A stretch of DNA of 64,000 nucleotides, taken from contig NZ_CP087131.1 in assembly GCF_020911865.1 (NCBI RefSeq), forward strand, positions 310,001-374,000, given 5' to 3'. Position numbers and translations under genes: made by a program. The notes beneath the pieces were generated by a model. It was not told where the DNA came from. It searched no databases and saw only the letters and a program-made list of their open reading frames with translations. Below are positions 1 to 64,000 of the stretch, piece after piece (position 1 is the first letter of the stretch; every line of letters starts with the position of its first letter). The DNA comes from Chryseobacterium sp. C-71 (GTDB lineage: Bacteria > Bacteroidota > Bacteroidia > Flavobacteriales > Weeksellaceae).

Positions 1-1
1 T

Positions 2-1684
2 ATTGCAGCGGAAATTCATAATCCGATGGAAATGCACGCAACTATTGCACATTGGTATGCAGAAGATAAATTAAGATTACACGATAAAAATCAGGGAGTA
101 AATGGTGTTCAGAAAACTTTTTCCGGATTATTCGGAATTCCTGTCGATAATATACAAGTTATCAGTGAGTTTGTAGGTGGCGGTTTTGGCTCGGGCTTAA
201 AGGTCTGGCCGCATGCTTTAGCAGCAGTTTTGGGAGCTAAACAGGTGAATAGACCAGTTAAATTGATGCTGACAAGACCTCAAATGTTTCACTCGGTAGG
301 TTACAGACCTGCGTCTTGGCAGAGAATAAAGCTAGGTGCCAATCAGGACGGTAAAATCACAGGAGTTTTGCATCAGGCAAAAAATGGTTGTGCTATTTAT
401 GATTCTTTTAGTGATGGAATAACAAGAGTGACGAGATTAATCTATCAATTTGACAATCTTAAAACTGAAAATGCAGTCGTTCCTTTAAATCTTAGTGCAC
501 CAACATGGATGCGTGGCCCCGGCGACTGCACTGGTGATTTTGCTGTGGAATCTGCTTTGGATGAATTGAGTTATCAGTTGAAAATGGATCCTGTTGAACT
601 CAGATATAAAAATTTAGCCATTGAAAAAAATCCTGAAACGGGATTGCCTTGGTCTACAAATTTCCTGAAAGAAGCCATAGAAAAAGGTGCTAAAATGATC
701 AGCTGGAATTTACGCAAACCTACACCGGGAGCAACCACCGAAGGCGATTGGAAAATTGGCTACGGAATGGCAGTCGGAATGTGGAATGCCGGACGAAACA
801 AAGCCGGAGCAGGAATTAGGATGACAAAGGATGGAAATGTCGTTTTACAAACCGCAATGACCGACATCGGAACGGGAACAGGAACAGGAATGATGAATAT
901 CTTGCATGAGCGTTCAGGTATTTCACGAAATAAAATAAAAATTGAATTAGGAAATTCAGATTTACCACCTGCTGGAAGTCAGGGCGGAAGTACAGGTTTA
1001 TCATCAATCAGTGGTGCTGTGGCTGCAGTGTGTGATGCTTTGAAGTTGAAACTTGCGGAATATGCTTCGGTTTCAAATCAAAAGTTTAAAAATGCGGTCA
1101 TTGCAGATATCATACTTTCAGATAAAGGAGTTTCTTTTCAGAAAGAAGGTGATAATTTCCTTTCTTATCAGGATATTTTCGCTAAAAATAATTTAAATCT
1201 AATTGAAGTGGAGGCTTCATCAGAACCAGGCGAAGAGAAGAAGAAGTTTTCTTTTTGTTCGTCAGCTGCGCATTTTTGTAAGGTAAAAGTAAATACCAAA
1301 ACCGGAAAAATAGTTGTCGATAAAATGGTTGTTGTTGTAGACGGCGGAAAAATCATTAATCAAAAACCCGCTGCAAATCAGATTTCAGGCGCTGCAGTTG
1401 GCGGAATAGGAATGGCTTTGATGGAAAAAATGTCGGTTGATGAAAGACTAGGAAGTCTTATTGCCAACGATTTGGCGGGATATCATTTCCCTGTCAACGC
1501 TGACGCACCGATTATCGAAGTGGCTTTTATCAATAAACCAGATTTAAATCTTAACCCAAGTGGTGCAAAAGGTTTGGGTGAAGTAGGAATCATTGGTGCT
1601 GCGCCGGCTCTTGCCAATGCAATTTACAATGCAACCGGAAAACGTTTCAGAAATTTACCGATTACTCCGGATCAGTTTTTTTAG
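2..1684 (+). CDS. Xanthine dehydrogenase/aldehyde oxidase family molybdopterin-binding subunit (5' partial)
   Basis: The reading frame is open from base 2, so the gene starts upstream of the window and only about 560 C-terminal residues are present. The product is the large molybdopterin-cytosine-dinucleotide subunit of a xanthine dehydrogenase/aldehyde oxidase type hydroxylase. Visible family motifs are the glycine-rich GGGFGSGLK early on, QGGSTGLSSISGA in the middle, and AKGLGEVGIIGAAPA near the C-terminus; the Glu in GLGEVG aligns with the catalytic glutamate of the family. Partner [2Fe-2S] and FAD subunits would be expected upstream, outside the window. The substrate cannot be told from sequence. 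No clear terminator follows. Confidence 0.9.
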   Translation: MAAEIHNPMEMHATIAHWYAEDKLRLHDKNQGVNGVQKTFSGLFGIPVDNIQVISEFVGGGFGSGLKVWPHALAAVLGAKQVNRPVKLMLTRPQMFHSVGYRPASWQRIKLGANQDGKITGVLHQAKNGCAIYDSFSDGITRVTRLIYQFDNLKTENAVVPLNLSAPTWMRGPGDCTGDFAVESALDELSYQLKMDPVELRYKNLAIEKNPETGLPWSTNFLKEAIEKGAKMISWNLRKPTPGATTEGDWKIGYGMAVGMWNAGRNKAGAGIRMTKDGNVVLQTAMTDIGTGTGTGMMNILHERSGISRNKIKIELGNSDLPPAGSQGGSTGLSSISGAVAAVCDALKLKLAEYASVSNQKFKNAVIADIILSDKGVSFQKEGDNFLSYQDIFAKNNLNLIEVEASSEPGEEKKKFSFCSSAAHFCKVKVNTKTGKIVVDKMVVVVDGGKIINQKPAANQISGAAVGGIGMALMEKMSVDERLGSLIANDLAGYHFPVNADAPIIEVAFINKPDLNLNPSGAKGLGEVGIIGAAPALANAIYNATGKRFRNLPITPDQFF

Positions 1685-1787
1685 TTTAAGATTTTAATTT
1701 ACTTCCAATCCGGCAAATACAAATTTTACCGCAAAATAGTTGAATTAAATCTATTTTTGCGGTTTAGTTTATAGCTTAATTTTGAAA

Positions 1788-2165
1788 TTATTTACCCAAA
1801 GATTTCAGAGCCCAGGCAATAAGAAGTGGCTGCATGAATAGTCTTGCCATTCTTCTGCTATCGGTGTCCAAAACGAAAGCGTCTTTCCTGTTTTTGTATT
1901 GAGAAATATTTCCCGGAAAGACCGCAGTAAAAAAAGCTGCAGTGATTTTACCTAATGTTGAACGGTGTTTTTTCGGGGTAGCAATAATGCTTGCGCCTAA
2001 AGCAATTTCAACAACTCCGGAATATACAACTGTGTCATCTTTTTCTAATGGAACCCAATCTGGAACCTGAGCCTGAAAATCTTTTCTGGCAAAAGTGAGG
2101 TGAGCAATTCCTGCTGTGATAAGCATAGTTCCGAGAGCAATTCTTGATATGTTTTTGGTGTTCAT
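1788..2165 (-). CDS. DoxX-like small membrane protein
   Basis: A 125-residue protein with four hydrophobic segments: near the N-terminus (SRIALGTMLITAGIAHL), at about residues 47-64, about 70-87, and near the C-terminus. Segment pattern and length fit the DoxX/DoxX-like membrane family, whose members are poorly characterised. I chose the ATG beginning MNTKNISRIALG; a longer frame to 2207 exists but its extra 14 residues look non-native. It converges on the upstream molybdoenzyme gene and is divergent from the small gene at 2347. Confidence 0.6.
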   Translation of the reverse strand: MNTKNISRIALGTMLITAGIAHLTFARKDFQAQVPDWVPLEKDDTVVYSGVVEIALGASIIATPKKHRSTLGKITAAFFTAVFPGNISQYKNRKDAFVLDTDSRRMARLFMQPLLIAWALKSLGK

Positions 2166-2242
2166 AATGAATATTTTATTTTTTAATAAAGACAAAATCG
2201 AGACCATTTAAAGGAAATTGACTGATCATTAATTAAATTCAA

Positions 2243-2260
2243 TATTTACTTGAGTAAATA
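2243..2260. promoter_or_regulatory. Perfect 8-bp inverted repeat, possible operator
   Basis: TATTTACT and AGTAAATA are separated by two bases (TG), giving an 18-bp dyad in the divergent intergenic region between the DoxX-like gene and the gene at 2347. It resembles a dimeric repressor site, but no regulator gene is adjacent, so the assignment is only positional. Confidence 0.3.
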
Positions 2261-2346
2261 ATTATATCGTGTTGATAATGTGATTGTAATCATAATTATA
2301 TCAATTAAAATTCGTATATTAGCAATCACTACCAAATCTAAAATTT

Positions 2347-2613
2347 ATGGAACGAATTAAATTTTTTCTAGACGATATGCCGTTTCAGAAGGCAAAGAAA
2401 ACGATTGTTGACAATGGTATTAATTTTAATGAAATAAAAGAATTTTTATGCGAAGCTGATAACTACAGCTTTGATCAGATTCGGTTAAAATTAAAACCAA
2501 ATCTTAATAAAATTGTTATAGATATTGCAACAGGAATACGTTATCCGGCATTTGATGATTTTACATCTAAAATACAGGAGAGTAAATATGGATGTTATTT
2601 CGATTTGAAATAA
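2347..2613 (+). CDS. Hypothetical protein, 88 aa
   Basis: I do not recognise the family. The protein is charged and soluble-looking, starts MERIKFFLDDMPF, has no signal peptide or membrane segment, and ends ATGIRYPAFDDFTSKIQESKYGCYF. The start is the first ATG of the frame. It stands alone, is divergent from the DoxX-like gene, and is followed by a clear terminator, which supports a real transcript. Confidence 0.6.
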   Translation: MERIKFFLDDMPFQKAKKTIVDNGINFNEIKEFLCEADNYSFDQIRLKLKPNLNKIVIDIATGIRYPAFDDFTSKIQESKYGCYFDLK

Positions 2614-2677
2614 ATTTTCAGAAATTTACACATTAAACTTTAATAAATTTTTTAAGTAATTTTATATTAAAAGTGAG

Positions 2678-2715
2678 AACCTTCGAATTTGAATTGTCAG
2701 ATTCGGAGGTTTTTT
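2678..2715 (+). terminator. Rho-independent terminator
   Basis: AACCTTCGAAT (2678-2688) pairs with ATTCGGAGGTT (2701-2711) with one G-T pair, followed by a T run. It closes the small gene at 2347-2613. Confidence 0.8.
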
Positions 2716-2773
2716 AATTTAATTAATTTTTCATTGGCTTATTTTTTGACCTTACAAGCGAAATTATATCACT

Positions 2774-3481
2774 ATGTTTCTCTCAATATTTTTAAATTTT
2801 AGCTGGAAAGAATTTTTTTTAGGCGGCGAAGAATGGATCTTTCTACTTGAAATTGTTTTGCGTACCATCATCATGTTTCTTACCATTATTATTGGTTTAA
2901 GGATTTTAGGGAAAAGAGGGGTGAAACAATTATCTGTTTTTGAGCTGGTCGTTATTATCGGGTTAGGTTCTGCAGCAGGCGATCCTATGTTTTATAAAGA
3001 TGTGGGAATCATTTCTTCGATTATTGTTTTTATTGTTATTATTTTGGTTTACAGTCTTTTAACTTATCTTATCGGAAGATTTAAAAAGCTTGAAAATTTA
3101 CTCGAAGGAAAACCGATATGTCTTATACAAGACGGTGTCTTTTTAGTTGATAATTTCAAAAAAGAAAATTTAGGTAGCGACGAATTTTTTTCTGAATTAC
3201 GGTTGAAAGGAATTTCGCATTTGGGTCAGATAGAAACAGCTATTGAAGAGACTTCGGGAGATATCAGTGTGTTTTTTTATGATGAGAAAGATATCAAATT
3301 TGGTCTGCCGGTAATGCCAAATTCTTTAGATCATCCTTTAAAAAATATTTCGAAAGAAGATCACTACTCTTGTACATTTTGCGGATATACAGAAGAAAAA
3401 CAAATCGGAAATGCAGGAACCTGTAAAAATTGTAATAAAGAAAATTGGGTCGAGGCGAGCAATAAAAAACGAATAACATAA
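2774..3481 (+). CDS. DUF421 (YetF-like) membrane protein with C-terminal zinc ribbon
   Basis: A 235-residue protein with three N-terminal membrane segments (about residues 22-45, 55-68, 75-100). A DUF421/YetF cytoplasmic domain follows: GKRGVKQLSVFELVVII and the stretch ending ELRLKGISHLGQIETAI are characteristic. The last 40 residues carry CTFCGY and CKNC, two CxxC pairs that look like a zinc ribbon. DUF421 proteins have been linked to envelope or spore functions in other bacteria; the role here is unknown. It is a single-gene unit with terminators on both sides. Confidence 0.8.
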   Translation: MFLSIFLNFSWKEFFLGGEEWIFLLEIVLRTIIMFLTIIIGLRILGKRGVKQLSVFELVVIIGLGSAAGDPMFYKDVGIISSIIVFIVIILVYSLLTYLIGRFKKLENLLEGKPICLIQDGVFLVDNFKKENLGSDEFFSELRLKGISHLGQIETAIEETSGDISVFFYDEKDIKFGLPVMPNSLDHPLKNISKEDHYSCTFCGYTEEKQIGNAGTCKNCNKENWVEASNKKRIT

Positions 3482-3490
3482 TATCAATAT

Positions 3491-3530
3491 GAAAAATCCC
3501 AACTTAAAATAAGCTGGGGATTTTCTGTTT
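3491..3530 (+). terminator. Rho-independent terminator
   Basis: GAAAATCCCA-CTT pairs with AAG-TGGGGATTTTC across a short A-rich loop, followed by a T-rich tail. It lies directly after the DUF421 gene. Confidence 0.7.
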
Positions 3531-3563
3531 TAAGAATATATAATTTGATTTGGGCGGTGGTTT

Positions 3564-3986
3564 CTAAGCTACTGCTTCGTTTTTAAATATATTCTTCATA
3601 GAAACTCCTGTTTCTTTTCCGAAAAGACAAGAGAATATATTTTGAAATTCATGAATGTACTTGCATTTAATTGTATTTCCATAAATCTTCAAACCTTCAA
3701 CGATTTTCTTAGAACTTAAATCAATATCATATTTGATAAATGATTCCGGTCTTTCGTATCTGATTCTGTGATCTGAACTATAAGTTCTAGAAAACCCGAA
3801 TTTTACTAACCAATCTTCATTGATGGTAATGGGGTTAATGGAATCTGCAGGTACAGCCAAAGATTGATAATCATTTTCAATCTTTACAGAATAATCATTA
3901 TTCTCATTGTGAAAAATCTCTGTAATTGTGAAAATCTGGCCTCTATAGTCTACCAGATTTTTAATTTTCAAATCTGTTACTTTCAT
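3564..3986 (-). CDS. Hypothetical protein, 140 aa
   Basis: A soluble protein beginning MKVTDLKIKNLVDYRGQ, with no signal peptide. The opening resembles small proteins of Bacteroidota genomes and their prophages that begin with a similar short beta-rich domain and contain a segment like GLKIYGNTIKCKYIHEFQN. Function is unknown. It is the first minus-strand gene beyond the carotenoid operon, with a roughly 170-bp gap, and is probably transcribed on its own. No phage genes surround it. Confidence 0.6.
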   Translation of the reverse strand: MKVTDLKIKNLVDYRGQIFTITEIFHNENNDYSVKIENDYQSLAVPADSINPITINEDWLVKFGFSRTYSSDHRIRYERPESFIKYDIDLSSKKIVEGLKIYGNTIKCKYIHEFQNIFSCLFGKETGVSMKNIFKNEAVA

Positions 3987-4154
3987 AATAATTGTGTGGT
4001 TTGATTAGTAGTTTGCAAATACTATGCCTCGCATTACTCATGTGGTATGTATTATGATAAATAATTTGAAATTTGATGTAAATTATTTGTTAACTAGAAT
4101 ATCGACCATTTTTTGGTTGAAAAAGGCCTTTGATGTGCATCAAATATGATTTCT

Positions 4155-4859
4155 TTAGATCAAGTCAGGATTCTTTTCTTCTTTTTTAAATCTGTAAAAT
4201 AAAAAGATATTCCACAGAATCATTTCGTAACCATAAACGGTGTCTTCAATTGGGATTGTTAAAATTCTTAATCCAATTATTCTCTCAGGATTATAGTTGA
4301 CAATAGGAGAATCGAGCCCGGTTCCTGTGAGAATTCCGTTAACAGCGAGGAATCCGGGCATTAATATTAAATAAATAAGAGAAGCTTTACCAATCCACCT
4401 TGCTTTCAAAATAAAATATAGAATGAAAAGACTGATTGCTGTGGTGAAAAATGTAATGAAAGGATAAATTTTGTTCTCAAAATAAACTGCTAAGCAAAGT
4501 AAAAAAGTGATTGAAATGATTACAAATATCTTTTCAACACTTTCTTTCCAATCGAGTTTGAAGAATTTGTCTAAACAAAAATAAGTAAACACACAAGAAA
4601 AAGGAATGCAGATAAAAAACATCAACTCTTCAATCGGAAGTCCGAATAATCTTTTTCCGATTAAATATCGGTCATTAAACCACCAAACTCCAATATCAGT
4701 AAACCAAACATCCCAAGTAATAAAAAATATGGCCACTAAAAACGAAGCCATAATAAACGCTTTAAAATGCTTATGAAACTTTATCTTCGGATGAAATGAA
4801 AATAAAAAACAGATAATCACCGTGAAAAAATTGATCGCCAAATACGTGTATTGCCACAT
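4155..4859 (-). CDS. Fused CrtYc-CrtYd type lycopene cyclase
   Basis: A 234-residue integral membrane protein with about seven hydrophobic segments and two copies of the lycopene cyclase domain signature: LPIEELMFF in the first half and IPIEDTVYGYEM in the second. In this family the conserved acidic residues of the P-x-E-[DE] motif are needed for cyclisation. Heterodimeric cyclases (CrtYc plus CrtYd) are known from actinobacteria; here both halves lie in one polypeptide. It should convert lycopene to beta-carotene in the membrane. It is the last gene of the carotenoid operon, two bases after crtZ. It is unrelated to the FAD-dependent CrtY used by many other bacteria. Confidence 0.85.
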   Translation of the reverse strand: MWQYTYLAINFFTVIICFLFSFHPKIKFHKHFKAFIMASFLVAIFFITWDVWFTDIGVWWFNDRYLIGKRLFGLPIEELMFFICIPFSCVFTYFCLDKFFKLDWKESVEKIFVIISITFLLCLAVYFENKIYPFITFFTTAISLFILYFILKARWIGKASLIYLILMPGFLAVNGILTGTGLDSPIVNYNPERIIGLRILTIPIEDTVYGYEMILWNIFLFYRFKKEEKNPDLI

Positions 4860-4861
4860 GA

Positions 4862-5320
4862 TTACTTTTTGTTTTTATTAAAATACATTTTAAAATATTT
4901 CACAGGAACCCACAAAAACCCGAAACATTCTCCCATTTCCTTCTCGGTATGCTTGTGATGTTGCTTGTGAGCACGTCTTATAGCCAATAAATAAGGATTT
5001 TGGGTGTCTCTGAGAAATTTAAAACGCTGATGGATAAAGATATCATGAACGAAGAAATATGCCATTCCGTATAATGTAATCCCGATAGCGATATAGAAGT
5101 AAGCATTGAAATTATTGATTGTGCCGTAATACATCAAAGCAATCGTTGGGATTGCAAAAATGGCAAAGAAATAATCATTTCTTTCTAAATCTCCTTCGTT
5201 GCTGTGGTCGTGATGATCTCGATGTAGCGTCCATAAAAAACCATGCATGATATATTTATGAACCATCCACGTGATGCCTTCCATGATGAAAAATGTTGCA
5301 ACTACAATTAGAAAATTCAT
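4862..5320 (-). CDS. crtZ: Beta-carotene hydroxylase
   Basis: A 152-residue membrane protein of the fatty-acid-hydroxylase/CrtZ superfamily. The four histidine clusters that ligate the di-iron centre are all visible: HKYIMH (about residue 21), HRDHH (33), HDIFIHQRF (about 94) and HKQHH (about 118). It would hydroxylate the beta-rings of beta-carotene to give zeaxanthin. Its ATG overlaps the TAA of the upstream SRPBCC gene (TAATG), indicating translational coupling within the operon. Confidence 0.93.
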   Translation of the reverse strand: MNFLIVVATFFIMEGITWMVHKYIMHGFLWTLHRDHHDHSNEGDLERNDYFFAIFAIPTIALMYYGTINNFNAYFYIAIGITLYGMAYFFVHDIFIHQRFKFLRDTQNPYLLAIRRAHKQHHKHTEKEMGECFGFLWVPVKYFKMYFNKNKK

Positions 5321-5790
5321 TATTTATTCTTTTTAGAATTAAACATTTCTTCCAGAATATTAAAACGGTAACTGAAAATATGCTCCAATTTATTTTTTAC
5401 AAAAAGTTTGTGGGCAATTTCTCCTAAAAAACCCATGGGGAGTTCATAGTCTACGGTATCTTTTATTAAAACACCTTTTTCATTAGGGATAAATTCATGA
5501 TAATGATTCCACAATTTGTAAGGTCCTTTCATTTGAAAGTCTGTGAAACTTCTTCGCTGGTCGACTTGTGTAATTTTAGTTTGCCAATCCATCTTAATCC
5601 CTAAAAGTGGTGAAACATAGTAGTCGATAATCATTCCTTCGTAAATCTCATCGTTTTCTAATTTTGTTCTGACAATGAAATTCATGTCTTTCGGAGTGAT
5701 TTTAGAAAGATTATTGGCTGATGAAAAGAATTTCCAGGCAGTTTCTATATCGCAGTCTAATTGTTGTTCTCTTTTAAGTTGGTGTACCAT
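5320..5790 (-). CDS. SRPBCC (START/polyketide cyclase-like) protein of the carotenoid operon
   Basis: A 156-residue soluble protein with a SRPBCC ligand-binding fold pattern: an N-terminal strand and helix (LDCDIETAWKFFSSANNLSKITP), then alternating strands with IDYYVSPLLGIKMDWQTKI, and a long C-terminal helix ending FRFNILEEMF-like. The family binds hydrophobic ligands. Its place between crtB and crtZ suggests a role in handling carotenoid intermediates, but that is inferred from position only. Confidence 0.75.
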   Translation of the reverse strand: MVHQLKREQQLDCDIETAWKFFSSANNLSKITPKDMNFIVRTKLENDEIYEGMIIDYYVSPLLGIKMDWQTKITQVDQRRSFTDFQMKGPYKLWNHYHEFIPNEKGVLIKDTVDYELPMGFLGEIAHKLFVKNKLEHIFSYRFNILEEMFNSKKNK

Positions 5791-5818
5791 CTTTTTGTTT
5801 TAAAGTAAATTTAAGATT

Positions 5819-6655
5819 CTATAAATAAGACATTTTGTATTGAACGTAACTGCTCATCATCAGCGAAAATTTTCTTCCGTTTGAAATTCTGATTCTTTGA
5901 TTGATAATTTTTTTTGCCGGAGTTCTTTTAATTTTTCTGAATAATGAAATATAATATCTGTATGCCAAATAAACGCCAAATCTTGCTGAGTTTGGTAAGT
6001 TTTTAATTCCTTCTAAAGCTTCTTTAAATTCCTGCTGAATATCATTTTCGATATGTTCTTTCACTGTATTATCAAAATACGTAATATCAACATTCGGGAA
6101 ATAGGTACGCCCCAAAACCTGATAATCATCTTTCAAATCTCTCAAAAAATTAACCTTCTGAAAAGCCGAACCTAATTTCATCGCCGAAGGTTTCAGTATT
6201 TCATATTGTTCTTTATTTCCGTCCACAAAAATATGAAGACACATCAAACCCACAACTTCTGCCGAACCCAAGATGTATTGTTTATATAAATCTGAATTGT
6301 AATCAATTTTCTGAAGATCCATCTCCATGCTGTTGAGAAACTGATCAATTAATTTAATATCAATTTCATATCGGTGAATCGTCTCCTGAAAGCACTGTAA
6401 AATAGGATTTAAAGAAATTTTTTCTTCCAAAGCCTGATTCGTCTGATCTCGGAAGCGTGCCAATAGAGTAGAACGGTCAAAATCATGGAAGCTGTCGACA
6501 ATTTCGTCAGCTAAACGCACATATCCGTAAATAGCGTAAATCGAATTTCTGATTTTTGGTGACAAAGCCAAAATACCCAATGAAAAACTGGTGCTGTATT
6601 GCTTTGTGGTCTGTTTACTGATCTTGTAAGAGAGATCGTCAAATAGTTTTTTCAT
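5819..6655 (-). CDS. crtB: Phytoene synthase
   Basis: A 278-residue member of the squalene/phytoene synthase family. It joins two geranylgeranyl diphosphates to form phytoene. The two Mg-diphosphate binding aspartate motifs are present: DEIVD (about residue 50) and DLKDDY (about residue 170). The YSTSF motif near the N-terminus is also typical. It lies 11 bases after crtI in the carotenoid operon. No GGPP synthase gene is in the window, so the precursor must be made elsewhere. Confidence 0.95.
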   Translation of the reverse strand: MKKLFDDLSYKISKQTTKQYSTSFSLGILALSPKIRNSIYAIYGYVRLADEIVDSFHDFDRSTLLARFRDQTNQALEEKISLNPILQCFQETIHRYEIDIKLIDQFLNSMEMDLQKIDYNSDLYKQYILGSAEVVGLMCLHIFVDGNKEQYEILKPSAMKLGSAFQKVNFLRDLKDDYQVLGRTYFPNVDITYFDNTVKEHIENDIQQEFKEALEGIKNLPNSARFGVYLAYRYYISLFRKIKRTPAKKIINQRIRISNGRKFSLMMSSYVQYKMSYL

Positions 6656-6666
6656 AGTATTCTTGG

Positions 6667-8130
6667 TTATTTAGTGGCTTCAATGGCTGCAATTTTTCCC
6701 GAAATAATCGATGGCGGAACTCCTGGTCCTGGTACCGTCAACTGTCCGGTATAGAATAAATTACTTATTTTTTTATTTCTTAATGAGGGTTTTAAAACTG
6801 CTGTTTGGGAAAGTGTGTTGGCCAATCCGTAAGCATTTCCTTCATAGGCATTATAATCTTCTTTAAAATCTTTGATACAATAGCTTTTTTTATACTCTAA
6901 TTTTGATTTTAGATCAGATGTTTCAGTTTGTTTTTCGAGTCTGAAGATCATTTCGTTAAAATATTGTTCTCTCACTTCTTCATTATCTTCCAAACCTGTC
7001 GCAACCGGCATTAATAGAAATACGTTTTCACAATTTTCAGGAGCGACATTTGGGTCGGTCTTAGACGGACAACAAACATAAAATAATGGTTTCGTAGGCC
7101 ATTTTTTATCGTCATAAATTTCGGTGGTATGCAAATCCAGATCATTTTCAAAAAACAAAGTATGATGTTTCAGATTTGGAATTTTTTCTTTAAATCCTAA
7201 ATAATAAATTAAACATGAAGGGGCGAAAGTTCTTTTTTTCCAGTAATCTTCGGTGTAGTTTCTATATTCTTTCGGAAGTAAACTATTTTCTGTGTGATGA
7301 TAATCTGAAGATGCAATTACGCTGTCAAATTCAATATCTTTTCCATTCACAGAAACGGCCGTAGCTTTGTTTTGATTGATTTTTATTGAATCTATATTTG
7401 AATTTAAATGAAATTGAACTCCTTGTTCTTTCGCAACTTCTGCCATTGCATCAATAATTTTTGAAAATCCGCCCATCGGATACCATGTTCCGAGTTTGTA
7501 ACCGCCATAATTCATCAGACTGTATAATGCGGGAATGTCTTTTGGAGCAGCTCCCAGGAAAATTACAGGAAATTCCATCAGCATAATCAGTTTCGGATTT
7601 TTGAAATATTTTCTGACGAATTTGTGGAAATTGGATAATAAATCAAGTTTTAAAGCACTTTTGGCAATCTTTGGAGAAACAAATTCAAACCAAGAATGAC
7701 AAGGCTTGTTAACGAAATCTTTCATACCGACTTCATATTTGTACTGAGCATCTTCCATGAATTCATCGAGCTTTTTGCCTGCTCCTTTTTCTGTAGATTC
7801 AAAGAGATTTTTCATCTCGTTGTAATCATGAGGAATCTGCATATTTCCGTCAGAAAAAACCATTTCAAACTGAGGGTTTAGCGGTATTAGTTGAAAGAAA
7901 TCTGATGTTTTTTTACCAAAATCAGTAAAGAAATTCTCAATAATATCCGGCATCCAATACCAGCTTGGTCCCATGTCAAAAGTGTAGCCGTTATCGGTAA
8001 TAAATTTTCTCGCTCTTCCGCCTAAGCTGCTGTTCTTTTCAAATACATGAACTTCGTGACCTTTCTTTGCAGAGTAAGCTGCAGCCGACAATCCTGAAAA
8101 TCCTGAACCAATGATTGCTATCTTACTCAT
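6667..8130 (-). CDS. crtI: Phytoene desaturase
   Basis: A 487-residue FAD-dependent desaturase that converts phytoene to lycopene. The N-terminal dinucleotide-binding motif is clear (IAIIGSGFSGLSAA), followed by GGRAR and the typical MGPSWYWMP. The C-terminal FAD segment FYTGQLTVPGPGVPPSIISG is characteristic of CrtI. I chose the ATG of MSKIAIIG at 8130; an ATG five codons upstream would overlap the marR stop. It follows the regulator by a single base, so both are on one transcript. Confidence 0.95.
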   Translation of the reverse strand: MSKIAIIGSGFSGLSAAAYSAKKGHEVHVFEKNSSLGGRARKFITDNGYTFDMGPSWYWMPDIIENFFTDFGKKTSDFFQLIPLNPQFEMVFSDGNMQIPHDYNEMKNLFESTEKGAGKKLDEFMEDAQYKYEVGMKDFVNKPCHSWFEFVSPKIAKSALKLDLLSNFHKFVRKYFKNPKLIMLMEFPVIFLGAAPKDIPALYSLMNYGGYKLGTWYPMGGFSKIIDAMAEVAKEQGVQFHLNSNIDSIKINQNKATAVSVNGKDIEFDSVIASSDYHHTENSLLPKEYRNYTEDYWKKRTFAPSCLIYYLGFKEKIPNLKHHTLFFENDLDLHTTEIYDDKKWPTKPLFYVCCPSKTDPNVAPENCENVFLLMPVATGLEDNEEVREQYFNEMIFRLEKQTETSDLKSKLEYKKSYCIKDFKEDYNAYEGNAYGLANTLSQTAVLKPSLRNKKISNLFYTGQLTVPGPGVPPSIISGKIAAIEATK

Positions 8131-8131
8131 A

Positions 8132-8806
8132 TTAATTATTTTCAAATGAAAAATCCTTATAAACAGTATTTATAAGATCTTTGCTGTCAATATTTTTGTT
8201 GTAAATCGGATGATGGAAGCTATCGAGTTTATTAAGAATTCTAATCAATTCTATTTTTTCTGAGTGAGTAAGATTTCCTGAAACAATTTTTGTTGCCTGA
8301 CGAATCTTTTCCATTTGATTTTCAAGAGCTTTCAAACCTTCTCTTGTAACGTGAATTAATTTGATTCTTTTATCTTGTGCTGAATCATTTTGCTCAATCC
8401 ATCCTTGTTTCAGAAGTCGGTTGATCACAAGATTTCCCACAGGTTTATCGTGAATGTTTTTTTTGATTAAATCGATTTTAGACATTTTGCCAAATGATTT
8501 AAGCGTAATTAAATAAATAAAATCTTCCTGCGTAGAAAAATCAGAATCTGAAATTGCAGATTTTGAATATGTTTTTGCATATCTATTTAGGTGTACTAAT
8601 AAGGTGGTGATGGCACTTTCTGCAGTTCTCCCGTTTTCCTTTCCTTCCCAATCTGTGTCGTTATCTCGTGTTGATTGTTTTTTAGATTCCTGATTATAAA
8701 TCCAGGCTTTAAAGCCTTCGATGGTTGAAGGATAATCTAAATTGGCGTTATTCAAATTAAATTCTTCGAGAAGAGCAACGGTGTCTTTTACTAAATTAAA
8801 ATTCAT
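8132..8806 (-). CDS. MarR family transcriptional regulator, first gene of carotenoid operon
   Basis: A 224-residue protein with a MarR winged helix in the second half. The DNA-binding region includes KMSKIDLIKKNIHDKPVGNLVINRLLKQGWIE, and the wing is marked by DSAQDKRIKLIHVTREG. The first 90 residues are an extension beyond the usual 140-150 residue MarR size. As the promoter-proximal gene it is a natural candidate for autoregulation and light or stress control of pigment synthesis. The ligand is unknown. Confidence 0.85.
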   Translation of the reverse strand: MNFNLVKDTVALLEEFNLNNANLDYPSTIEGFKAWIYNQESKKQSTRDNDTDWEGKENGRTAESAITTLLVHLNRYAKTYSKSAISDSDFSTQEDFIYLITLKSFGKMSKIDLIKKNIHDKPVGNLVINRLLKQGWIEQNDSAQDKRIKLIHVTREGLKALENQMEKIRQATKIVSGNLTHSEKIELIRILNKLDSFHHPIYNKNIDSKDLINTVYKDFSFENN

Positions 8807-8828
8807 TTCATTAGATTTAATTGCATAT

Positions 8829-8861
8829 AAATAATCAATTTTAAAATATAATAGTTTATTT
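8829..8861. promoter_or_regulatory. Imperfect inverted repeat upstream of marR-crt operon, possible operator
   Basis: AAATAATCAATTTTA (8829-8843) and TATAATAGTTTATTT (8847-8861) are inverted copies matching at 12 of 15 positions with a three-base spacer. The site begins 22 bases upstream of the marR start codon. Such a dyad fits a MarR dimer, but the sequence is very AT-rich and could be coincidental. Confidence 0.3.
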
Positions 8862-8915
8862 ATGTATTTTTCTGTAGCAAAAATGATTCCATAAAGTGAT
8901 TGTATGATCTATTTA

Positions 8916-8950
8916 CAAAAAAAATAAGACTCTGCACGCAAAGTCTTATT
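8916..8950 (-). terminator. Rho-independent terminator of the T9SS gene
   Basis: On the minus strand, AATAAGACT (from 8950) pairs with AGTCTTATT (to 8923) around a ten-base loop and runs into eight Ts (A run at 8916-8924 on the plus strand). It ends the gene at 8989-10344 before the carotenoid operon promoter. Confidence 0.75.
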
Positions 8951-8988
8951 CTCCTAATTCTAACTAATTCTAAACTATGATACGAAAT

Positions 8989-10344
8989 TTATTTTTTAAT
9001 TATTTTTTTAGTTGTCGTCTTTCCTGCTGATGTTTTGATAGTTATGTAATAAACTCCTGTCGGTGCATCTGAAATATCTATCTTTTCTACATCGTTTTGA
9101 GACCTAATTATTCTTCCAACGGTATTGGTAATTTCAACAGATTTTATTTTGTCATCCCCTTTGAAATATATAATTCCTGTGGTAGGATTTGGGTAAATTG
9201 TAGAAACTTCTTTTCTAGTATCACTTACTGATAACGCAGACAACGAAATTCTTTTCACTCTTGTTGAACCTTGTGAGTAGGCTAAAACCAAATAGTTATT
9301 TGCTGAGTCAACAAATAAATCATTGTAAGTAACCTGACCATCCGAAACAAAATCTCCTCCTAATGTAGACCAGATATTTGATGTGCTGTCAAATTTATAA
9401 ACCGTGTTTCTTAGGTGATTTCCGTCACTGCTATCCCATTGACTTGCCACAACGTAAGGATTGCCGCTTGAAGTGACGGCAATCGCAAGATGTTGTACAG
9501 CCGTCAATGAAAAATTAGCATTACCAACTTGTGACCAAGCAGTACCGTTCCACTTTTTTACATTAATTTTTCTTCCGAGAGTAGAAGTAGATATGTAGGC
9601 TACATATATATTATTACTGCCATCGATTGCAATATCAGAAGTGTATTGCTCACCTGAAGACGAAGCATCTACAATCGCACCTCCCAGCATTGTCCAGTTA
9701 TCTGTAGATGTTGCAGTAGTTGAGTTTTCATAAACTCTTACTCCACTCAAGACATTACAGGTGTAGACTTTATTATTTGTACCGATAACCATCTCTGCAA
9801 AAGTTGCACCGCCAGAAAACCCTGCATTTCCAACCTGTTCCCATGCATTATTTATTAATCGTCTTACGGTTCCTGATCCATCTGAAGCATAGGTGAATAA
9901 AGTGTTGGTTGGTGATACGGCAGATGCATGATAATTAACAGTATTGGTTGTAGCACTTGTCATTGAAGACCATGCATTACCACTGAATTTACGAACCTCT
10001 AATCCTGTGCCCTGATTAGTGTAAAAAACACTTCCTAAAGCATCTACAGAAAGAGAGTTGTACAGTGCAGTGCCTATAGTTATTCCCGGAGTTCCTCCAA
10101 GATATGACCAAGATGATCCGTCAAATTTTTGTACAGAACCTTTTGCTACAGAACCATCGTAGTATGATAAAAAGTAATTTCCGGAAGCGTCAACTACCAA
10201 ATTATTATAGCTGGAATTACCTGCAGAGACACTTGCTGATGTACCTACATTTTCCCATTGTTGAGCCTGTAACGAAATAAAATTTAGAGCAACTCCAAAG
10301 GCTAAGAGTGTTTTTCTAAATGTAAAAAAGGAGTTTTTTTTCAT
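8989..10344 (-). CDS. Secreted beta-propeller-like protein with T9SS type A sorting domain
   Basis: A 451-residue exported protein. Residues 1-27 form a signal peptide ending LQAQQ. The body holds about five repeats built around a Trp-Ser/Gly-Asn strand, for example FDGSSWSYLGG, FSGNAWSSM, INNAWEQVGNAGF and WNGTAWSQVGNANF, consistent with a propeller-like fold. The last 80 residues, from STIYPNPTTG to ending TTKKIIKK, are a type A C-terminal sorting domain that directs export through the type IX secretion system and attachment to or release from the surface. Ligand or substrate is unknown. It is a single-gene unit. Confidence 0.85.
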   Translation of the reverse strand: MKKNSFFTFRKTLLAFGVALNFISLQAQQWENVGTSASVSAGNSSYNNLVVDASGNYFLSYYDGSVAKGSVQKFDGSSWSYLGGTPGITIGTALYNSLSVDALGSVFYTNQGTGLEVRKFSGNAWSSMTSATTNTVNYHASAVSPTNTLFTYASDGSGTVRRLINNAWEQVGNAGFSGGATFAEMVIGTNNKVYTCNVLSGVRVYENSTTATSTDNWTMLGGAIVDASSSGEQYTSDIAIDGSNNIYVAYISTSTLGRKINVKKWNGTAWSQVGNANFSLTAVQHLAIAVTSSGNPYVVASQWDSSDGNHLRNTVYKFDSTSNIWSTLGGDFVSDGQVTYNDLFVDSANNYLVLAYSQGSTRVKRISLSALSVSDTRKEVSTIYPNPTTGIIYFKGDDKIKSVEITNTVGRIIRSQNDVEKIDISDAPTGVYYITIKTSAGKTTTKKIIKK

Positions 10345-10701
10345 GATAACAAATTTTAGATTTTATAATTATTGTATTACTTTTTTTAATTTTCAGAAAT
10401 GAAAAAAGATGAACAAATCTTACATCAAGAATGTGTAACAAATGTATGATGTTGAATGATAAAACGGTGGGAATTTGAAAAATTTGAAATGAAATAGGGT
10501 ACTCATTAGATACTCCATGAGCTATATGCAAGATTAATGATTAATTTACAAAATAGATTTTTGGATTTTTCAATCATCATTAAATTTTTAATTTTAAATA
10601 ATGTGTCGGAAATCTAATTGTTTTGTGCTGAAATATTAATAAAAAAAGGCCATTATCGTTTACTACATGATAATGGCTTTGTATGTTGAAAATCTTTGAG
10701 T
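10345..10701. other. Intergenic region, 357 bp
   Basis: The stretch holds the upstream region of the T9SS gene and the 3' end of the TPR-HTH gene with its terminator. I see no convincing gene. A 71-codon minus-strand frame at 10316-10531 is a chance reading: it overlaps the T9SS start and has poor composition. Confidence 0.6.
10641..10677 (-). terminator. Rho-independent terminator of the TPR-HTH gene
   Basis: GCCATTATC (10649-10657) pairs perfectly with GATAATGGC (10669-10677). On the minus strand the hairpin is followed by a run of seven Ts. Confidence 0.8.
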
Positions 10702-12114
10702 TTATTGAATATTATCTATAAATTGATAAATATCTTCATTCGCAGGGATTCCCAATTTTTTTCTTAATCTGTACTTTTTATTTTGAACGGTACGAGTTTC
10801 TATAAAAGTATACTGAGCAATTTCTTTAGTTGTTAATTTGATTTTCAGAAGTGCACAAAACTCAATTTCAGATTGCTGTAAATCAGGATTTATTTTCAAT
10901 AATTTATTAGAAAACTGAGGGAAAATATTTTCAAATGCAAATAAGAAAGATTCATCTTTGTTCTTCACAAGATTGATGAGATGGTTGTATGTTTCCTGTA
11001 AATTGAGATCTTCTGCTTTTTTGCTTTTTCTTTTGTACTTAAAAATAATAAACCCGAAAGTTCCTATAAGAAGAATAAAAACGATGATCCAAAGAACAAT
11101 TTTTTGAGCATCTTTTTGATTGTCTTCAATTTTTTCTTTTTCAATTACTTTTTGAAGAGAATTGTATTTACTCTGCAAAATATTCAGATCCAATTGCTTT
11201 AGTTTTTCTTGGTAATAATCTGCACTGTCTTTTCTTCCTGTTTTAGTATAAATTTCCTGTAAAGCATTATAGACATTGCTTTTATTGAGTTCAATGCCGT
11301 TCTTTTGACTAAAGAAAAGCGCTTTATGAAAATTTGCAACAGAATTTTTATAATCGCCTCTGGATTTCATTACTTCCCCCAATACAATGTAATTTGAAAC
11401 CATTGTCTTGTCATAAGAAAGTTCTCTTGGCATTAATTCCATAGATTTTTTAACGTAATAATCAGCGGAATCTATATTGTATTGAATGTAAATATTAGCA
11501 AGATTTGAATAGTTTAAATATTGGAAATCAGAATATTCATTGGCATTTTTAAGTTCTTTTCCCGTTGCTATTTCTTCAAGAATTTTTTTTGCGGCCTTTC
11601 TCGGCTGTTTGATATCCAAATAAATATTTGAATAGCTATTCAGGATATTAGCTTTCGCATAAAATATTTTTTTTGACTTTGACTGATCTTTTTGCAAAAT
11701 CTCATAGGCATTATTCAAATATATTATAGCCTTATCATGAAAGTTATTGATAGAGTAGGTTTCGGCCAAATAAACATTGGCCATTGCTTCGTAATAGAAA
11801 TCTTTGAATTCACGGGATTTTTGCTGTAAATTTTCTGAAGTGACAATGAGACTGTCAGTTAAATTTTTGTTGTAAAAATAACGGCACTTTCTATCAAGTA
11901 GCTTCATCTCAGAAAGTGAATCTTTCAGAATGCGTGATTTGATTAATAAAGGTTCTAATTGTAGATAAGCTTCGTCAATATTATTTGTGAAAAGTTTTGA
12001 ATTTGCAGATATTTTTTGTCTTAATTTATCTACATGTGCAGATTGCTGAGCTTGTAAAGAAAAACTCGAAGTTAAAAAAGAAAAAGATATAAATTTCAGC
12101 AAAAGCCCTCTCAT
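10702..12114 (-). CDS. Membrane-anchored TPR protein with C-terminal LuxR-like HTH
   Basis: A 470-residue regulator of a type frequent in Chryseobacterium and relatives. A signal sequence (ends LQAQQ) is followed by about 300 residues of TPR-like helical repeats, for example YLAETYSINNFHDKAIIYLNNAYEI-type units. One membrane segment follows (VLWIIVFILLIGTFGFIIF, about residue 345), then a cytoplasmic HTH with LTTKEIAQYTFIETRTVQNKKYRLRKKLGI-like spacing typical of LuxR/GerE domains. It would sense something in the periplasm and bind DNA at the membrane. Target genes are unknown. Confidence 0.8.
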   Translation of the reverse strand: MRGLLLKFISFSFLTSSFSLQAQQSAHVDKLRQKISANSKLFTNNIDEAYLQLEPLLIKSRILKDSLSEMKLLDRKCRYFYNKNLTDSLIVTSENLQQKSREFKDFYYEAMANVYLAETYSINNFHDKAIIYLNNAYEILQKDQSKSKKIFYAKANILNSYSNIYLDIKQPRKAAKKILEEIATGKELKNANEYSDFQYLNYSNLANIYIQYNIDSADYYVKKSMELMPRELSYDKTMVSNYIVLGEVMKSRGDYKNSVANFHKALFFSQKNGIELNKSNVYNALQEIYTKTGRKDSADYYQEKLKQLDLNILQSKYNSLQKVIEKEKIEDNQKDAQKIVLWIIVFILLIGTFGFIIFKYKRKSKKAEDLNLQETYNHLINLVKNKDESFLFAFENIFPQFSNKLLKINPDLQQSEIEFCALLKIKLTTKEIAQYTFIETRTVQNKKYRLRKKLGIPANEDIYQFIDNIQ

Positions 12115-12932
12115 TCTACGGTATTAGATTATGATTTTAGTAGATTTTTGTGAAGTGTGGTGCTAATTTAGTTAAAAATTCAATTTTATTATACAAAAAT
12201 GCTAGTTATTTCTATTTTAAGTATCAGAACTAAAATATCCAACTTAATAAAGATGAATTATGTTTTGAAAATTATAATTTCGATATTTGCAATTGAAGAG
12301 ATCATTCAATATTTTGTTTTGAAATATTTTAAACCTTAGAGTTTCAATAACGAATGTTTTATTGTGAAATACTAAAAGATAATCTATATTTGTATAAAAT
12401 TTACTTGTTAAATTTCATAATCAAATCATTTTTTCGGTATGTAATCAATGATAAACTAAATAAATTGTATTTTAATTTTTCAAAAATGTGGAGTTATTTC
12501 CATTAAATAAATAAAAAAGCACTTTTGAAATTACCTTTGTTTGGTACAGTTTTAGTTACACAAAAAAAATATTTGCACATAAGAGATTAATATGTAAATT
12601 TACTTAAGCAATTTTCTCAAAATGGTGAATCGTAATCGTTAAATGATAATGATAGCTATTTTTTGATAACTTTGCTCCTCACACCAGGTAGATTACACTT
12701 TTTTATGAAATAATATTTTAGAGTTAAGCCAAATCCAAAACAATATTAATATCGTACTTATTATAAATCTTTTCAAGAAATTGGGAAATTCGTATAATTT
12801 CTACAAGCTTTTTATGAGAAGAGTAATATTTAAAAAGAAAATGGATAGTTATTTAGGGTTCAATACTCATAATTCCTATTGATTTCGAATTAAAAATAAT
12901 TAATTGCTCAATGCAGTTTTAAATAATAGACG
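12115..12932. other. Largest gene-free stretch, 818 bp
   Basis: A very AT-rich region between the divergent TPR-HTH and TetR genes, with no convincing coding frame. On the plus strand it holds three matches to the Bacteroidota -7 element TAnnTTTG: TATATTTG at 12385, TACCTTTG at 12532 and TAACTTTG at 12667. The first has a TTG 20 bases upstream. Any of them could start the TetR transcript with a leader of about 250-540 bases, or a small RNA. I see no strong hairpin with a T run to define an RNA end. Confidence 0.5.
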
Positions 12933-13562
12933 ATGCCTAGAAAAGTTGTACAAGGTCCTATCAGGGATAAAGAGAAAACCAAACAAAAATTGCTTAACGC
13001 AGTTGGGAAAATTTTGAAAACTAAAGGTTATTCAGGATTAATGGTTAGTAAAATCGCGGCCGTTGCCGGTTTCGATAAGAAATTAATATACGAATATTTC
13101 GGAAGTACTGATAAACTTATTGATGAGTATATCAAATCTCAGGACTACTGGAGTAGAGTAGACGAAAAAGAATTGAATGTAGATCTTTCAGATGGTGGTA
13201 AAGAGATGTCAAAAATGGCTTTGCTTAATCAATATGAAAGTTTAAGAAAAAACAAAGAACTACAAAAAATTATCGTTTGGGAACTTTCTGAAAATCGCCC
13301 TATTCTTAAAAAATTATTCGAACAGCGTGAAGAAGTGGGTGAAAGTTTATTCACAAACATTACAGATCCGCATTTCGGCGAAAAATCTGACGAGTATAGA
13401 GCGATTACAGCATTACTTGTAGCAGGAATTTATCACTTAAATCTCTACACTGCACACAACGGAACTACCTTCTGTGGAATAGACACAAAATCTGAAGACG
13501 GTAGGAAGAAAATTGAGAAAGCTATTGTTGATATCATAGATTTCGCTTATCAGAAGAAATAA
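12933..13562 (+). CDS. TetR/AcrR family transcriptional regulator
   Basis: A 209-residue protein. The N-terminal HTH spans about residues 12-60 (KLLNAVGKILKTKGY, then VSKIAAVAGFDKKLIYEYFG), with the usual Y-x-Y-F end. The C-terminal ligand domain is unremarkable. No target operon is adjacent: dnaX follows 86 bases downstream with its own promoter. The region upstream is unusually long. Confidence 0.88.
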   Translation: MPRKVVQGPIRDKEKTKQKLLNAVGKILKTKGYSGLMVSKIAAVAGFDKKLIYEYFGSTDKLIDEYIKSQDYWSRVDEKELNVDLSDGGKEMSKMALLNQYESLRKNKELQKIIVWELSENRPILKKLFEQREEVGESLFTNITDPHFGEKSDEYRAITALLVAGIYHLNLYTAHNGTTFCGIDTKSEDGRKKIEKAIVDIIDFAYQKK

Positions 13563-13596
13563 TTATTTTCTAAAATTTTGACTTTACATACAGCTA

Positions 13597-13622
13597 AATT
13601 TGAAAATTTATATTTTCAAATT
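13597..13622. terminator. Perfect 11-bp hairpin between tetR and dnaX
   Basis: AATTTGAAAAT (13597-13607) and ATTTTCAAATT (13612-13622) flank a four-base loop. It could end the tetR transcript, but there is no clean T run and the stem is AT-only, so an alternative is a structure tied to the adjacent dnaX promoter. Confidence 0.35.
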
Positions 13623-13636
13623 AGAACAATATTTCT

Positions 13637-13644
13637 TACTTTTG
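13637..13644 (+). promoter_or_regulatory. Bacteroidota -7 promoter element of dnaX
   Basis: TACTTTTG matches the TAnnTTTG consensus exactly and ends four bases before the dnaX ATG. With the usual spacing, transcription would begin at or next to the start codon, implying a leaderless or nearly leaderless mRNA. A clean -33 TTTG is not visible. Confidence 0.45.
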
Positions 13645-13648
13645 GGCT

Positions 13649-14734
13649 ATGGAAAACTTTATAGTATCTGCAAGAAAATACCGCCCCCAACAGTTTGACA
13701 CCGTTGTTGGGCAATCACATATTACAGATACTTTAGAGCATGCTATAGAAGAAAATCAGTTAGCACAGGCTCTGCTTTTCTGTGGCCCACGTGGAGTAGG
13801 TAAGACAACTTGCGCAAGAATTTTAGCAAGAAAAATAAACGAGAAAGACGGTTCTGTTTCAGAAGACGGTTTTGCTTATAATATATATGAGCTAGATGCT
13901 GCATCTAATAACTCTGTTGATGATATTCGTGAATTAATTGATCAGGTGCGTTTTGCACCGCAGGTTGGTCAGTACAAAGTGTATATTATTGACGAGGTAC
14001 ACATGCTGTCATCTGCAGCATTCAATGCCTTTCTGAAAACTTTGGAAGAACCGCCGGCTCATGCAATTTTCATTCTTGCAACGACTGAAAAGCACAAGAT
14101 TATTCCTACCATTTTGTCTCGTTGTCAGATTTATGATTTCAAAAGAATTACAATTCTTGATATTCAGAGCCATTTAAAAGGTATTGCTGAAAAAGAAAAT
14201 ATTAGATATGAAGATGATGCTTTGTATTTAATTGCTCAGAAAGCAGATGGAGCATTACGAGACGCGCTTTCTATTTTTGACAGACTTTCTACGTTTTCAC
14301 AGAAGAATATTACGTTGGCCAAAGCTGCCGAAGTTCTTAATATTTTAGATTACGATCAATATCTAAAGATTGTAGATTTTGCGAAAGAAAATAAAATTCC
14401 TGAAGTTCTTTTTGCTTTTAATGAAATTGTAAAAAGAGGGTTTGATCCGCATATTTTTATTGCAGGTTTAGGAAATCATTTCAGAGATTTAATGATGGCT
14501 CAGAATGCTTCAACAATTGATTTGATTGAAGTGGGAGAGCAGACCAAAACAAAATTTGTTGAGCAGGCTCAAAAATGGAATGCCCAGCAATTAATCGATG
14601 GAATTGAGATTTGCAATCACGCAGATATCAATTATAAAAATTCGAAGAACCCGAGGCTTACTGTAGAAATTGCTTTGATGCAATTGGCTTCTCTCACTGC
14701 AGGTGGAGATGTTGCTAAAAAAAAAAGTTTATAA
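13649..14734 (+). CDS. dnaX: DNA polymerase III subunit gamma (short dnaX product)
   Basis: Clamp-loader ATPase, 361 residues as read without frameshift. Walker A is GPRGVGKT (46-53), Walker B DEVH (115-118), sensor 1/SRC is TILSRCQIY, and domain III ends in NPRLTVEIALMQLASL, where the frame stops within 15 residues. It thus contains domains I-III and corresponds to gamma. The four-cysteine zinc module usually found between Walker A and Walker B is missing, replaced by a short loop (NEKDGSVSEDGFAYN). The C-terminal part of tau is encoded in the -1 frame directly downstream. Loads the beta clamp at the replisome. Confidence 0.95.
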   Translation: MENFIVSARKYRPQQFDTVVGQSHITDTLEHAIEENQLAQALLFCGPRGVGKTTCARILARKINEKDGSVSEDGFAYNIYELDAASNNSVDDIRELIDQVRFAPQVGQYKVYIIDEVHMLSSAAFNAFLKTLEEPPAHAIFILATTEKHKIIPTILSRCQIYDFKRITILDIQSHLKGIAEKENIRYEDDALYLIAQKADGALRDALSIFDRLSTFSQKNITLAKAAEVLNILDYDQYLKIVDFAKENKIPEVLFAFNEIVKRGFDPHIFIAGLGNHFRDLMMAQNASTIDLIEVGEQTKTKFVEQAQKWNAQQLIDGIEICNHADINYKNSKNPRLTVEIALMQLASLTAGGDVAKKKSL

Positions 14735-14775
14735 TATTAGCTCCCTTCCTTCATGAAAAGCAGGAGATAATATTA
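14717..14775 (+). promoter_or_regulatory. Candidate programmed frameshift site: A10 slippery run plus stem-loop
   Basis: Ten consecutive A residues occupy 14717-14726, read in frame as three AAA codons and then AGT TTA TAA, with the stop at 14732-14734. A stem forms between 14732-14744 (TAATATTAGCTCC) and 14763-14775 (GGAGATAATATTA), 13 bp with one mismatch and an 18-base loop. It starts five bases after the A run. A -1 slip gives AAG TTT ATA and continues open to 15354. The same result follows from one extra A (or two fewer) in the transcript. This is the layout of known dnaX recoding sites. Confidence 0.75.
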
Positions 14776-15354
14776 CCTTCAAAAGTTCAGGTCGAACAAA
14801 AAAAAGAGGAATTAGTTGTAAACCCACAGCTTACAGAAGAAACATCAGCGGAAAGAACGATTAAAACTTCTTCAAAACCTTTGTCAAGACCTAAATCTTC
14901 ATCAGGTTTCAGCATCAATTCTTTTTTAAATAAAGAAGAAAAACAAGAAGTTGAAGAAACCGCTGTTGTAACAAATGAGAATTTGCAGGAACATCATTTC
15001 ACAGAAACTGATCTTCAGTCTGAATGGAACTTGATGCTTATGAATCTGCGTGCGAAAGATCCATTTGTTTATAATGCCATCAAATCTTTCAAACTTGAAA
15101 AGATTGATGAGAAATTAATTCAGGTTCAGTATCCTTCAGAGTCTGCAAAGGCAGAATTCGATAAGATAAGCGGTGAATTTTTCAATCATTTTAAAAGAAA
15201 AGTAAATAATTACGCAATCATAATTGAATATAAACAAGATGTTCAAAATCTTAAAATTGAGGTACTTACAACCAAGAAGAAGTTTGAAAGGTTTGTAGAG
15301 ATGAATCCTTTATTAAAAGATCTTGATGATTTAATGAAGTTTGATTTAACTTAA
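14725..15354 (+). CDS. dnaX: DNA polymerase III subunit tau, C-terminal part in -1 frame
   Basis: The frame is open without interruption from the slippery A run to TAA at 15352-15354, giving about 207 residues beyond the join and a full-length tau of about 568 residues. It begins with a flexible linker rich in Lys, Glu, Ser and Thr (for example QKKEELVVNPQLTEE). A globular end follows with LQSEWNLMLMNLRAKDPFVYNAI and ends LLKDLDDLMKFDLT, a C-terminal domain pattern of DnaX proteins in Bacteroidota. No independent start with a good leader is evident at the linker, which argues for expression as a frameshift fusion. In other bacteria this part binds the replicative helicase and polymerase alpha. 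Confidence 0.8.
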   Translation, partial: KFIILAPFLHEKQEIILPSKVQVEQKKEELVVNPQLTEETSAERTIKTSSKPLSRPKSSSGFSINSFLNKEEKQEVEETAVVTNENLQEHHFTETDLQSEWNLMLMNLRAKDPFVYNAIKSFKLEKIDEKLIQVQYPSESAKAEFDKISGEFFNHFKRKVNNYAIIIEYKQDVQNLKIEVLTTKKKFERFVEMNPLLKDLDDLMKFDLT

Positions 15355-15734
15355 TTTTATATCTTTGTCAAATATTTGTGCAGAAAATATCATTTTTCCA
15401 CAATATCATTTACATTTAAAAACTAGAAATAGACAATTCTTAAAGATTAAAGTGGAAAAATTATTATTCCCATATCTGTCTACTTTTACACCTGCTGATT
15501 TCTTTAGCAGTTATTTTAGTTTTGCTACTATTTATTATAGAAATTTCAGAAACTATTATCGATTTTATTGGTATAGCTAACTAAATTTCTTTCTCAAAAA
15601 ATTCGGGAAAACTTATCATTTCCCATCCTCAATTTCGCTACATTTTTGTATCCATTTTTTGAAAAGAATTATAAATTAACTTTATAAGGCTTTGTCATTG
15701 AATATAAAATTTAAATAAAATAATACTTTACAAT
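15355..15734. other. Intergenic region, 380 bp
   Basis: TATCTTTG at 15360-15367 matches the -7 consensus, with TTTG 16 bases upstream (15340-15343); it could drive the DAHP synthase gene with a leader of about 360 bases. Within the stretch, bases 15492-15584 read in one frame as a strongly hydrophobic segment (LLISLAVILVLLLFIIEIS) without an upstream ATG. No confident gene is present. Confidence 0.45.
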
Positions 15735-16817
15735 ATGAACTTAATAGATTTAAAAAACGACTGGATCAACGAGTTTCCCCAACCGATGATGATTGCTGGG
15801 CCATGCAGTGCTGAAAGTGAAGCTCAAATGTTGGAAACAGCAAAAAGAATAAAAGATACCAATGCTCAGGTTCCAATTTTCCGTGCAGGAATCTGGAAAC
15901 CGCGTACAAAACCTAATGGTTTTGAGGGAGTTGGAGTTATCGGTTTAAACTGGTTAAAAAAAGTAAAACAAGAATATGGATTTAAAACTGCTACAGAAGT
16001 TGCTAATGCTCATCACGTTGCTGCAGCTTTGGAAGCCGATGTTGATATTCTTTGGATTGGTGCAAGATCAACGGTAAACCCTTTTACAGTTCAGGAAATT
16101 GCTGAAGCTTTGAAAGGAACTAAGAAAACAGTTTTAGTGAAAAATCCTGTAAATCCAGATTTGGCTCTTTGGATTGGAGCTTTGGAGAGACTTTTAGGAC
16201 AAGATATTAATAATCTTGGTGTTATTCACAGAGGTTTCTCTACATACCAAAAGACAAAATACAGAAATAATCCCAATTGGCAGATTGCTTTAGATTTTAA
16301 AAGTCAATTCCCGAATATTCCGATGTTGATCGATCCTTCACATATTTGTGGTAACAGAACAGGTTTGGCAGATATTACGCAAGAGGCTTTAAATGTTGGT
16401 TACCAAGGAGCTATCATTGAATCACATTCTAATCCTGATGAAGCTTGGAGTGATGCTTCTCAGCAGATTACCCCTGAAGTTTTAGCTAAATTAATTTTAA
16501 ACTTAAAAGTAAGAAATTCAGGAATAGCGGGTTTTGATAACGAAATGGGAAGACACAGAACGTTGATTTCTGATCTTGATTTTCAAATGATAGAATTGCT
16601 ATCTCAGCGTATGAAAATTTCTGAACAAATCGGAAAGCTGAAGAAAGAAAATGACATCGCCATCTTCCAGCCGGAACGTTGGAAAGTAATTACAGAATAT
16701 GCCGTTCAAAAAGCAAAAGAAACAGGAATGTCTCAGGATTTTATTGAAAAGGTTTTCAAAGCAATTCACGAAGAGTCTATTGAAAAGCAAAATAATATTA
16801 TGATCGACAGAAAGTAA
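15735..16817 (+). CDS. Bifunctional DAHP synthase / chorismate mutase (type II)
   Basis: A 360-residue fusion. Residues 1-260 are a 3-deoxy-7-phosphoheptulonate synthase of the AroA-beta/KDO8P synthase-like class, with MIAGPCSAES, FRAGIWKPRTKPNGFEG, KNPVNPDLALW and IDPSHICGNR. Residues about 270-360 are an AroQ-type chorismate mutase, with RHRTLISDLDFQMIELLSQRM and KISEQIGKLKKE. It catalyses the first step of the shikimate pathway and the chorismate-to-prephenate step. In related fusions the mutase domain also serves for feedback control. The ATG is well supported by the conserved N-terminus. Confidence 0.93.
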   Translation: MNLIDLKNDWINEFPQPMMIAGPCSAESEAQMLETAKRIKDTNAQVPIFRAGIWKPRTKPNGFEGVGVIGLNWLKKVKQEYGFKTATEVANAHHVAAALEADVDILWIGARSTVNPFTVQEIAEALKGTKKTVLVKNPVNPDLALWIGALERLLGQDINNLGVIHRGFSTYQKTKYRNNPNWQIALDFKSQFPNIPMLIDPSHICGNRTGLADITQEALNVGYQGAIIESHSNPDEAWSDASQQITPEVLAKLILNLKVRNSGIAGFDNEMGRHRTLISDLDFQMIELLSQRMKISEQIGKLKKENDIAIFQPERWKVITEYAVQKAKETGMSQDFIEKVFKAIHEESIEKQNNIMIDRK

Positions 16818-16835
16818 AAAGTAGGAAACAGGTGT

Positions 16836-16884
16836 AAGGATTTAGAATTGAAAAATGCTTTGCAATAGCTCAAACTAAATCCTT
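16836..16884. terminator. Inverted repeat after the DAHP synthase gene, possible terminator
   Basis: AAGGATTTAG (16836-16845) and CTAAATCCTT (16875-16884) are perfect inverted copies around a 29-base loop, ending in CCTTTTACC. The loop is long and the T run short, so termination is plausible but weak. The CTAAATCC motif occurs again directly downstream. Confidence 0.35.
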
Positions 16885-16904
16885 TTACCTAAATCCTAAT
16901 TCCT

Positions 16905-16912
16905 TATATTTG
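16905..16912 (+). promoter_or_regulatory. Bacteroidota -7 promoter element of rsgA
   Basis: TATATTTG matches TAnnTTTG and ends 11 bases before the rsgA ATG, implying a very short leader. The -33 region is only T-rich. Confidence 0.45.
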
Positions 16913-16923
16913 CAGTCATATAT

Positions 16924-17850
16924 ATGAAAGGAAAAATCATTAAATCTACAGGAAGCTGGTATCAGGTTTTGGAAACAGGAACCGATAAAATTTTTGAGGC
17001 GAGAATTCGTGGAAAATTCAAGCTGATCAAAACCAGACTGACCAATCCTCTTGCTGTGGGTGATTTTGTCGAATTTCAATTGGAGCAGGATGATATTGCA
17101 TGGATTACAAAGATTGATCCACGTAGGAATTACCTGATCAGAAAAGCCGTCAACCTTTCTAAAGAAGCGCATATCATTGCTTCAAACATTGATATTGCTT
17201 GTTTTATTTTTACACTAAAACATCCTGAAACATCTTTTGGTTTTCTCGACCGTTTTCTTGCTTGTTGTGAAGCTTACAACATCAAACCACTTATTCTTTT
17301 CAATAAAATGGATGTTTTGAATGAGGAAGAAATAGAAGTGGTAAAAGATATTCAGTTTTTGTATCAGGAAATTGGATATGACAGTTTAGAAATTTCATCT
17401 TATTCTAAACTTAATCTTGAAGGTTTACAAGATCTTTTAAAAGATCAGACTTCTGTATTTTTCGGGCATTCCGGATGTGGAAAATCTACTTTGGTTAACG
17501 CATTGCAGCCTGACCTGAATCTACGTACATCAGAAATTTCAGACACTCATCTTAAGGGTAAACATACAACTACTTTTGCTCAGATGCATTTTTGGCATTT
17601 CGGTGGAAATGTAATTGATACTCCCGGTGTGAGGGAGTTTGCCATGATTGATATTGAAAAAGAAGAAGTTCAGCATTATTTTCCTGAAATATTCAGAAAG
17701 AGAAAAGAGTGTAAATTTCATAATTGCATGCATATCAATGAGCCAAAATGTGCCGTTCTTGATTCTTTAGAGACGGGAGAAATTCAACATTCACGATATT
17801 CTACGTACATCAAACTGATGGAAGAGGCTGAAGAAAATTCTCAAAACTAA
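16924..17850 (+). CDS. rsgA: Small ribosomal subunit biogenesis GTPase RsgA
   Basis: A 308-residue circularly permuted GTPase that checks late 30S assembly. An N-terminal OB-fold (about residues 1-70) is followed by the permuted G motifs: G4 NKMD, G1 GHSGCGKST and G3 DTPGVREF. The C-terminal zinc-binding domain has CKFHNCMHINEPKC. Length and motif order are typical. It has its own promoter and no cotranscribed neighbour. Confidence 0.96.
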   Translation: MKGKIIKSTGSWYQVLETGTDKIFEARIRGKFKLIKTRLTNPLAVGDFVEFQLEQDDIAWITKIDPRRNYLIRKAVNLSKEAHIIASNIDIACFIFTLKHPETSFGFLDRFLACCEAYNIKPLILFNKMDVLNEEEIEVVKDIQFLYQEIGYDSLEISSYSKLNLEGLQDLLKDQTSVFFGHSGCGKSTLVNALQPDLNLRTSEISDTHLKGKHTTTFAQMHFWHFGGNVIDTPGVREFAMIDIEKEEVQHYFPEIFRKRKECKFHNCMHINEPKCAVLDSLETGEIQHSRYSTYIKLMEEAEENSQN

Positions 17851-17986
17851 ATTTTACTGTTTTAAAAATTCATCGTTGGTTTGCTTTATTGATTCAAATT
17901 GAATAGATAATTTATTTGCGTCTTAATATTTATATTTTCTTATTGCGAAATATATAATAAAATCATTAGATTATTGTAAATACAAA

Positions 17987-18004
17987 ACCCAGCCGAAGCT
18001 GGGT
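17987..18004. other. GC-rich hairpin with CGAA tetraloop
   Basis: ACCCAGC and GCTGGGT pair perfectly around CGAA in otherwise AT-rich DNA. No T run follows on the plus strand. It sits 14 bases upstream of the ATG of a tiny open frame, so it may be a 5' leader structure; on the minus strand a short T run follows. Confidence 0.5.
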
Positions 18005-18018
18005 AAAAACTAATAACC

Positions 18019-18096
18019 ATGAAAACTCAAATTAAACATGAGAATCGAATTTATAATTGCAATTTGTGTGCCAAAAACACATGTCATATTTCTTAA
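18019..18096 (+). CDS. Possible 25-aa cysteine-containing small protein
   Basis: An ATG is preceded by an A-rich leader (AAAAACTAATAACC) and a hairpin. The frame encodes 25 residues with a Cys-x2-Cys-x4-Cys pattern (CNLCAKNTC) and ends in TAA before the ndk promoter. There is no recognised homologue and the length is too short to judge coding potential. It may be chance. Confidence 0.25.
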   Translation: MKTQIKHENRIYNCNLCAKNTCHIS

Positions 18097-18122
18097 TAAA
18101 TGTTATTTTGTGTTAAAATTAA

Positions 18123-18157
18123 TTTGAAAATATATTTAGATATTTTTCGTAATTTTG
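18123..18157 (+). promoter_or_regulatory. Promoter of ndk
   Basis: TTTG at 18123-18126 and TAATTTTG at 18150-18157 match the Bacteroidota -33 and -7 elements with a 23-base spacer. The -7 element ends 24 bases before the ndk ATG. Confidence 0.5.
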
Positions 18158-18181
18158 CAGCATTAAAAAAAATATACATTT

Positions 18182-18598
18182 ATGTCTAACATTACATTTA
18201 CTATGATTAAGCCTGATGCAGTTACTGATGGGCACATCGGAGCTATTTTAGGGAAAATTTCAGAAGGAGGTTTCAAAATTAAAGCTTTAAAATTAACTCA
18301 GCTTACTGTTGCTGATGCTAAGAAATTCTATGAAGTTCACGCTGAAAGACCATTTTATGGAGAATTGGTTGACTTTATGAGTTCAGGGCCAATTGTTGCT
18401 GCTGTTTTGGAAAAAGATAATGCTGTTGAAGATTTCAGAACTTTAATTGGTTCTACAAATCCTGCTGATGCTGCTGAAGGAACTATCAGAAAAATGTTTG
18501 CTAGAAGCATCGGAGAGAATGCTGTGCACGGATCTGACTCTGATGAGAATGCTCTTATTGAAGCACAATTTCATTTTGCAGGAAGAGAGATTTTCTAA
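18182..18598 (+). CDS. ndk: Nucleoside-diphosphate kinase
   Basis: A 138-residue enzyme that transfers phosphate between nucleoside di- and triphosphates. The N-terminal MIKPDAV and the active-site histidine motif NAVHGSDS are both present, and the length is typical. It has its own promoter and a strong terminator. Confidence 0.97.
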
Positions 18599-18616
18599 TC
18601 AAAACTCTTAGAAATA

Positions 18617-18645
18617 AAAAAATCCGGATAATTTCCGGATTTTTT
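18617..18645 (+). terminator. Rho-independent terminator of ndk
   Basis: AAAAAATCCGGA (18617-18628) pairs with TCCGGATTTTTT (18634-18645) around a five-base loop. The remaining 265 bases up to the convergent rpe gene are AT-rich and show nothing I can assign. Confidence 0.85.
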
Positions 18646-18910
18646 CGTTTTTAAGTGATTAATTGAAATTTATCTGCCATTTCGTCACTGAAGATATCTC
18701 AATCAATCATTAATATTATTATAACTTTAATTAAAAATAAGAATAAATAATTAAAATTACATTGTCAATTTCGCAAATATGTTTTGATATAATTATTTAG
18801 TTGGCGTGAATATATTGTTATTGTGAAAAATTCCGTGTTTCCATCGATGGCTTTAATTTAAAAAAATCAGAGCTTTGCATCTATAAATTAATATCAAAAA
18901 CAGAGACTGA

Positions 18911-19561
18911 TTATACTTTTAGAAGCTCTATTGTTCTTTCCGGACTTTCAGCAGAAAAAACTGCATTACCAGCAACTAAAACATCAGCACCTGCTTCAAA
19001 TAATTTGGAAGCGTTATCTAAATTTACACCGCCGTCAATTTCGATTAAAGCTGTAGAATTATTGCTTAAAATTAAATCTTTAGTCTCTGCAATCTTCTTG
19101 TAGGTATTTTCGATAAATTTCTGACCACCAAATCCCGGGTTTACACTCATCAATAAAACCAAATCTACATCGGCAATAATATCTTCAAGCATTAAAACAG
19201 GCGTAGAAGGATTAAGTACAACACCAGCTTTTGCACCTTTGCTTTGAATCAAATTAATGGTTCTGTGAAGATGTGTACACGCTTCGTAATGTATAGAAAC
19301 TAAATCAGCTCCGTACTCAATAAATTCTTCAACATACTTTTCTGGTTCTAAAATCATCAAATGCACATCCACGAATTTTTTTGCGTGCTGCTGAATAGTT
19401 TTCATAACCGGAAAACCAAAAGATATATTGGGAACAAATCTTCCATCCATTACATCAACATGTAGCCAATCGGCTTGAGAATTGTTGAGCATTTCAATAT
19501 CTCTTTGTAGATTCCCGAAGTCTGCTGATAATAGGGAAGGAGCGATGAGTTTAGTTTTCAT
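18911..19561 (-). CDS. rpe: Ribulose-phosphate 3-epimerase
   Basis: A 216-residue TIM-barrel enzyme of the pentose phosphate pathway, interconverting ribulose 5-phosphate and xylulose 5-phosphate. Metal and phosphate motifs are visible: SLLSADFGNL, HVDVMDGRFVPN, HLMI, VNPGFGGQ and EIDGGVN. It lies 25 bases downstream of the small membrane protein gene and probably shares the M42 peptidase transcript. Confidence 0.96.
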   Translation of the reverse strand: MKTKLIAPSLLSADFGNLQRDIEMLNNSQADWLHVDVMDGRFVPNISFGFPVMKTIQQHAKKFVDVHLMILEPEKYVEEFIEYGADLVSIHYEACTHLHRTINLIQSKGAKAGVVLNPSTPVLMLEDIIADVDLVLLMSVNPGFGGQKFIENTYKKIAETKDLILSNNSTALIEIDGGVNLDNASKLFEAGADVLVAGNAVFSAESPERTIELLKV

Positions 19562-19586
19562 TTTTACTTATATTTCTTTTATTTTT

Positions 19587-19886
19587 TTAAAATGGATTGA
19601 CAAATAGAAAATAATACGAAAATATGCCTACAATCAATATCGCTTCTATAATTGCTAGCTTAATATTATTTATTTTCATTACCAATAATCTATCAATAAC
19701 AAACAATATTAGTGGAAAAATACTTATAATTAATAGTGTTTCAAGAATCATATTGTAGGCAGATCCTATTTTTGGAGGATTAAAAATTTTATATATCATT
19801 AAAAATAATACGTAAGCGAAAAATAATGTCACTATAACTGATATAAAAGTTGGCTTTCGTATTAAATGACTGAAAAAACTTTTCAT
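19587..19886 (-). CDS. Hypothetical membrane protein, 99 aa
   Basis: Three hydrophobic segments are visible: FISVIVTLFFAYVLFLMIY, LETLLIISIFPLILFVI and LAIIEAILIVGIFSYYFLF. No family is recognised. It starts one base after the stop of the M42 peptidase gene, so translation is probably coupled. Confidence 0.6.
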   Translation of the reverse strand: MKSFFSHLIRKPTFISVIVTLFFAYVLFLMIYKIFNPPKIGSAYNMILETLLIISIFPLILFVIDRLLVMKINNIKLAIIEAILIVGIFSYYFLFVNPF

Positions 19887-19887
19887 C

Positions 19888-20964
19888 TTAATGATACTTC
19901 AGTTTCATTTCTGGTGTAATCTTCAATAGTGTTTCGTAAATTAATTGAATCACATTTCCGACATCTTCTTTTGAAACCATTTCTACTGTTGTATGCATGT
20001 ATCTTAAAGGCAATGAAATCAATGCGCTTGGTACGCCTCCGTTTGAATGTGCAAACGCGTCAGTGTCTGTTCCTGTCGCTCTGCTTGCGGCAGCTCTTTG
20101 GAAAGGAATTTCTTTCTTTTTTGCAGTGTCAATAATCAATTCTCTGATCACATGGTGAACACTTGGTGCAAAGAAAACTACCGGGCCATCACCACATTTT
20201 TGATCTCCTTCTTTTTTCTTTTCAATCATTGGAGTTGTGGTGTCATGCGTAACGTCTGTTACGATGGCAATATTTGGCTTGATGGTGTCAGCAATCATAT
20301 CTGCGCCATACAAGCCAACTTCTTCCTGAACAGAATTGGTAATATATAAGCCAAAGGGAAGTTGTTTTTTATTCTCTTTTAAAAGTCTTGCAACTTCAGC
20401 AATCATAAATCCGCCGATTCTGTTGTCTAAAGCTCTGCAGACAAAATAACGGTCATTCATTTCGAAAAACTCATCTGGATAAGTAATCATACATCCAACG
20501 AAAATTCCTAAATCTTCAACTTCCTGTTTTGTAGTTGCTCCACAATCAATGAATATATTTTCAATTTTTGGGGTAGGTTCGTTTTGGTTTGCGCTTCTTG
20601 TGTGAATCGCAGGCCAGCCGAAAACACCTTTTACAATTCCTTTTTCACCATGAATATGGACGATTTTTGAAGGGGCAATCGTTTGATCAGAACCTCCGTT
20701 TCTGATAACATAAATCAATCCGTCATCTGTAATGTAATTGACGTACCAAGAAATTTCATCAGCGTGAGCTTCAATCACCACTTTGAATTCGGCTTCGGGA
20801 TTAATGATTCCGTAACAGGTTCCGTAGTGATCAACCTCGATTTTGTCAACGTATGGAGTGATGTAATCCATCCACACTTCCTGGCCTTTGTGTTCGTATC
20901 CGGTTGGTGATGAAGTGTTTAAATATTTTTCTAAAAATTTCAAAGATTTCTTCTCGAATTTCAT
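19888..20964 (-). CDS. M42 family metallopeptidase (glutamyl/PepA-type aminopeptidase)
   Basis: A 358-residue cytosolic zinc aminopeptidase of the tetrahedral-aminopeptidase (TET) family. Metal and catalytic residues sit in VIEAHADEIS, RALDNRIGG, NSVQEEVG (catalytic Glu pair), IVTDVTHD and the final MHTTVEMVS. It should trim peptides after proteasome-like degradation. It is divergent from the DUF4294 gene, with only 52 bases between start codons. Confidence 0.9.
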   Translation of the reverse strand: MKFEKKSLKFLEKYLNTSSPTGYEHKGQEVWMDYITPYVDKIEVDHYGTCYGIINPEAEFKVVIEAHADEISWYVNYITDDGLIYVIRNGGSDQTIAPSKIVHIHGEKGIVKGVFGWPAIHTRSANQNEPTPKIENIFIDCGATTKQEVEDLGIFVGCMITYPDEFFEMNDRYFVCRALDNRIGGFMIAEVARLLKENKKQLPFGLYITNSVQEEVGLYGADMIADTIKPNIAIVTDVTHDTTTPMIEKKKEGDQKCGDGPVVFFAPSVHHVIRELIIDTAKKKEIPFQRAAASRATGTDTDAFAHSNGGVPSALISLPLRYMHTTVEMVSKEDVGNVIQLIYETLLKITPEMKLKYH

Positions 20965-21016
20965 ATTTAAGGAATGATTTTTGTAGTTAAGTTTCGTTAT
21001 AATACGTGTAAAAATA

Positions 21017-21724
21017 ATGAAATTTCATAAAATCACCTTTCTTTTTCTGTTCTTTTTTGGTGTTGTTGCACTCGGGCAGCAAAGGGATTCTATTATTGCT
21101 AAACCTTTAAGCCAATATCCTCAAGATCAACTGAAAACTGATGAATTTGGCAATAAATATTATTATGATGAAAGACAAAAGGCTAAAATCTATGAGATTA
21201 ATGGTGAGACTGTAGTAGTGATGGATGAATTGGTTTTGCTTAATAAACCTAAGTTTAATAATCAACTAGATAAGAATTATTATTTCTTCCTCAATAAAAA
21301 ATTGTACAGAGTATATCCTTTATTTCTAACGGCATTGCAGCAATACAGAGATATTCAGGTTGAAATGAAGATTATGGATACCGCTGCCAAAAGGAAATAT
21401 ATCAAAGACCGTCAAAATATGCTTGCAGATCAATATGAAAAGCAACTGAGAGATTTAACGACAACAGAAGGTCAGGTTTTTGCAAAATTAATGAACAGAG
21501 CGACAGGGAAAAATGTTTTCGAAATCATTAAAGAAATGCGTGGTGGCTGGAGTGCCTTCTGGTGGAACGTAAAAGGTAAATTGGCAGATATCGATTTAAA
21601 AGACCGATACAATCCACATAAAAATAGAACCGATGAGTTTTTAGAATCTTTACTACAATCCAATTGGAATTCAGGTTATTTGCAACCTTATCCCGGAGCA
21701 AGAGATTTTAAAGTTTCCAAATAA
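21017..21724 (+). CDS. DUF4294 domain protein, secreted
   Basis: A 235-residue protein with an N-terminal signal peptide (FLFLFFFGVVALGQ). The mature part carries KFNNQLDKNYYFFLNKKLYRVYPLFL and a C-terminal GGWSAFWWNVKGKLADIDLKDRYNP, which I recognise as DUF4294 of Bacteroidota. Function is unknown. It ends at a palindromic terminator shared with the convergent NUDIX gene. Confidence 0.8.
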   Translation: MKFHKITFLFLFFFGVVALGQQRDSIIAKPLSQYPQDQLKTDEFGNKYYYDERQKAKIYEINGETVVVMDELVLLNKPKFNNQLDKNYYFFLNKKLYRVYPLFLTALQQYRDIQVEMKIMDTAAKRKYIKDRQNMLADQYEKQLRDLTTTEGQVFAKLMNRATGKNVFEIIKEMRGGWSAFWWNVKGKLADIDLKDRYNPHKNRTDEFLESLLQSNWNSGYLQPYPGARDFKVSK

Positions 21725-21725
21725 T

Positions 21726-21760
21726 AAAAATTCCTGTAAAAATATTTTACAGGAATTTTT
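21726..21760. terminator. Bidirectional terminator overlapping the NUDIX stop codon
   Basis: AAAAATTCCTGTAAAA (21726-21741) and TTTTACAGGAATTTTT (21745-21760) form a perfect 16-bp stem with a three-base loop. It serves the DUF4294 gene from one side. From the other side the last codons and stop of the NUDIX gene (21747-21749) lie inside the hairpin. Confidence 0.85.
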
Positions 21761-22163
21761 CTTTTAATTTTTCAAAAACGATAATATCTACAGGTAACGT
21801 AAAAGGATTTACTTCTGTATCTATAGGAAGCCATTCTGTTTTTTCTATGCAAGGGTCGAGAATCAGAAAATCTTCTTCATTGGTAATTTTCACTATATAA
21901 TATATAGTAAGGAGTTGCTCATTTTCTCTGAATCTTGAAACTAAAAAATCTTCCTGCGTGTAAAGATGTTCTACTATATCTATTTTTACGTTGAGCTCTT
22001 CGTCAAACTCACGGTGAAGACATTCAGTTAATCCTTCTCCAAATTCTAATCCGCCACCGGGAAATTTCAATAAAGGCTGTCCTGCATGTTCTTCAAAAAG
22101 CGTGAGAACTTTATTATCTTTTACTGCACAGGCATAAACTCTCACGTTAATCTTATCAATCAT
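21747..22163 (-). CDS. NUDIX hydrolase
   Basis: A 138-residue pyrophosphohydrolase. The full NUDIX box is present, from GGGLEFGEGL through REFDEEL, matching the GX5EX7REUXEEXGU pattern. The substrate cannot be predicted. It converges with the DUF4294 gene, and mnmD lies 67 bases upstream on the same strand boundary. Confidence 0.88.
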   Translation of the reverse strand: MIDKINVRVYACAVKDNKVLTLFEEHAGQPLLKFPGGGLEFGEGLTECLHREFDEELNVKIDIVEHLYTQEDFLVSRFRENEQLLTIYYIVKITNEEDFLILDPCIEKTEWLPIDTEVNPFTLPVDIIVFEKLKEKFL

Positions 22164-22230
22164 ATTTAATATTTTGTAAAGCTAATTTAAGAATTTCTAT
22201 CGGAAGAATGAGTCTGATTCTATATTACAA

Positions 22231-22947
22231 TTAACTTTCAGCTTCCTGCTTCAAATCTTCTAACTTAACAGCATTGATCATTTCCCTTTTTCCGGGTGGA
22301 CCTTGCTTTTTTTCCACATTAAAATTGAGTTCTTTCAGAATTCTTCTTACGCTTCCTTTTGAGGAGTAGGTCGTTAACAATCCGTTGACACTCATTTTAT
22401 CTGAAACCATCTCGAATAAAGGCTTTTCCCAAAGATCGGGCTGTACTCGCGCACCGAAACAATCGTAATAAACCAGGTTAATCTTCGGTAAATCAATGTT
22501 TTTCAGGTCAAAAAAGTCACATTGTATCTTTTTTAAATGAAAACCCTTAATGATTTCTTCTGATTTCTCCCATTCAGTTTGATGAATTTTTTGATAAATA
22601 TTTTTTAATTCTGGGTTGTCAAAAAGGTCGAAGTAGGCTAAATTTTCGATTTCAGATTCATTTATCGGGTATTTTTCAAGTGTAAAATAGTTGATAATAT
22701 GATTTTTGTCAGTTTTTAAATATTCATTAATTGTTACCAAAACGTTTAAACCTGTTCCAAAACCGAGTTCTAAAATGTTAATTTCGCAATCATTTATCAG
22801 ATTTAATCCGTTTTTAATAAACACGTGTTCGGCTTCTTGTAACGCACCATGGTGTGAATGATAGTTTTCGTTTAATTCATTGATAAACAATGTTTTACTA
22901 CCGTCGTTTGTGGTTCTGATTTCTCTTTCCAAAGTATTTTTTTTCAA
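22231..22947 (-). CDS. mnmD: tRNA 5-aminomethyl-2-thiouridine methyltransferase MnmD
   Basis: A 238-residue SAM-dependent methyltransferase without the C-terminal FAD oxidase domain of the E. coli MnmC fusion. The SAM motif is ILELGFGTGLN, followed by YYDCFGARVQPDLW and the typical end GPPGKREMINA. It methylates aminomethyl-uridine-34 to give mnm5(s2)U in tRNA anticodons. It is divergent from ilvE. Confidence 0.9.
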   Translation of the reverse strand: MKKNTLEREIRTTNDGSKTLFINELNENYHSHHGALQEAEHVFIKNGLNLINDCEINILELGFGTGLNVLVTINEYLKTDKNHIINYFTLEKYPINESEIENLAYFDLFDNPELKNIYQKIHQTEWEKSEEIIKGFHLKKIQCDFFDLKNIDLPKINLVYYDCFGARVQPDLWEKPLFEMVSDKMSVNGLLTTYSSKGSVRRILKELNFNVEKKQGPPGKREMINAVKLEDLKQEAES

Positions 22948-22983
22948 ATTTAATGTAAAATTTTTATATTTGAAAAATTATGT

Positions 22984-22991
22984 TAAATTTG
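22984..22991 (+). promoter_or_regulatory. Bacteroidota -7 promoter element of ilvE
   Basis: TAAATTTG matches TAnnTTTG, 25 bases upstream of the ilvE ATG. A second match, TATATTTG, lies at 22965-22972. Confidence 0.4.
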
Positions 22992-23016
22992 TAGAACATC
23001 ATAAAAATTTTAAGAA

Positions 23017-24090
23017 ATGATAATTCAAAAAACAGAAAACTCTAGAATTTCTACTTTCGATCCCAATAATTTTTCGTTTGGAAATACTTTCAGTGATCAC
23101 ATGATTATCTGTGAATATGAAGACGGTAAATGGGGCGATGTGAAATTGGTTCCTTACGGTCCTTTGCTGTTTACGCCTGCAATGATGGGGGTAAATTACG
23201 GACAGGCTTGCTTTGAAGGTATGAAAGCTTACAAAGACAACGACGGACAGGTTTTCCTTTTCAGGCCCGAAAAGAATTTTGAGCGTATCAATAAATCTGC
23301 AAAACGTCTTGCAATGCCGGAAGTTACTGAAGAAATATTTTTGGATGGTCTTAAAGCATTAGTAAATATCGATAGAGAATGGATCCCTCAAGGTGAAGGT
23401 AATTCTTTATATATAAGACCGCTAATTTTTGCTACAGAAGAAGCTTTAAAAGCAAGAGTTGCGAATAAATATATGTTTGCAATTGTGGCAACACCTGCAA
23501 AAATGTACTATACAGAACCTGTATCTGTGAAAATTTCTGATCATTACTCAAGAGCAGCAAGCGGTGGAGTAGGTTCAGCAAAAGCAGCAGGAAACTACGC
23601 TGCTTCTTTCTACCCGACTCAGCTGGCGATTGAAGAAGGTTATGATCAAATAATCTGGACAGATGATGCTACTCACGAATACTTCGAAGAAAGCGGAACG
23701 ATGAATGTTTTCGTAAGAATCAACGATACGATTTTTACGCCTCCTACTTCGGAAAAAATCTTAGACGGAGTTACCAGAGACAGTTTCATTCAGTTGGCTA
23801 AGAAAAGAGGTCTTGAAATAAAAGTAGAACCTATTAAAGTAAAAGATGTTGTTGAAGCTCAGAAAAATGGAACTTTAAAAGAAGTGTGGGGAGTAGGTAC
23901 AGCGGTTGTTACTACAGTTTTCCAGGCTTTAGGCTACAACGGTGATAAGTTAGAATTACCAAGACTTTCAGACGAAGAAAGCTTTGCAGTAACACTTAAA
24001 AATGATTTAGTTAATTTACAAACCAACCACTCAGAAGATCCTTTCGGATGGAGAGTTTTGGTTGAAAAAGATGTTTTAGAAACAGCTTAA
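23017..24090 (+). CDS. ilvE: Branched-chain amino acid aminotransferase
   Basis: A 357-residue fold-type IV PLP aminotransferase, the last step of Val, Leu and Ile synthesis. Motifs include NYGQACFEGMKAY, LYIRPLIFA, the catalytic lysine in GSAKAAGNYAAS, and EYFEESGTMNVF. Length and residues fit the larger BCAT type. It is a single-gene unit with its own terminator. Confidence 0.95.
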   Translation: MIIQKTENSRISTFDPNNFSFGNTFSDHMIICEYEDGKWGDVKLVPYGPLLFTPAMMGVNYGQACFEGMKAYKDNDGQVFLFRPEKNFERINKSAKRLAMPEVTEEIFLDGLKALVNIDREWIPQGEGNSLYIRPLIFATEEALKARVANKYMFAIVATPAKMYYTEPVSVKISDHYSRAASGGVGSAKAAGNYAASFYPTQLAIEEGYDQIIWTDDATHEYFEESGTMNVFVRINDTIFTPPTSEKILDGVTRDSFIQLAKKRGLEIKVEPIKVKDVVEAQKNGTLKEVWGVGTAVVTTVFQALGYNGDKLELPRLSDEESFAVTLKNDLVNLQTNHSEDPFGWRVLVEKDVLETA

Positions 24091-24114
24091 TTTCAATCAA
24101 TTTTATATTATATC

Positions 24115-24140
24115 AGCCAAGATTTTTCTTGGCTTTTTTT
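24115..24140 (+). terminator. Rho-independent terminator of ilvE
   Basis: AGCCAAGA (24115-24122) pairs with TCTTGGCT (24127-24134) around TTTT, followed by T6. Confidence 0.9.
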
Positions 24141-24169
24141 GTTTTTAATTTAAAGTTTAAATTTATTCG

Positions 24170-24242
24170 CTCGCAGATCAAACCCGATTTAGCAGATTTT
24201 TTTTCAAGCGCATTGATCTATGTAATCTACAAAATCAGCGAG
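24170..24242. repeat. Dispersed intergenic repeat with CTCGC/GCGAG ends
   Basis: The 73-bp segment begins CTCGCAGAT and ends ATCAGCGAG, inverted copies matching at 8 of 9 positions. Its interior ATTTAGCAGATTT resembles the segment at 41025-41050 (CTCGCAAAT then ATTTAGCAGGTTT). Similar elements are common between Flavobacteriia genes; no protein is encoded. Confidence 0.5.
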
Positions 24243-24394
24243 AAGCAAAGAATGTTTTTATTAGTTCACATTTATTTTTGATATTTAAAAACATTCGACA
24301 TTTTAAAATTTCAAAGAAATATTCAAACTTTATTTTAATAAATTCCTCAAGTTTTGTTAATCATTCCCGAAATGCGTATTTTCGCAAAAGTTTT

Positions 24395-24907
24395 ATGAAA
24401 AAAATACTTCTCATCTCCGTATTAGGACTTTTAAGCTGTAAAAGAAATACTCCACAGGTGCATCCTCCGGTGGGTGGTGTATTGAGCCAGAGTGATCTTG
24501 ATGTTTCCAGAAACAGAATGAAAAATCTGAATACTTTAGAAAGACAGCAGATTCAGGATTGGGTGAATGGTCAGGATATTAAATTTTATCCTACTCAGCT
24601 TAATTACTGGACGACCGTAGAAGGTTTTGACAAAAGACAAAGAAGACCGGATGATTCTCCGATTTCGTATTCTTATGATCTGTATGATTTTGATCAGACT
24701 AAAATTTATGACAAATCTATTCAGAGAAACGATGCGAGATTCGGGCATTTTGACGAGTTGAAAGCGGTAGAAAATGCATTGAGATATATGAATGACGGCG
24801 AAGAAGTAACGCTTCTTGTACCATCAACATTAGCGTACGGAACTTTCGGAGACGAAAATAAAATAGATAACGATATTCCTTTAATTATAAAATTAAAAGT
24901 TCTATAG
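24395..24907 (+). CDS. gldI: Gliding motility-associated FKBP-type prolyl isomerase lipoprotein GldI
   Basis: A 170-residue lipoprotein. The signal peptide ends in the lipobox LGLLSC at residues 11-16. The C-terminal FKBP-like part has GHFDELKAVENALRYMNDGEEVTLLVPSTLAYG. This matches GldI, a periplasmic folding factor needed for gliding and type IX secretion in flavobacteria. I chose the ATG at 24395; a longer frame reaches 24278 but would bury the signal peptide. It is followed after one base by another isomerase gene. Confidence 0.85.
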   Translation: MKKILLISVLGLLSCKRNTPQVHPPVGGVLSQSDLDVSRNRMKNLNTLERQQIQDWVNGQDIKFYPTQLNYWTTVEGFDKRQRRPDDSPISYSYDLYDFDQTKIYDKSIQRNDARFGHFDELKAVENALRYMNDGEEVTLLVPSTLAYGTFGDENKIDNDIPLIIKLKVL

Positions 24908-24908
24908 A

Positions 24909-26024
24909 ATGAAATTGTTTAACAAAAATATAATTCTGGCAGCAGCAAGTGTTTCGCTGCTAAGTTGTACACCAATTTATAAGAAAATGAACGTAGACAA
25001 AGAAACTTACGAAGGGCTTAAAGACGGACTTTATGCTAATCTACAAACTACAAAAGGTAACTTGATTGTAAAGTTTGAAGACAAAAAATCACCAGTGACT
25101 GTGGCTAACTTTGTTGGTCTTGCAGAAGGTAAAATTGATAACAAAGCGAAAGCAAAAGGTGTTCCTTTCTATGACGGAACTATCTTCCACAGAGTAATTA
25201 AAGATTTCATGATCCAAGGAGGAGATCCTCAGGGAACAGGAATGGGAGATCCAGGATACAAATTTGAAGACGAGAAAAACGACCTTAAACATACAGGAAA
25301 AGGTATTTTGTCAATGGCTAACTCAGGACCAAACACTAACGGTTCTCAGTTCTTCATTACAGAAATCGCTACTCCTTGGTTAGACGGTAGACACACGATT
25401 TTCGGAGAAGTTGTAAAAGGTGACGATGTGATTGATGCAATTGCTGCTGTTGAAAAAGGTGCTCAGGATAAACCAAAAACGGATATCGTACTTGAGAAAG
25501 TAAGCATTTTCAGCAAAGGCGATGAGTACAAAGGTTATGATGCTGCAAAAACTTTCACTGAAGGTAAAGCTAAAATCGCTGAAAACAACAAAGCTTTCAT
25601 CGCTAAGGAAGAGGCCGAAAAGAAGAAAAAAGAAGAAGAGTTCAAAGCAAATCAGCAGAAAATGGTTGATGATGCAAAAGCAGGAATGCAGGTAACTGAA
25701 TCTGGTCTTTACTATAAAATCACTAAGAAAACTGAAGGTAAAGCTCCCAAGGCTGGTGATAATATTTCTGTACATTATGCAGGTAAACTAGTTGACGGAA
25801 CTGAGTTTGATTCATCTTTCAAAAGAGGTGAGCCTCTTGAATTTCCTGTAGGAACAGGAAGAGTAATCAAAGGCTGGGACGAAGGAATTCTTTTGTTAAA
25901 AGAAGGAGAAACTGCTACACTTTTGATTCCGCCGGCAATGGCTTACGGAGAAAGAGGTGCAGGAGGAGTTATCCCAGCAAATGCATGGTTAATCTTCGAT
26001 GTGGAATTGGTAAAAGTTCCTTAA
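24909..26024 (+). CDS. Dual-domain prolyl isomerase lipoprotein (cyclophilin plus FKBP)
   Basis: A 371-residue lipoprotein (lipobox LLSC, Cys at about residue 20). Residues 40-195 are a cyclophilin domain with FHRVIKDFMIQGGDP and NGSQFFIT. A Lys/Glu-rich linker follows (about 200-255), then a FKBP domain (about 260-371) with VHYAGKLVDGTEFDSSF, VIKGWDEGI and MAYGERGAGGVIPANA. This cyclophilin-linker-FKBP order is the CFBP type of dual-family isomerase known from flavobacteria. It is translationally close-coupled to gldI, suggesting a shared role in envelope protein folding. Confidence 0.92.
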   Translation: MKLFNKNIILAAASVSLLSCTPIYKKMNVDKETYEGLKDGLYANLQTTKGNLIVKFEDKKSPVTVANFVGLAEGKIDNKAKAKGVPFYDGTIFHRVIKDFMIQGGDPQGTGMGDPGYKFEDEKNDLKHTGKGILSMANSGPNTNGSQFFITEIATPWLDGRHTIFGEVVKGDDVIDAIAAVEKGAQDKPKTDIVLEKVSIFSKGDEYKGYDAAKTFTEGKAKIAENNKAFIAKEEAEKKKKEEEFKANQQKMVDDAKAGMQVTESGLYYKITKKTEGKAPKAGDNISVHYAGKLVDGTEFDSSFKRGEPLEFPVGTGRVIKGWDEGILLLKEGETATLLIPPAMAYGERGAGGVIPANAWLIFDVELVKVP

Positions 26025-26044
26025 TCGAATTGATATAAAATAGG

Positions 26045-26073
26045 AAAGCCGTCTCGCAAGAGACGGCTTTTTT
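26045..26073 (+). terminator. Rho-independent terminator of gldI operon
   Basis: AAAGCCGTCTC (26045-26055) and GAGACGGCTTT (26060-26070) pair around GCAA, with a T6 tail. Confidence 0.92.
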
Positions 26074-26092
26074 GTTGAGAATTTTTAATTGC

Positions 26093-26118
26093 AAAAAAAA
26101 GCGTTCCGTAGGAACGCT
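26093..26118 (-). terminator. Rho-independent terminator of ABC transporter gene
   Basis: AGCGTTCC (26100-26107) and GGAACGCT (26111-26118) form a stem. Read on the minus strand, it runs into a T run (A run 26093-26100). Confidence 0.85.
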
Positions 26119-26140
26119 ATATATCATATTAGTTTAAATA

Positions 26141-27943
26141 TTAAACACCAGGTTTAATCACCTTTCTTTCCCCAATCTGCTGTCTCCACATCGCATAATA
26201 CAATCCTTTTAAATCCAGAAGATTCTCATGTGATCCTGTTTCAATTACTTTCCCACGCTCCAAAACATAAATTCTGTCTGCGTGCATAATTGTGCTCAAT
26301 CGGTGGGCAATCAATACAGTAATTTGCTCTTTTTCTTCAGAAATTTCTTTGATGGTTGAAGTGATTTCCTCTTCGGTGATGCTGTCTAAAGCGGAAGTTG
26401 CTTCATCAAAAATCAATAAATTAGGTTTTCTCAATAGAGCTCTGGCAATGGCAATTCTCTGTTTTTCACCACCACTCAGTTTCAGTCCGCCTTCGCCGAT
26501 GACGGTGTCAATTCCGTTTTCCGCTCTTTCAATTAATGTTTTAGCACTTGATTTATTTAAAGCTAAATCTAGATCTCCATCGGTAGCATTGGGGTTTACG
26601 AACAATAAATTTTCTTTGATTGTTCCCGCAAAAAGCTGTGTGTCCTGCGTTACAAAACCAATCTGATTTCTCAATTCATCAAAATCAAATTCTTTCCCAT
26701 TAATTCCATTATAAAAAATTGATCCTTCTTTGGGTCTGTATAATCCGACTAATAATTTTACCAAGGTACTTTTTCCTGAACCACTTGGGCCGACAAATGC
26801 GATGGTTTCTCCATTTTTTACTTCAAATGAAATATCATTCAAAGCTTTATAAGAAGCACTTTGATGCTGAAAAGCTACATGATTAAACTCTAATTTCTGA
26901 ACCGCACCAATCTGTTTAGGAGTATGTGGTTTTTCCTCCACCTGCTTTTTCATTAAATTATCGAAGTTATGCAGCGATGCTTCAGCTTCACGATAGGAGA
27001 TAATGATATTTCCGATTTCCTGCATTGGTCCAAAAATAAAAAACCCGTAGAACATCAATGATAAATATTGCCCCGGAGTAACAATATTTTTAAATATTAA
27101 ATACAATAAAGTAAGGGTAATCAACTGCTGTAGAAAATTCACCATCGTCCCCTGAATAAAACTTAAAGAACGGATGCTTTTCACCTTTTTAAGTTCAAGC
27201 CCTAAGATTTTGTAGGTGTTGTTATTCAGACGTTTTACTTCCTGTTTCGTTAAACCTAAACTTTTAACAATCTCTATATTACGAAGACTTTCTGTTGTGC
27301 TTCCTGCCAAACCTGTAGTTTCAGTAACGATTGTTTTCTGAATGTTTTTAATCCTTTTACTCAGCAAATTCGTAATAAAAGCAATCAGGAAAATTCCCAC
27401 CACATACACCGGCATAATTGACCAGTGGAGACGAATGGCATACACAGAAACGAAAATAATACTCACCAAAATTCCAAAAAAGATATTAATGAAATTGGTA
27501 ATGAACTTCACAGAATCTTCTCTTACTTTCGTCAGAATTGAAAGCGTTTCACCACTTCGCTGGTCTTCAAATTCCTGATAAGGCAATGCCATCGAATGCT
27601 GCAATCCGTCAGTGAAAATATTAGCTCCAAACTTTTGGGTAATCACATTCACCACATAATCCTGAAAAGCTTTAGCAATTCTGCTGATCATTGCAGTTCC
27701 TATCAGTAATCCTAAAAAGTAAAATGCTCCGTGGTAAATATCGGTTCCGTATAAATATTCATCTAAGCTTCTGGATACAACCTTTTCTTTATCAAAATGA
27801 TTGGGATGCGTCACCAACTGATCGAGAATGTTTCCCGTAATTGCCGGACTAAATAAAGAAAAAACCTGATTGATGGTCGCCAAAACCAATGACAAAATCA
27901 TCAACCACTTGTGAGGTTTTAAATAACGTAATAATGTTTTCAT
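26141..27943 (-). CDS. ABC exporter, fused permease-ATPase
   Basis: A 600-residue half-transporter. Residues 1-320 hold six membrane helices of the type I exporter fold; residues about 345-585 are the ATPase, with Walker A GPSGSGKST, Q-loop GFVTQDTQ, signature LSGGEKQR, Walker B LLIFDEATSALD and switch IAHRLST. It is MsbA/multidrug-like and should act as a homodimer. The substrate is not predictable. It stands alone between a terminator and a divergent secreted protein gene. Confidence 0.92.
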   Translation of the reverse strand: MKTLLRYLKPHKWLMILSLVLATINQVFSLFSPAITGNILDQLVTHPNHFDKEKVVSRSLDEYLYGTDIYHGAFYFLGLLIGTAMISRIAKAFQDYVVNVITQKFGANIFTDGLQHSMALPYQEFEDQRSGETLSILTKVREDSVKFITNFINIFFGILVSIIFVSVYAIRLHWSIMPVYVVGIFLIAFITNLLSKRIKNIQKTIVTETTGLAGSTTESLRNIEIVKSLGLTKQEVKRLNNNTYKILGLELKKVKSIRSLSFIQGTMVNFLQQLITLTLLYLIFKNIVTPGQYLSLMFYGFFIFGPMQEIGNIIISYREAEASLHNFDNLMKKQVEEKPHTPKQIGAVQKLEFNHVAFQHQSASYKALNDISFEVKNGETIAFVGPSGSGKSTLVKLLVGLYRPKEGSIFYNGINGKEFDFDELRNQIGFVTQDTQLFAGTIKENLLFVNPNATDGDLDLALNKSSAKTLIERAENGIDTVIGEGGLKLSGGEKQRIAIARALLRKPNLLIFDEATSALDSITEEEITSTIKEISEEKEQITVLIAHRLSTIMHADRIYVLERGKVIETGSHENLLDLKGLYYAMWRQQIGERKVIKPGV

Positions 27944-28104
27944 TCTTAAAAATAACTGCCTGCAAAATTACAGATATAAATCGGATAGAGGATGGTATAA
28001 AAATAGATTTAGAGCATAAGAATTATGAGAATTAAAGTTTTAAAATTACATATATTTGAAAGCCTTATTACAGGGTAAAATTTATCAATCAATCTTTAAA
28101 AATC

Positions 28105-28686
28105 ATGATGTACAAGACAAGATTTCTTACATTAGCATTCATTATATTTTCTTACATTTCTTTTGCTCAGACAAAGGTGATTACCGATGATCAGGCAATC
28201 AGAAAGTCTGTAGTTTATTTCGCCAACACGATTAAATACAAGAAATTAGACCAGACCGTCGGCTGTATCTATCCTAAATTTTTCACAGTCGTTCCTAAAG
28301 ATCAGGTTACCCAGCTTCTGAATATGACGTACAATAATCCATTTGTAAAGATTGATGTGCAGGATATGAAATTTGCCTCCGTAGGAAAACCCGAACTCAT
28401 CGATGGCGAATATTTTTCTTTGACCAGTTATTATTTAAAACTTAAAGGTGACGTTAGCTCCATGAGTGATGAGATGAAAAATAAGATCGGAGAAATGTTG
28501 ATTGCAAAATATGGCAAGGGTAGTGTGAAGTATAATGCCAAAGAAGGTTCTTATATCATCAATGCACCCATGAAAGCGGTTGTTATTTCGAAAGATAGAA
28601 AATCATGGAAGCTTATATTAGCCGAGAAAGAATATAAATCTCAGCTGAAGAAGATTCTTCCAAAGAAGATTTTGGATAAGATATAA
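28105..28686 (+). CDS. Secreted hypothetical protein, 193 aa
   Basis: An N-terminal signal peptide ends SYISFAQ (about residue 22). The mature protein looks like a compact alpha/beta domain, with VVYFANTIKYKKLDQTVGCIYPKFF and SLTSYYLKLKGDVS. The fold resembles the secreted 150-190 residue proteins of unknown function common in Chryseobacterium; the gene at 42461 has a loosely similar plan. No family is named with confidence. It is monocistronic with a strong terminator. Confidence 0.65.
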   Translation: MMYKTRFLTLAFIIFSYISFAQTKVITDDQAIRKSVVYFANTIKYKKLDQTVGCIYPKFFTVVPKDQVTQLLNMTYNNPFVKIDVQDMKFASVGKPELIDGEYFSLTSYYLKLKGDVSSMSDEMKNKIGEMLIAKYGKGSVKYNAKEGSYIINAPMKAVVISKDRKSWKLILAEKEYKSQLKKILPKKILDKI

Positions 28687-28691
28687 ACTGA

Positions 28692-28720
28692 AAAAGCGAT
28701 TCGTGAGAGTCGCTTTTTTT
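28692..28720 (+). terminator. Rho-independent terminator
   Basis: AAAAGCGATTC (28692-28702) pairs with GAGTCGCTTTT (28707-28717) around GTGA with one G-T pair, then a T run. Confidence 0.9.
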
Positions 28721-28741
28721 TGTTAAGATGGCTAGCATTGT

Positions 28742-29383
28742 TTAAAATTCTTGCTTAAATAGAAACATTTCTAAAGCTTCTGGAGAAACCATATTTTCGT
28801 TTGAAATTTTATGAATTAATGAATTGTACTTGTTATAATGTATATATTTGTTAGATGGCTTAATGTCTAAAATCTCATAAATCTCTGCTGGGCAAGTTAA
28901 TTTTACCAATGATTTTGCAACTCGTATATCGTAGATTAAACAATAATTGTCGTAACTACATGCCTTGCTTGAAAAATACAGAAGTTTTGAAATGTAACTA
29001 ATATTTAGCCCCTTAATTTTCTGCAACTCTTTGTATGCATTCTCAATATTATTGTTTAAAACAAATTTAAATGAATTTTCAATAAGTGAATGTTTTTCCG
29101 GAGAATCGTAGAAGCTGTTAGTCCTATATGTACCGTAACCAGTATCTGCAAATCCCCAAATCATTGTAAGTCCAAAAGGAATTGAGAAATGAATTTTACC
29201 ATCGTAATAATCTTTAAAACTATCAATTATCATCCTCCTCTTAATAGATTGATTTTCAAAAGCAGTTAGATTACTTTTTAATGCTAAATTCAATTTACTC
29301 CATGTGTTGACATTGTAGGCGAACTCTGATTCCTCAAGAGGATTCAATTTATTAATAATATCTAAATATAATTCGATTTTCAT
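28742..29383 (-). CDS. Hypothetical protein with HhH-GPD/OGG-like segment
   Basis: A 213-residue soluble protein of no certain family. Residues 121-160 resemble the helix-hairpin-helix-GPD core of base-excision glycosylases: KGLNISYISKLL in the place of the hairpin and YDIRVAKSL like the catalytic-Asp segment (VDTHVxRVAxRL in known enzymes). Asp152 would be the catalytic aspartate. WGFADTGYGTYRT (76-88) is another distinctive stretch. OGG-fold proteins of this sort occur in some bacterial defence-related loci, but nothing here suggests a defence island. The glycosylase assignment is tentative. Base composition is slightly more AT-rich than its neighbours. Confidence 0.4.
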   Translation of the reverse strand: MKIELYLDIINKLNPLEESEFAYNVNTWSKLNLALKSNLTAFENQSIKRRMIIDSFKDYYDGKIHFSIPFGLTMIWGFADTGYGTYRTNSFYDSPEKHSLIENSFKFVLNNNIENAYKELQKIKGLNISYISKLLYFSSKACSYDNYCLIYDIRVAKSLVKLTCPAEIYEILDIKPSNKYIHYNKYNSLIHKISNENMVSPEALEMFLFKQEF

Positions 29384-29416
29384 TATTATCTTTTTTTAAA
29401 TTTACGCAAAGTCAGT

Positions 29417-29442
29417 AAAAAACCGCCCTTCACCGGGCGGTT
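29417..29442 (-). terminator. Rho-independent terminator of DUF6261 gene
   Basis: AACCGCCC (29421-29428) pairs with GGGCGGTT (29435-29442). The A run at 29417-29422 supplies the T tail on the minus strand. Confidence 0.88.
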
Positions 29443-29447
29443 CTCAT

Positions 29448-30191
29448 TTAAAGCTTCTCCACATTACTCTTATTTCCGGTTCGTCTTGCCAACACCACAT
29501 TCGAGAAATAACTTCTTCCGTTATTGATGATTGCAAGAATGTCTTTGTAATATGCATCGTCTTTTACTGACGCGAGAGCTGCGATGTAGCCGGTCATTTT
29601 TCTGTAATCGGCTGCGAGAGATTTTCTTAAAATTTTGACATCCAAAACTATTTTTTGCGATGTTTTATAAGACCGTTGAGCAAACAGGTCGTTGAAAGCC
29701 ATGTTAGAATCTGCGAGCTGATTGATGAATTTCACAATTCCCATCGTTGCTACATGAGAAGTGTAGTCGGAAGACTGCAATCTTGCCACCAATGAATTGA
29801 GCTTATTGGTTTCAGATTCGTAAGACTCATTTTCTACGTCTTTGTACTCGGATACAAGCAGATTTAAGACTGCATGAGCATCAATTTCAGACTGAATTCT
29901 TGAATTTCGATATGGTCTTAAAGAATTGCGCAAAGCCTTCACGTCGAGATCCCTCATACGGTCAAATTCTGCAATCTGTTTCGATTCTTCACTTGCTCTC
30001 ACCTGATCCAGCGCAGCATTATACGTCGGAATCTGCAATTGTAAAGCATCATACAACTTTTTAAAATCTAAATCAGCTTTGACATCCAGAGATGAACCGT
30101 TGAAATCTTCAAAGAATCTTACGATTAACTGACCAAATTCTGCGTTGTGCAGTGCTGCCTGATCTATTGGGATCAATTTTGCTGTGCTCAT
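29448..30191 (-). CDS. DUF6261 family protein
   Basis: A 247-residue, predominantly alpha-helical soluble protein without signal peptide, for example IPIDQAALHNAEFGQLIVRFFEDF, DLDVKALRNSLRPYRNSRIQSEI and LRKSLAADYRKMTGYIAALA. I recognise it as the DUF6261 family, often multi-copy in Chryseobacterium and Bacteroidota, of unknown function. It has an unusual upstream region with 41-bp spaced repeats and a strong terminator after it. Confidence 0.75.
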   Translation of the reverse strand: MSTAKLIPIDQAALHNAEFGQLIVRFFEDFNGSSLDVKADLDFKKLYDALQLQIPTYNAALDQVRASEESKQIAEFDRMRDLDVKALRNSLRPYRNSRIQSEIDAHAVLNLLVSEYKDVENESYESETNKLNSLVARLQSSDYTSHVATMGIVKFINQLADSNMAFNDLFAQRSYKTSQKIVLDVKILRKSLAADYRKMTGYIAALASVKDDAYYKDILAIINNGRSYFSNVVLARRTGNKSNVEKL

Positions 30192-30608
30192 AATTTTGTG
30201 TTTTAAATTGTTATTTTAAATTGTGTGGATATAATAATGGTCGATTGATGCAACCCAATTTTCGGGGGAAGCATCTGACGGCCGTTTAAAGTGAATCGAT
30301 TTTCGGGGAAAGAAATTGGATGTTGAATTGGTGTGTTCTGATTTCGGTTATGCTCAGATGGCTACCATTTAAGGCAAACCCAAATTCAGGGAAGGAAATG
30401 TTGCATTTTTTCATCGTATTTTGTTTTTTTGTGTTATTCAAAAATATTAAAATTTTTAATTGGTGGAGTATTTATTTTTAAAAATTTTAAAGCAGATTCA
30501 AGTTAATCGTAAATCTAAACGGTAGTCCGGAACTCACCGAAGTATTCTTAGAAAGGGGTTTGGCAGTAAGTATTAGAAAAAATCCCTATTTTAGTACAAA
30601 TTATCAGC
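30192..30608. other. Divergent intergenic region, 417 bp
   Basis: It contains the repeat array at 30252-30400, then about 200 bases of AT-rich DNA before the protease gene. No open frame of note is present. It separates the divergent DUF6261 and retropepsin-like genes. Confidence 0.6.
30252..30400. repeat. Four degenerate repeats at about 41-bp spacing upstream of DUF6261
   Basis: The motif ATTTTCGGGG or a variant recurs with its C at 30263, 30304, 30345 and 30387 (ATTTTCGGGG, ATTTTCGGGG, GATTTCGG, AAATTCAGGG). Spacing is 41, 41 and 42 bases. The first and last copies also share AACCCAA before the motif; copies 1 and 3 share a TTTAA-G element about 22 bases after it. The region is more GC-rich than the surrounding intergenic DNA. 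Confidence 0.5.
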
Positions 30609-31775
30609 ATGAAGAAAAGTTTACTTCTCATTTTTATATTCTATATCACCACATTTTCTGCACAGGGGAAAAAGTTTTTTGAAAAGGGCGAGGCTGTTCT
30701 CAAAAGCCCCGTAGAAAAAATTAATCTGAAATTTGAGAATGAATTACCATTAGTCAGTGTAATCATTAACGGAAAATCTTATCAGTTTCTATTTGATACC
30801 GGTGCGCCTACGGTAATTTCTTATGCTGTTTATAACGAAATGAATCTTAAGAAAAAGCATAAAAGCAAAGTAGGAGATTCACAGAAAAATAAGCAGGAAC
30901 AGATTTTTACTGAGTTGCCCGAAATGACAATTGATCAGGTTGTTTTTAAAAATATTGGTGCAATGGTGATGGATCTTCAAGGTCACGAGTTTGGATGTCT
31001 GAAAATTGACGGTGTCATTGGTGCAAGTCAAATGGCAAAACTGTTTTGGAGAATCAATTATTCTGAAAATACATTGGAAGCAACGACAGATTTGAAAAAT
31101 TTCCGGATTGAAGATTATGAAACGGTTTTTAAATTTTTCTCGCTGTCTCAGAAAACACCTATTATAGAATCTAAAATTTTAGACAAAAAAATCAATCTCA
31201 CTTTTGATACAGGATTTACTGGTAGTATAAAGATTTCGGATAGTGAATACAATTCTAAAAATGCAACTGTAAAGTCTATAGAGTTTTTTGGGGTAAATTC
31301 TGTAGGAGCTTTTGGTACAGGTAAACCGGTTTCTTCGTATCATTTTAGACCAAAAGAACTGGAATTAGCTCAACATAAATTTCAAAATGAAATTGTAACG
31401 ACAGGAAATTCAAGCCTTCTTGGAAACGAATTTTTAAAGAAATTTAAATTTATCATCGATTGGGAAAATAATAAAATTTATCTGCACCGCATTATAGATA
31501 CTCCTTCAAAAATGCAATCTTTTGGTTTTGCATATCGTTTTGTTAACCTTAAAGCAAAAGTAGTTTTGGTTTTCCGGCAAAAAGATTTTCCCATTCAAAT
31601 TGATGATGAAATTTTAAGCATCAATGAAACAAGTTTTGAAAATTTAAATGAAATATCTTCGTGTGAATATCTTTTAAATAGAGTTGAAAAGAATACTAAC
31701 TCGATTAAAGTAAAAGTAAAAAGAGATGGTAAGATTCTGGATTTTACTCTTGATAAGAAGGACTATTTGAATTGA
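30609..31775 (+). CDS. Secreted retropepsin-like aspartic protease with C-terminal PDZ-like domain
   Basis: A 388-residue exported protein (signal peptide ends TFSAQ). Two retropepsin-like lobes each carry an aspartic protease motif: FLFDTGAPT at about residue 63 and LTFDTGFTG at about residue 198. Each is followed by a hydrophobic GxxG-type segment (IDGVIGA, SLLGNEFL). Residues about 310-385 look like a PDZ domain (IQIDDEILSINETSFENL). The family is common in Bacteroidota; substrates are unknown. It is monocistronic. Confidence 0.85.
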   Translation: MKKSLLLIFIFYITTFSAQGKKFFEKGEAVLKSPVEKINLKFENELPLVSVIINGKSYQFLFDTGAPTVISYAVYNEMNLKKKHKSKVGDSQKNKQEQIFTELPEMTIDQVVFKNIGAMVMDLQGHEFGCLKIDGVIGASQMAKLFWRINYSENTLEATTDLKNFRIEDYETVFKFFSLSQKTPIIESKILDKKINLTFDTGFTGSIKISDSEYNSKNATVKSIEFFGVNSVGAFGTGKPVSSYHFRPKELELAQHKFQNEIVTTGNSSLLGNEFLKKFKFIIDWENNKIYLHRIIDTPSKMQSFGFAYRFVNLKAKVVLVFRQKDFPIQIDDEILSINETSFENLNEISSCEYLLNRVEKNTNSIKVKVKRDGKILDFTLDKKDYLN

Positions 31776-31853
31776 GAAAAATGTTTACACCCTGTCAATT
31801 CGAGTAGGTTTTAGAAGAAAACCGTATCGAGAATCTTTATGATTCTACACTAA

Positions 31854-32330
31854 TTATTTTTCAAACCAAGGTTTTGAATTAACAATTGGGCTCATTAGTG
31901 ATTTAATTTTTTTATTTTGAATTTTTCCTGTTTTAGAAAAAGTAAATAGTTTATTGTCTTTAAATAAGAGTTTTTTTGGAGGTAAATTCCGACTCTGAAT
32001 ACCACCAGAAATTACATTTAATGCATATTCATTATTGGTTATCTCATTTGATATTTTATCTGAAGATAAAACCATTTCAACTTTGTTTTCTGATTTTAAA
32101 GTATCTTTTATTTCATTTAACTTTAAATAAATATACTTACCACCTTCAATTTTCCATGTACCAATATTCCAGCTTGATGCAAGATCGAAATTCCAATAAT
32201 ATTCTAATGTATGATCTGAATTTAAAATTAATTTTTCACCAAACTCGTTTTTATACTCACCAAAAATTTTCTCTTGAGCATTAAAATATTGAACTGAAAG
32301 AATAATTATTAAAAAATACAAAGTTTTCAT
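31854..32330 (-). CDS. Secreted hypothetical protein, 158 aa
   Basis: A signal peptide (LYFLIIILSVQYFNAQ) is followed by a beta-rich small domain with a pattern common in lipocalin-like or copper-resistance-like secreted proteins: GEYKNEFGEKLILNSDHTLEYYW, then WNIGTWKIEGGKYIYL. The ATG at 32330 begins the signal peptide; an upstream ATG would overlap the M28 peptidase. It lies 16 bases after that peptidase gene and is probably cotranscribed. Confidence 0.65.
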   Translation of the reverse strand: MKTLYFLIIILSVQYFNAQEKIFGEYKNEFGEKLILNSDHTLEYYWNFDLASSWNIGTWKIEGGKYIYLKLNEIKDTLKSENKVEMVLSSDKISNEITNNEYALNVISGGIQSRNLPPKKLLFKDNKLFTFSKTGKIQNKKIKSLMSPIVNSKPWFEK

Positions 32331-32346
32331 ATGACTACAATTACAT

Positions 32347-33705
32347 CTACCAATTCTTATCAATCATATAGATCATCTGTGTCATGACCGTCGCTCCAAG
32401 CAATAATTCTCTTCGGTTAACCTTTTCAAAAGTATCTTCTTCGGTGTGATGAATGTCAAAATATCTTTGGGAATCGGGAGCTAGTTCGGCTGTTGGAACT
32501 CCCATATCTTTCAGCGGATAAATATCTGTCCCGGAATATCTGCCTTCAAAGTCGTAAGCGCCATAAGGCAGAAAAAGAGGCGACCAGCTTTTAATCTGGT
32601 TTCTTTTAGCATCATCCATTTCCAAAGCAACACCGCGGGGAGAAAATCCGCCCGCATCAGATTCTAAGGCAAAAAGATGTTTTTCACCTTTCTCCTTAAC
32701 GCTTTTTCCATACTGCTGTCCGCCTTTTACTCCGTTTTCTTCATTGGCAAAGCAGACAACTCTTATGGTATGATTATTTTTAATACCTAAATTTTTAAAT
32801 GTTCTTAAAACTTCAATACTTTGAACAATTCCTGCTCCGTCGTCATGAGCACCTTCGCCCACATCCCAGGAATCTAAATGTCCGCCAACCACAATCACAC
32901 TTTTATCTTTGTGCCCTGTGATCTCACCAATAACAGAGTGGGAGAGTTTCTCGTCTTTCATCCCACAGTTTGAATTGAGTTTTGCGGTAATCTTTTGTGA
33001 TTTTAAAAGACTTTCAAGTTCATCAGCTGTTGTAGTTCCAATCGCTACAGCCGGAATCTTCGCCAAATCGTCCTTATATCTCATCGCTCCGGTGTGGGGA
33101 ACGTCATCAAAAGCAGAAGACAACGATCTCACGATGGCAAACTTTCCACCTTTTTGTGCGGTCAACATTGCGGCAGTTGAACGGTATGCAGATGCATCGC
33201 CGTAGCCTTTAAACGTTTCAATATACGACTGATTGAAAGGGTAGTTGAAGAAGATAATCTTATCCTTTACTTTTTCAGCAGGAAGCTTTTCGTATTCAGC
33301 AAAAGATTTTACCATAATGATTTCACCTAAAACGTCTTTTCCTTTGGTACCTTCAGAATTTCCAAGCGACAGCATTTTGAGCTTCGTCCATTTACCATTG
33401 CCGGTTTTAATCTGTAAAGATTCTTTACCTCTTTCCCAAACCGGGATCATTACCTCCTGAAGCCACACCTTATCTGCTCCGGCATCACGAAGTTTCTGCG
33501 CTGCCCACTGAACCGATTTTTCATACGCTTCGGAGCCGCTTAAACGGTGACCGATGTTTTTCGTTAAATCTCTGAGTTCATTGTACGCTTTCCCCTTATT
33601 TAAAATTTCCGTTGAAATTCTGCTGAACTGGATGGAGTCTTCCTGGGTTTGGGAGAACAAGTTTAGGCTTAGAAGTAGTATAGCTGTTGCTAGAATTTTT
33701 TTCAT
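32347..33705 (-). CDS. Secreted M28 family zinc peptidase (carboxypeptidase Q-like), copy 1
   Basis: A 452-residue exported metallopeptidase. A signal peptide ends LFSQ. A PA-like inserted domain at about residues 110-230 precedes the catalytic core: GGHLDSWDVGEGAHDDGAG (metal His and bridging Asp), CFANEENGVKGG (catalytic Glu pair), LESDAGGFSPRG and HHTEEDTFEKVN (last metal His). It is closely related to the gene at 34297-35694: both end in FMIDKNW or YMIDKNW. It probably degrades peptides at or outside the envelope. Confidence 0.9.
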   Translation of the reverse strand: MKKILATAILLLSLNLFSQTQEDSIQFSRISTEILNKGKAYNELRDLTKNIGHRLSGSEAYEKSVQWAAQKLRDAGADKVWLQEVMIPVWERGKESLQIKTGNGKWTKLKMLSLGNSEGTKGKDVLGEIIMVKSFAEYEKLPAEKVKDKIIFFNYPFNQSYIETFKGYGDASAYRSTAAMLTAQKGGKFAIVRSLSSAFDDVPHTGAMRYKDDLAKIPAVAIGTTTADELESLLKSQKITAKLNSNCGMKDEKLSHSVIGEITGHKDKSVIVVGGHLDSWDVGEGAHDDGAGIVQSIEVLRTFKNLGIKNNHTIRVVCFANEENGVKGGQQYGKSVKEKGEKHLFALESDAGGFSPRGVALEMDDAKRNQIKSWSPLFLPYGAYDFEGRYSGTDIYPLKDMGVPTAELAPDSQRYFDIHHTEEDTFEKVNRRELLLGATVMTQMIYMIDKNW

Positions 33706-33724
33706 AAAATTGAAATAGATTTAC

Positions 33725-34189
33725 TTAATATTTTATTTCAATATCAAGCTGTCTGCCTTCTTGCAGTGCTTTTTTATCCATTGATGTTCCAGCTGCAACT
33801 CCAATGCCCAAACCGATAGGTAAACCGATGGCGAGAAGACCCATATTTCCTGAAATTATGCCAAACAAAGTTCCGATAGGCAGGCCGAAAGCAGTCATGC
33901 CAATGGCTAACCATAGATTTCTATAATAGTTTTTGGGAACAATTTTATATTCTTTTTCCAGATGTTTGATAATGATATTTTGTTTGTCCTTCAACAATTT
34001 AAACAAAGCTGTATCTCTCAGAGCTGTTGAATTTGCCTGATCAATTTCTCTGTTGATAAAGTTTATTGTCTGCTCAGAAATTTTCTTTTGCTTAATTTTC
34101 TCTAAAAGTTCTTCAAATTGAGCATAGATACTTGTAAGTTTCTGATTATTTATCTTATCTGAATTTAAATTTAATTGCGTGATTTCCAT
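33725..34189 (-). CDS. Hypothetical protein with coiled-coil and glycine-rich membrane hairpin
   Basis: A 154-residue protein. The first 90 residues are helical and charged. They are followed by two hydrophobic glycine-rich segments (LWLAIGMTAFGLPIGTLFGIISG and LLAIGLPIGLGIGVAAG) resembling a membrane hairpin. No family is recognised. It sits between the two M28 peptidase genes, 19 bases before copy 1, and may be cotranscribed. Confidence 0.55.
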   Translation of the reverse strand: MEITQLNLNSDKINNQKLTSIYAQFEELLEKIKQKKISEQTINFINREIDQANSTALRDTALFKLLKDKQNIIIKHLEKEYKIVPKNYYRNLWLAIGMTAFGLPIGTLFGIISGNMGLLAIGLPIGLGIGVAAGTSMDKKALQEGRQLDIEIKY

Positions 34190-34296
34190 TTTGTTTTGAT
34201 GTTAAAATATAATAGAAAGAGATTAACAAGCTTGATAATTATTTACTTCTTCAAAAGATTTATATATAGCCAAAATTTGGTTTGATTTTAATTAAT

Positions 34297-35694
34297 TTAC
34301 CAATTCTTATCAATCATAAAAACCATCTGCGTCATAACAACTGCACCCAAAAGCAACTCTCTTTTGTTGACTTTGTCGAAAGTATCTTTTTCCGAATGAT
34401 GATAATCAAAATATCTTTGGGTGTCGACTACCAGTTCCATTAATGGAATATCCAGTTTTTTCAATGGTGCAATATCCTGAATGGCATAGGTTTGGTCGAA
34501 ATCGTAAACTCCGTAAGGAAGAAAATACTCTTTCCAAGGGAAAATCAAACGGCGTCTTTGTGGTGACATATCAAGAGAAAAACCTCTCGGAGAATATCCT
34601 CCGGAATCTGAACCCAAAGCAATGATATGTTTTTCTTCTTTCTTTTTAACCTGCGCTGCGTATGTTTCTCTTCCTTGTCCGCCATTTTCACTGTTCGCAT
34701 ACAAAACAACTCGTATGGTGTGATTATTATCGTAACCTAAAGCTTTAAATGCTCTTAAAACTTCCAGACATTGAACAACTCCCGAACCGTCATCGTGAGC
34801 GCCTTCTGCAAAATCCCATGAATCGAGTTGAGCACCTAAAACAATAACTTTGGCATCTTTTTTTCCGGGAATTTCTCCAATGATATTATGGTTGATGGTT
34901 TCGCCTTTTGATTCGGCAGTCATGTTCAGTTTTGCTTTTACGTTTTGCTTTTTTAAAAGTTTTTCTAACTCGTCTGCAGATTTTACTCCAATTGTTAAAG
35001 CCGGAATTTTTACTTTATCGTCTGGTTCGTAATAGATTTGTTTTGCATGAGGAATATCGTCTGAAGCAGTTGTAAGTGATCTTATAATCAAACCTCTTGC
35101 TCCTTTTTTACCAATCACAGAAGCGGAAAGCAATTTAGATTTAGCAGCAATTAGATAAGAATCTACCGTGCTGATCAATTTTTGGTCGATAGGATAGTTT
35201 ACAAAAATAATTTTATCTTTTACCTGCGCACTCGTAAGATTAACCAACTCCTGAACATCATTTACCAAAAGAATATCGTAAATCATATCTTTCCCACCCG
35301 TACCTTCAGAATTTCCGAAAGAAACCATACGGATGTTTTTCCACTCACCATTTCCGGCTTTAATCTGTAGAGATTCTCTGCCTCTAATCCAGATGGGAAC
35401 CCTAACTTCCTGTTTCCAGATGTTTTCTGCACCAGCTTCCTTGAGGTTTTTTTCTGCCCATTCGGTCGCTTTTGCATAACCAGGAGTTGCGCTGAAACGA
35501 GGTCCGACACCTTTTGTCAATTCGCCAAGATTATCGTACGCAGTTCCGTTGGTCATGATTTCATCTGAAATTTTCTTAAACTCATCGATATAATTAAATT
35601 TCGGAATCGGCTTCGGCTTTTTGACTGGCTTCTTTTGAGAAAATAAAAATCCACTCAAAAAGAGTGGAAATATGATGAGCAGAATTTTTTTCAT
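34297..35694 (-). CDS. Secreted M28 family zinc peptidase, copy 2
   Basis: A 465-residue paralogue of the gene at 32347 with the same domain order. Metal-site segments are GAQLDSWDFAEGAHDDGSG, YANSENGGQGRE, GSDSGGYSPRG and YHHSEKDTFDKVN. Two changes are notable: the first metal histidine (GGHLD in copy 1) reads GAQLD, and the EEN catalytic pair reads SEN. Loss of the usual metal-binding His and first Glu suggests reduced or altered activity. I chose the ATG beginning MKKILLIIFPLF at 35694 over an upstream one. Confidence 0.85.
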   Translation of the reverse strand: MKKILLIIFPLFLSGFLFSQKKPVKKPKPIPKFNYIDEFKKISDEIMTNGTAYDNLGELTKGVGPRFSATPGYAKATEWAEKNLKEAGAENIWKQEVRVPIWIRGRESLQIKAGNGEWKNIRMVSFGNSEGTGGKDMIYDILLVNDVQELVNLTSAQVKDKIIFVNYPIDQKLISTVDSYLIAAKSKLLSASVIGKKGARGLIIRSLTTASDDIPHAKQIYYEPDDKVKIPALTIGVKSADELEKLLKKQNVKAKLNMTAESKGETINHNIIGEIPGKKDAKVIVLGAQLDSWDFAEGAHDDGSGVVQCLEVLRAFKALGYDNNHTIRVVLYANSENGGQGRETYAAQVKKKEEKHIIALGSDSGGYSPRGFSLDMSPQRRRLIFPWKEYFLPYGVYDFDQTYAIQDIAPLKKLDIPLMELVVDTQRYFDYHHSEKDTFDKVNKRELLLGAVVMTQMVFMIDKNW

Positions 35695-35770
35695 TGTACT
35701 GACCTTTTCTTTTCGGTGCATAAAAATAAAGAAAAATTAAGTAAGTATTTTAAATTTTGATCTTGGTTGT

Positions 35771-35860
35771 ATATTTTAACGCAAAGTTCGAAGATTTTTT
35801 GACTACTAACTGTTTTTAAGTTCGCTAAGGCGTTCTACTTGGCAAAGACCACGAAGATTT
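35771..35860 (-). repeat. Dispersed intergenic repeat, copy A
   Basis: Read on the minus strand it runs from a TCTTCGTGG-TCTTTGCC start through AAGTAGAACGCCTTAGCGAAC to CTTCGAACTTTGCGTTAAAAT. It aligns over about 90 bases with 62130-62223 on the plus strand, sharing AAGTAGAACGCCTT and ACTTTG-GTTAAAAT. It is noncoding. Confidence 0.65.
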
Positions 35861-35884
35861 TAATTTAAATAAAAATTTCATGAT

Positions 35885-35920
35885 AAAAAAAATCCTCAAA
35901 ACTATTAATAATTTTGAGGA
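35885..35920 (-). terminator. Rho-independent terminator of the serC-serA-DUF1015 operon
   Basis: TCCTCAAAA (35893-35901) and TTTTGAGGA (35912-35920) pair. The A run at 35885-35892 gives the T tail on the minus strand. It lies 69 bases beyond the DUF1015 stop, after a short stretch with tandem TTGGCT-like units. Confidence 0.8.
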
Positions 35921-35988
35921 AATATTATATTTCAATTTTTCGCTTCGAATGGTAAGCAATAAGCCAAAAGCCAATCGCCAGCAGCCAA

Positions 35989-37230
35989 TTACTTCATGTC
36001 GTACATCAACAATGCAGTTACCAATTTTGGTTCAATGAACGTACATTTCGGAGGCATACGGAGTTTTAAATCAGATATTTTAATCATATCATTAAAGCTC
36101 ACAGGATAAATTCCGAAACCTACTTTTCCTTCTCCACTATCAACTTTTTCTTTTAAAAGCTTGATTCCTTCGATGTTTGAACTTCCTTTGATGTAAGAAA
36201 TCTGGTCTGAACTATCTGAATCTTCAATCTTCAAAATGTCTTTTATAATATATTTATCTAAAAGATGATGATCTAAATTATCCAAAGACATCTCCTGAGA
36301 ACGAAGGTCATGCTTTACGTGAAGAGAGTAGAACTTCCCATCGATGTACATAGAAATGTGAAATTTCTGCGACGGATAGTATGGAGCTTGTTCTTTTTCA
36401 TGAATTAAGAAATATTTCTCAAGACTTTTCAGAAATTCTTCTGTCGTCAAATCTCCGATGCTTTTCACAATTCTGTTATAGTCGTGAATCTTGATTGATT
36501 GGTTGGAAACAATGAAGCTGTAAACAAAGTTATAAGCTTCTGTACCATTGTGCTTTTTATTTTTATCCTTAAGACGCTTTGCGTGAAGCGCAGTAGAACC
36601 AATTCTGTGGTGACCGTCGGCAATGTAGAAAGAATCAATCTGATCGATCACTTCCTTGAACTGCTGTAGTTTCAGACGGTTATCTATTCTCCAGATTTTG
36701 TGTCTGATCCCAACTGTATCCACATGATTAAAAATCGGAACATTTTTCTCCTCATGATTCATCAGCAATTCAATTTTTGAATTGGATGGATACGTTAATA
36801 ATACAGGTTCTGCCTGAAGGTTTACTTTATCTAAATAATGAGCCAATTTCTCTTTCCTCTGAGGAATGGTACTTTCGTGTCTTTTGATTTTACCAGCCCA
36901 AAAATCTTCTATATTAGTTAACCCTAAAAGTCCTCTAAAAACCTGTTTGTTTGGGTAGATCTGCTCATACAAATAATATGAAGAACTGTCTTGAACCAAC
37001 GTTTTATCCTCCATGAGTTCCTCAAAGGTCGTGCGAATCTTCCTTAAATTCCGGTCGACATCTTTAGATTTACTTACAACATAGGGTTTGATCATATTGA
37101 TGTAAGTCTTTTCTTTTTGCGCTTTTTCAGCGATTTCAGCCTGCGTGAAATTATCTAAAGGATGAGTAGGAAATGTAGACTCATGATCTTTATGAGGTCT
37201 TATTCCACGGAAAGGTTTAAAAACTGGCAT
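35989..37230 (-). CDS. DUF1015 family protein of the serine operon
   Basis: A 413-residue soluble protein of the DUF1015 (SerC/SerA-linked) family. Characteristic segments are MPVFKPFRGIRP at the N-terminus, YYLYEQ, FYIADGHHRIGSTA (the conserved GHHR) and the C-terminal GIYPVSFNDMIKISDLKLRMPPKCTFIEPK. The ATG at 37230 is preferred because the family begins with this motif. It is the third gene after serC and serA; the context suggests a link to serine metabolism, but biochemical function is unclear. Confidence 0.88.
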   Translation of the reverse strand: MPVFKPFRGIRPHKDHESTFPTHPLDNFTQAEIAEKAQKEKTYINMIKPYVVSKSKDVDRNLRKIRTTFEELMEDKTLVQDSSSYYLYEQIYPNKQVFRGLLGLTNIEDFWAGKIKRHESTIPQRKEKLAHYLDKVNLQAEPVLLTYPSNSKIELLMNHEEKNVPIFNHVDTVGIRHKIWRIDNRLKLQQFKEVIDQIDSFYIADGHHRIGSTALHAKRLKDKNKKHNGTEAYNFVYSFIVSNQSIKIHDYNRIVKSIGDLTTEEFLKSLEKYFLIHEKEQAPYYPSQKFHISMYIDGKFYSLHVKHDLRSQEMSLDNLDHHLLDKYIIKDILKIEDSDSSDQISYIKGSSNIEGIKLLKEKVDSGEGKVGFGIYPVSFNDMIKISDLKLRMPPKCTFIEPKLVTALLMYDMK

Positions 37231-37237
37231 ATATAAT

Positions 37238-38197
37238 TTATAGTTTCTTTTTAATCTCAATAATCTGTTCTGCAAGCTCTACACCTATTTTTTCCTGAGC
37301 ATCGATGGTGTTTCCGCCAAGATGGGGGGTGAGAGACAGGTTAGGATTCATTAATAAAATCAATTCTGGAGTCGGCTCAGTTTCGAAAACATCTAAGGCT
37401 GCTCCGGCAACTTTTCCTGATTCAATATAACTTACCAAGCTTACTTCATTAATGACACCGCCTCTTGCAGTGTTTACAATAAACACACCATCTTCCATTT
37501 TTTCAAATTCGGGGGTGTCTACAACATATTCATTCGTTTTTGGCGTGTTGATGCTGATAAAATCTGTGTCTTTGTAGAAAGCATCAGAATCGTTGGTTGA
37601 TGTAACTTCAAAATCAACAGTTTGTCCGTCAAAAAAACTCAAACTGATGGTTTTTGTTTTTGGTTTTCTAGTCAGAACTTTTACTTTCATTCCTAAAGAA
37701 ATTCCCATCTTCACCACTTCCTGACCAATACTTCCAAATCCTATCACTCCCAAGGTTTTACCTGAAAGCTCATACGCATTGTTGAAAGATTTTTTCAAAG
37801 CATTGAAATGAGTATCGCCTTCCAATGGCATCAACCTGTTGGATTCGTGAAGAAATCTTGCTAATGAAAAGAAATGCGCAAAAACCAACTCAGCAACCGA
37901 TCTTGATGATGCGTTTGGAGTGTTGATTACGTACAAACCTTTTTCAATGGCATATTCTACATCAATATTGTCCATTCCGATACCGCCTCTTCCGACAATT
38001 TTCAGACCCGGACAAGCATCAATCAAATCTTGTCTTACTTTGGTAGCACTTCTCACCAAAAGAACGTCTACGTTATTTTCGTTAATGAAATTAATAACGT
38101 GATCCTGCGCAACTCTGTTGTCGAGCACTTCGATTCCTGCTGCTTTTAAAGCAAGTTCCCCTGCTTTGGAAATTCCGTCGTTAGCTAAGATTTTCAT
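37238..38197 (-). CDS. serA: D-3-phosphoglycerate dehydrogenase
   Basis: A 319-residue D-2-hydroxyacid dehydrogenase without a C-terminal ACT domain (short form). NAD-binding motif is GVIGFGSIGQEV; catalytic Arg, Glu and His segments are VNTARGGVINE, DVFETEP and LTPHLGGNT. It oxidises 3-phosphoglycerate, the first step of serine synthesis. The gene follows serC by about 107 bases, and DUF1015 begins 7 bases after its stop. Confidence 0.93.
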   Translation of the reverse strand: MKILANDGISKAGELALKAAGIEVLDNRVAQDHVINFINENNVDVLLVRSATKVRQDLIDACPGLKIVGRGGIGMDNIDVEYAIEKGLYVINTPNASSRSVAELVFAHFFSLARFLHESNRLMPLEGDTHFNALKKSFNNAYELSGKTLGVIGFGSIGQEVVKMGISLGMKVKVLTRKPKTKTISLSFFDGQTVDFEVTSTNDSDAFYKDTDFISINTPKTNEYVVDTPEFEKMEDGVFIVNTARGGVINEVSLVSYIESGKVAGAALDVFETEPTPELILLMNPNLSLTPHLGGNTIDAQEKIGVELAEQIIEIKKKL

Positions 38198-38304
38198 ATT
38201 TTTTTCAATTTAAGGATTTTAAGATTAATTATTAAAAAATTCAATGATTTTGCTTAATCAATTTAATCTTGTCATCTTTCAATTTTTGAGTTGCCTAATT
38301 TAAG

Positions 38305-39369
38305 TTATTTTATTGACTTCATCACATCAACCAAAACCTGCACGCTTTCAATAGGTAAGGCATTATAGAGACTTGCTCTGTATCCCCCTAAACTTCTGTG
38401 ACCGTTCAGTCCGCTGATTCCTGCGGCTTTCCATGCAGCATCAAATTCTTCTTTTTTGCTGTCGTCAATTAATTTAAATGAAACATTCATCAAAGAACGG
38501 TCTTCTTCAACGCAGAAAGTCTCAAATAATGGATTGCTGTCGATTTCGCTGTATAAAAGTTTTGCTTTGGCTTCGTTTCTTGCTTCAGCAGCAGCAATTC
38601 CTCCGTTGTTTTCTAAATGCTGTAATGTCAATAAAGATGCATACACAGGGAAAACCGGTGGAGTATTGTACATTGATTCTTTTGAAATATGCTGAGAATA
38701 ATCTAAGATTGAGAACATGTTTTCTCTTCCTGTTTTGCCAAGAATTTCTTTTTTTATTACCACTAAAGTAACTCCTGCAGGTCCCATGTTTTTCTGAGCT
38801 CCGGCGTAGATTAAATCAAATTTAGAAAAATCTAATTGTCTTGAGAAAATATCAGAACTCATGTCACAAACCATCAAAGTATCGACCTCTGGGAATGACT
38901 TCATTTGAGTTCCGTAGATTGTATTGTTTGAAGTACAGTGAAAATAATCATATTCTGAACCTATTGTATAATCTTTAGGAATAAATGAATAGTTTTCTTC
39001 TTTTGAAGAACCTACAACATCTACTGTTCCTACTTTTTTGGCTTCTTTAATTGCTCCAGCAGCCCAAGTTCCTGTATCTAGATAAGCAGCTTTTCCGCCC
39101 ACTTTCATCAAATTATAAGGAACCATCGCAAACTGCAGACTTGCGCCACCTCCCAAATACAAAACTTCATAATCATCACCCAAATTCATCAATCTTTTTA
39201 CAATTGCACGAGCTTCATCCATTACCGCAACAAAATCTTTGCTTCTGTGCGAAATTTCAAGAAGAGATAAACCGATTCCGTTAAAATCTAAAACTGCTGC
39301 TGCTGATTTTTCGAATACTTCCTGAGGTAAGATACATGGTCCTGCGCTGAAATTGTGCTTTTTGCTCAT
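38305..39369 (-). CDS. serC: Phosphoserine aminotransferase
   Basis: A 354-residue PLP enzyme. It begins KHNFSAGPCILP as in SerC. The PLP lysine is in YAGAQKNMGPAG, with LYLGGGASLQF upstream and a C-terminal GLNGHRSLGGYRASLYNALP. It makes phosphoserine from phosphohydroxypyruvate and glutamate. It is the first gene of the serC-serA-DUF1015 cluster. Confidence 0.97.
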   Translation of the reverse strand: MSKKHNFSAGPCILPQEVFEKSAAAVLDFNGIGLSLLEISHRSKDFVAVMDEARAIVKRLMNLGDDYEVLYLGGGASLQFAMVPYNLMKVGGKAAYLDTGTWAAGAIKEAKKVGTVDVVGSSKEENYSFIPKDYTIGSEYDYFHCTSNNTIYGTQMKSFPEVDTLMVCDMSSDIFSRQLDFSKFDLIYAGAQKNMGPAGVTLVVIKKEILGKTGRENMFSILDYSQHISKESMYNTPPVFPVYASLLTLQHLENNGGIAAAEARNEAKAKLLYSEIDSNPLFETFCVEEDRSLMNVSFKLIDDSKKEEFDAAWKAAGISGLNGHRSLGGYRASLYNALPIESVQVLVDVMKSIK

Positions 39370-39447
39370 AATTTTACTTTTTGTTTTTTGAGATTTTGCG
39401 GATTTCTCAATCTGCTATTTCGTATTTGATTTATAAAAATATAAAGA

Positions 39448-39478
39448 TAAAAAAACCGTCTCAAGAAAAATGAGACGG
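39448..39478 (-). terminator. Rho-independent terminator of ferredoxin gene
   Basis: CCGTCTCA (39456-39463) pairs with TGAGACGG (39471-39478). The A run at 39448-39455 supplies the T tail on the minus strand. It partly isolates the ferredoxin gene from serC. Confidence 0.85.
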
Positions 39479-39485
39479 CGTATTT

Positions 39486-39836
39486 TTATTCACCGTGTAA
39501 AAATGCTTTTTTGTTTAGTAATGCTTCTTCAGATTCTACATGATCTTCATCCGGAACACAGCAGTCTACAGGGCAAACCGCTGCACACTGTGGCTCTTCA
39601 TGGAAGCCTTTACATTCTGTACATTTATCAGTAACAATGAAATAAACATCATCATTTACGGGCTCTTGTGGTGCATCTGCATCTACCGTTAATCCCGATG
39701 GTAATGTTACTGTACCTTTTAATTCGGTACCTTCGGAAGCTTTCCAGTCAACTGCTCCTTCATATATTGCATTGTTGGGACATTCTGGTTCGCAGGCTCC
39801 GCAATTAATGCATTCATCAGTTATTTTAATAGCCAT
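39486..39836 (-). CDS. Ferredoxin with two [4Fe-4S] clusters
   Basis: A 116-residue bacterial-type ferredoxin. Cluster motifs are CINCGACEPECP (residues 11-22) and CTECKGFHEEPQCAAVCP in the second half. The second has the Cys-x2-Cys-x8-Cys-x3-Cys spacing of long-loop ferredoxins. A 40-residue insert separates the two. It lies upstream of serC as in other Bacteroidota and is divergent from the acyl-CoA reductase. Confidence 0.93.
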   Translation of the reverse strand: MAIKITDECINCGACEPECPNNAIYEGAVDWKASEGTELKGTVTLPSGLTVDADAPQEPVNDDVYFIVTDKCTECKGFHEEPQCAAVCPVDCCVPDEDHVESEEALLNKKAFLHGE

Positions 39837-39859
39837 CGCTAATTTTTTTTAAATTTGCA

Positions 39860-39867
39860 CAAAATTA
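39860..39867 (-). promoter_or_regulatory. Bacteroidota -7 promoter element of ferredoxin gene
   Basis: On the minus strand TAATTTTG matches TAnnTTTG and ends 23 bases before the ferredoxin ATG. No clear -33 element is seen. Confidence 0.4.
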
Positions 39868-39895
39868 CAAAATATTCCCCACTTTTACAGTAATT

Positions 39896-40930
39896 ATGAA
39901 TATCGAAAAACAAGTTTTAGGACTTATTAAATTAAGTGATTATATAAAGAGCTATTTAGCAGAAAATAATGAAGATTTTAACGAAAATGATTCTGAATTT
40001 GAATCGGTAGTGAAAAAGTCTGAAATAGAAAACCCTTGGTTTACCATAGAAAATCAAAAATATGCTTTAAAGCAATGGTCGGATTTGTTGACAGATGAGA
40101 ATTTGAAGTCTTGGCTCAGCAATTATTCACCATCAAAAACCACGAAAAAAGTTGGATTAATCCTTGCCGGAAATATTCCTTTGGTGGGATGGCACGATGT
40201 GATTTCAGTGGTTCTGAGCAATCATGTTCCTTTGATTAAATTATCTTCAAAAGACAAACAGATGATTCCTTTTTTATTAAAAAAATGGAAAGAATTTTCT
40301 GAGAATGAAATTGAGTATGAGTTTGTTGAGAGATTGACAGATTTTGATGCCGTTATCGCTACAGGAAGCAATAATACGGCAAGATATTTAGAATATTATT
40401 TTAAAAATCATTTAAGCATTATTAGAAAAAACAGAACTTCGATTGCAGTTATAAAAGGTGATGAAACGGAAGAAGAATTAAAACTTTTGGCTCAGGATAT
40501 TTTCCAATATTTTGGATTAGGATGCAGAAATGTGACGAGACTTTTTATTCCGGAAGATTTTGTTATTGATAGAGTTTTTGAAAGTTTTATCGATTTTAAA
40601 GAAATCGTTAATCATAATAAGTATGCCAACAATTACGATTACAATCGTGCGGTTTATCTTTTGAATCAAGATAAATTCTGGGACAATAATTTCGTAATGC
40701 TGAAAGAAGATGAGAAACTTTTCAGTCCTTTGTCTGTGATTCATTTCAGCAGATATTCTTCTTTGGATGATGTGAAAAATTTCATTAATGAAAATGAAGA
40801 AGATATTCAATGTGTCGTTGGTAAAAATGATTTGGGAATGGAAACGGTATATTTCGGTGAAGCCCAAAACCCTGGACTTGATACGTATGCGGACAATGTA
40901 GATACGATGCAGTTTTTGGAGGTTATTTAA
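39896..40930 (+). CDS. Acyl-CoA reductase (LuxC-like)
   Basis: A 344-residue protein of the aldehyde dehydrogenase superfamily, LuxC/acyl-CoA reductase group. Motifs: GLILAGNIPLVGWHDV (nucleotide-binding region), ATGSNNTARYLEYYF and FGLGCRNVTRLFIP, in which Cys is the likely thioester nucleophile. It would reduce an acyl-CoA or acyl thioester to an aldehyde. Divergence from the ferredoxin gene is conserved in Flavobacteriia, but a functional link is unproven. Confidence 0.85.
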   Translation: MNIEKQVLGLIKLSDYIKSYLAENNEDFNENDSEFESVVKKSEIENPWFTIENQKYALKQWSDLLTDENLKSWLSNYSPSKTTKKVGLILAGNIPLVGWHDVISVVLSNHVPLIKLSSKDKQMIPFLLKKWKEFSENEIEYEFVERLTDFDAVIATGSNNTARYLEYYFKNHLSIIRKNRTSIAVIKGDETEEELKLLAQDIFQYFGLGCRNVTRLFIPEDFVIDRVFESFIDFKEIVNHNKYANNYDYNRAVYLLNQDKFWDNNFVMLKEDEKLFSPLSVIHFSRYSSLDDVKNFINENEEDIQCVVGKNDLGMETVYFGEAQNPGLDTYADNVDTMQFLEVI

Positions 40931-40938
40931 TGTTTTCC

Positions 40939-41084
40939 CACAGATTTCACGGATTTTCACAGATCATTATAGAAAAAATACTAAAATTATTTTTCAATAC
41001 ATTACCTTTTTTAAAAATATTCCTCTCGCAAATTCAGCTAATTTAGCAGGTTTGTTTTATGGATTAAATCCGTGAAAATCTGTG
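40939..41084. repeat. REP-like dispersed repeat with CACAGATTT-CACGGATTT ends
   Basis: The 146-bp segment starts CACAGATTTCACGGATTT (40939-40956) and ends AAATCCGTGAAAATCTGTG (41066-41084), which are inverted copies with one base difference. The centre contains CTCGCAAATTC...ATTTAGCAGG, also found at 24170. A further half copy, TCACGGATTTTCATAGAT, lies at 42346-42363 on the far side of the IS110 element. It is noncoding. Confidence 0.6.
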
Positions 41085-41088
41085 TATT

Positions 41089-42090
41089 CTAAGACATATG
41101 CAAATTATATCTCACTAAATTTACGAAAGGTTCTTCTCTTTTTACAACGGCAAACATTCTGTAAACAAGTTTACAGCAAACAGCATTAATAATGGAATTA
41201 TGGGCTTTTCCCTCTTCTTTTTTTCTCTTGTAATAAGATTTTAGCTCCTCATCGTAAATAACTGCCGAATTTGCACCATTAAAGAGTACCGTTTTAATCC
41301 TCTTATTTCTAAGCTTGCTGGTTTTGGTCTTTCCTTTAATACTCGTTCCCGAGCAATGCTCAAAGGGAGCTAAACCTGCATAGCAATTGAATTTTCTGGG
41401 ATTCTGAAACGCTGTAAAATTATTAGTCAAAACAATCATATAAGCAGCGTTCAGCATACCTACTCCTTTTACTTTGGTTATTTTCTTATAATTCGTGCTT
41501 ATTTGCTGTTGTTTATCAATTTCCTGCTGTATTCTTTTTTCTACCAAATCAATATTGTTGTCCAATCGTTTGATGTGTTCTGCAATCTCATCTATTTGAT
41601 AGCTAACATCGGCAATTTTATTTATTTGATGAAAAGATTGTTTCTCATTTTTAAACTGCGTTCTTATCTTTATCAAATGGTTTCTGTAGGTCAGAAGGTT
41701 TTTTATTATAAGAATTTCTTTCTCCGGAAGAGCATGGATTTTGAGTTCATTACAGTGAACTTTTGCATACCTTGCTATTCTCCACGAATCTACTTTATCA
41801 TTTTTCCCTCTCTGAATTCCCTGACTCAACTTTATTTCCAAGGCAGGAATCTGATAATAAGGCAGATTATGGTTTTCTAATATTTTAGCAAGAAGAAGCC
41901 CGTAGTTACCGGTGTTTTCAAAGCAATACCGTAACTGGGAATCCTTTCTTACGTTAGTTGAAATCATCTTTTCAACTCCTTCAACCGAGTTTTCTACCTT
42001 AAAGAAAATCTCTTTTTCGTCATTCTCACTCATTACACAGACATCCAATGTATCTTTAGAAATGTCTATTCCGACAAAATAATTTTTCAT
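41089..42090 (-). CDS. IS110 family transposase (DEDD recombinase)
   Basis: A 333-residue intact recombinase. The N-terminal RuvC-like DEDD domain shows GIDISKDTLDV (first Asp), CFENTGNYG (Glu) and GKNDKVDSWRIARYA (the Asp pair). The C-terminal Tnp20 domain has KVKGVGMLNAAYMI and FNCYAGLAPFEHCSG, whose Ser is the expected catalytic serine. No stop or frameshift interrupts it, so the element may be active. Its stop lies almost at the element edge, giving a very short right end and a long noncoding left end. Confidence 0.95.
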   Translation of the reverse strand: MKNYFVGIDISKDTLDVCVMSENDEKEIFFKVENSVEGVEKMISTNVRKDSQLRYCFENTGNYGLLLAKILENHNLPYYQIPALEIKLSQGIQRGKNDKVDSWRIARYAKVHCNELKIHALPEKEILIIKNLLTYRNHLIKIRTQFKNEKQSFHQINKIADVSYQIDEIAEHIKRLDNNIDLVEKRIQQEIDKQQQISTNYKKITKVKGVGMLNAAYMIVLTNNFTAFQNPRKFNCYAGLAPFEHCSGTSIKGKTKTSKLRNKRIKTVLFNGANSAVIYDEELKSYYKRKKEEGKAHNSIINAVCCKLVYRMFAVVKREEPFVNLVRYNLHMS

Positions 42091-42331
42091 AATTTTGGAT
42101 TTAGGAATAAGCCTGAATGAACCAACCTTGAATGATGCTAAAACCTTTAATAAGCCTCAATGCTTAACATTCTAAATGGCAGTAATTCAAAAGAGAAAAT
42201 AAAGTCTGATACACAGAATAGTTCTGTTCTGGCAATCTGTTTAGTTCACTTTATTTTCTCTGGTTCTTCAGAATTATAATTATTATCTAAGTTAATGCTA
42301 AATCCTTTGGCAAATCTAAAGGTAGTCTGTG
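42091..42331 (-). ncRNA. Candidate bridge RNA region of the IS110 element
   Basis: The noncoding end upstream of the transposase is structured. A perfect 14-bp stem is formed by AGAGAAAATAAAGT (42192-42205) and ACTTTATTTTCTCT (42248-42261). Inside it is a hairpin, ACAGAA-TAG-TTCTGT (42213-42227), leaving asymmetric loop arms. One arm carries AATCTGT (42234-42240), also present at the junction (41077-41083). The other side carries ATACACAGA (42209-42217), the exact complement of 41079-41087. A CCTTT/AAAGG hairpin lies near the edge, and AATAAGCCTSAATG is repeated at about 42106 and 42150. This fits the loop-guide design of IS110 bridge RNAs. RNA ends are not defined. Confidence 0.45.
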
Positions 42332-42401
42332 GGGTATAAAAACGCTCACGGATTTTCATAGATGAAATTTTCAATAGATTTAAAAATTTTATCTCTAGGA
42401 G

Positions 42402-42426
42402 ATTAAAAGTGTCTTTTAATTTTTTA
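42402..42426 (+). terminator. AT-only hairpin with T run
   Basis: ATTAAAAG (42402-42409) and CTTTTAAT (42413-42420) pair around TGT and are followed by six Ts. It may be a terminator of transcription arriving from the left, or an attenuator before the gene at 42461. Stem stability is low. Confidence 0.3.
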
Positions 42427-42460
42427 TTACTAAATTTACCTATCAACGAAAAAATATTTA

Positions 42461-42919
42461 ATGAAAAAAATAGCAATCATTCTTTCTTTTGTAGCTTTCC
42501 AAATGAGCTTGGCTCAAAAGGTGAAAAAAGCGGAAGTAATAAAAGACAATCGAACGACTGAGCAGAAATTAGAGCTTAATAAGACTCAAAAAGAACTGCT
42601 TAATGGGAAATTTGAGCAGTTTATCACTGCATTGAAAGCATCAGATAAAAAAGCAATGGAAAGCCTGATGTCTGAAAAAACAAAATCGATGGTGACTGAT
42701 AAGGTTTATGAAAACCTTACTAAAGACATTAGTTTTACCAGAAAAATAGTGATTTATAAAACAGGGTATAAGTCTTTCATGAGTGGTGAAAACTTTCCTA
42801 TGATTCAATATAAATATGCGGACGATCATACAAAGCCTGATCCGAAAGAAATTATTACGGCTGTTTTTGAAGAAGATGGGAAAATTATGGGTATAAAACC
42901 TTACAAACAAATAAAATAA
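42461..42919 (+). CDS. Secreted hypothetical protein, 152 aa
   Basis: A signal peptide (AIILSFVAFQMSLAQ) is followed by a charged helical stretch and then a small alpha/beta domain with NGKFEQFITALKASDKKAMESLM and KYADDHTKPDPKEIITAVFEEDGKI. The pattern is reminiscent of NTF2-like secreted domains, but I cannot name a family. It lies 23 bases before the Bax inhibitor-1 gene and may be cotranscribed. Confidence 0.6.
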   Translation: MKKIAIILSFVAFQMSLAQKVKKAEVIKDNRTTEQKLELNKTQKELLNGKFEQFITALKASDKKAMESLMSEKTKSMVTDKVYENLTKDISFTRKIVIYKTGYKSFMSGENFPMIQYKYADDHTKPDPKEIITAVFEEDGKIMGIKPYKQIK

Positions 42920-42942
42920 ATTTTAAAAAATTAAAATATAAT

Positions 42943-43632
42943 ATGATGACAGATGTTTTAGTTGCGCATTCAACAGATGTTGAAAAGGCAAGTTTTTACA
43001 AAAAGACCTATCTACACGTAGCATTGGCAATTTTGGCTTTTGTAGGCGTTGAAACTGTTTTACTGCAAACTGTTCCTGCGGAATATATTTACCTAATGAT
43101 TGGTCAGAAGTACAGTTGGCTTTTAGTCCTTGGAGTCTTTTGGTTGGCTTCTTATTTAGCGTCAAAATGGGCAATGGCACAAAGCAGATCAACACAATAT
43201 TTAGGATTAGGATTCTATGTATTGCTTCAGGCCGTTATCTTTTTGCCGATGATGTACATTGCAATGGCTTATACTGATGGCGGACAAGTGATTTTTCAAG
43301 CAGCAACCCTTACGATAGCAATGTTTGCCGGGATTTCTGCAGTAGCATTTACTTCTAAAAGAGATTTTTCTTTCCTTAGAAATATCATCACAATCGGAGG
43401 TTTTATTGCGATCGGATTAATCGTTGCCGGAATGATCTTCGGTTTTGATCTTGGACTTTGGTTTTCAGTAGGAATGGTAATTTTGGCTTCGGTTACAATT
43501 TTGTATCAAACCAGTAAACTGAAAGACTCTTACACGACCAATCAATACGTTGGAGCTTCTTTACAGCTTTTTGCTTCAATCATGTTGTTATTCTGGTATA
43601 TCTTGAGAATTTTGATGAGCAGAAGAAGCTAA
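42943..43632 (+). CDS. Bax inhibitor-1/YccA family membrane protein
   Basis: A 229-residue protein with seven hydrophobic segments, for example LHVALAILAFVGVETVL, WLLVLGVFWLASYLAS and LFASIMLLFWYILRIL. The segment VIFQAATLTIAMFAGISAVAFTSKRDFSFL is typical of the Bax inhibitor-1/TMBIM family, whose members act as pH-sensitive calcium leak channels or modulate FtsH in some bacteria. The acidic pair of the last helices is not clearly conserved. The start could be either of two adjacent ATGs. Confidence 0.85.
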   Translation: MMTDVLVAHSTDVEKASFYKKTYLHVALAILAFVGVETVLLQTVPAEYIYLMIGQKYSWLLVLGVFWLASYLASKWAMAQSRSTQYLGLGFYVLLQAVIFLPMMYIAMAYTDGGQVIFQAATLTIAMFAGISAVAFTSKRDFSFLRNIITIGGFIAIGLIVAGMIFGFDLGLWFSVGMVILASVTILYQTSKLKDSYTTNQYVGASLQLFASIMLLFWYILRILMSRRS

Positions 43633-43688
43633 TTAAAATTATAAATTATACGTTTTGAGTTTTGAATTTTTCAAAACTCTTAAACAAA

Positions 43689-43720
43689 AAAAATCCTGAT
43701 GCTACTTCATCGGGATTTTT
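43689..43720 (+). terminator. Rho-independent terminator
   Basis: AAAAATCCTGATG (43689-43701) and CATCGGGATTTTT (43708-43720) pair with one G-T pair. It ends the Bax inhibitor transcript. Confidence 0.88.
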
Positions 43721-43753
43721 GTTTTTTTTAGTGTAGACACGAATGTCTCAAAT

Positions 43754-44002
43754 TTATTTATCAATAGATCCTAAAACCTTTTGAGCAAATGAGTTTAAAG
43801 CATCTTTCTCGCTCATTCCGTTTTGTACGTTGGCGTGAACTTCTAAAGCTCCGCAGATATTTGTGATCAATTCTCCGGCAACATTCAAATCTTCTTCGCT
43901 AGTTCCTCTGAATTCGCTGAAACTTTCCAAAACTTCTAAAGTTTTTTCAAGATTTTCAGGAGTTTGGTTTTGATAAAATTGTCTGATAATTGGCAACTTC
44001 AT
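43754..44002 (-). CDS. DUF6952 family protein
   Basis: An 82-residue helical protein, MKLPIIRQFYQNQTPENLEKTL to the C-terminus, which I recognise as DUF6952. It occurs next to thioredoxin and peroxiredoxin genes in flavobacteria, as here: it starts two bases after the thioredoxin gene. Function is unknown; the context suggests a redox role. Confidence 0.75.
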   Translation of the reverse strand: MKLPIIRQFYQNQTPENLEKTLEVLESFSEFRGTSEEDLNVAGELITNICGALEVHANVQNGMSEKDALNSFAQKVLGSIDK

Positions 44003-44004
44003 AA

Positions 44005-44310
44005 TTACAATTCGTTAAATAAGTTAATTAAACTTTCCGCCTGATTAGACTGAACCTGGTTCACCAATTCGCCATTTTTGAAAATTGCAAACGTTGGTAA
44101 ATTATCAACTTTAGCTAATTTTCTGCTTTCAGGAAGTTTTTCTGCATCTACATATAAAAACGGAATGGCATCATTTTCTGAAGCTAATTTTTTGAATTTC
44201 GGCTTCATAATTCTGCAGTTTCCGCACCATGTTGCTCCGTACTGTACCACAACTTTTTCGTTGTCACTTACAATATTCTGAAGCGTATCTTCTGTTAATT
44301 CTGTATACAT
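44005..44310 (-). CDS. Thioredoxin family protein
   Basis: A 101-residue cytosolic thioredoxin fold. The active site is WCGNCR (residues 28-33), not the classical WCGPC; the cis-proline segment is NLPTFAIFKNGE. It lies between a peroxiredoxin and DUF6952 and could reduce the neighbouring peroxiredoxin. Confidence 0.88.
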   Translation of the reverse strand: MYTELTEDTLQNIVSDNEKVVVQYGATWCGNCRIMKPKFKKLASENDAIPFLYVDAEKLPESRKLAKVDNLPTFAIFKNGELVNQVQSNQAESLINLFNEL

Positions 44311-44362
44311 AATTTCAATTTGAAAATTTGGAAATCTATTAATTTGAAAATGTTATTAAATA

Positions 44363-44419
44363 GAAAATGAGATAATTTTTAAATAATCATGCGACTAATT
44401 TTCAAATTATCTCATCTTC
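44363..44419. repeat. 16-bp inverted repeat between peroxiredoxin and thioredoxin genes
   Basis: GAAAATGAGATAATTT (44363-44378) and AAATTATCTCATCTTC (44404-44419) match as inverted copies at 15 of 16 positions around a 25-base loop. Neighbouring AATTTGAAAAT units are also repeated. It may be an attenuator or another dispersed repeat. Confidence 0.5.
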
Positions 44420-44435
44420 AAATTAACACATTATC

Positions 44436-45068
44436 TTAGTTCTTTGCTAAATATTCAGCAGTAGAAGTTCTGTCAGCTTTCATTGCATCTTTTCCTTCTT
44501 CCCAGTTTGCCGGGCAAACTTCACCGTGCTTCTGAACGTGAGTGTAAGCATCGATTAATCTTAAATATTCTTTTACGTTTCTTCCCAAAGGCATATCATT
44601 TACAGACTCGTGGAATACTTTTCCAGTTTCGTCAATAAGATAAGTAGCTCTGTAAGTTACGTTTGAACCTGTGAAAAACTCATTTCCTTCTTCGTCAAAC
44701 TCAAGATCCTGATCAACAATATCTAATAGATTTGCCAATTGTCTGTGAGTATCAGCTAAAAGCGGATAAGTAACTCCTTCAATACCACCGTTGTCTTTTG
44801 AAACGTTCAACCAAGCAAAGTGCACTTCGTTTGTATCGCAAGAAGCACCGATTACTTTCGTGTTTCTTTTTTCGAATTCACCTAAAGCCTCCTGGAAAGC
44901 GTGAAGCTCAGTTGGGCAAACAAAAGTGAAATCTTTCGGATACCAGAACAAAAGAACTTTCTGTTGGTTAGTTGTAGTTTCTTGAAAGATGTTGATTTTA
45001 AGATCATCACCCATTTCTGACATTGCGTCAATCGTTACATTTGGAAATTTTTTACCTACTAAAGACAT
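44436..45068 (-). CDS. Peroxiredoxin, typical 2-Cys (AhpC/Prx1 class)
   Basis: A 210-residue peroxidase. The peroxidatic cysteine lies in DFTFVCPTEL (about residue 50), and the resolving cysteine in GEVCPANW (about residue 186). Other family segments are FWYPKD, GASCDTNEVHFAW and YPLLADTHRQLA. It reduces hydrogen peroxide and organic hydroperoxides in the cytosol. The thioredoxin gene downstream is a plausible reductant partner. The leader to the next upstream gene is AT-rich. Confidence 0.95.
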   Translation of the reverse strand: MSLVGKKFPNVTIDAMSEMGDDLKINIFQETTTNQQKVLLFWYPKDFTFVCPTELHAFQEALGEFEKRNTKVIGASCDTNEVHFAWLNVSKDNGGIEGVTYPLLADTHRQLANLLDIVDQDLEFDEEGNEFFTGSNVTYRATYLIDETGKVFHESVNDMPLGRNVKEYLRLIDAYTHVQKHGEVCPANWEEGKDAMKADRTSTAEYLAKN

Positions 45069-45225
45069 AATTTTCTAATTTTTGATTTATAATTTAATAG
45101 TGCAAATATATAATATTTTCATCTATCGAAAAAATGAATATTGATAAATAAAATCTATAATTGTTTTTGGCTTATAACTCAATATAGTAGGGCGCAAAAT
45201 AATTTAAATTAGTAAAATAAATTAG

Positions 45226-45233
45226 TAACTTTG
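45226..45233 (+). promoter_or_regulatory. Bacteroidota -7 promoter element of bacteriocin-like gene
   Basis: TAACTTTG matches TAnnTTTG and ends 42 bases before the ATG at 45276. The -33 region is only weakly matched. Confidence 0.45.
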
Positions 45234-45275
45234 AAAATATTGAATTATAATTTCACCAACCAAAAAAGAATTATT

Positions 45276-45452
45276 ATGAAAAATTTAAAAACTCTTTCAA
45301 GAAAAGAATTGAAAAACATTAAAGGAGCAGCAGTTACTTCAAAATGTCCTCCGGGAAGGTATTATTGTCCTGAAGCTGATGTTTGTGTCGCGATTAATGA
45401 AGAATGCTATATTATTGTACCGGAAACACCTGTAGAAGGAGGTTCTCTTTAA
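45276..45452 (+). CDS. Bacteriocin-like / RiPP-type precursor peptide
   Basis: A 58-residue peptide starting MKNLKTLSRKELKNIKGA. The first 18 residues look like a double-glycine type leader (LSRKELKNIxG), with GA in place of GG. The core carries four cysteines (24, 31, 37, 44) plus a Pro/Gly-rich KCPPGRYYCPEADVC stretch, suggesting two disulfides or another modification. Peptides with this leader are widespread in Chryseobacterium and annotated as bacteriocin-like. No transporter, peptidase or modifying enzyme is adjacent. The ATG at 45276 fits the leader; a longer frame to 45231 is unlikely. Confidence 0.7.
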   Translation: MKNLKTLSRKELKNIKGAAVTSKCPPGRYYCPEADVCVAINEECYIIVPETPVEGGSL

Positions 45453-45458
45453 ATTAAA

Positions 45459-45484
45459 AAAGTTCTTCCTAATGGAAGAACTTT
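45459..45484. terminator. Bidirectional terminator
   Basis: AAAGTTCTTCC (45459-45469) and GGAAGAACTTT (45474-45484) pair perfectly around TAAT between the convergent peptide and aminotransferase genes. Flanking A and T stretches serve both directions. Confidence 0.85.
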
Positions 45485-45488
45485 CATT

Positions 45489-46679
45489 TTATACGTTTGC
45501 GAGTAATTCTTTTATTCGTCTCATTGCTTCTCGCAATTCTTCTTCAGAAGCTGCATAAGAAAATCTGATACATTCCGGACTGCCGAAAGAAACCCCTCCG
45601 ACGCAACCAACATGTGCGTGTTCTAGAAGATACATTGCAAAATCATCTGCATCTTTTATTTCGGTTCCGTTCAATGTTTTTCCGATATAATATGAAATAT
45701 CCGGGAAGAAATAGAATGCTGCTTTTGGTAAAAGAACTTTGAAGCCAGGGATTTCTTTCATTAAATCAAACATGACATTTCTTCTTTGTTCAAAAGCATC
45801 AATCATGTATTTGTATTCAGAAGGATCAGTTTTTAAAGCAACGATTGAAGCTCTTTGAGCCACTGTATTTGCACCGCTCGTCATTTGTCCCTGAACTTTT
45901 TCACAGGCCTTTGCCAACCATTGCGGACAAGCAGAATAGCCGATTCTCCAGCCTGTCATTGCGAAAGCTTTAGACATTCCGTTGATTACTGCGGTTTGTT
46001 CGTATACTTCAGGAAACTGAGCAATAGAAGTGGTTTTTGTTTCGTAATTGATATATTCGTAAATCTCATCTGAAATTACCGTCACATGAGGATATTTTGC
46101 GATAACCTTTGCTAAAGATTTTAATTCGTCAAATGTATAATATCCGCCTGAAGGATTACAAGGCGAACTAAAAAGAACGGCTTTTGTCTTCTCATTAATC
46201 GCCTCATCCAGCTGTTCTGCAGTAATTTTAAAATCAGTAACATAAGAAGTTGGAAGCATTACAGAATTCCCTCCCATCATTTTTACCATTTCATCGTAGC
46301 TTACCCAATAAGGAGTCGGAAGTATTACTTCGTCTCCATCATTGATAATTGCTGCTAAAACATTGATGATTGCTTGTTTTGCACCGTTGGAGACACAAAT
46401 TTGTATCGGTTTATAATCTAACTGATTGTCTCTTTTTAATTTATCTGAAATTGCCTGACGAAGTTCCAAGAATCCTGGAACAGGCGAGTAGTGGCTGTAG
46501 TTTTCGTTGATGGCATCGAAAGCTGCCTGTTTTATATTGTCGGGAACATCAAAATCCGGTTCGCCTAATGTTAAAGAAATGACGTCAATACCATTAGCCT
46601 TCATTTCTCTGGCTTTGTTTGACATTACGAAAGTCTGAGAGTATCCTAGTCTATTTACTCTGTCTGAAAGTTTATTCAT
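45489..46679 (-). CDS. Class I PLP-dependent aminotransferase (aspartate aminotransferase-like)
   Basis: A 396-residue fold-type I aminotransferase. Motifs: LTLGEPDFDVP, PTPYWVSY, SSPCNPSGG, SDEIYEYINY, the PLP lysine in NGMSKAFAMTGWRIGY, and the substrate Arg in IRFSYA. The subgroup matches the 1-gamma aspartate aminotransferases (AspC/AspB). The ATG of MNKLSDRV at 46679 is preferred over one eight codons upstream. It is a single-gene unit. Confidence 0.92.
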   Translation of the reverse strand: MNKLSDRVNRLGYSQTFVMSNKAREMKANGIDVISLTLGEPDFDVPDNIKQAAFDAINENYSHYSPVPGFLELRQAISDKLKRDNQLDYKPIQICVSNGAKQAIINVLAAIINDGDEVILPTPYWVSYDEMVKMMGGNSVMLPTSYVTDFKITAEQLDEAINEKTKAVLFSSPCNPSGGYYTFDELKSLAKVIAKYPHVTVISDEIYEYINYETKTTSIAQFPEVYEQTAVINGMSKAFAMTGWRIGYSACPQWLAKACEKVQGQMTSGANTVAQRASIVALKTDPSEYKYMIDAFEQRRNVMFDLMKEIPGFKVLLPKAAFYFFPDISYYIGKTLNGTEIKDADDFAMYLLEHAHVGCVGGVSFGSPECIRFSYAASEEELREAMRRIKELLANV

Positions 46680-46828
46680 GTATTCTTTTTGTCGTTTTAA
46701 CAAATATATAAAAAGTTAATTTGAATGAAAAATACTTATTCAAGTCATTTGTGCAGATTAACATCAATCTTCAAAAAAATATTTGCATATTATATTAAAA
46801 TTTTATTTTTTTGTTTTAAAATACACTG

Positions 46829-47545
46829 ATGAGAAAAATACTGACGCTGCTGCTGCTTTTCTATTTTACTGTAGACTTTTCCCAATCGTTACTGGTTGGA
46901 TTAATCGCCGATAAGAATATTAATAAAAAAATACTGACGTATAAAAACGAAAACGGCTCAACACTCGTTTATCTTCCGACAGTACATACTGGAAAAAAAG
47001 AGTATTTTGATTCCATCAAAAAGGTTGTCGATTCTTTGCGTAAAGAAAATTATATGATTGCGTATGAAGGTATTATAATGAATAGTGATAGTGCAGATTA
47101 TGAACTTAATTCGAAAAAATTAAGGAAGGTTTTAGGGTTTCACGTTGGTAATATGAACCAGTCAAAAGAATCTTTACCAGATTTTTATAACAAAAAAGAT
47201 TATATCATTCAAAATAATATTCTGTTAGGCATTGATACCCAAAAGGATGTTGTTTTTGATGTTACATTAGATGATTTAATTAAAAATTATGAGAAAGCAC
47301 ATGGCGAAATACAACTCAATGAATATGATTTGAAAACAGCTCTGAATGAAAAATATGAGATGAGGAAGAATAAAAAAGGATGCGTCTATTGTATGACTCA
47401 AGGTTATAGAGATGATTTTGTTGTAAAAAAAGTTTCAGAAAACAAGGAAAAAAACATGGTTTTACTATTTGGTAAAGCTCATAAATTTATTCTCCATGCT
47501 AATTTTCTTGATCATGGATATAAATTGGTAAGCGGGAAACTTTAA
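46829..47545 (+). CDS. Secreted TraB/GumN (TIKI)-like protein, tentative
   Basis: A 238-residue exported protein (signal peptide ends VDFSQ). The TraB/GumN/TIKI superfamily plan is suggested by LVYLPTVHTGKKEYFDSI near the N-terminus (conserved His), an acidic MIAYEGI, and MVLLFGKAHKFIL near the C-terminus (conserved Gly-x2-His). These proteins are metal-dependent hydrolases in some cases. A CVYC pair is unusual. No cotranscribed neighbour is evident. Confidence 0.5.
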   Translation: MRKILTLLLLFYFTVDFSQSLLVGLIADKNINKKILTYKNENGSTLVYLPTVHTGKKEYFDSIKKVVDSLRKENYMIAYEGIIMNSDSADYELNSKKLRKVLGFHVGNMNQSKESLPDFYNKKDYIIQNNILLGIDTQKDVVFDVTLDDLIKNYEKAHGEIQLNEYDLKTALNEKYEMRKNKKGCVYCMTQGYRDDFVVKKVSENKEKNMVLLFGKAHKFILHANFLDHGYKLVSGKL

Positions 47546-47637
47546 AAAAACATAAAATCATAATATTCAAAACTTCTTTTGTTCAAAGAAGTTTTTTTTA
47601 TTTTTTAAACTTATTTTTGCTTTTTATATTCAATTGT

Positions 47638-48273
47638 ATGTCAATAGCGTTAATCCAAAAGTATTTCCCGGAACTTTCCGAAAAACAAATCGAGCAATTT
47701 TCAAAATTAGAAAGCCTTTACGGTGAGTGGAATGAAAAAATAAACGTCATTTCCAGAAAAGATATGGAATCGCTTTATGAAAAGCATATTCTTCATTCTT
47801 TAGGTGTTGCCAAAATCATGGAATTTGCTCCCGGAACTAAAGTTTTAGACATCGGAACAGGTGGTGGTTTCCCAGGAATTCCTTTGGCAATTTTGTTTCC
47901 TGAAACAAAGTTTACGCTAATTGATTCTATTGGAAAGAAAATTACAGTGGTAAATGCTGTAGCAGAAGGTGTTGGGTTAACGAATGTGACTTCAATTCAC
48001 GGCAGAGCTGAAAAAGTGAAAGAGAAATTTCATTTTGTGGTAAGCCGTGCTGTGACGCAGATGCCGGAATTTTTAAGATGGCTGAAAGGTAAATTTGAAA
48101 AAGAACAGATTAACCCTAAACACAATGGGGTTTTATATTTGAAAGGTGGAGATTTAGCTGAAGAGTTGGCAGGACTGAAGTGCGAAATTTTTAACCTAAA
48201 AAATTATTTTGAAGAAGAATTTTTTGATACCAAAAAAGTGGTTTATTTATCAAAAGGTAATTTTAATTCTTAA
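47638..48273 (+). CDS. rsmG: 16S rRNA (guanine-527-N7)-methyltransferase RsmG
   Basis: A 211-residue SAM-dependent methyltransferase that modifies G527 of 16S rRNA; loss of it gives low-level streptomycin resistance in other bacteria. Motifs are YGEWNEKINVISRKD, the SAM loop LDIGTGGGFPGIPLAI, and VVSRAVTQMP. The ATG of MSIALIQKYFPEL at 47638 gives a normal N-terminus; an upstream ATG seven codons earlier is less likely. Confidence 0.95.
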   Translation: MSIALIQKYFPELSEKQIEQFSKLESLYGEWNEKINVISRKDMESLYEKHILHSLGVAKIMEFAPGTKVLDIGTGGGFPGIPLAILFPETKFTLIDSIGKKITVVNAVAEGVGLTNVTSIHGRAEKVKEKFHFVVSRAVTQMPEFLRWLKGKFEKEQINPKHNGVLYLKGGDLAEELAGLKCEIFNLKNYFEEEFFDTKKVVYLSKGNFNS

Positions 48274-48338
48274 TTCAATAGTTTAGAGGAATAATTTTTG
48301 ATAATTTACGTTTAATAATTATAAATTATTATAATACT

Positions 48339-48746
48339 ATGAAATCGTTTTTAAATATTGGTTTATGTTTGGCTTTTGCCTCAGTTTCATTGATGTCTTG
48401 TAAGGATGATGATGACTACGAAACGATTGAGTCTGTAGATAAAGTAAAGATCGACAGTGTGTCTATCGTAAATGATACAATGGATGTTTATTCGGTTCAA
48501 AGTATAAGAACGTATTCTAATTATACATCTGGTTGTCAGGGTTTTTACGGTTATGATTATATTCATAACGGAAATTTTGGTAGAGATGTCACTGCATATC
48601 AATTCAAGACTGACGGAATCTGTACCCAAGGAACTCATACATCTGCCAATCAATTAAATTTTAGTCCGCAGCAGGTTGGCACTTATACTTTTAGATTTTG
48701 GAATGGTAATAATACATGGATTACCAAAACAATTGTTGTAGAATAA
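48339..48746 (+). CDS. Hypothetical lipoprotein, 135 aa
   Basis: A signal peptide with lipobox SLMSC (Cys at residue 21) is followed by KDDDDYE, an acidic stretch as in lipoprotein export signals of Bacteroidota, so a surface or outer-membrane location is likely. The rest is a beta-rich small domain with YTSGCQGFYGYDY and TYTFRFWNGN. No family is recognised. Its stop codon overlaps the start of the next gene (TAATG). Confidence 0.65.
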   Translation: MKSFLNIGLCLAFASVSLMSCKDDDDYETIESVDKVKIDSVSIVNDTMDVYSVQSIRTYSNYTSGCQGFYGYDYIHNGNFGRDVTAYQFKTDGICTQGTHTSANQLNFSPQQVGTYTFRFWNGNNTWITKTIVVE

Positions 48747-49282
48747 TGAAAGGAGTGTTGTTAGTTTTACTTTTGATTTCAAGTATTTTATGGAGTCAAC
48801 GAATAGAGTGGAAGGAAGATAAAAAGCTGGTATGGAGTAATTTCAAAAGTAAGATTAATAACCAGCGAGGGAAAGATATTGTTGCTTACACCCATTGTGG
48901 CTGGGCATATTCTGTCATAAAATCATCAAACCCGAAAGGTGAAGCAAAAGTAACCATAGAAACAATTTTTAACGAAGATAAATCCTGGAAAGACGACAAA
49001 AGAATCAATGATTATGTTCTCAATCACGAGCAGAAACATTTTGATATTGCTGAAATCTTTGCCAGAAAAATACGAAAAGAAATCGCAGAAAAGATAAAGA
49101 CTACAAGCGATTATGACAAATATTTTCAGACACTGTACAACAGGATTGTCAAAGATTATAAAAATTTTCAGGCTTTGTATGATGGCGTTACAGAACATGG
49201 CATGAACAAAGAAAAACAGGCCGAATATGATACGCTGATAAGCAACGAGCTTGAACAATTAAAAAACTTCCAAAAACCTTGA
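48746..49282 (+). CDS. DUF922 domain protein, secreted, zincin-like
   Basis: A 178-residue protein with a signal peptide (VLLVLLLISSILWSQ). The conserved LNHEQKHFDIAEIFA resembles the HExxH zinc-binding helix of metalloproteases and is typical of DUF922. WSNFKSKIN and GWAYSV precede it. The ATG overlaps the stop of the lipoprotein gene, and the end overlaps the TTG start of the following nuclease gene, so all three genes appear coupled. Confidence 0.78.
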   Translation: MKGVLLVLLLISSILWSQRIEWKEDKKLVWSNFKSKINNQRGKDIVAYTHCGWAYSVIKSSNPKGEAKVTIETIFNEDKSWKDDKRINDYVLNHEQKHFDIAEIFARKIRKEIAEKIKTTSDYDKYFQTLYNRIVKDYKNFQALYDGVTEHGMNKEKQAEYDTLISNELEQLKNFQKP

Positions 49283-51981
49283 AATTTCTAAATAAAATCA
49301 TAGACGAGCTGCTGGCACAAAATACAGATTTGTCTCAGTTTAATATCGTTTTGCCGGGTAAAAGACCTATCGTTTTTATCAGGCAGATTTTAGAAGAAAA
49401 CAATTATTCGGGATTTCTTCCCAGCTTTTTTACGATTGAAGAACTGATTGTTGATATCGTCGATCTGCAAACCATTCAGGGGATTGCATTGTGGCTTTTT
49501 TCATTTGATGTTTACAAAAGCTTAAATCTTATTCCAAAAGATGATTTTGCTGAATTTTTGAAGTGGTTTCCAACTTTACAGAAAGATTGGGATGATATTC
49601 TGAAGTTTTCTGAAAGTGACGTTGCGGTTTTGCGATATATGTTTGATGAAGAGCGTATCAAAGAATGGGCGCAGGATCTGGGTGATGATGAAGAAGTTCC
49701 AAGAAAAAAGTTTTTGAATTTTTGGCGAAATATGAATGTCTTTCTGCCTATTTTAAAGCAAAAATTAAAAGAAAAAAACTGGGCAACTCCCGGAATGATT
49801 CATGAATCTGCGATAGAGAAAATCATTGATTTTGCAAAAAATACGGATAAGAATTTTGTTTTTTGTGGTTTTAATGCGTTCACGCCGGTTGAAGAAAAAT
49901 TAGTAAGAAATCTTCTGCAGTGGGACAAGGCGCAATGTTTTTTTCAGGCAGACCATTATTATTTTGATGACGAAAGACAAGAAGCCGGAAAGTTTCTCCG
50001 AAATCATAAACTATGGAAAGAATTCAATGACAGCAGAACTTTCAGCTGGATTGAAGACGATTTTAATCAGCCAAAAAACATTAAAATCTATGAAGTTTCA
50101 GGGAACGTTACCCAAACAAAAGTTCTTCCTGATTTATTTAAAGATATTGATAATAAAACGTTTACCAATACTGCTGTAGTTCTGCTTGATGAAAATCTTT
50201 TGCCTGCAAGTCTGGATGTTATGCATGATGTTGAAAATCTGAACATAACGATGGGTTTCCCATTGAAAAACCTTTCATTTTCAAATGCCGTTAAGCAACT
50301 TTTTTACCTTCAAAAACAATTAGAAAAAAATAAATCTTCTTATTATTACCGTGATATTTTCCCGATTTTGGAAGAACTTCCCAGAACTGATGATGATGAA
50401 AAGGTCATCAATGATTTTAAATCTAAAATTGAAGAGAGAAATATTGTCTATATTTCTGCCAATCTTCTGAATGAATTGTTGAGTGATCTGTCATATTTTA
50501 ATTTGCTTCAAAAGGCTGATTCCGGATATTTTTTTTTAGATATTTTAATTGAATATTGTCAGCGTATTAAATGGATGGAACTTGATGATATACAGTATGA
50601 AAACGTCTCTCACTTCGAAAATGCATTTAAGGTCATAAAAAACCAGATTACACCCTACGGTTTTGAAATAAAAATGGATACTTTGGAGATTTTGATTAAC
50701 CAGCATATCAATTCAGAAAGCATCGATTTTCAGGGTGAGCCATTGAAAGGTTTGCAGGTGATGGGACTTTTAGAAACCCGTTTGCTTAATTTTGAAAATG
50801 TGATTTTACTTTCTGTAAATGAAGGAAAATTGCCATTAGGAAATTCGCAGAACACCTATATTCCGTTTGATATCAGAAAGCATTTTAATTTGCATACATT
50901 TCTTGAAAATGATGGTATTTATGCTTACCATTTCTACCGTTTGATTCAGGATGCTCAGAATGTTCATTTATTGTTTAACGCCTTGAGTTCTGGTGTAAAT
51001 ACGGGTGAAAAAAGCCGTTTTATTACACAAATTGAGATGGAAAGCAATCACAATATTGAACATTTGATTGTTGAAAATACTTCTGAGCCTATTTCAAGCC
51101 AGCCTATTGAAATTACGAAAACAGATATTGTAATGGAGCAGCTGGAAAAATGGAAAGAAAAAGTTTCTGCCTCGCATCTTACAAGCTATCTGTATAATCC
51201 GATAGATTTTTATTTATCTAAAATTTTAAATACTTCTGAAACAGATGAAATTGAAGAAGAACTTTCTATAAGGAATTACGGAAATCTTGTCCATTATACA
51301 CTCCAAGAAATTTATGAGATTATAAAAGGTAAAGTTTTAAAAGTAAATGATTTAGAGAAATCAATTAAACAAATAGATGAATATATAAATATTGCTATTG
51401 AAAAGCTAAAACATCAACCTGAATTTTATAATAAAGGGATGAATTTCATTCATAAAGCGATTGCCAAAAAAGTTATTGAGAATATTCTGAGTCATGATCT
51501 GGAATTGATAAAACAAGGAAATTCTTTAGAAATCATCGATATAGAAAGAAGATTTGAAAGCGTAGATTTCTATTTAGATGAAGCTAAAAATGACAAAGTT
51601 TCCTTCTTTGGATTCATTGACCGAATTGACCGATTGAACGGAACTGTAAGGATTATAGATTATAAAACCGCAAAAATTAAGAATTTAACGGTAAAAATTG
51701 ACTCTGAAAATATTGATGATTATTTCCATAAAGATGACAGAAAGCAGGCTTTACAGTTATGCATTTATCAATATGTTATTCAGAGTTTGCCTGAATTTTG
51801 GGGCTTCCCGATCGAAACAGGAATCTGGAGCTTTGCCGATGCTAAAAAAGGAGTGGCTTCTCTTGAGTTTGCCCAGGGAAATCTCGATGATGCCATGCAG
51901 TCTGTGAAAAGCCTGATCATGGAAATCCTAAATCCGGATATCAGCTTTCTGGAAAATATCAAAACATTCCAAAGTAGATAA
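49279..51981 (+). CDS. AddB/RecB-like PD-(D/E)XK nuclease family protein
   Basis: A 900-residue protein with an AddB-like plan: a degenerate helicase-like N-terminus (FNIVLPGKRPIVFIRQIL in place of a Walker segment), a middle region with GLQVMGLLETRLLNFENVILLSVNEGKLP, and a C-terminal nuclease with SASHLTSYLYNPIDFYL, GFIDRIDRLNGTVRIIDYKT (Asp and Lys of the motif). It is expected to act in double-strand break processing with an AddA-type partner, absent from the window. The start is a TTG at 49279 that overlaps the upstream TGA; the next in-frame ATG is over 100 codons later and would lose conserved sequence. Confidence 0.85.
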   Translation: MKFLNKIIDELLAQNTDLSQFNIVLPGKRPIVFIRQILEENNYSGFLPSFFTIEELIVDIVDLQTIQGIALWLFSFDVYKSLNLIPKDDFAEFLKWFPTLQKDWDDILKFSESDVAVLRYMFDEERIKEWAQDLGDDEEVPRKKFLNFWRNMNVFLPILKQKLKEKNWATPGMIHESAIEKIIDFAKNTDKNFVFCGFNAFTPVEEKLVRNLLQWDKAQCFFQADHYYFDDERQEAGKFLRNHKLWKEFNDSRTFSWIEDDFNQPKNIKIYEVSGNVTQTKVLPDLFKDIDNKTFTNTAVVLLDENLLPASLDVMHDVENLNITMGFPLKNLSFSNAVKQLFYLQKQLEKNKSSYYYRDIFPILEELPRTDDDEKVINDFKSKIEERNIVYISANLLNELLSDLSYFNLLQKADSGYFFLDILIEYCQRIKWMELDDIQYENVSHFENAFKVIKNQITPYGFEIKMDTLEILINQHINSESIDFQGEPLKGLQVMGLLETRLLNFENVILLSVNEGKLPLGNSQNTYIPFDIRKHFNLHTFLENDGIYAYHFYRLIQDAQNVHLLFNALSSGVNTGEKSRFITQIEMESNHNIEHLIVENTSEPISSQPIEITKTDIVMEQLEKWKEKVSASHLTSYLYNPIDFYLSKILNTSETDEIEEELSIRNYGNLVHYTLQEIYEIIKGKVLKVNDLEKSIKQIDEYINIAIEKLKHQPEFYNKGMNFIHKAIAKKVIENILSHDLELIKQGNSLEIIDIERRFESVDFYLDEAKNDKVSFFGFIDRIDRLNGTVRIIDYKTAKIKNLTVKIDSENIDDYFHKDDRKQALQLCIYQYVIQSLPEFWGFPIETGIWSFADAKKGVASLEFAQGNLDDAMQSVKSLIMEILNPDISFLENIKTFQSR

Positions 51982-51988
51982 ACATTTT

Positions 51989-52663
51989 TTATAGTTTCTC
52001 AGCTTCGTAAACCTTTAGATTCTTATCCATCTTCTCTAGGTCAATATTTGCTAAGTTTTTCTCTATGTTTTTTGCCTGAACAGACATGAATTCAGTCTCT
52101 ACTTTAAGGACAACTCCAGGGAAATCAAAATAATTCAGAGGTCCTGTTCTCGCAGGAATCTGTTCTGTATACCAGACCTTTGCTTTCTTCTTATTAATCA
52201 ATTCAACTTCAATAATTTTACATTGATAATCTAAAATAATGTCACTGCCTTCGAGTTTTTGGATCTTATTAAAAATCGGTATCATATACTGATATGATTC
52301 CACATTTTGTACATTTTTTAAGGAATAGGCTCCTGCTTCTTCTTTAAATTTAAATAATTTAATCGGATTAATTTTGTAACTGTTCCGATACATTCCTGTT
52401 ACATTTAATTTGTTATTTCCATTATTATCGTAAATCATTTGTGGTGGATAAGACTGATATACTGAATTCCCTTCAGAATAGTTAAGAATATGTTTTTGAG
52501 GTTGGCTTCCAATTTCTTTTATCTGCTTTTTAAATTCTTCACTTCCCGCACCTTCATAAGTGTTGTCTGACTTAAAATGAGCTTCGTATTCTATTTTGAA
52601 AGATTGTGCAGAAATACTTAAAAACGGCAGAAGCAGGAGGGATAGAATGTAAATTTTATTCAT
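51989..52663 (-). CDS. GLPGLI family secreted protein
   Basis: A 224-residue exported protein (signal peptide ends SISAQ). It carries the family's hallmark near the C-terminus in variant form: VWYTEQIPARTGPLNYFDFPGVVLKVE, with DFPGVV where most members have GLPGLI. The family is restricted to Bacteroidota and its function is unknown. I chose the ATG at 52663, which begins the signal peptide, over one 30 codons upstream. It converges with the nuclease gene with only seven bases between. Confidence 0.82.
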   Translation of the reverse strand: MNKIYILSLLLLPFLSISAQSFKIEYEAHFKSDNTYEGAGSEEFKKQIKEIGSQPQKHILNYSEGNSVYQSYPPQMIYDNNGNNKLNVTGMYRNSYKINPIKLFKFKEEAGAYSLKNVQNVESYQYMIPIFNKIQKLEGSDIILDYQCKIIEVELINKKKAKVWYTEQIPARTGPLNYFDFPGVVLKVETEFMSVQAKNIEKNLANIDLEKMDKNLKVYEAEKL

Positions 52664-52780
52664 ATTTAAAAAATAGATTATTGGTGATTGATATCCTTTA
52701 GGTGTGAATTCAAATCTAATAAAATATTTTTGTGTGAAAGTGCTCAATATCAACTTTAAGAAAAGTTTAGCATATCTATT

Positions 52781-52812
52781 AAAAAAAAGTCCGGTTAAAA
52801 AAACCGGACTTT
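52781..52812 (-). terminator. Rho-independent terminator of acyl-CoA dehydrogenase gene
   Basis: AAAGTCCGGTT (52786-52796) and AACCGGACTTT (52802-52812) pair. The A run at 52781-52788 supplies the T tail on the minus strand. Confidence 0.9.
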
Positions 52813-52819
52813 CATTTAT

Positions 52820-53998
52820 TTAAAAAGCATTAAAGCCTGTAATATCTAAGCCTGTAATCAATAAGTGAACATCATGCGTTCCTTCATAAGTAATCACCGA
52901 TTCTAGATTGGCAGCGTGTCTCATCATCGGGAACTCACCCATGATTCCCATGCCGCCAAGAATCTGACGAGATTCTCTTGCAATGTCTATCGCCATCTTT
53001 ACGTTGTTTCTTTTCGCCATGGAGATTTGAGCTGGTGTCGCTTTATGGTCATTTTTCAATGTTCCTAATTGTAAGCAAAGTAATTGAGCCTTAGTAATTT
53101 CAGTTAAAAATTCAGCTAATTTTTTCTGCTGCAACTGGAACGCACCCACTGGTTTTCCGAATTGTTTTCTTTCTTTAGAATATTGAACAGCAGTACAATA
53201 ACAGTCAATCGCAGCACCAATTACGCCCCACGAAATTCCGTATCGTGCAGAATTTAAACAAGATAAAGGTCCTTTCAATCCGGTAACTCCAGGAAGTAGA
53301 TTTTCTTTAGGAACTTTTACATTATTGAACACCAATTCTCCCGTTTTAGAAGCTCTCAAGCTCCATTTGTTGTGCGTTTCAGGAGTTGTAAAGCCTTCCA
53401 TTCCTCTTTCAACGATTAATCCCTGTACTTTTCCTTCTTCGTTTTTAGCCCAAATCACTGCAATATCGCAAAGAGGTGAGTTGGTGATCCACATTTTAGC
53501 ACCATTCAAAAGATAATGATCACCCATATCTTTAAACTGAGATTCCATAGAACTAGGATCTGAACCGTGATTTGGCTCAGTCAGACCGAAAGAACCGATC
53601 ATTTCACCGGAAGCTAATTTGGGTAAGTATTTTCTCTTCTGTTCCTCAGAACCAAACTCGTTGATAGGGAACATCACCAAAGAGCTCTGTACAGACGCTG
53701 CAGAACGTACGGCAGAATCTCCTCTTTCCAATTCCTGCATAATCAAACCGTAAGAAATCTGATCAAGACCAGAACCGCCGTATTCCTCAGGAATGTAAGG
53801 GCCTAAAGCTCCGATTTTCCCCAATTCTTGCATCAGATTTGGTAAATCGGTGTGATTTTGAGCAGCGTGATCGATATTCGGCATTACAAAACTTTCAACC
53901 CAATCTCTCACAGACTGGCGGATAAGCTTGTGTTCTTCGGTAAGTAAAGCATCAATTCCGTAGTAATCGGGAATGCTTGTAAGAGGATAATATGACAT
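52820..53998 (-). CDS. Acyl-CoA dehydrogenase, glutaryl-CoA dehydrogenase-like
   Basis: A 392-residue flavoprotein. The segment RSAASVQSSLVMFPI and the Arg within it are typical of glutaryl-CoA dehydrogenase; FAD contacts are GSFGLTEPNHGSDP, LNGAKMWITNS and QILGGMGIMGEFP; the catalytic Glu is in TYEGTHDVH. It would oxidise and decarboxylate glutaryl-CoA to crotonyl-CoA in lysine or tryptophan breakdown. Single-gene unit with a strong terminator. Confidence 0.9.
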   Translation of the reverse strand: MSYYPLTSIPDYYGIDALLTEEHKLIRQSVRDWVESFVMPNIDHAAQNHTDLPNLMQELGKIGALGPYIPEEYGGSGLDQISYGLIMQELERGDSAVRSAASVQSSLVMFPINEFGSEEQKRKYLPKLASGEMIGSFGLTEPNHGSDPSSMESQFKDMGDHYLLNGAKMWITNSPLCDIAVIWAKNEEGKVQGLIVERGMEGFTTPETHNKWSLRASKTGELVFNNVKVPKENLLPGVTGLKGPLSCLNSARYGISWGVIGAAIDCYCTAVQYSKERKQFGKPVGAFQLQQKKLAEFLTEITKAQLLCLQLGTLKNDHKATPAQISMAKRNNVKMAIDIARESRQILGGMGIMGEFPMMRHAANLESVITYEGTHDVHLLITGLDITGFNAF

Positions 53999-54068
53999 GT
54001 AATTTAATTTTCCTAAAAATAATACTTTTCACTTGGTCTGAGAAAATTTTTTAAGAAAAATAAAAAAA

Positions 54069-54809
54069 CTAATCTTTGATGAATTTGTAGAGATAAGGAG
54101 CCTTATTAGCAGAACCGTCGAAAAGTTTTTCCATTCTTTCTAATGAATTCATGCTTAGTATTTTACGCTGGAAGTTGTTTCGTCTGAATTTTTCGCCTAA
54201 AATAGTTTCATAAAGCGACTGTAAATCTTTCATAGTAAACTTCTCCGGTAAAAGATTACTTGCAGCGATCTGAGTATCAATGTTTTTACGTAAATATTCC
54301 AAGCCTTCAGCGATAACTCTATCATGATCGAAAGCCATCGCCGGAAGTTTGCTGACTTCAAACCATGCACATGTTTCGTTGAAAGCGTCAGGAAAGGTAT
54401 TTGCTAAAGAAAAATCAATCAGACTGCAATATCCTACAGTGATAAATCTTTGCAGAATCCAGTGATCTTTTGGGACGTCAAGACCTTTATTTTGAATTAA
54501 TGTTCTGTGCACATTGTTTTGTGTACGATTTAGCCTGCCAAATGTATGAAACTGTTCTAAAAATAGACCTTTAAGATGTGTTCTTTCGTACAAAACGCGA
54601 TCCGCAGCTTCTCTCAGATCTTCATCTATAAATACAAAACCGCCGGGAAGCGACCACAAATCGAGATCATGGTATTTAAGCAAAAGAACTTTCAGAATAT
54701 TGTCATGAAAACCAAAAATCGTACAGTCTACGGATAGATTGGGTATAAAGTCTTTGCTCTCGACAAGTTCCTTAAGGGTTTCAATGTTTCTGTTATGGTC
54801 AGTTTTCAT
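54069..54809 (-). CDS. NUDIX-domain transcriptional regulator (NrtR/AraR-like)
   Basis: A 246-residue protein with an N-terminal NUDIX fold (about residues 20-150) and a C-terminal winged helix (TMKDLQSLYETILGEKFRRNNFQRKIL). The NUDIX box is degenerate: the GGFVFIDEDLREAADRVLYER segment lacks the RE-x2-EE catalytic core, as in regulators that bind but do not hydrolyse a ligand. Members in Bacteroidota control sugar use. It lies 22 bases after an MFS transporter gene, next to the SusC/SusD locus, which is its likely regulon. Confidence 0.85.
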   Translation of the reverse strand: MKTDHNRNIETLKELVESKDFIPNLSVDCTIFGFHDNILKVLLLKYHDLDLWSLPGGFVFIDEDLREAADRVLYERTHLKGLFLEQFHTFGRLNRTQNNVHRTLIQNKGLDVPKDHWILQRFITVGYCSLIDFSLANTFPDAFNETCAWFEVSKLPAMAFDHDRVIAEGLEYLRKNIDTQIAASNLLPEKFTMKDLQSLYETILGEKFRRNNFQRKILSMNSLERMEKLFDGSANKAPYLYKFIKD

Positions 54810-54831
54810 GCAGTAAAAATAAAATTATTTT

Positions 54832-56016
54832 TTAAATTTTATTCATACTAATTTTAAAATAAGAATAAGCTAATACGGAAACCATAATTACTGCTCCCAA
54901 AATGTAGAGAGAGTAATAGGTAAGTATTTGATTTTTAAATAATAATGAAATTGTCATTGAGTTTAAAGAACTGCTTACTGACGACACAATTACAATTAAA
55001 GAAGTAAAAGTATTGATTTTATCTTTGTCAATTTTAGCGATCATCTTTGAGTTAATCACCGGATAGAGAGGTGAGAGAAACAATCCGATGACTGGAAATA
55101 GAAATAATAGAACTTTGGGATTTTCTGTAAAATTAAATTGAATTACCGAGATGACCACCAGCAAAAATATGATCATGAATAAACACATCATGAAATATCT
55201 GGATAATGAAAATTTATGAATAATCTTTGATGTGATTGCTCTGCCTGTGAAGGAGAAAAGTGCTAAGAAAGAGGATGCCTGCAATGCAAAAAAAGAATTG
55301 ACTTTCAAATGATCTTTATAAAAAGCTGGAAGCCAGGAACTAAAGCTTTGTTCAATAAAAATAATGAAAAAACTAACGGCAAAAAAAAGAATAAATGGCA
55401 ATTTTCCGAATCCAGATAAATCGGGAAGAACTTTGGTGTTTTTACTTTCCGGTTCAGCAACTTTAGTTCTTACAAAAAGGAAAACCGTAAAAAAAGAAAT
55501 GAGAGAAATAGACATGAATCCAAACTTCCAATATTCTCCAAACTGACTTGAAATTAACCATCCAAAGCCTGTATTCACAACAAAAATACCAATCATAAAA
55601 GATGCTTCTACACTATTCATGGTTTTTGCTAAAGATTTTTCCTCGGTCATATTATTACGGATAATTCCGTAAACACAGATTTTCCCAATCGCAAAACAAG
55701 TTCCGATAATTGCAAACCACAGCTTGAAAAACCAAAATACTTCAACAAATGGCAAAAATAATGAGCAAGTGCCGACTAACATTAATGCAAAAATCAATGA
55801 TTTTTTCGTCCCGAATCTGCTGATAAAATTAACTGCGAAAAGTGAAAAAATGGCAATCGGTATATCTTTAAAAGATTCTAAAAATCCCAATTTATCATAA
55901 GTGATATTTTGCTCTGAAAGCTGCAGTATCACAATGCCCATACAATTCAAAACCATTGAAAAAACAAGGAAGGTAAGCTTTAGCGGAAGAGAAATATTGG
56001 GTTGCTTAACACTCAT
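54832..56016 (-). CDS. MFS transporter, probable sugar uptake
   Basis: A 394-residue protein with about twelve membrane helices, for example LTFLVFSMVLNCMGIVIL, FILFFAVSFFIIFIEQSF and VLLFLFPVIGLFLSP. The loop after helix 2 (FISRFGTKKSLIFAL) is the usual MFS signature position. Location upstream of the regulator and divergent from SusC points to import of a released mono- or disaccharide, but the substrate is not determined. Confidence 0.8.
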   Translation of the reverse strand: MSVKQPNISLPLKLTFLVFSMVLNCMGIVILQLSEQNITYDKLGFLESFKDIPIAIFSLFAVNFISRFGTKKSLIFALMLVGTCSLFLPFVEVFWFFKLWFAIIGTCFAIGKICVYGIIRNNMTEEKSLAKTMNSVEASFMIGIFVVNTGFGWLISSQFGEYWKFGFMSISLISFFTVFLFVRTKVAEPESKNTKVLPDLSGFGKLPFILFFAVSFFIIFIEQSFSSWLPAFYKDHLKVNSFFALQASSFLALFSFTGRAITSKIIHKFSLSRYFMMCLFMIIFLLVVISVIQFNFTENPKVLLFLFPVIGLFLSPLYPVINSKMIAKIDKDKINTFTSLIVIVSSVSSSLNSMTISLLFKNQILTYYSLYILGAVIMVSVLAYSYFKISMNKI

Positions 56017-56160
56017 TTCGGGATTATTTTTAACGTTTTTTAGTCAATATTAACTAATTATTACCATCTATTTATGCCTTTGAAACCCCAAAAATAGTGG
56101 AAATATTAAAATAATTATTAAATAAATGTTAATTAACCAAAAAAATATATATTTTTATTG

Positions 56161-56173
56161 TCTCAATTTGAGA
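56161..56173. promoter_or_regulatory. Palindrome TCTCAA-T-TTGAGA upstream of susC, possible operator
   Basis: A perfect 6-1-6 inverted repeat lies 19 bases before the SusC start, in the 176-bp divergent region shared with the MFS-regulator operon. It is a plausible site for the adjacent NUDIX-type regulator; no second copy was found. Confidence 0.35.
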
Positions 56174-56192
56174 ATTAAAAAACTAACTGTAT

Positions 56193-59102
56193 ATGAATGT
56201 ACAAATATCAAGAAGTTTAGGAATTATTGCCGCGCTTTATTTTACGGCAAATTTCAATGCACAAACTACACCTGCAGATACTGTTCAAAAGGAGCAGAAA
56301 ATTGAAGAAGTAGTTATGATTGGTTACGGTACTCAGAAAAAGAGTAATGTAACAGGAGCAATATCAAGTTTAAAAGCTTCAGATATTGAAGATATTCCTG
56401 CGGGTAGACCAGAGCAAGTTCTGCAAGGTCGTGCTGCTGGGGTTTCGGTAATATCTAATTCTGGACAGCCAGGTTCAGCTGCAACGGTAAGAGTACGTGG
56501 TATTACCAGTTTTGGAGCCGGAAGTAATGATCCGCTTTGGGTTGTAGATGGTATTGTGGTAGATAACATAGCGTGGCTTAACCAAGCTGATATCGAAGGA
56601 ATGGAAATTCTTAAAGACGGAGCGTCTGCTGCAATTTATGGAGTCTCTGCTGCAAGAGGTGTAATTCTTATTACAACTAAAAAAGGTGCTAAAGGCAGAT
56701 TGAACCTTTCTTACAATGGATTTTTCGGCGTCGGAAGTGCTGCAAAAAAGCTTGACTTGTTAGATGCTTCTCAGTACGCAACAATCATGAATGAAGCTAA
56801 TGTGAATGACGGACGAGATCCTTTATTCTCAAATCCTTCATCATATGGTAGAGGTACCGATTGGCAAGATGTTATTTTTAACAGTGCTCAGCGTTCTTCT
56901 CACGATTTTAGCATCAGTGGTGGAAGTGATAAATCTACATTTTATACATCTTTCGGTTTATATGAGCAGCAAGGTATTGTAATGCGTGATATTTCTAATT
57001 ACAAAAGATTAAATGCAAGAATCAATTCAACTCATAAAGTTCTTGACTGGTTAACAATAGGGCAGACTTTAGCTTACACTCATGTAAAAGCACAAGGTAT
57101 TAATGAAAATGGTGAATTTGGAGGTCCTCTAAGTTCTGCAATCAACTTAGATCCAATTACTCCATTGACAGTAACTAATGGAATTGCTAATCAACCTTTT
57201 CCAAGTGACTACAACAACCCATTTATATTGAGAGATGACATAGGTAATCCTTACGGAATTTCACATTATGTAAATAAAGAAATGTCTAACCCATTAGCAT
57301 TTCAACAAACACAGCTGGGTAGAAACAGATATTCCGATGATTTTATTGCAAACGTTTTTGCAGAGGCCAAGTTTTTAAATCATTTTACTTTTAAATCTAG
57401 TATCAACGGAAAATTATCATATTGGGGAAATCAAGGCTTCAGTCCAAAATTTTATTTAAGTCCATCTTTTAAAAATGACACATTCAACAGTCTTTTCAGA
57501 GAAACACAAAAAAGATTTGATTGGAATACAGAGAACACAATAAATTATCAAAACAAATTTGGAGACCATAATTTAAGTGTGTTGTTAGGTCAGGGATATT
57601 ATGAATTTAACATAGCCTCAGGTCAGAATACCACCTACACCAATCTTCCTGTAAATAATTGGGAAGACGCATCATTCAACTTTGATATTGCTCCAGAAAA
57701 CAGAACAGGTAATGCATGGGATGGAAAAGAAACCCATAAGACTTCATATTTTGCCAGAGTAGTTTATGATTACAGAAATAAGTATTTGTTCACAGGTACA
57801 ATGCGTAGAGATGGTTCTTCAAAATTTGGTAGAAATAATCATTGGGGGAATTTTCCGGCAATGTCATTAGGTTGGAATTTATCTAATGAAAATTTCTGGA
57901 GAGAAAATAACATCGTTAACAGTGTAAAACTGAGAGGAGGGTATGGAGTTTTAGGAAATGATGCAATTAATGATTTCCAATTTGCGAGTTTCTTGGTTCC
58001 AGGAAGTAACTATTCTTTTGGAAACAATAATATCAACATAGGTTATGCACCAAGTACCTTAGAAAACCCAGACCTAAAATGGGAACGAACTTCTCAACTT
58101 AACTTTGCGGTTGATTTAAAATTACTTAGAAATTTTGACTTAACTGTTGATGTTTACCGTAAAAAAACGACGGATATTTTAAGACAGGTAAATATTCCAG
58201 GGTATGTAGGAGTTACGAATAACCCGTGGAGAAATATAGGTGATATGCAGAATGACGGTTTGGAAGTTAGCTTAGGTTACAAGAAAAACTGGGATGATTT
58301 TGGAATCTCTGCGAATGGAAATTTCGGATATCTTAAAAATGAAGTTACAAGATTAGAAGATGATAAAGTATTTGAAAACTTTGCCTCTTTCCAATCTATG
58401 GGAGCCGTTTCTAGATTACAGGTTGGTGCACCTTATGGTTCATTTTTCGGATATCAAAATGCAGGAATTTTCCAAACCCAAGCAGAAATTGATGCTTATA
58501 AAAATGCAAATGGAGGTTTAATTCAGCCTAATGCAAAACCTGGAGATTTCAAGCGTACAGATGTAAATGGTGATGGTAAAATTACTGAAGATGATTATGT
58601 AAATTTAGGTAATTCAGTTCCAAAATATACTTTCGGTTTTACGTTAAACATGAACTACAAAAACTTTGATTTTATGATTTTTGCTCAAGGGCAGGCAGGA
58701 AACAAAATTTTCCAAGGGTTAAGAAGATTAGATATTCAGGATGCTAATTACCAAACTGCAATTTTAGATCGTTGGACTGGTGCAGGTACTTCCAATACTA
58801 TTGCAAGAGTAACAAGAGATGATCCTAATCAAAACTATACAAGAATGTCTGATTACTATCTTCAAAAAGGTGATTATCTACGTCTAAAATTAGTACAGAT
58901 TGGTTATACACTTCCAAAAAATATCTCTGAAACAATAGGTGCGTCTAAAGTGAGATTTTATGTGACTGGTGAAAACATCGTTACTTTTACAAAGTACACA
59001 GGTTATGATCCTGAAATTGCAGGTGGAGATACTTTTGGTATAGACAGAGCGTACTATCCTCAGTCAAGAACCTTCCTCTTTGGTGCTAATGTTCAATTTT
59101 AA
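56193..59102 (+). CDS. SusC/RagA family TonB-linked outer membrane transporter
   Basis: A 969-residue beta-barrel importer. A signal sequence ends NFNAQ. It is followed by TonB-box-like EEVVMIGYGTQKK, the plug with VRGITSFGAGSNDPLWVVDGI and DGASAAIYGVSAARGVILITTKKG, and a 22-stranded barrel ending FLFGANVQF. The N-terminal carboxypeptidase-regulatory-like domain of many SusC proteins is absent, as in several Chryseobacterium members. It imports glycan fragments bound by the SusD partner encoded 11 bases downstream. Confidence 0.95.
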   Translation: MNVQISRSLGIIAALYFTANFNAQTTPADTVQKEQKIEEVVMIGYGTQKKSNVTGAISSLKASDIEDIPAGRPEQVLQGRAAGVSVISNSGQPGSAATVRVRGITSFGAGSNDPLWVVDGIVVDNIAWLNQADIEGMEILKDGASAAIYGVSAARGVILITTKKGAKGRLNLSYNGFFGVGSAAKKLDLLDASQYATIMNEANVNDGRDPLFSNPSSYGRGTDWQDVIFNSAQRSSHDFSISGGSDKSTFYTSFGLYEQQGIVMRDISNYKRLNARINSTHKVLDWLTIGQTLAYTHVKAQGINENGEFGGPLSSAINLDPITPLTVTNGIANQPFPSDYNNPFILRDDIGNPYGISHYVNKEMSNPLAFQQTQLGRNRYSDDFIANVFAEAKFLNHFTFKSSINGKLSYWGNQGFSPKFYLSPSFKNDTFNSLFRETQKRFDWNTENTINYQNKFGDHNLSVLLGQGYYEFNIASGQNTTYTNLPVNNWEDASFNFDIAPENRTGNAWDGKETHKTSYFARVVYDYRNKYLFTGTMRRDGSSKFGRNNHWGNFPAMSLGWNLSNENFWRENNIVNSVKLRGGYGVLGNDAINDFQFASFLVPGSNYSFGNNNINIGYAPSTLENPDLKWERTSQLNFAVDLKLLRNFDLTVDVYRKKTTDILRQVNIPGYVGVTNNPWRNIGDMQNDGLEVSLGYKKNWDDFGISANGNFGYLKNEVTRLEDDKVFENFASFQSMGAVSRLQVGAPYGSFFGYQNAGIFQTQAEIDAYKNANGGLIQPNAKPGDFKRTDVNGDGKITEDDYVNLGNSVPKYTFGFTLNMNYKNFDFMIFAQGQAGNKIFQGLRRLDIQDANYQTAILDRWTGAGTSNTIARVTRDDPNQNYTRMSDYYLQKGDYLRLKLVQIGYTLPKNISETIGASKVRFYVTGENIVTFTKYTGYDPEIAGGDTFGIDRAYYPQSRTFLFGANVQF

Positions 59103-59113
59103 TTAAAGAAAAA

Positions 59114-60658
59114 ATGAAAAATAAAAGATTTTTATATAAAAGTTTATCGGTGTTGCTTTTAGCAGGAGCAACTTTCGGTGCTGTTTCTTGTAATGACTCT
59201 AATCTTGAAGATGTAAAAAATACAGGAACATTTGATACAGAAAATTACTTTAGAAATGAGGAGCAATCCTTTAGTGGATTAGTGGCAGTATATGATCTAT
59301 TAAGAAAGTATTCTGGCGGTTTTGAAAATGACGTTACATTTTTCAATGCAGCTTCCGATGATTTTTTCTCAGGAGGTGGTAGTTCTACAGACGGAGCTGG
59401 TATTCAGGGAATGTCAAATTTTACAATCAATCCGATTATCATGCCCGCAAGTTATTGGAGAGATTATTATCAAGGGATTGCAAGAGCAAATCTCTTGATT
59501 GACAGAATCCCAAATGCAAATATGAATGATCAGACCAGAAAAAGATTTGTTGCTGAAGCTAAAACATTAAGATCACTTTATTATTTTGAATTGGTTAGAA
59601 TGTTTGGTAGAGTTCCCTTAATTCTGATTCCTATCAAATCAAATGATGATTACTACAATATTCCTCAGGCAAATGTGGCAGATATCTATACACAAATACA
59701 AACGGATATCTTAGCTTCAGTATCAGATTTACCAATGACCGCAACAGGTGCTGAAAAAGGTAGAATAACGCAGGGAACTGCACGTGCTATTTTGGGTAAA
59801 ATTTATTTGTACAATAAAAAATACAGTGAAGCAGCAACCCAATTCGAAATGGTTAATGGAACTCCTGGAGGAACAAGCCAATATGGCTACAAATTGGTTG
59901 GCAATTTTGCAGATTTATGGGTAATTGACAACAAATTTACCACAGAATCTATTTTGGAAGTAATGCACACCAACAAAGGAAATTCAGATTGGAGTTTTTG
60001 GGGTTCAGGAAAAGATGAAGGGAATTCGGTTAATCAAATGATAGGTATTATTTCTTATGGTAAAGTTGTACCGCCTGCAGGAGCTCCAGCCAATAACGCT
60101 CCAGAAATGGTTTCGGGATGGGGCTTCAATCCGATGACAGTAGACTTATTTAATTTCATGCAAGGTGACCCTCGTTTGGATGCTACCGTTTTTAATGCTA
60201 AAAAATTAGTTCAGGACGGCAAAATCACGTATTCAGGAGGATATAGAGATACAGGATATTTCTTGAATAAATTTATGCCTAGAGAAGCAGATAAATCTAC
60301 TCTACCTGGTACACCAGAACTAAACTTCCGTCAAAATTATATGGCAATTAGATTAGCAGACACCTATTTAATGGAAGCAGAGGCATTAAATGGATCAGGA
60401 TCAAGAGCTCAGGCGCTTTTAGATGCAGTAAGAGCTAGAGTTGGATTAGCATCAGTTCCGGTTTCTTTGCAGGCTATAAAAGACGAAAGAAGAAGAGAGT
60501 TGGCTGGCGAAGGTCACAGATTCTTTGATTTGGTAAGATGGGGGGATGCTCCTGCAAAATTAGGTGCAAGAGGATTTACCGCCGGTAAAAATGAAATTTT
60601 ACCAATTCCTTTTAACGAGCTTACAAACACGGCTTTGGTACAAAATCCTAATTACTAA
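59114..60658 (+). CDS. SusD/RagB family glycan-binding lipoprotein
   Basis: A 514-residue surface lipoprotein with lipobox GAVSC (Cys at about residue 26). TPR-like helices dominate the fold. Segments typical of SusD are YWRDYYQGIARANLLIDRIP, AKTLRSLYYFELVRMFG, the C-terminal DERRRELAGEGHRFFDLVRWG, and the closing LPIPFNELTN. It captures the polysaccharide and delivers it to the SusC channel. Confidence 0.95.
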   Translation: MKNKRFLYKSLSVLLLAGATFGAVSCNDSNLEDVKNTGTFDTENYFRNEEQSFSGLVAVYDLLRKYSGGFENDVTFFNAASDDFFSGGGSSTDGAGIQGMSNFTINPIIMPASYWRDYYQGIARANLLIDRIPNANMNDQTRKRFVAEAKTLRSLYYFELVRMFGRVPLILIPIKSNDDYYNIPQANVADIYTQIQTDILASVSDLPMTATGAEKGRITQGTARAILGKIYLYNKKYSEAATQFEMVNGTPGGTSQYGYKLVGNFADLWVIDNKFTTESILEVMHTNKGNSDWSFWGSGKDEGNSVNQMIGIISYGKVVPPAGAPANNAPEMVSGWGFNPMTVDLFNFMQGDPRLDATVFNAKKLVQDGKITYSGGYRDTGYFLNKFMPREADKSTLPGTPELNFRQNYMAIRLADTYLMEAEALNGSGSRAQALLDAVRARVGLASVPVSLQAIKDERRRELAGEGHRFFDLVRWGDAPAKLGARGFTAGKNEILPIPFNELTNTALVQNPNY

Positions 60659-60659
60659 A

Positions 60660-62090
60660 ATGAAGTTTCAAAAATCATATAGTTTCTTTTTAAAGAGTAC
60701 TGCACTGCTATTCAGCGGTGTGGTACTTTTATCTTTAACCTCGTGCAAGTCTGTTTCAACGGCAGATAATAAAGTTCAAATTTGGCTTACTAGAGGTGAT
60801 GAAAGTGTAAAATTACAACAGCAAACTCCAATCAGTTTTGTAGATACATCTAATAATTTTCAGAATATTGAAATTGATGATAGTCAAAAGTTTCAATATG
60901 TTGATGGTTTCGGATATACATTAACAGGCGGAAGTGTCGAAGTAATTAACCGACTTTCAGTATCCAAAAGAAAAGCTTTATTGAACGAACTTTTCGGAAA
61001 AGATAAAAATTCGATCTCTATAAGTTACTTGAGATTAAGTATTGGCGCATCAGATTTGGATGGTGAAGTTTTCTCTTATGATGATTTACCTCAGGGACAA
61101 ACTGATCCTACTTTATCTAAATTCAGTTTGGCGAGAGATAAAGATTTAATTGCGATGTTGAAAGAAATTTTAGTCATCAACCCTAAAATAAAAATCATTG
61201 CAGCACCTTGGTCACCTCCGGTTTGGATGAAAGATAATGGAAAGTCAATTGGCGGAAGCTTGAAACCTGAATTTTATGATATCTATGCAAAATATTTTGT
61301 GAAATACATTCAGGGAATGCAAAAAGAGGGAATTACCATTGATGCAGTCACACCTCAAAACGAACCGTTACATCCGGGAAATAATCCGAGTTTGCTGATG
61401 GTTTCAGATCAGCAGAAAGATTTTATTAAGCAAAGTTTGGGACCAATTTTTAAATCAAATAAAATTAAAACCAAAATTGTCGTTTACGATCACAATTGTA
61501 ACAAACCAGAATATGCGATCAATATTTTAAACGATGCTGAAGCCAATCAATACATCGATGGCTCGGCTTTCCATCTATATGAAGGAGATATTTCAGCTTT
61601 AAGCACCGTTTATAAAGCTCATCCGAATAAAAACTTATACTTCACAGAACAATGGACGGGTGCAAAAGGTACTTTTAATGAAGATTTAAACTGGCATACA
61701 AAAAACGTTGTCATCGGTTCCATGAGAAATTGGAGCAAAATCGCTTTAGAATGGAATCTTGCCAATGATTCTGAATTTAAACCCCATACTCCGGGAGGTT
61801 GTACAGAATGCAAAGGTGCAATTACGGTTTCAGATAAAGAGAATTTTACGAGAAACGTAGGATATTATATCATAGCTCATGCTTCAAAATTTGTTCCTGC
61901 AAATTCTCAGAGAATTTCGTCAAATCAGACAGATAACTTATCAACAGTTGCATTTAAAACTCCTGAAGGAAAAACGGTTTTGATTGTTCAGAATTATAAT
62001 AAGACAGACGAAAATTTTAATATTAGATATAAAAACAAAACAGCTCCGGCAAATATTACAGGAAGTTCGGTTGCCACCTACATTTTCTAA
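60660..62090 (+). CDS. GH30 family glycoside hydrolase lipoprotein
   Basis: A 476-residue lipoprotein (lipobox LSLTSC). It is a GH30 (TIM-barrel plus beta-sandwich) enzyme: acid/base Glu in VTPQNEPLHPG, nucleophile Glu in LYFTEQWTG, plus FGYTLTGGSVEVIN and IIAAPWSPPVWMK. GH30 covers glucosylceramidases, beta-glucosidases and endo-beta-1,6-glucanases; SusC/SusD and GH3 context favours beta-glucan (possibly beta-1,6) degradation. The ATG is two bases after the susD stop; a longer frame would overlap susD. Confidence 0.9.
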   Translation: MKFQKSYSFFLKSTALLFSGVVLLSLTSCKSVSTADNKVQIWLTRGDESVKLQQQTPISFVDTSNNFQNIEIDDSQKFQYVDGFGYTLTGGSVEVINRLSVSKRKALLNELFGKDKNSISISYLRLSIGASDLDGEVFSYDDLPQGQTDPTLSKFSLARDKDLIAMLKEILVINPKIKIIAAPWSPPVWMKDNGKSIGGSLKPEFYDIYAKYFVKYIQGMQKEGITIDAVTPQNEPLHPGNNPSLLMVSDQQKDFIKQSLGPIFKSNKIKTKIVVYDHNCNKPEYAINILNDAEANQYIDGSAFHLYEGDISALSTVYKAHPNKNLYFTEQWTGAKGTFNEDLNWHTKNVVIGSMRNWSKIALEWNLANDSEFKPHTPGGCTECKGAITVSDKENFTRNVGYYIIAHASKFVPANSQRISSNQTDNLSTVAFKTPEGKTVLIVQNYNKTDENFNIRYKNKTAPANITGSSVATYIF

Positions 62091-62129
62091 AATTATATGC
62101 AAAACAATTAGCAATTTTTAAATTTATTA

Positions 62130-62223
62130 AACTTTGTGTTCTTTGCTAAGTAGAACGCCTTTGCGAACATAAAAATCAACAGAATTATTTGCAAAAAAAT
62201 CTTTGTGGACTTTGTGTTAAAAT
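62130..62223 (+). repeat. Dispersed intergenic repeat, copy B
   Basis: It runs from ACTTTGTGTTCTTTGCT through AAGTAGAACGCCTTTGCGAAC to ATCTTTGTGGACTTTGTG and GTTAAAAT. It aligns with the reverse complement of 35771-35860 over about 90 bases. It separates GH30 and GH3 within the locus and is noncoding. Confidence 0.65.
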
Positions 62224-62256
62224 TAATTTAAAGCTTCCAGCAAAAAATAAATTAAA

Positions 62257-64000
62257 ATGAAAAAACTTTATTTCATACTAGCATTTACCGCATTTGGACT
62301 TAATGCCTTTGGACAAAAAACAATTGACCAGAAAGTTTCTGAGCTTTTATCTAAAATGACCTTGGAAGAAAAAGTCGGACAACTCGTACAATATAGCGGC
62401 TTCGAATATGCAACAGGACCTCAAAATTCCAATTCGGCATCTGTTTTAGACGAAATTAAAAAAGGTAAAGTAGGATCAATGCTTAATGTTTCGGGTGCTG
62501 AAGAAACGAGAAAATTTCAGGAATTAGCTTTAAAATCAAGATTAAAAATTCCAATGTTATTCGGTCAGGACGTGATTCATGGTTACCGAACTACCTTTCC
62601 TGTAAATCTTGGTCAGGCTGCGAGCTGGGATTTAGGATTAATCGAAAAATCAGAACGAATTGCTGCGACAGAAGCTTCTGCTTACGGAATTCACTGGACT
62701 TTTGCACCGATGGTTGACATCGCAAGAGATCCAAGATGGGGTAGAGTGATGGAAGGTTCGGGTGAAGATACTTATCTCGGAACTCAAATTGGTTTGGCAA
62801 GAATTAAAGGTTTTCAGGGAAAAGGTTTGGGAAATCTTGATGCAATAATGGCTTGTGCAAAGCATTTCGCAGCATATGGAGCAGCGGTTGGCGGAAGAGA
62901 TTACAATTCTGTTGACATGAGTTTAAGACAATTGCACGAAACGTATTTACCACCGTTCAAAGCAGCTGCAGAAGCGGGAGTTGCCACATTTATGAACTCT
63001 TTTAATGATATCAATGGAATTCCGGCAACGGCAAACAAATATATTTTAAGAGATTTATTAAAAGACAAATGGAACTATCAGGGTTTTGTGGTTTCAGATT
63101 GGGGAAGTATCGGCGAAATGGTTCCTCACGGGTACGCAAAAGACAATAGAGAAGCTGCCGAAAAAGCAATCAATGCAGGAAGCGATATGGACATGGAAAG
63201 CCGTGCTTACATGGCAGAACTTCCTAATTTAGTTAAAGAAGGAAAGGTTGATCCGAAGTTGATTGATGATGCAGCGAGAAGAATTTTAGTTAAGAAATTT
63301 GAGATGGGATTATTTGATGATCCTTACAGATTCAGCAACGAAAAAAGACAGAAAGAGCAATTAAACAATCAGGAAAACAGAAAATTCGGGAGAGAATTTG
63401 GTTCAAAAAGTATTGTTTTATTAAAAAATCAAAAAAATATTCTTCCACTTTCAAAATCGATTAAAACTGTTGCTTTAATTGGACCTTTCGGGAAAGAAAC
63501 CACAGCCAATCACGGTTTTTGGTCGGTTGCATTTAAAGATGACAATCAAAGAATTGTAACCCAATTTGATGGAATCAAAAATCAGTTAGACAAAAATTCA
63601 ACTTTACTCTATGCAAAAGGTGCCAACGTTGATGATCAGGACAAATCGATGTTTGCAGAAGCTGTAGAAACGGCAAAAAAAGCAGACGTTGTCATCATGA
63701 CTTTAGGTGAAGGTCATGCGATGAGCGGTGAGGCGAAAAGCAGGAGTAATCTCCATTTCACGGGAGTTCAGGAAGATTTATTAAAAGAAATTGCAAAAAC
63801 AGGAAAACCGATTGTCTTAATGATCAATGCCGGAAGACCTTTGGTTTTTGACTGGGCGGCAGACAATATTCCTACAATTATGTACAATTGGTGGTTGGGT
63901 ACCGAAGCAGGAAATTCAATTGCAGATGTACTTTTCGGAACAATAAATCCTGGTGGGAAATTGCCGATGACCTTCCCAAGAACTGAAGGACAAATCCCTG
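62257..64000 (+). CDS. bglX: GH3 family beta-glucosidase (3' partial)
   Basis: The gene runs off the window; 581 residues are visible. A signal peptide ends LNAFGQ. GH3 segments: LSKMTLEEKVGQLVQY, GYRTTFPVNLGQAASWD, FAPMVDIARDPRWGRVMEGSGEDTYL, KHFAAYG and the nucleophile Asp281 in GFVVSDWGS. The second domain starts at about residue 385 (SIVLLKNQKNILPLS). It would release glucose from beta-glucan oligosaccharides in the periplasm, completing the GH30 reaction. The BglX symbol reflects overall similarity to periplasmic BglX. Confidence 0.92.
   Translation, partial: MKKLYFILAFTAFGLNAFGQKTIDQKVSELLSKMTLEEKVGQLVQYSGFEYATGPQNSNSASVLDEIKKGKVGSMLNVSGAEETRKFQELALKSRLKIPMLFGQDVIHGYRTTFPVNLGQAASWDLGLIEKSERIAATEASAYGIHWTFAPMVDIARDPRWGRVMEGSGEDTYLGTQIGLARIKGFQGKGLGNLDAIMACAKHFAAYGAAVGGRDYNSVDMSLRQLHETYLPPFKAAAEAGVATFMNSFNDINGIPATANKYILRDLLKDKWNYQGFVVSDWGSIGEMVPHGYAKDNREAAEKAINAGSDMDMESRAYMAELPNLVKEGKVDPKLIDDAARRILVKKFEMGLFDDPYRFSNEKRQKEQLNNQENRKFGREFGSKSIVLLKNQKNILPLSKSIKTVALIGPFGKETTANHGFWSVAFKDDNQRIVTQFDGIKNQLDKNSTLLYAKGANVDDQDKSMFAEAVETAKKADVVIMTLGEGHAMSGEAKSRSNLHFTGVQEDLLKEIAKTGKPIVLMINAGRPLVFDWAADNIPTIMYNWWLGTEAGNSIADVLFGTINPGGKLPMTFPRTEGQIP

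Follow-up and report, generated by a model that had tools for sequence, protein, structure and literature searches.

A poly-A run at the gamma/tau boundary of dnaX in Chryseobacterium sp. C-71 and other Bacteroidota as a putative transcriptional slippage site

The dnaX gene of Chryseobacterium sp. C-71 is divided between two reading frames that meet at a run of ten A's. Comparison with related loci makes it quite probable that transcriptional slippage is programmed at this run, which would yield both gamma and tau from the one gene. RNA polymerase would realign on the run and leave a mixed pool of dnaX mRNAs. Transcripts with ten A's (or 10+3n) would stop at the TAA at 14732 and give gamma of 361 aa, and transcripts that gain one A (or lose two) would join the frames and give tau of 568 aa. 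We infer the occurrence and the frequency of slippage, and the service of both proteins in the clamp loader. The features of the locus are given below; the window is the whole stretch of 64,000 nucleotides that was analysed, and all positions refer to it.

13649..14734, + strand: zero-frame ORF of dnaX, gamma-type clamp-loader subunit of 361 aa, domains I-III (ORF reading and domain matches)
14702..14709, + strand: SD-like stretch GGTGGAGA upstream of the run, not conserved (sequence)
14717..14726, + strand: A10 run, putative slippage site (sequence; A9 or more at the same place in 173/176 loci)
14725..15354, + strand: C-terminal extension of tau in the -1 frame, 209 codons and stop (ORF and profile match)
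14732..14734, + strand: zero-frame TAA ending gamma (sequence)
14732..14775, + strand: stem-loop described in the sequence-only reading, not conserved and probably not essential (folding, alignment and recoding tests)

The sequence-only reading of this DNA had proposed a run of ten A's with a prompt zero-frame stop after domain III, a tau-like C-terminus in the -1 frame, and the gamma/tau pair as products of one gene. The first two are borne out and the third is supported. The zero frame reads GCT AAA AAA AAA AGT TTA TAA across the run, with the TAA five bases past the A10. Pfam places DNA_pol3_delta2 at residues 22-167, the lid at 172-211 and DNA_pol3_gamma3 (domain III) at 221-349 of 361, and the protein scores 388.6 bits against TIGR02397 (cut-off 250). 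Read from 14725, the -1 frame runs for 209 codons to a TAA at 15352-15354, and one added A (or a -1 shift) joins the two frames into 568 aa by count. The tau part from 14779 matches positions 429-613 of the NCBIfam profile PRK14971 (dnaX gamma/tau) with an E-value of 1e-11 and 44.4 bits, which is far under the whole-protein cut-off of 685, as expected of a part. A Pfam search of the tau part of the window gave no family above cut-off. The genome is a single contig of 4.22 Mb and has a single match over the dnaX family cut-off. Among the 80 named matches listed, the nearest dnaX is that of Chryseobacterium lathyri (94% over 345 columns). Plasmids gave no match to the dnaX of the window at 'near' sensitivity.

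The A-run and the frame of tau in relatives

A run of A9 or more is found at the gamma/tau boundary (-60 to +100 of the gamma end) in 173/176 dnaX loci. Three neighbouring windows of 160 nt taken from these loci have one in 0/177, 1/176 and 0/176; therefore, its position is not due to chance. These loci range from genus to phylum and include many close relatives. They were picked by hand as the best matches in genus and family together with two-ORF and single-ORF examples from beyond, so their counts are not those of random samples. Four loci (L186, L222, L226, L257) were dropped for want of a gamma match, and L061, a member of the genus, is counted with the family.

Long runs of A or T are scarce in the window compared with a first-order Markov expectation, with one of length 9 seen against 11.6 expected and one of length 10 against 5.1. 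A10 has one match in the window compared to a mean of 13.8 in shuffles. An excerpt of PMC1088944 takes the scarcity of such runs as selection against slippage, and the scarcity here is counted in favour of slippage at the A10. The A10 is not unique in its own genome, which has 47 matches forming 34 distinct runs of 10 or more. Thirteen of the 33 other runs lie in sense within ORFs of 90 aa or more, three of them within 17 nt of the assumed start codon. Four of the genome's runs (L203, L204, L212 and L215; A10-A11) are located deep in ORFs of 910, 908, 574 and 447 aa and are possible slippage or phase-variation sites.

Within the genus, dnaX is present in 148/148 genomes searched and its open frame measures 361-376 aa in 146 of these. 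The two outlying frames are 350 and 281 aa; the shorter genus frames are those of genomes G063 and G127. The run was read in 47 genus loci (L009-L055, window included) and is A10 in 29, A11 in 16, A12 in one and A9 in one, L011. All 46 loci with A10-A12 have tau in the -1 frame. In L011 (assembly G093) other runs are also one base shorter than those of the window, which gives the A9 the look of a homopolymer error that would disturb the annotation of dnaX. The family sample has a match in 146/148 genomes, with an open frame of 361-419 aa in 143 and long single frames of 560, 593 and 584 aa in the other three.

The longest frame after the run, over 177 loci, is -1 in 153, +1 in five and zero in 19, so that -1 accounts for 153/158 of the frame-shifted loci. 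The 153 include two loci with short runs (L151 and L154, A8), and tau homology proper was detected in 132/178 loci. The run is A10-A13 in 149 of the 153, and among the -1 loci with A9 or more its codon phase is 0, 1 and 2 in 100, 18 and 33. The five +1 loci include L011 from the error-prone assembly and L185, where the +1 frame is open for only 129 codons. L185 comes from a small genome of 0.63 Mb in the same order and its dnaX has an A11; by contrast, dnaX frames of about 485-540 aa are found in the majority of those listed under its genus code. Seventeen of the 19 zero-frame loci are single ORFs with A10-A11, L145 lies at a contig end and L184 has no run.

Among the 80 named matches listed, A9 or more is present in 69, as A10 or A11 in 66, and the tau frame of the 69 is zero in 45, -1 in 21 and +1 in three. 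On an 81-row Bacteroidota tree, a quick tree with several long branches, the frame requires at least 16 changes among the run-bearing rows. Sisters may differ in frame, as with Aquimarina mytili (0) and Aquimarina sp. RZ0 (-1). The single-frame genes L067-L069 of the family carry an A11 whose phase is that of the A10 in many relatives, so that one base of run length appears to decide whether gamma or tau is templated. Among the 45 named single-ORF loci with a run, the more distant of the two stops in the alternative frames lies at a median of 4 codons (maximum 14), against 15 codons at positions drawn at random in these ORFs. Since both other frames close soon after the run, slippage in these genes would give gamma instead of tau. 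The -1 layout of the window would then represent a single Bacteroidota device in one of its three equivalent settings, and a run that is kept through at least 16 frame flips amounts to a natural experiment on slippage.

One locus in the comparison, L305, comes from a metagenome bin titled Chryseobacterium gleum. Its dnaX is 58% identical to that of the window and clusters with those of L306 and of a Crocinitomicaceae bin. The organism label is probably wrong.

Slippage and its alternatives

The sequence-only reading had held ribosomal shifting and slippage to be equal. Of the two mechanisms for tau, the comparison within the group favours slippage, in so far as sequences can separate them. A ribosomal -1 shift needs seven bases and one direction, whereas slippage yields every frame from a single run. 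The run is kept at 9-10 bases or more in all codon phases and with all three frame relations, while the stem and the SD-like stretch are not conserved; therefore, slippage is favoured. The authors of GeneTack make a similar argument in an excerpt of PMC3711429, where mixed directions within one function are taken as a sign of slippage and a single direction as a sign of ribosomal shifting. Several observations go the other way: the -1 bias among the frame-shifted loci is beyond what slippage alone demands, the structure after the run in the genus exceeds the synonymous expectation, 17 of the -1 loci have an AAG at the end of the run, some lineages have no run, and the genome contains other runs of this length.

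It is possible, if doubtful, that slippage and ribosomal shifting both contribute. Ten A's permit either mechanism and a minor ribosomal share is compatible with the comparative tests; however, nothing requires a second mechanism. This explanation overlaps with slippage, and the likelihoods given to the two do not sum to one.

Ribosomal -1 frameshifting on A_AAA_AAA, helped by a downstream stem-loop and making tau from the frame that terminates as gamma, is improbable as the main mechanism. The A10 contains the required A_AAA_AAA and the frame relation is -1 in 153/158 of the frame-shifted loci. An excerpt of PMC5009743 mentions ribosomal shifting to tau for genes of the same layout. A zero-frame AAG at the end of the run, which makes a good ribosomal site, is found in 17/153 of the -1 loci; ten of the 17 belong to genus code g35, whose site resembles that of named Flavobacterium loci. 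However, AGT and not AAG follows the run in the window, and a ribosomal shift would leave unexplained both the length of the run and its retention in single-ORF and +1 genes.

The stem-loop of the window is another point in favour of ribosomal shifting. It had been described as a 13-bp stem at five-base spacing with the stop inside it; the spacing and the position of the stop are correct, and the stem consists of 12 bp and one 1x1 mismatch (14732-14744 with 14763-14775). Its 5' arm starts with the stop codon. Its modest stability of -9.2 kcal/mol is reached by 19/200 dinucleotide shuffles (z -1.45) and by only 2/100 synonymous recodings (z -2.24). Alignment of the site in relatives, which had been suggested as a check, finds the run kept and the stem not kept. 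The 11 outer pairs are all present in 1/46 genus sequences and 10/11 in two more, in a count that is off register for the A11-A12 rows. On aligned rows of the same 46 sequences, 65.8% of the cells of the window structure pair compared to 65.7% when shuffled. Covariation in the stem is no better than in shuffled sequences over this set, and RNAalifold gives no consensus pair for the genus. Therefore, the stem-loop was rejected as a conserved -1 stimulator.

The structure after the run has a mean z of -0.92 against synonymous recodings over 45 genus sequences and of -0.36 over 69 family sequences. Across 45 windows scanned along the gene, the mean z ranges from -1.30 to +0.49, with the two windows at the site at -0.89 and -1.06. 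Since other parts of the gene reach -1.30, structure at the site is low yet not distinctive. An Rfam search of the window gave no match at the gathering score. The SD-like element is not conserved either: GGTGGAGA is present in the window, and only 12/46 genus loci have an AGGA, GGAG or GAGG ahead of the run. An SD is a major feature of dnaX shifting in E. coli (PMC5009743, excerpt), and Bacteroidia ribosomes fail to recognize the SD, with the anti-SD sequestered (PMC9976891, excerpt). The pattern found here fits the latter report.

Production of the C-terminal part of tau as a separate protein by downstream re-initiation is very unlikely. An ORF with a TTG start is available at 14881-15354; however, the -1 frame extends upstream into the run without a stop, and genes with a zero-frame tau retain the run as well. 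In addition, tau functions fused to the AAA+ part.

The least credible explanation is a sequencing error in a gene that is truly one frame, or a broken gene: homopolymers are error-prone and assembly G093 has the A9 and other shortened runs, yet the frame lengths in 146/148 genus and 143/146 matched family genomes and the -1 tau behind A10-A12 in 46/47 genus loci, the single dnaX match in the genome and a tau that varies most at third codon positions (53811, 41272 and 104422 pairwise differences at positions one, two and three over 46 genus sequences) argue against both. On these sequences, the interruption in the window is not a sequencing error. The sequence-only reading had named an A11, and so a single open frame, or relatives without the run, as results that would speak against it; the assembly reads A10 and the relatives keep the run. 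A dnaX that looks truncated or frameshifted to annotation software may be explained by the run.

Boundaries without an A-run

The A-run device is not universal in Bacteroidota and some lineages are without it. Gamma in these lineages needs another explanation. The run is absent near the boundary in 11 of the 80 named loci; ten have not even an A6, and L311, scored as run-less, has an A6 with an A10 further on. On the quick 81-row tree with its several long branches, presence of the run needs 7 changes. Of 48 additional loci drawn from Bacteroidota at large, most of them single-ORF, 30 have A9 or more and 18 do not; the search extended to the end of the ORF and is hence permissive.

Two of the named loci without a run, both Bacteroidales (L328 and L344), have a gamma that ends in UAG with the same frame continuing. 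Around G773, the genome of L344, dnaX is matched in 79/81 sampled genomes. Of the 31 loci first read there, 15 lack an A-run and meet a stop early in the zero frame. The stop is UAG in 15/15, the same frame is open for 186-254 further codons, and the nine bases after it are AUW-GCH-AGR in 15/15.

L344:2299-2346 and L328:2299-2346: UAG-form dnaX, first two loci, UAG-AUW-GCH-AGR at the gamma end
L351-L355, L357, L359, L361, L363, L365, L368, L371 and L372: UAG-form dnaX, other 13 loci

The codon choice in this motif is far from that of the genes themselves, which suggests a constraint on the nucleotides. The Arg is AGR in 15/15, and AGR makes up 10% of Arg elsewhere in the same genes; the Ile is AUW in 15/15, and AUC makes up 61% elsewhere. 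The tails vary most at third codon positions, with 6326 differences compared to 5174 and 4240 at first and second positions in an ungapped count. A search for PylS finds 0/15 UAG genomes over the cut-off, with weak matches in three, and 1/14 control genomes over it. Two of the 15 tau frames themselves end in UAG, and hence UAG does not act purely as a sense codon. The in-frame UAG with its fixed 3' context is a candidate for programmed readthrough. A hairpin after the UAG, at first thought compensatory, was rejected with a mean z of +0.43 over the 15 loci against synonymous recodings. Rfam gave three matches in four UAG loci, all below the gathering score and none at the UAG site.

A total of 61 loci (L328, L344 and 59 others) were sorted with most of the UAG motif serving as a rule, giving 15 of the UAG form, 16 two-ORF genes with A9-A11, six single-frame genes with A9-A10, 15 single-frame genes without a run and nine others, six of which are cut by contig ends. 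The 15 UAG loci form one side of a branch with a support of 94, adjoined by single-ORF genes without a run. An 18-base form of the motif is absent from 395 phylum genomes, so the clade is either narrow or was not drawn in that sample. Two loci of the wider 61-locus set have an early stop with neither run nor UAG motif. L406 has an early TAA with the -1 frame open for 221 codons, and TTTTGGGGG, which precedes the stop, is perhaps another slippery site. L396 has an early TAA and no A9 run, and its +1 frame is open for 201 codons.

The chances are even that Bacteroidota hold the dnaX boundary by interchangeable devices, namely an A9-A13 run in three settings and UAG readthrough in one clade of Bacteroidales. 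To our knowledge, few bacterial housekeeping genes undergo programmed readthrough, and no report of dnaX readthrough of this kind was found in titles and abstract openings of the literature. If true, the UAG clade would add a further route to gamma and tau beside slippage, ribosomal frameshifting and the proteolysis known from Caulobacter (PMC5009743, excerpt).

Comparison with known systems

The known systems are described here after excerpts of the cited papers. In E. coli, dnaX has A_AAA_AAG with an SD-like sequence and a stem-loop, and gamma is the shifted product (PMC5009743, PMC3711429). The window shares with E. coli an A-rich site and, putatively, the gamma/tau pair from one gene. In contrast to E. 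coli, its zero-frame codons are AAA-AAA-AAA-AGT, with no AAG, and the stem-loop and SD-like element present in the window are not conserved in the genus. The poly-A interruption of tssM in Citrobacter rodentium is rescued by transcriptional frameshifting with two length variants (PMC4256274). It resembles the window as an interrupted gene, in another gene and another phylum.

The A9 run in dnaX of Thermus thermophilus gives mixed mRNAs and both gamma and tau by slippage (Larsen et al. 2000, as described in PMC1088944, PMC5009743 and PMC3711429). The dnaX of the window has an A-run as well, and a gamma/tau pair is proposed for it. The roles are exchanged: Thermus templates tau and obtains gamma by slippage, whereas the gene of the window templates gamma and would need the slip for tau. 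The window has no single templated tau ORF of the Thermus type and requires a frame change. The Thermus layout is found in single-ORF relatives, among them 45 of the 80 named matches listed.

The closest match is the GeneTack cluster of Antonov et al. 2013 (PMC3711429), in which 17 two-ORF dnaX genes from 12 genera were called a new structural type and slippage was proposed. Twelve of the 17 have a poly-A, nine of them with 10 A's. The window has the same features, with domains I-III in one ORF, tau in the adjacent ORF at a -1 shift at the DNA level, and A10 at the junction. The Antonov set has one direction, whereas the genus- to phylum-wide sample here adds the 0 and +1 relations. No other report of phylum-wide conservation of the run with a changing frame was found in titles and abstract openings of the open full-text literature, supplements and subscription papers aside. 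The window is an example of the known two-ORF poly-A dnaX, and the frame flipping around a kept run is an addition to it.
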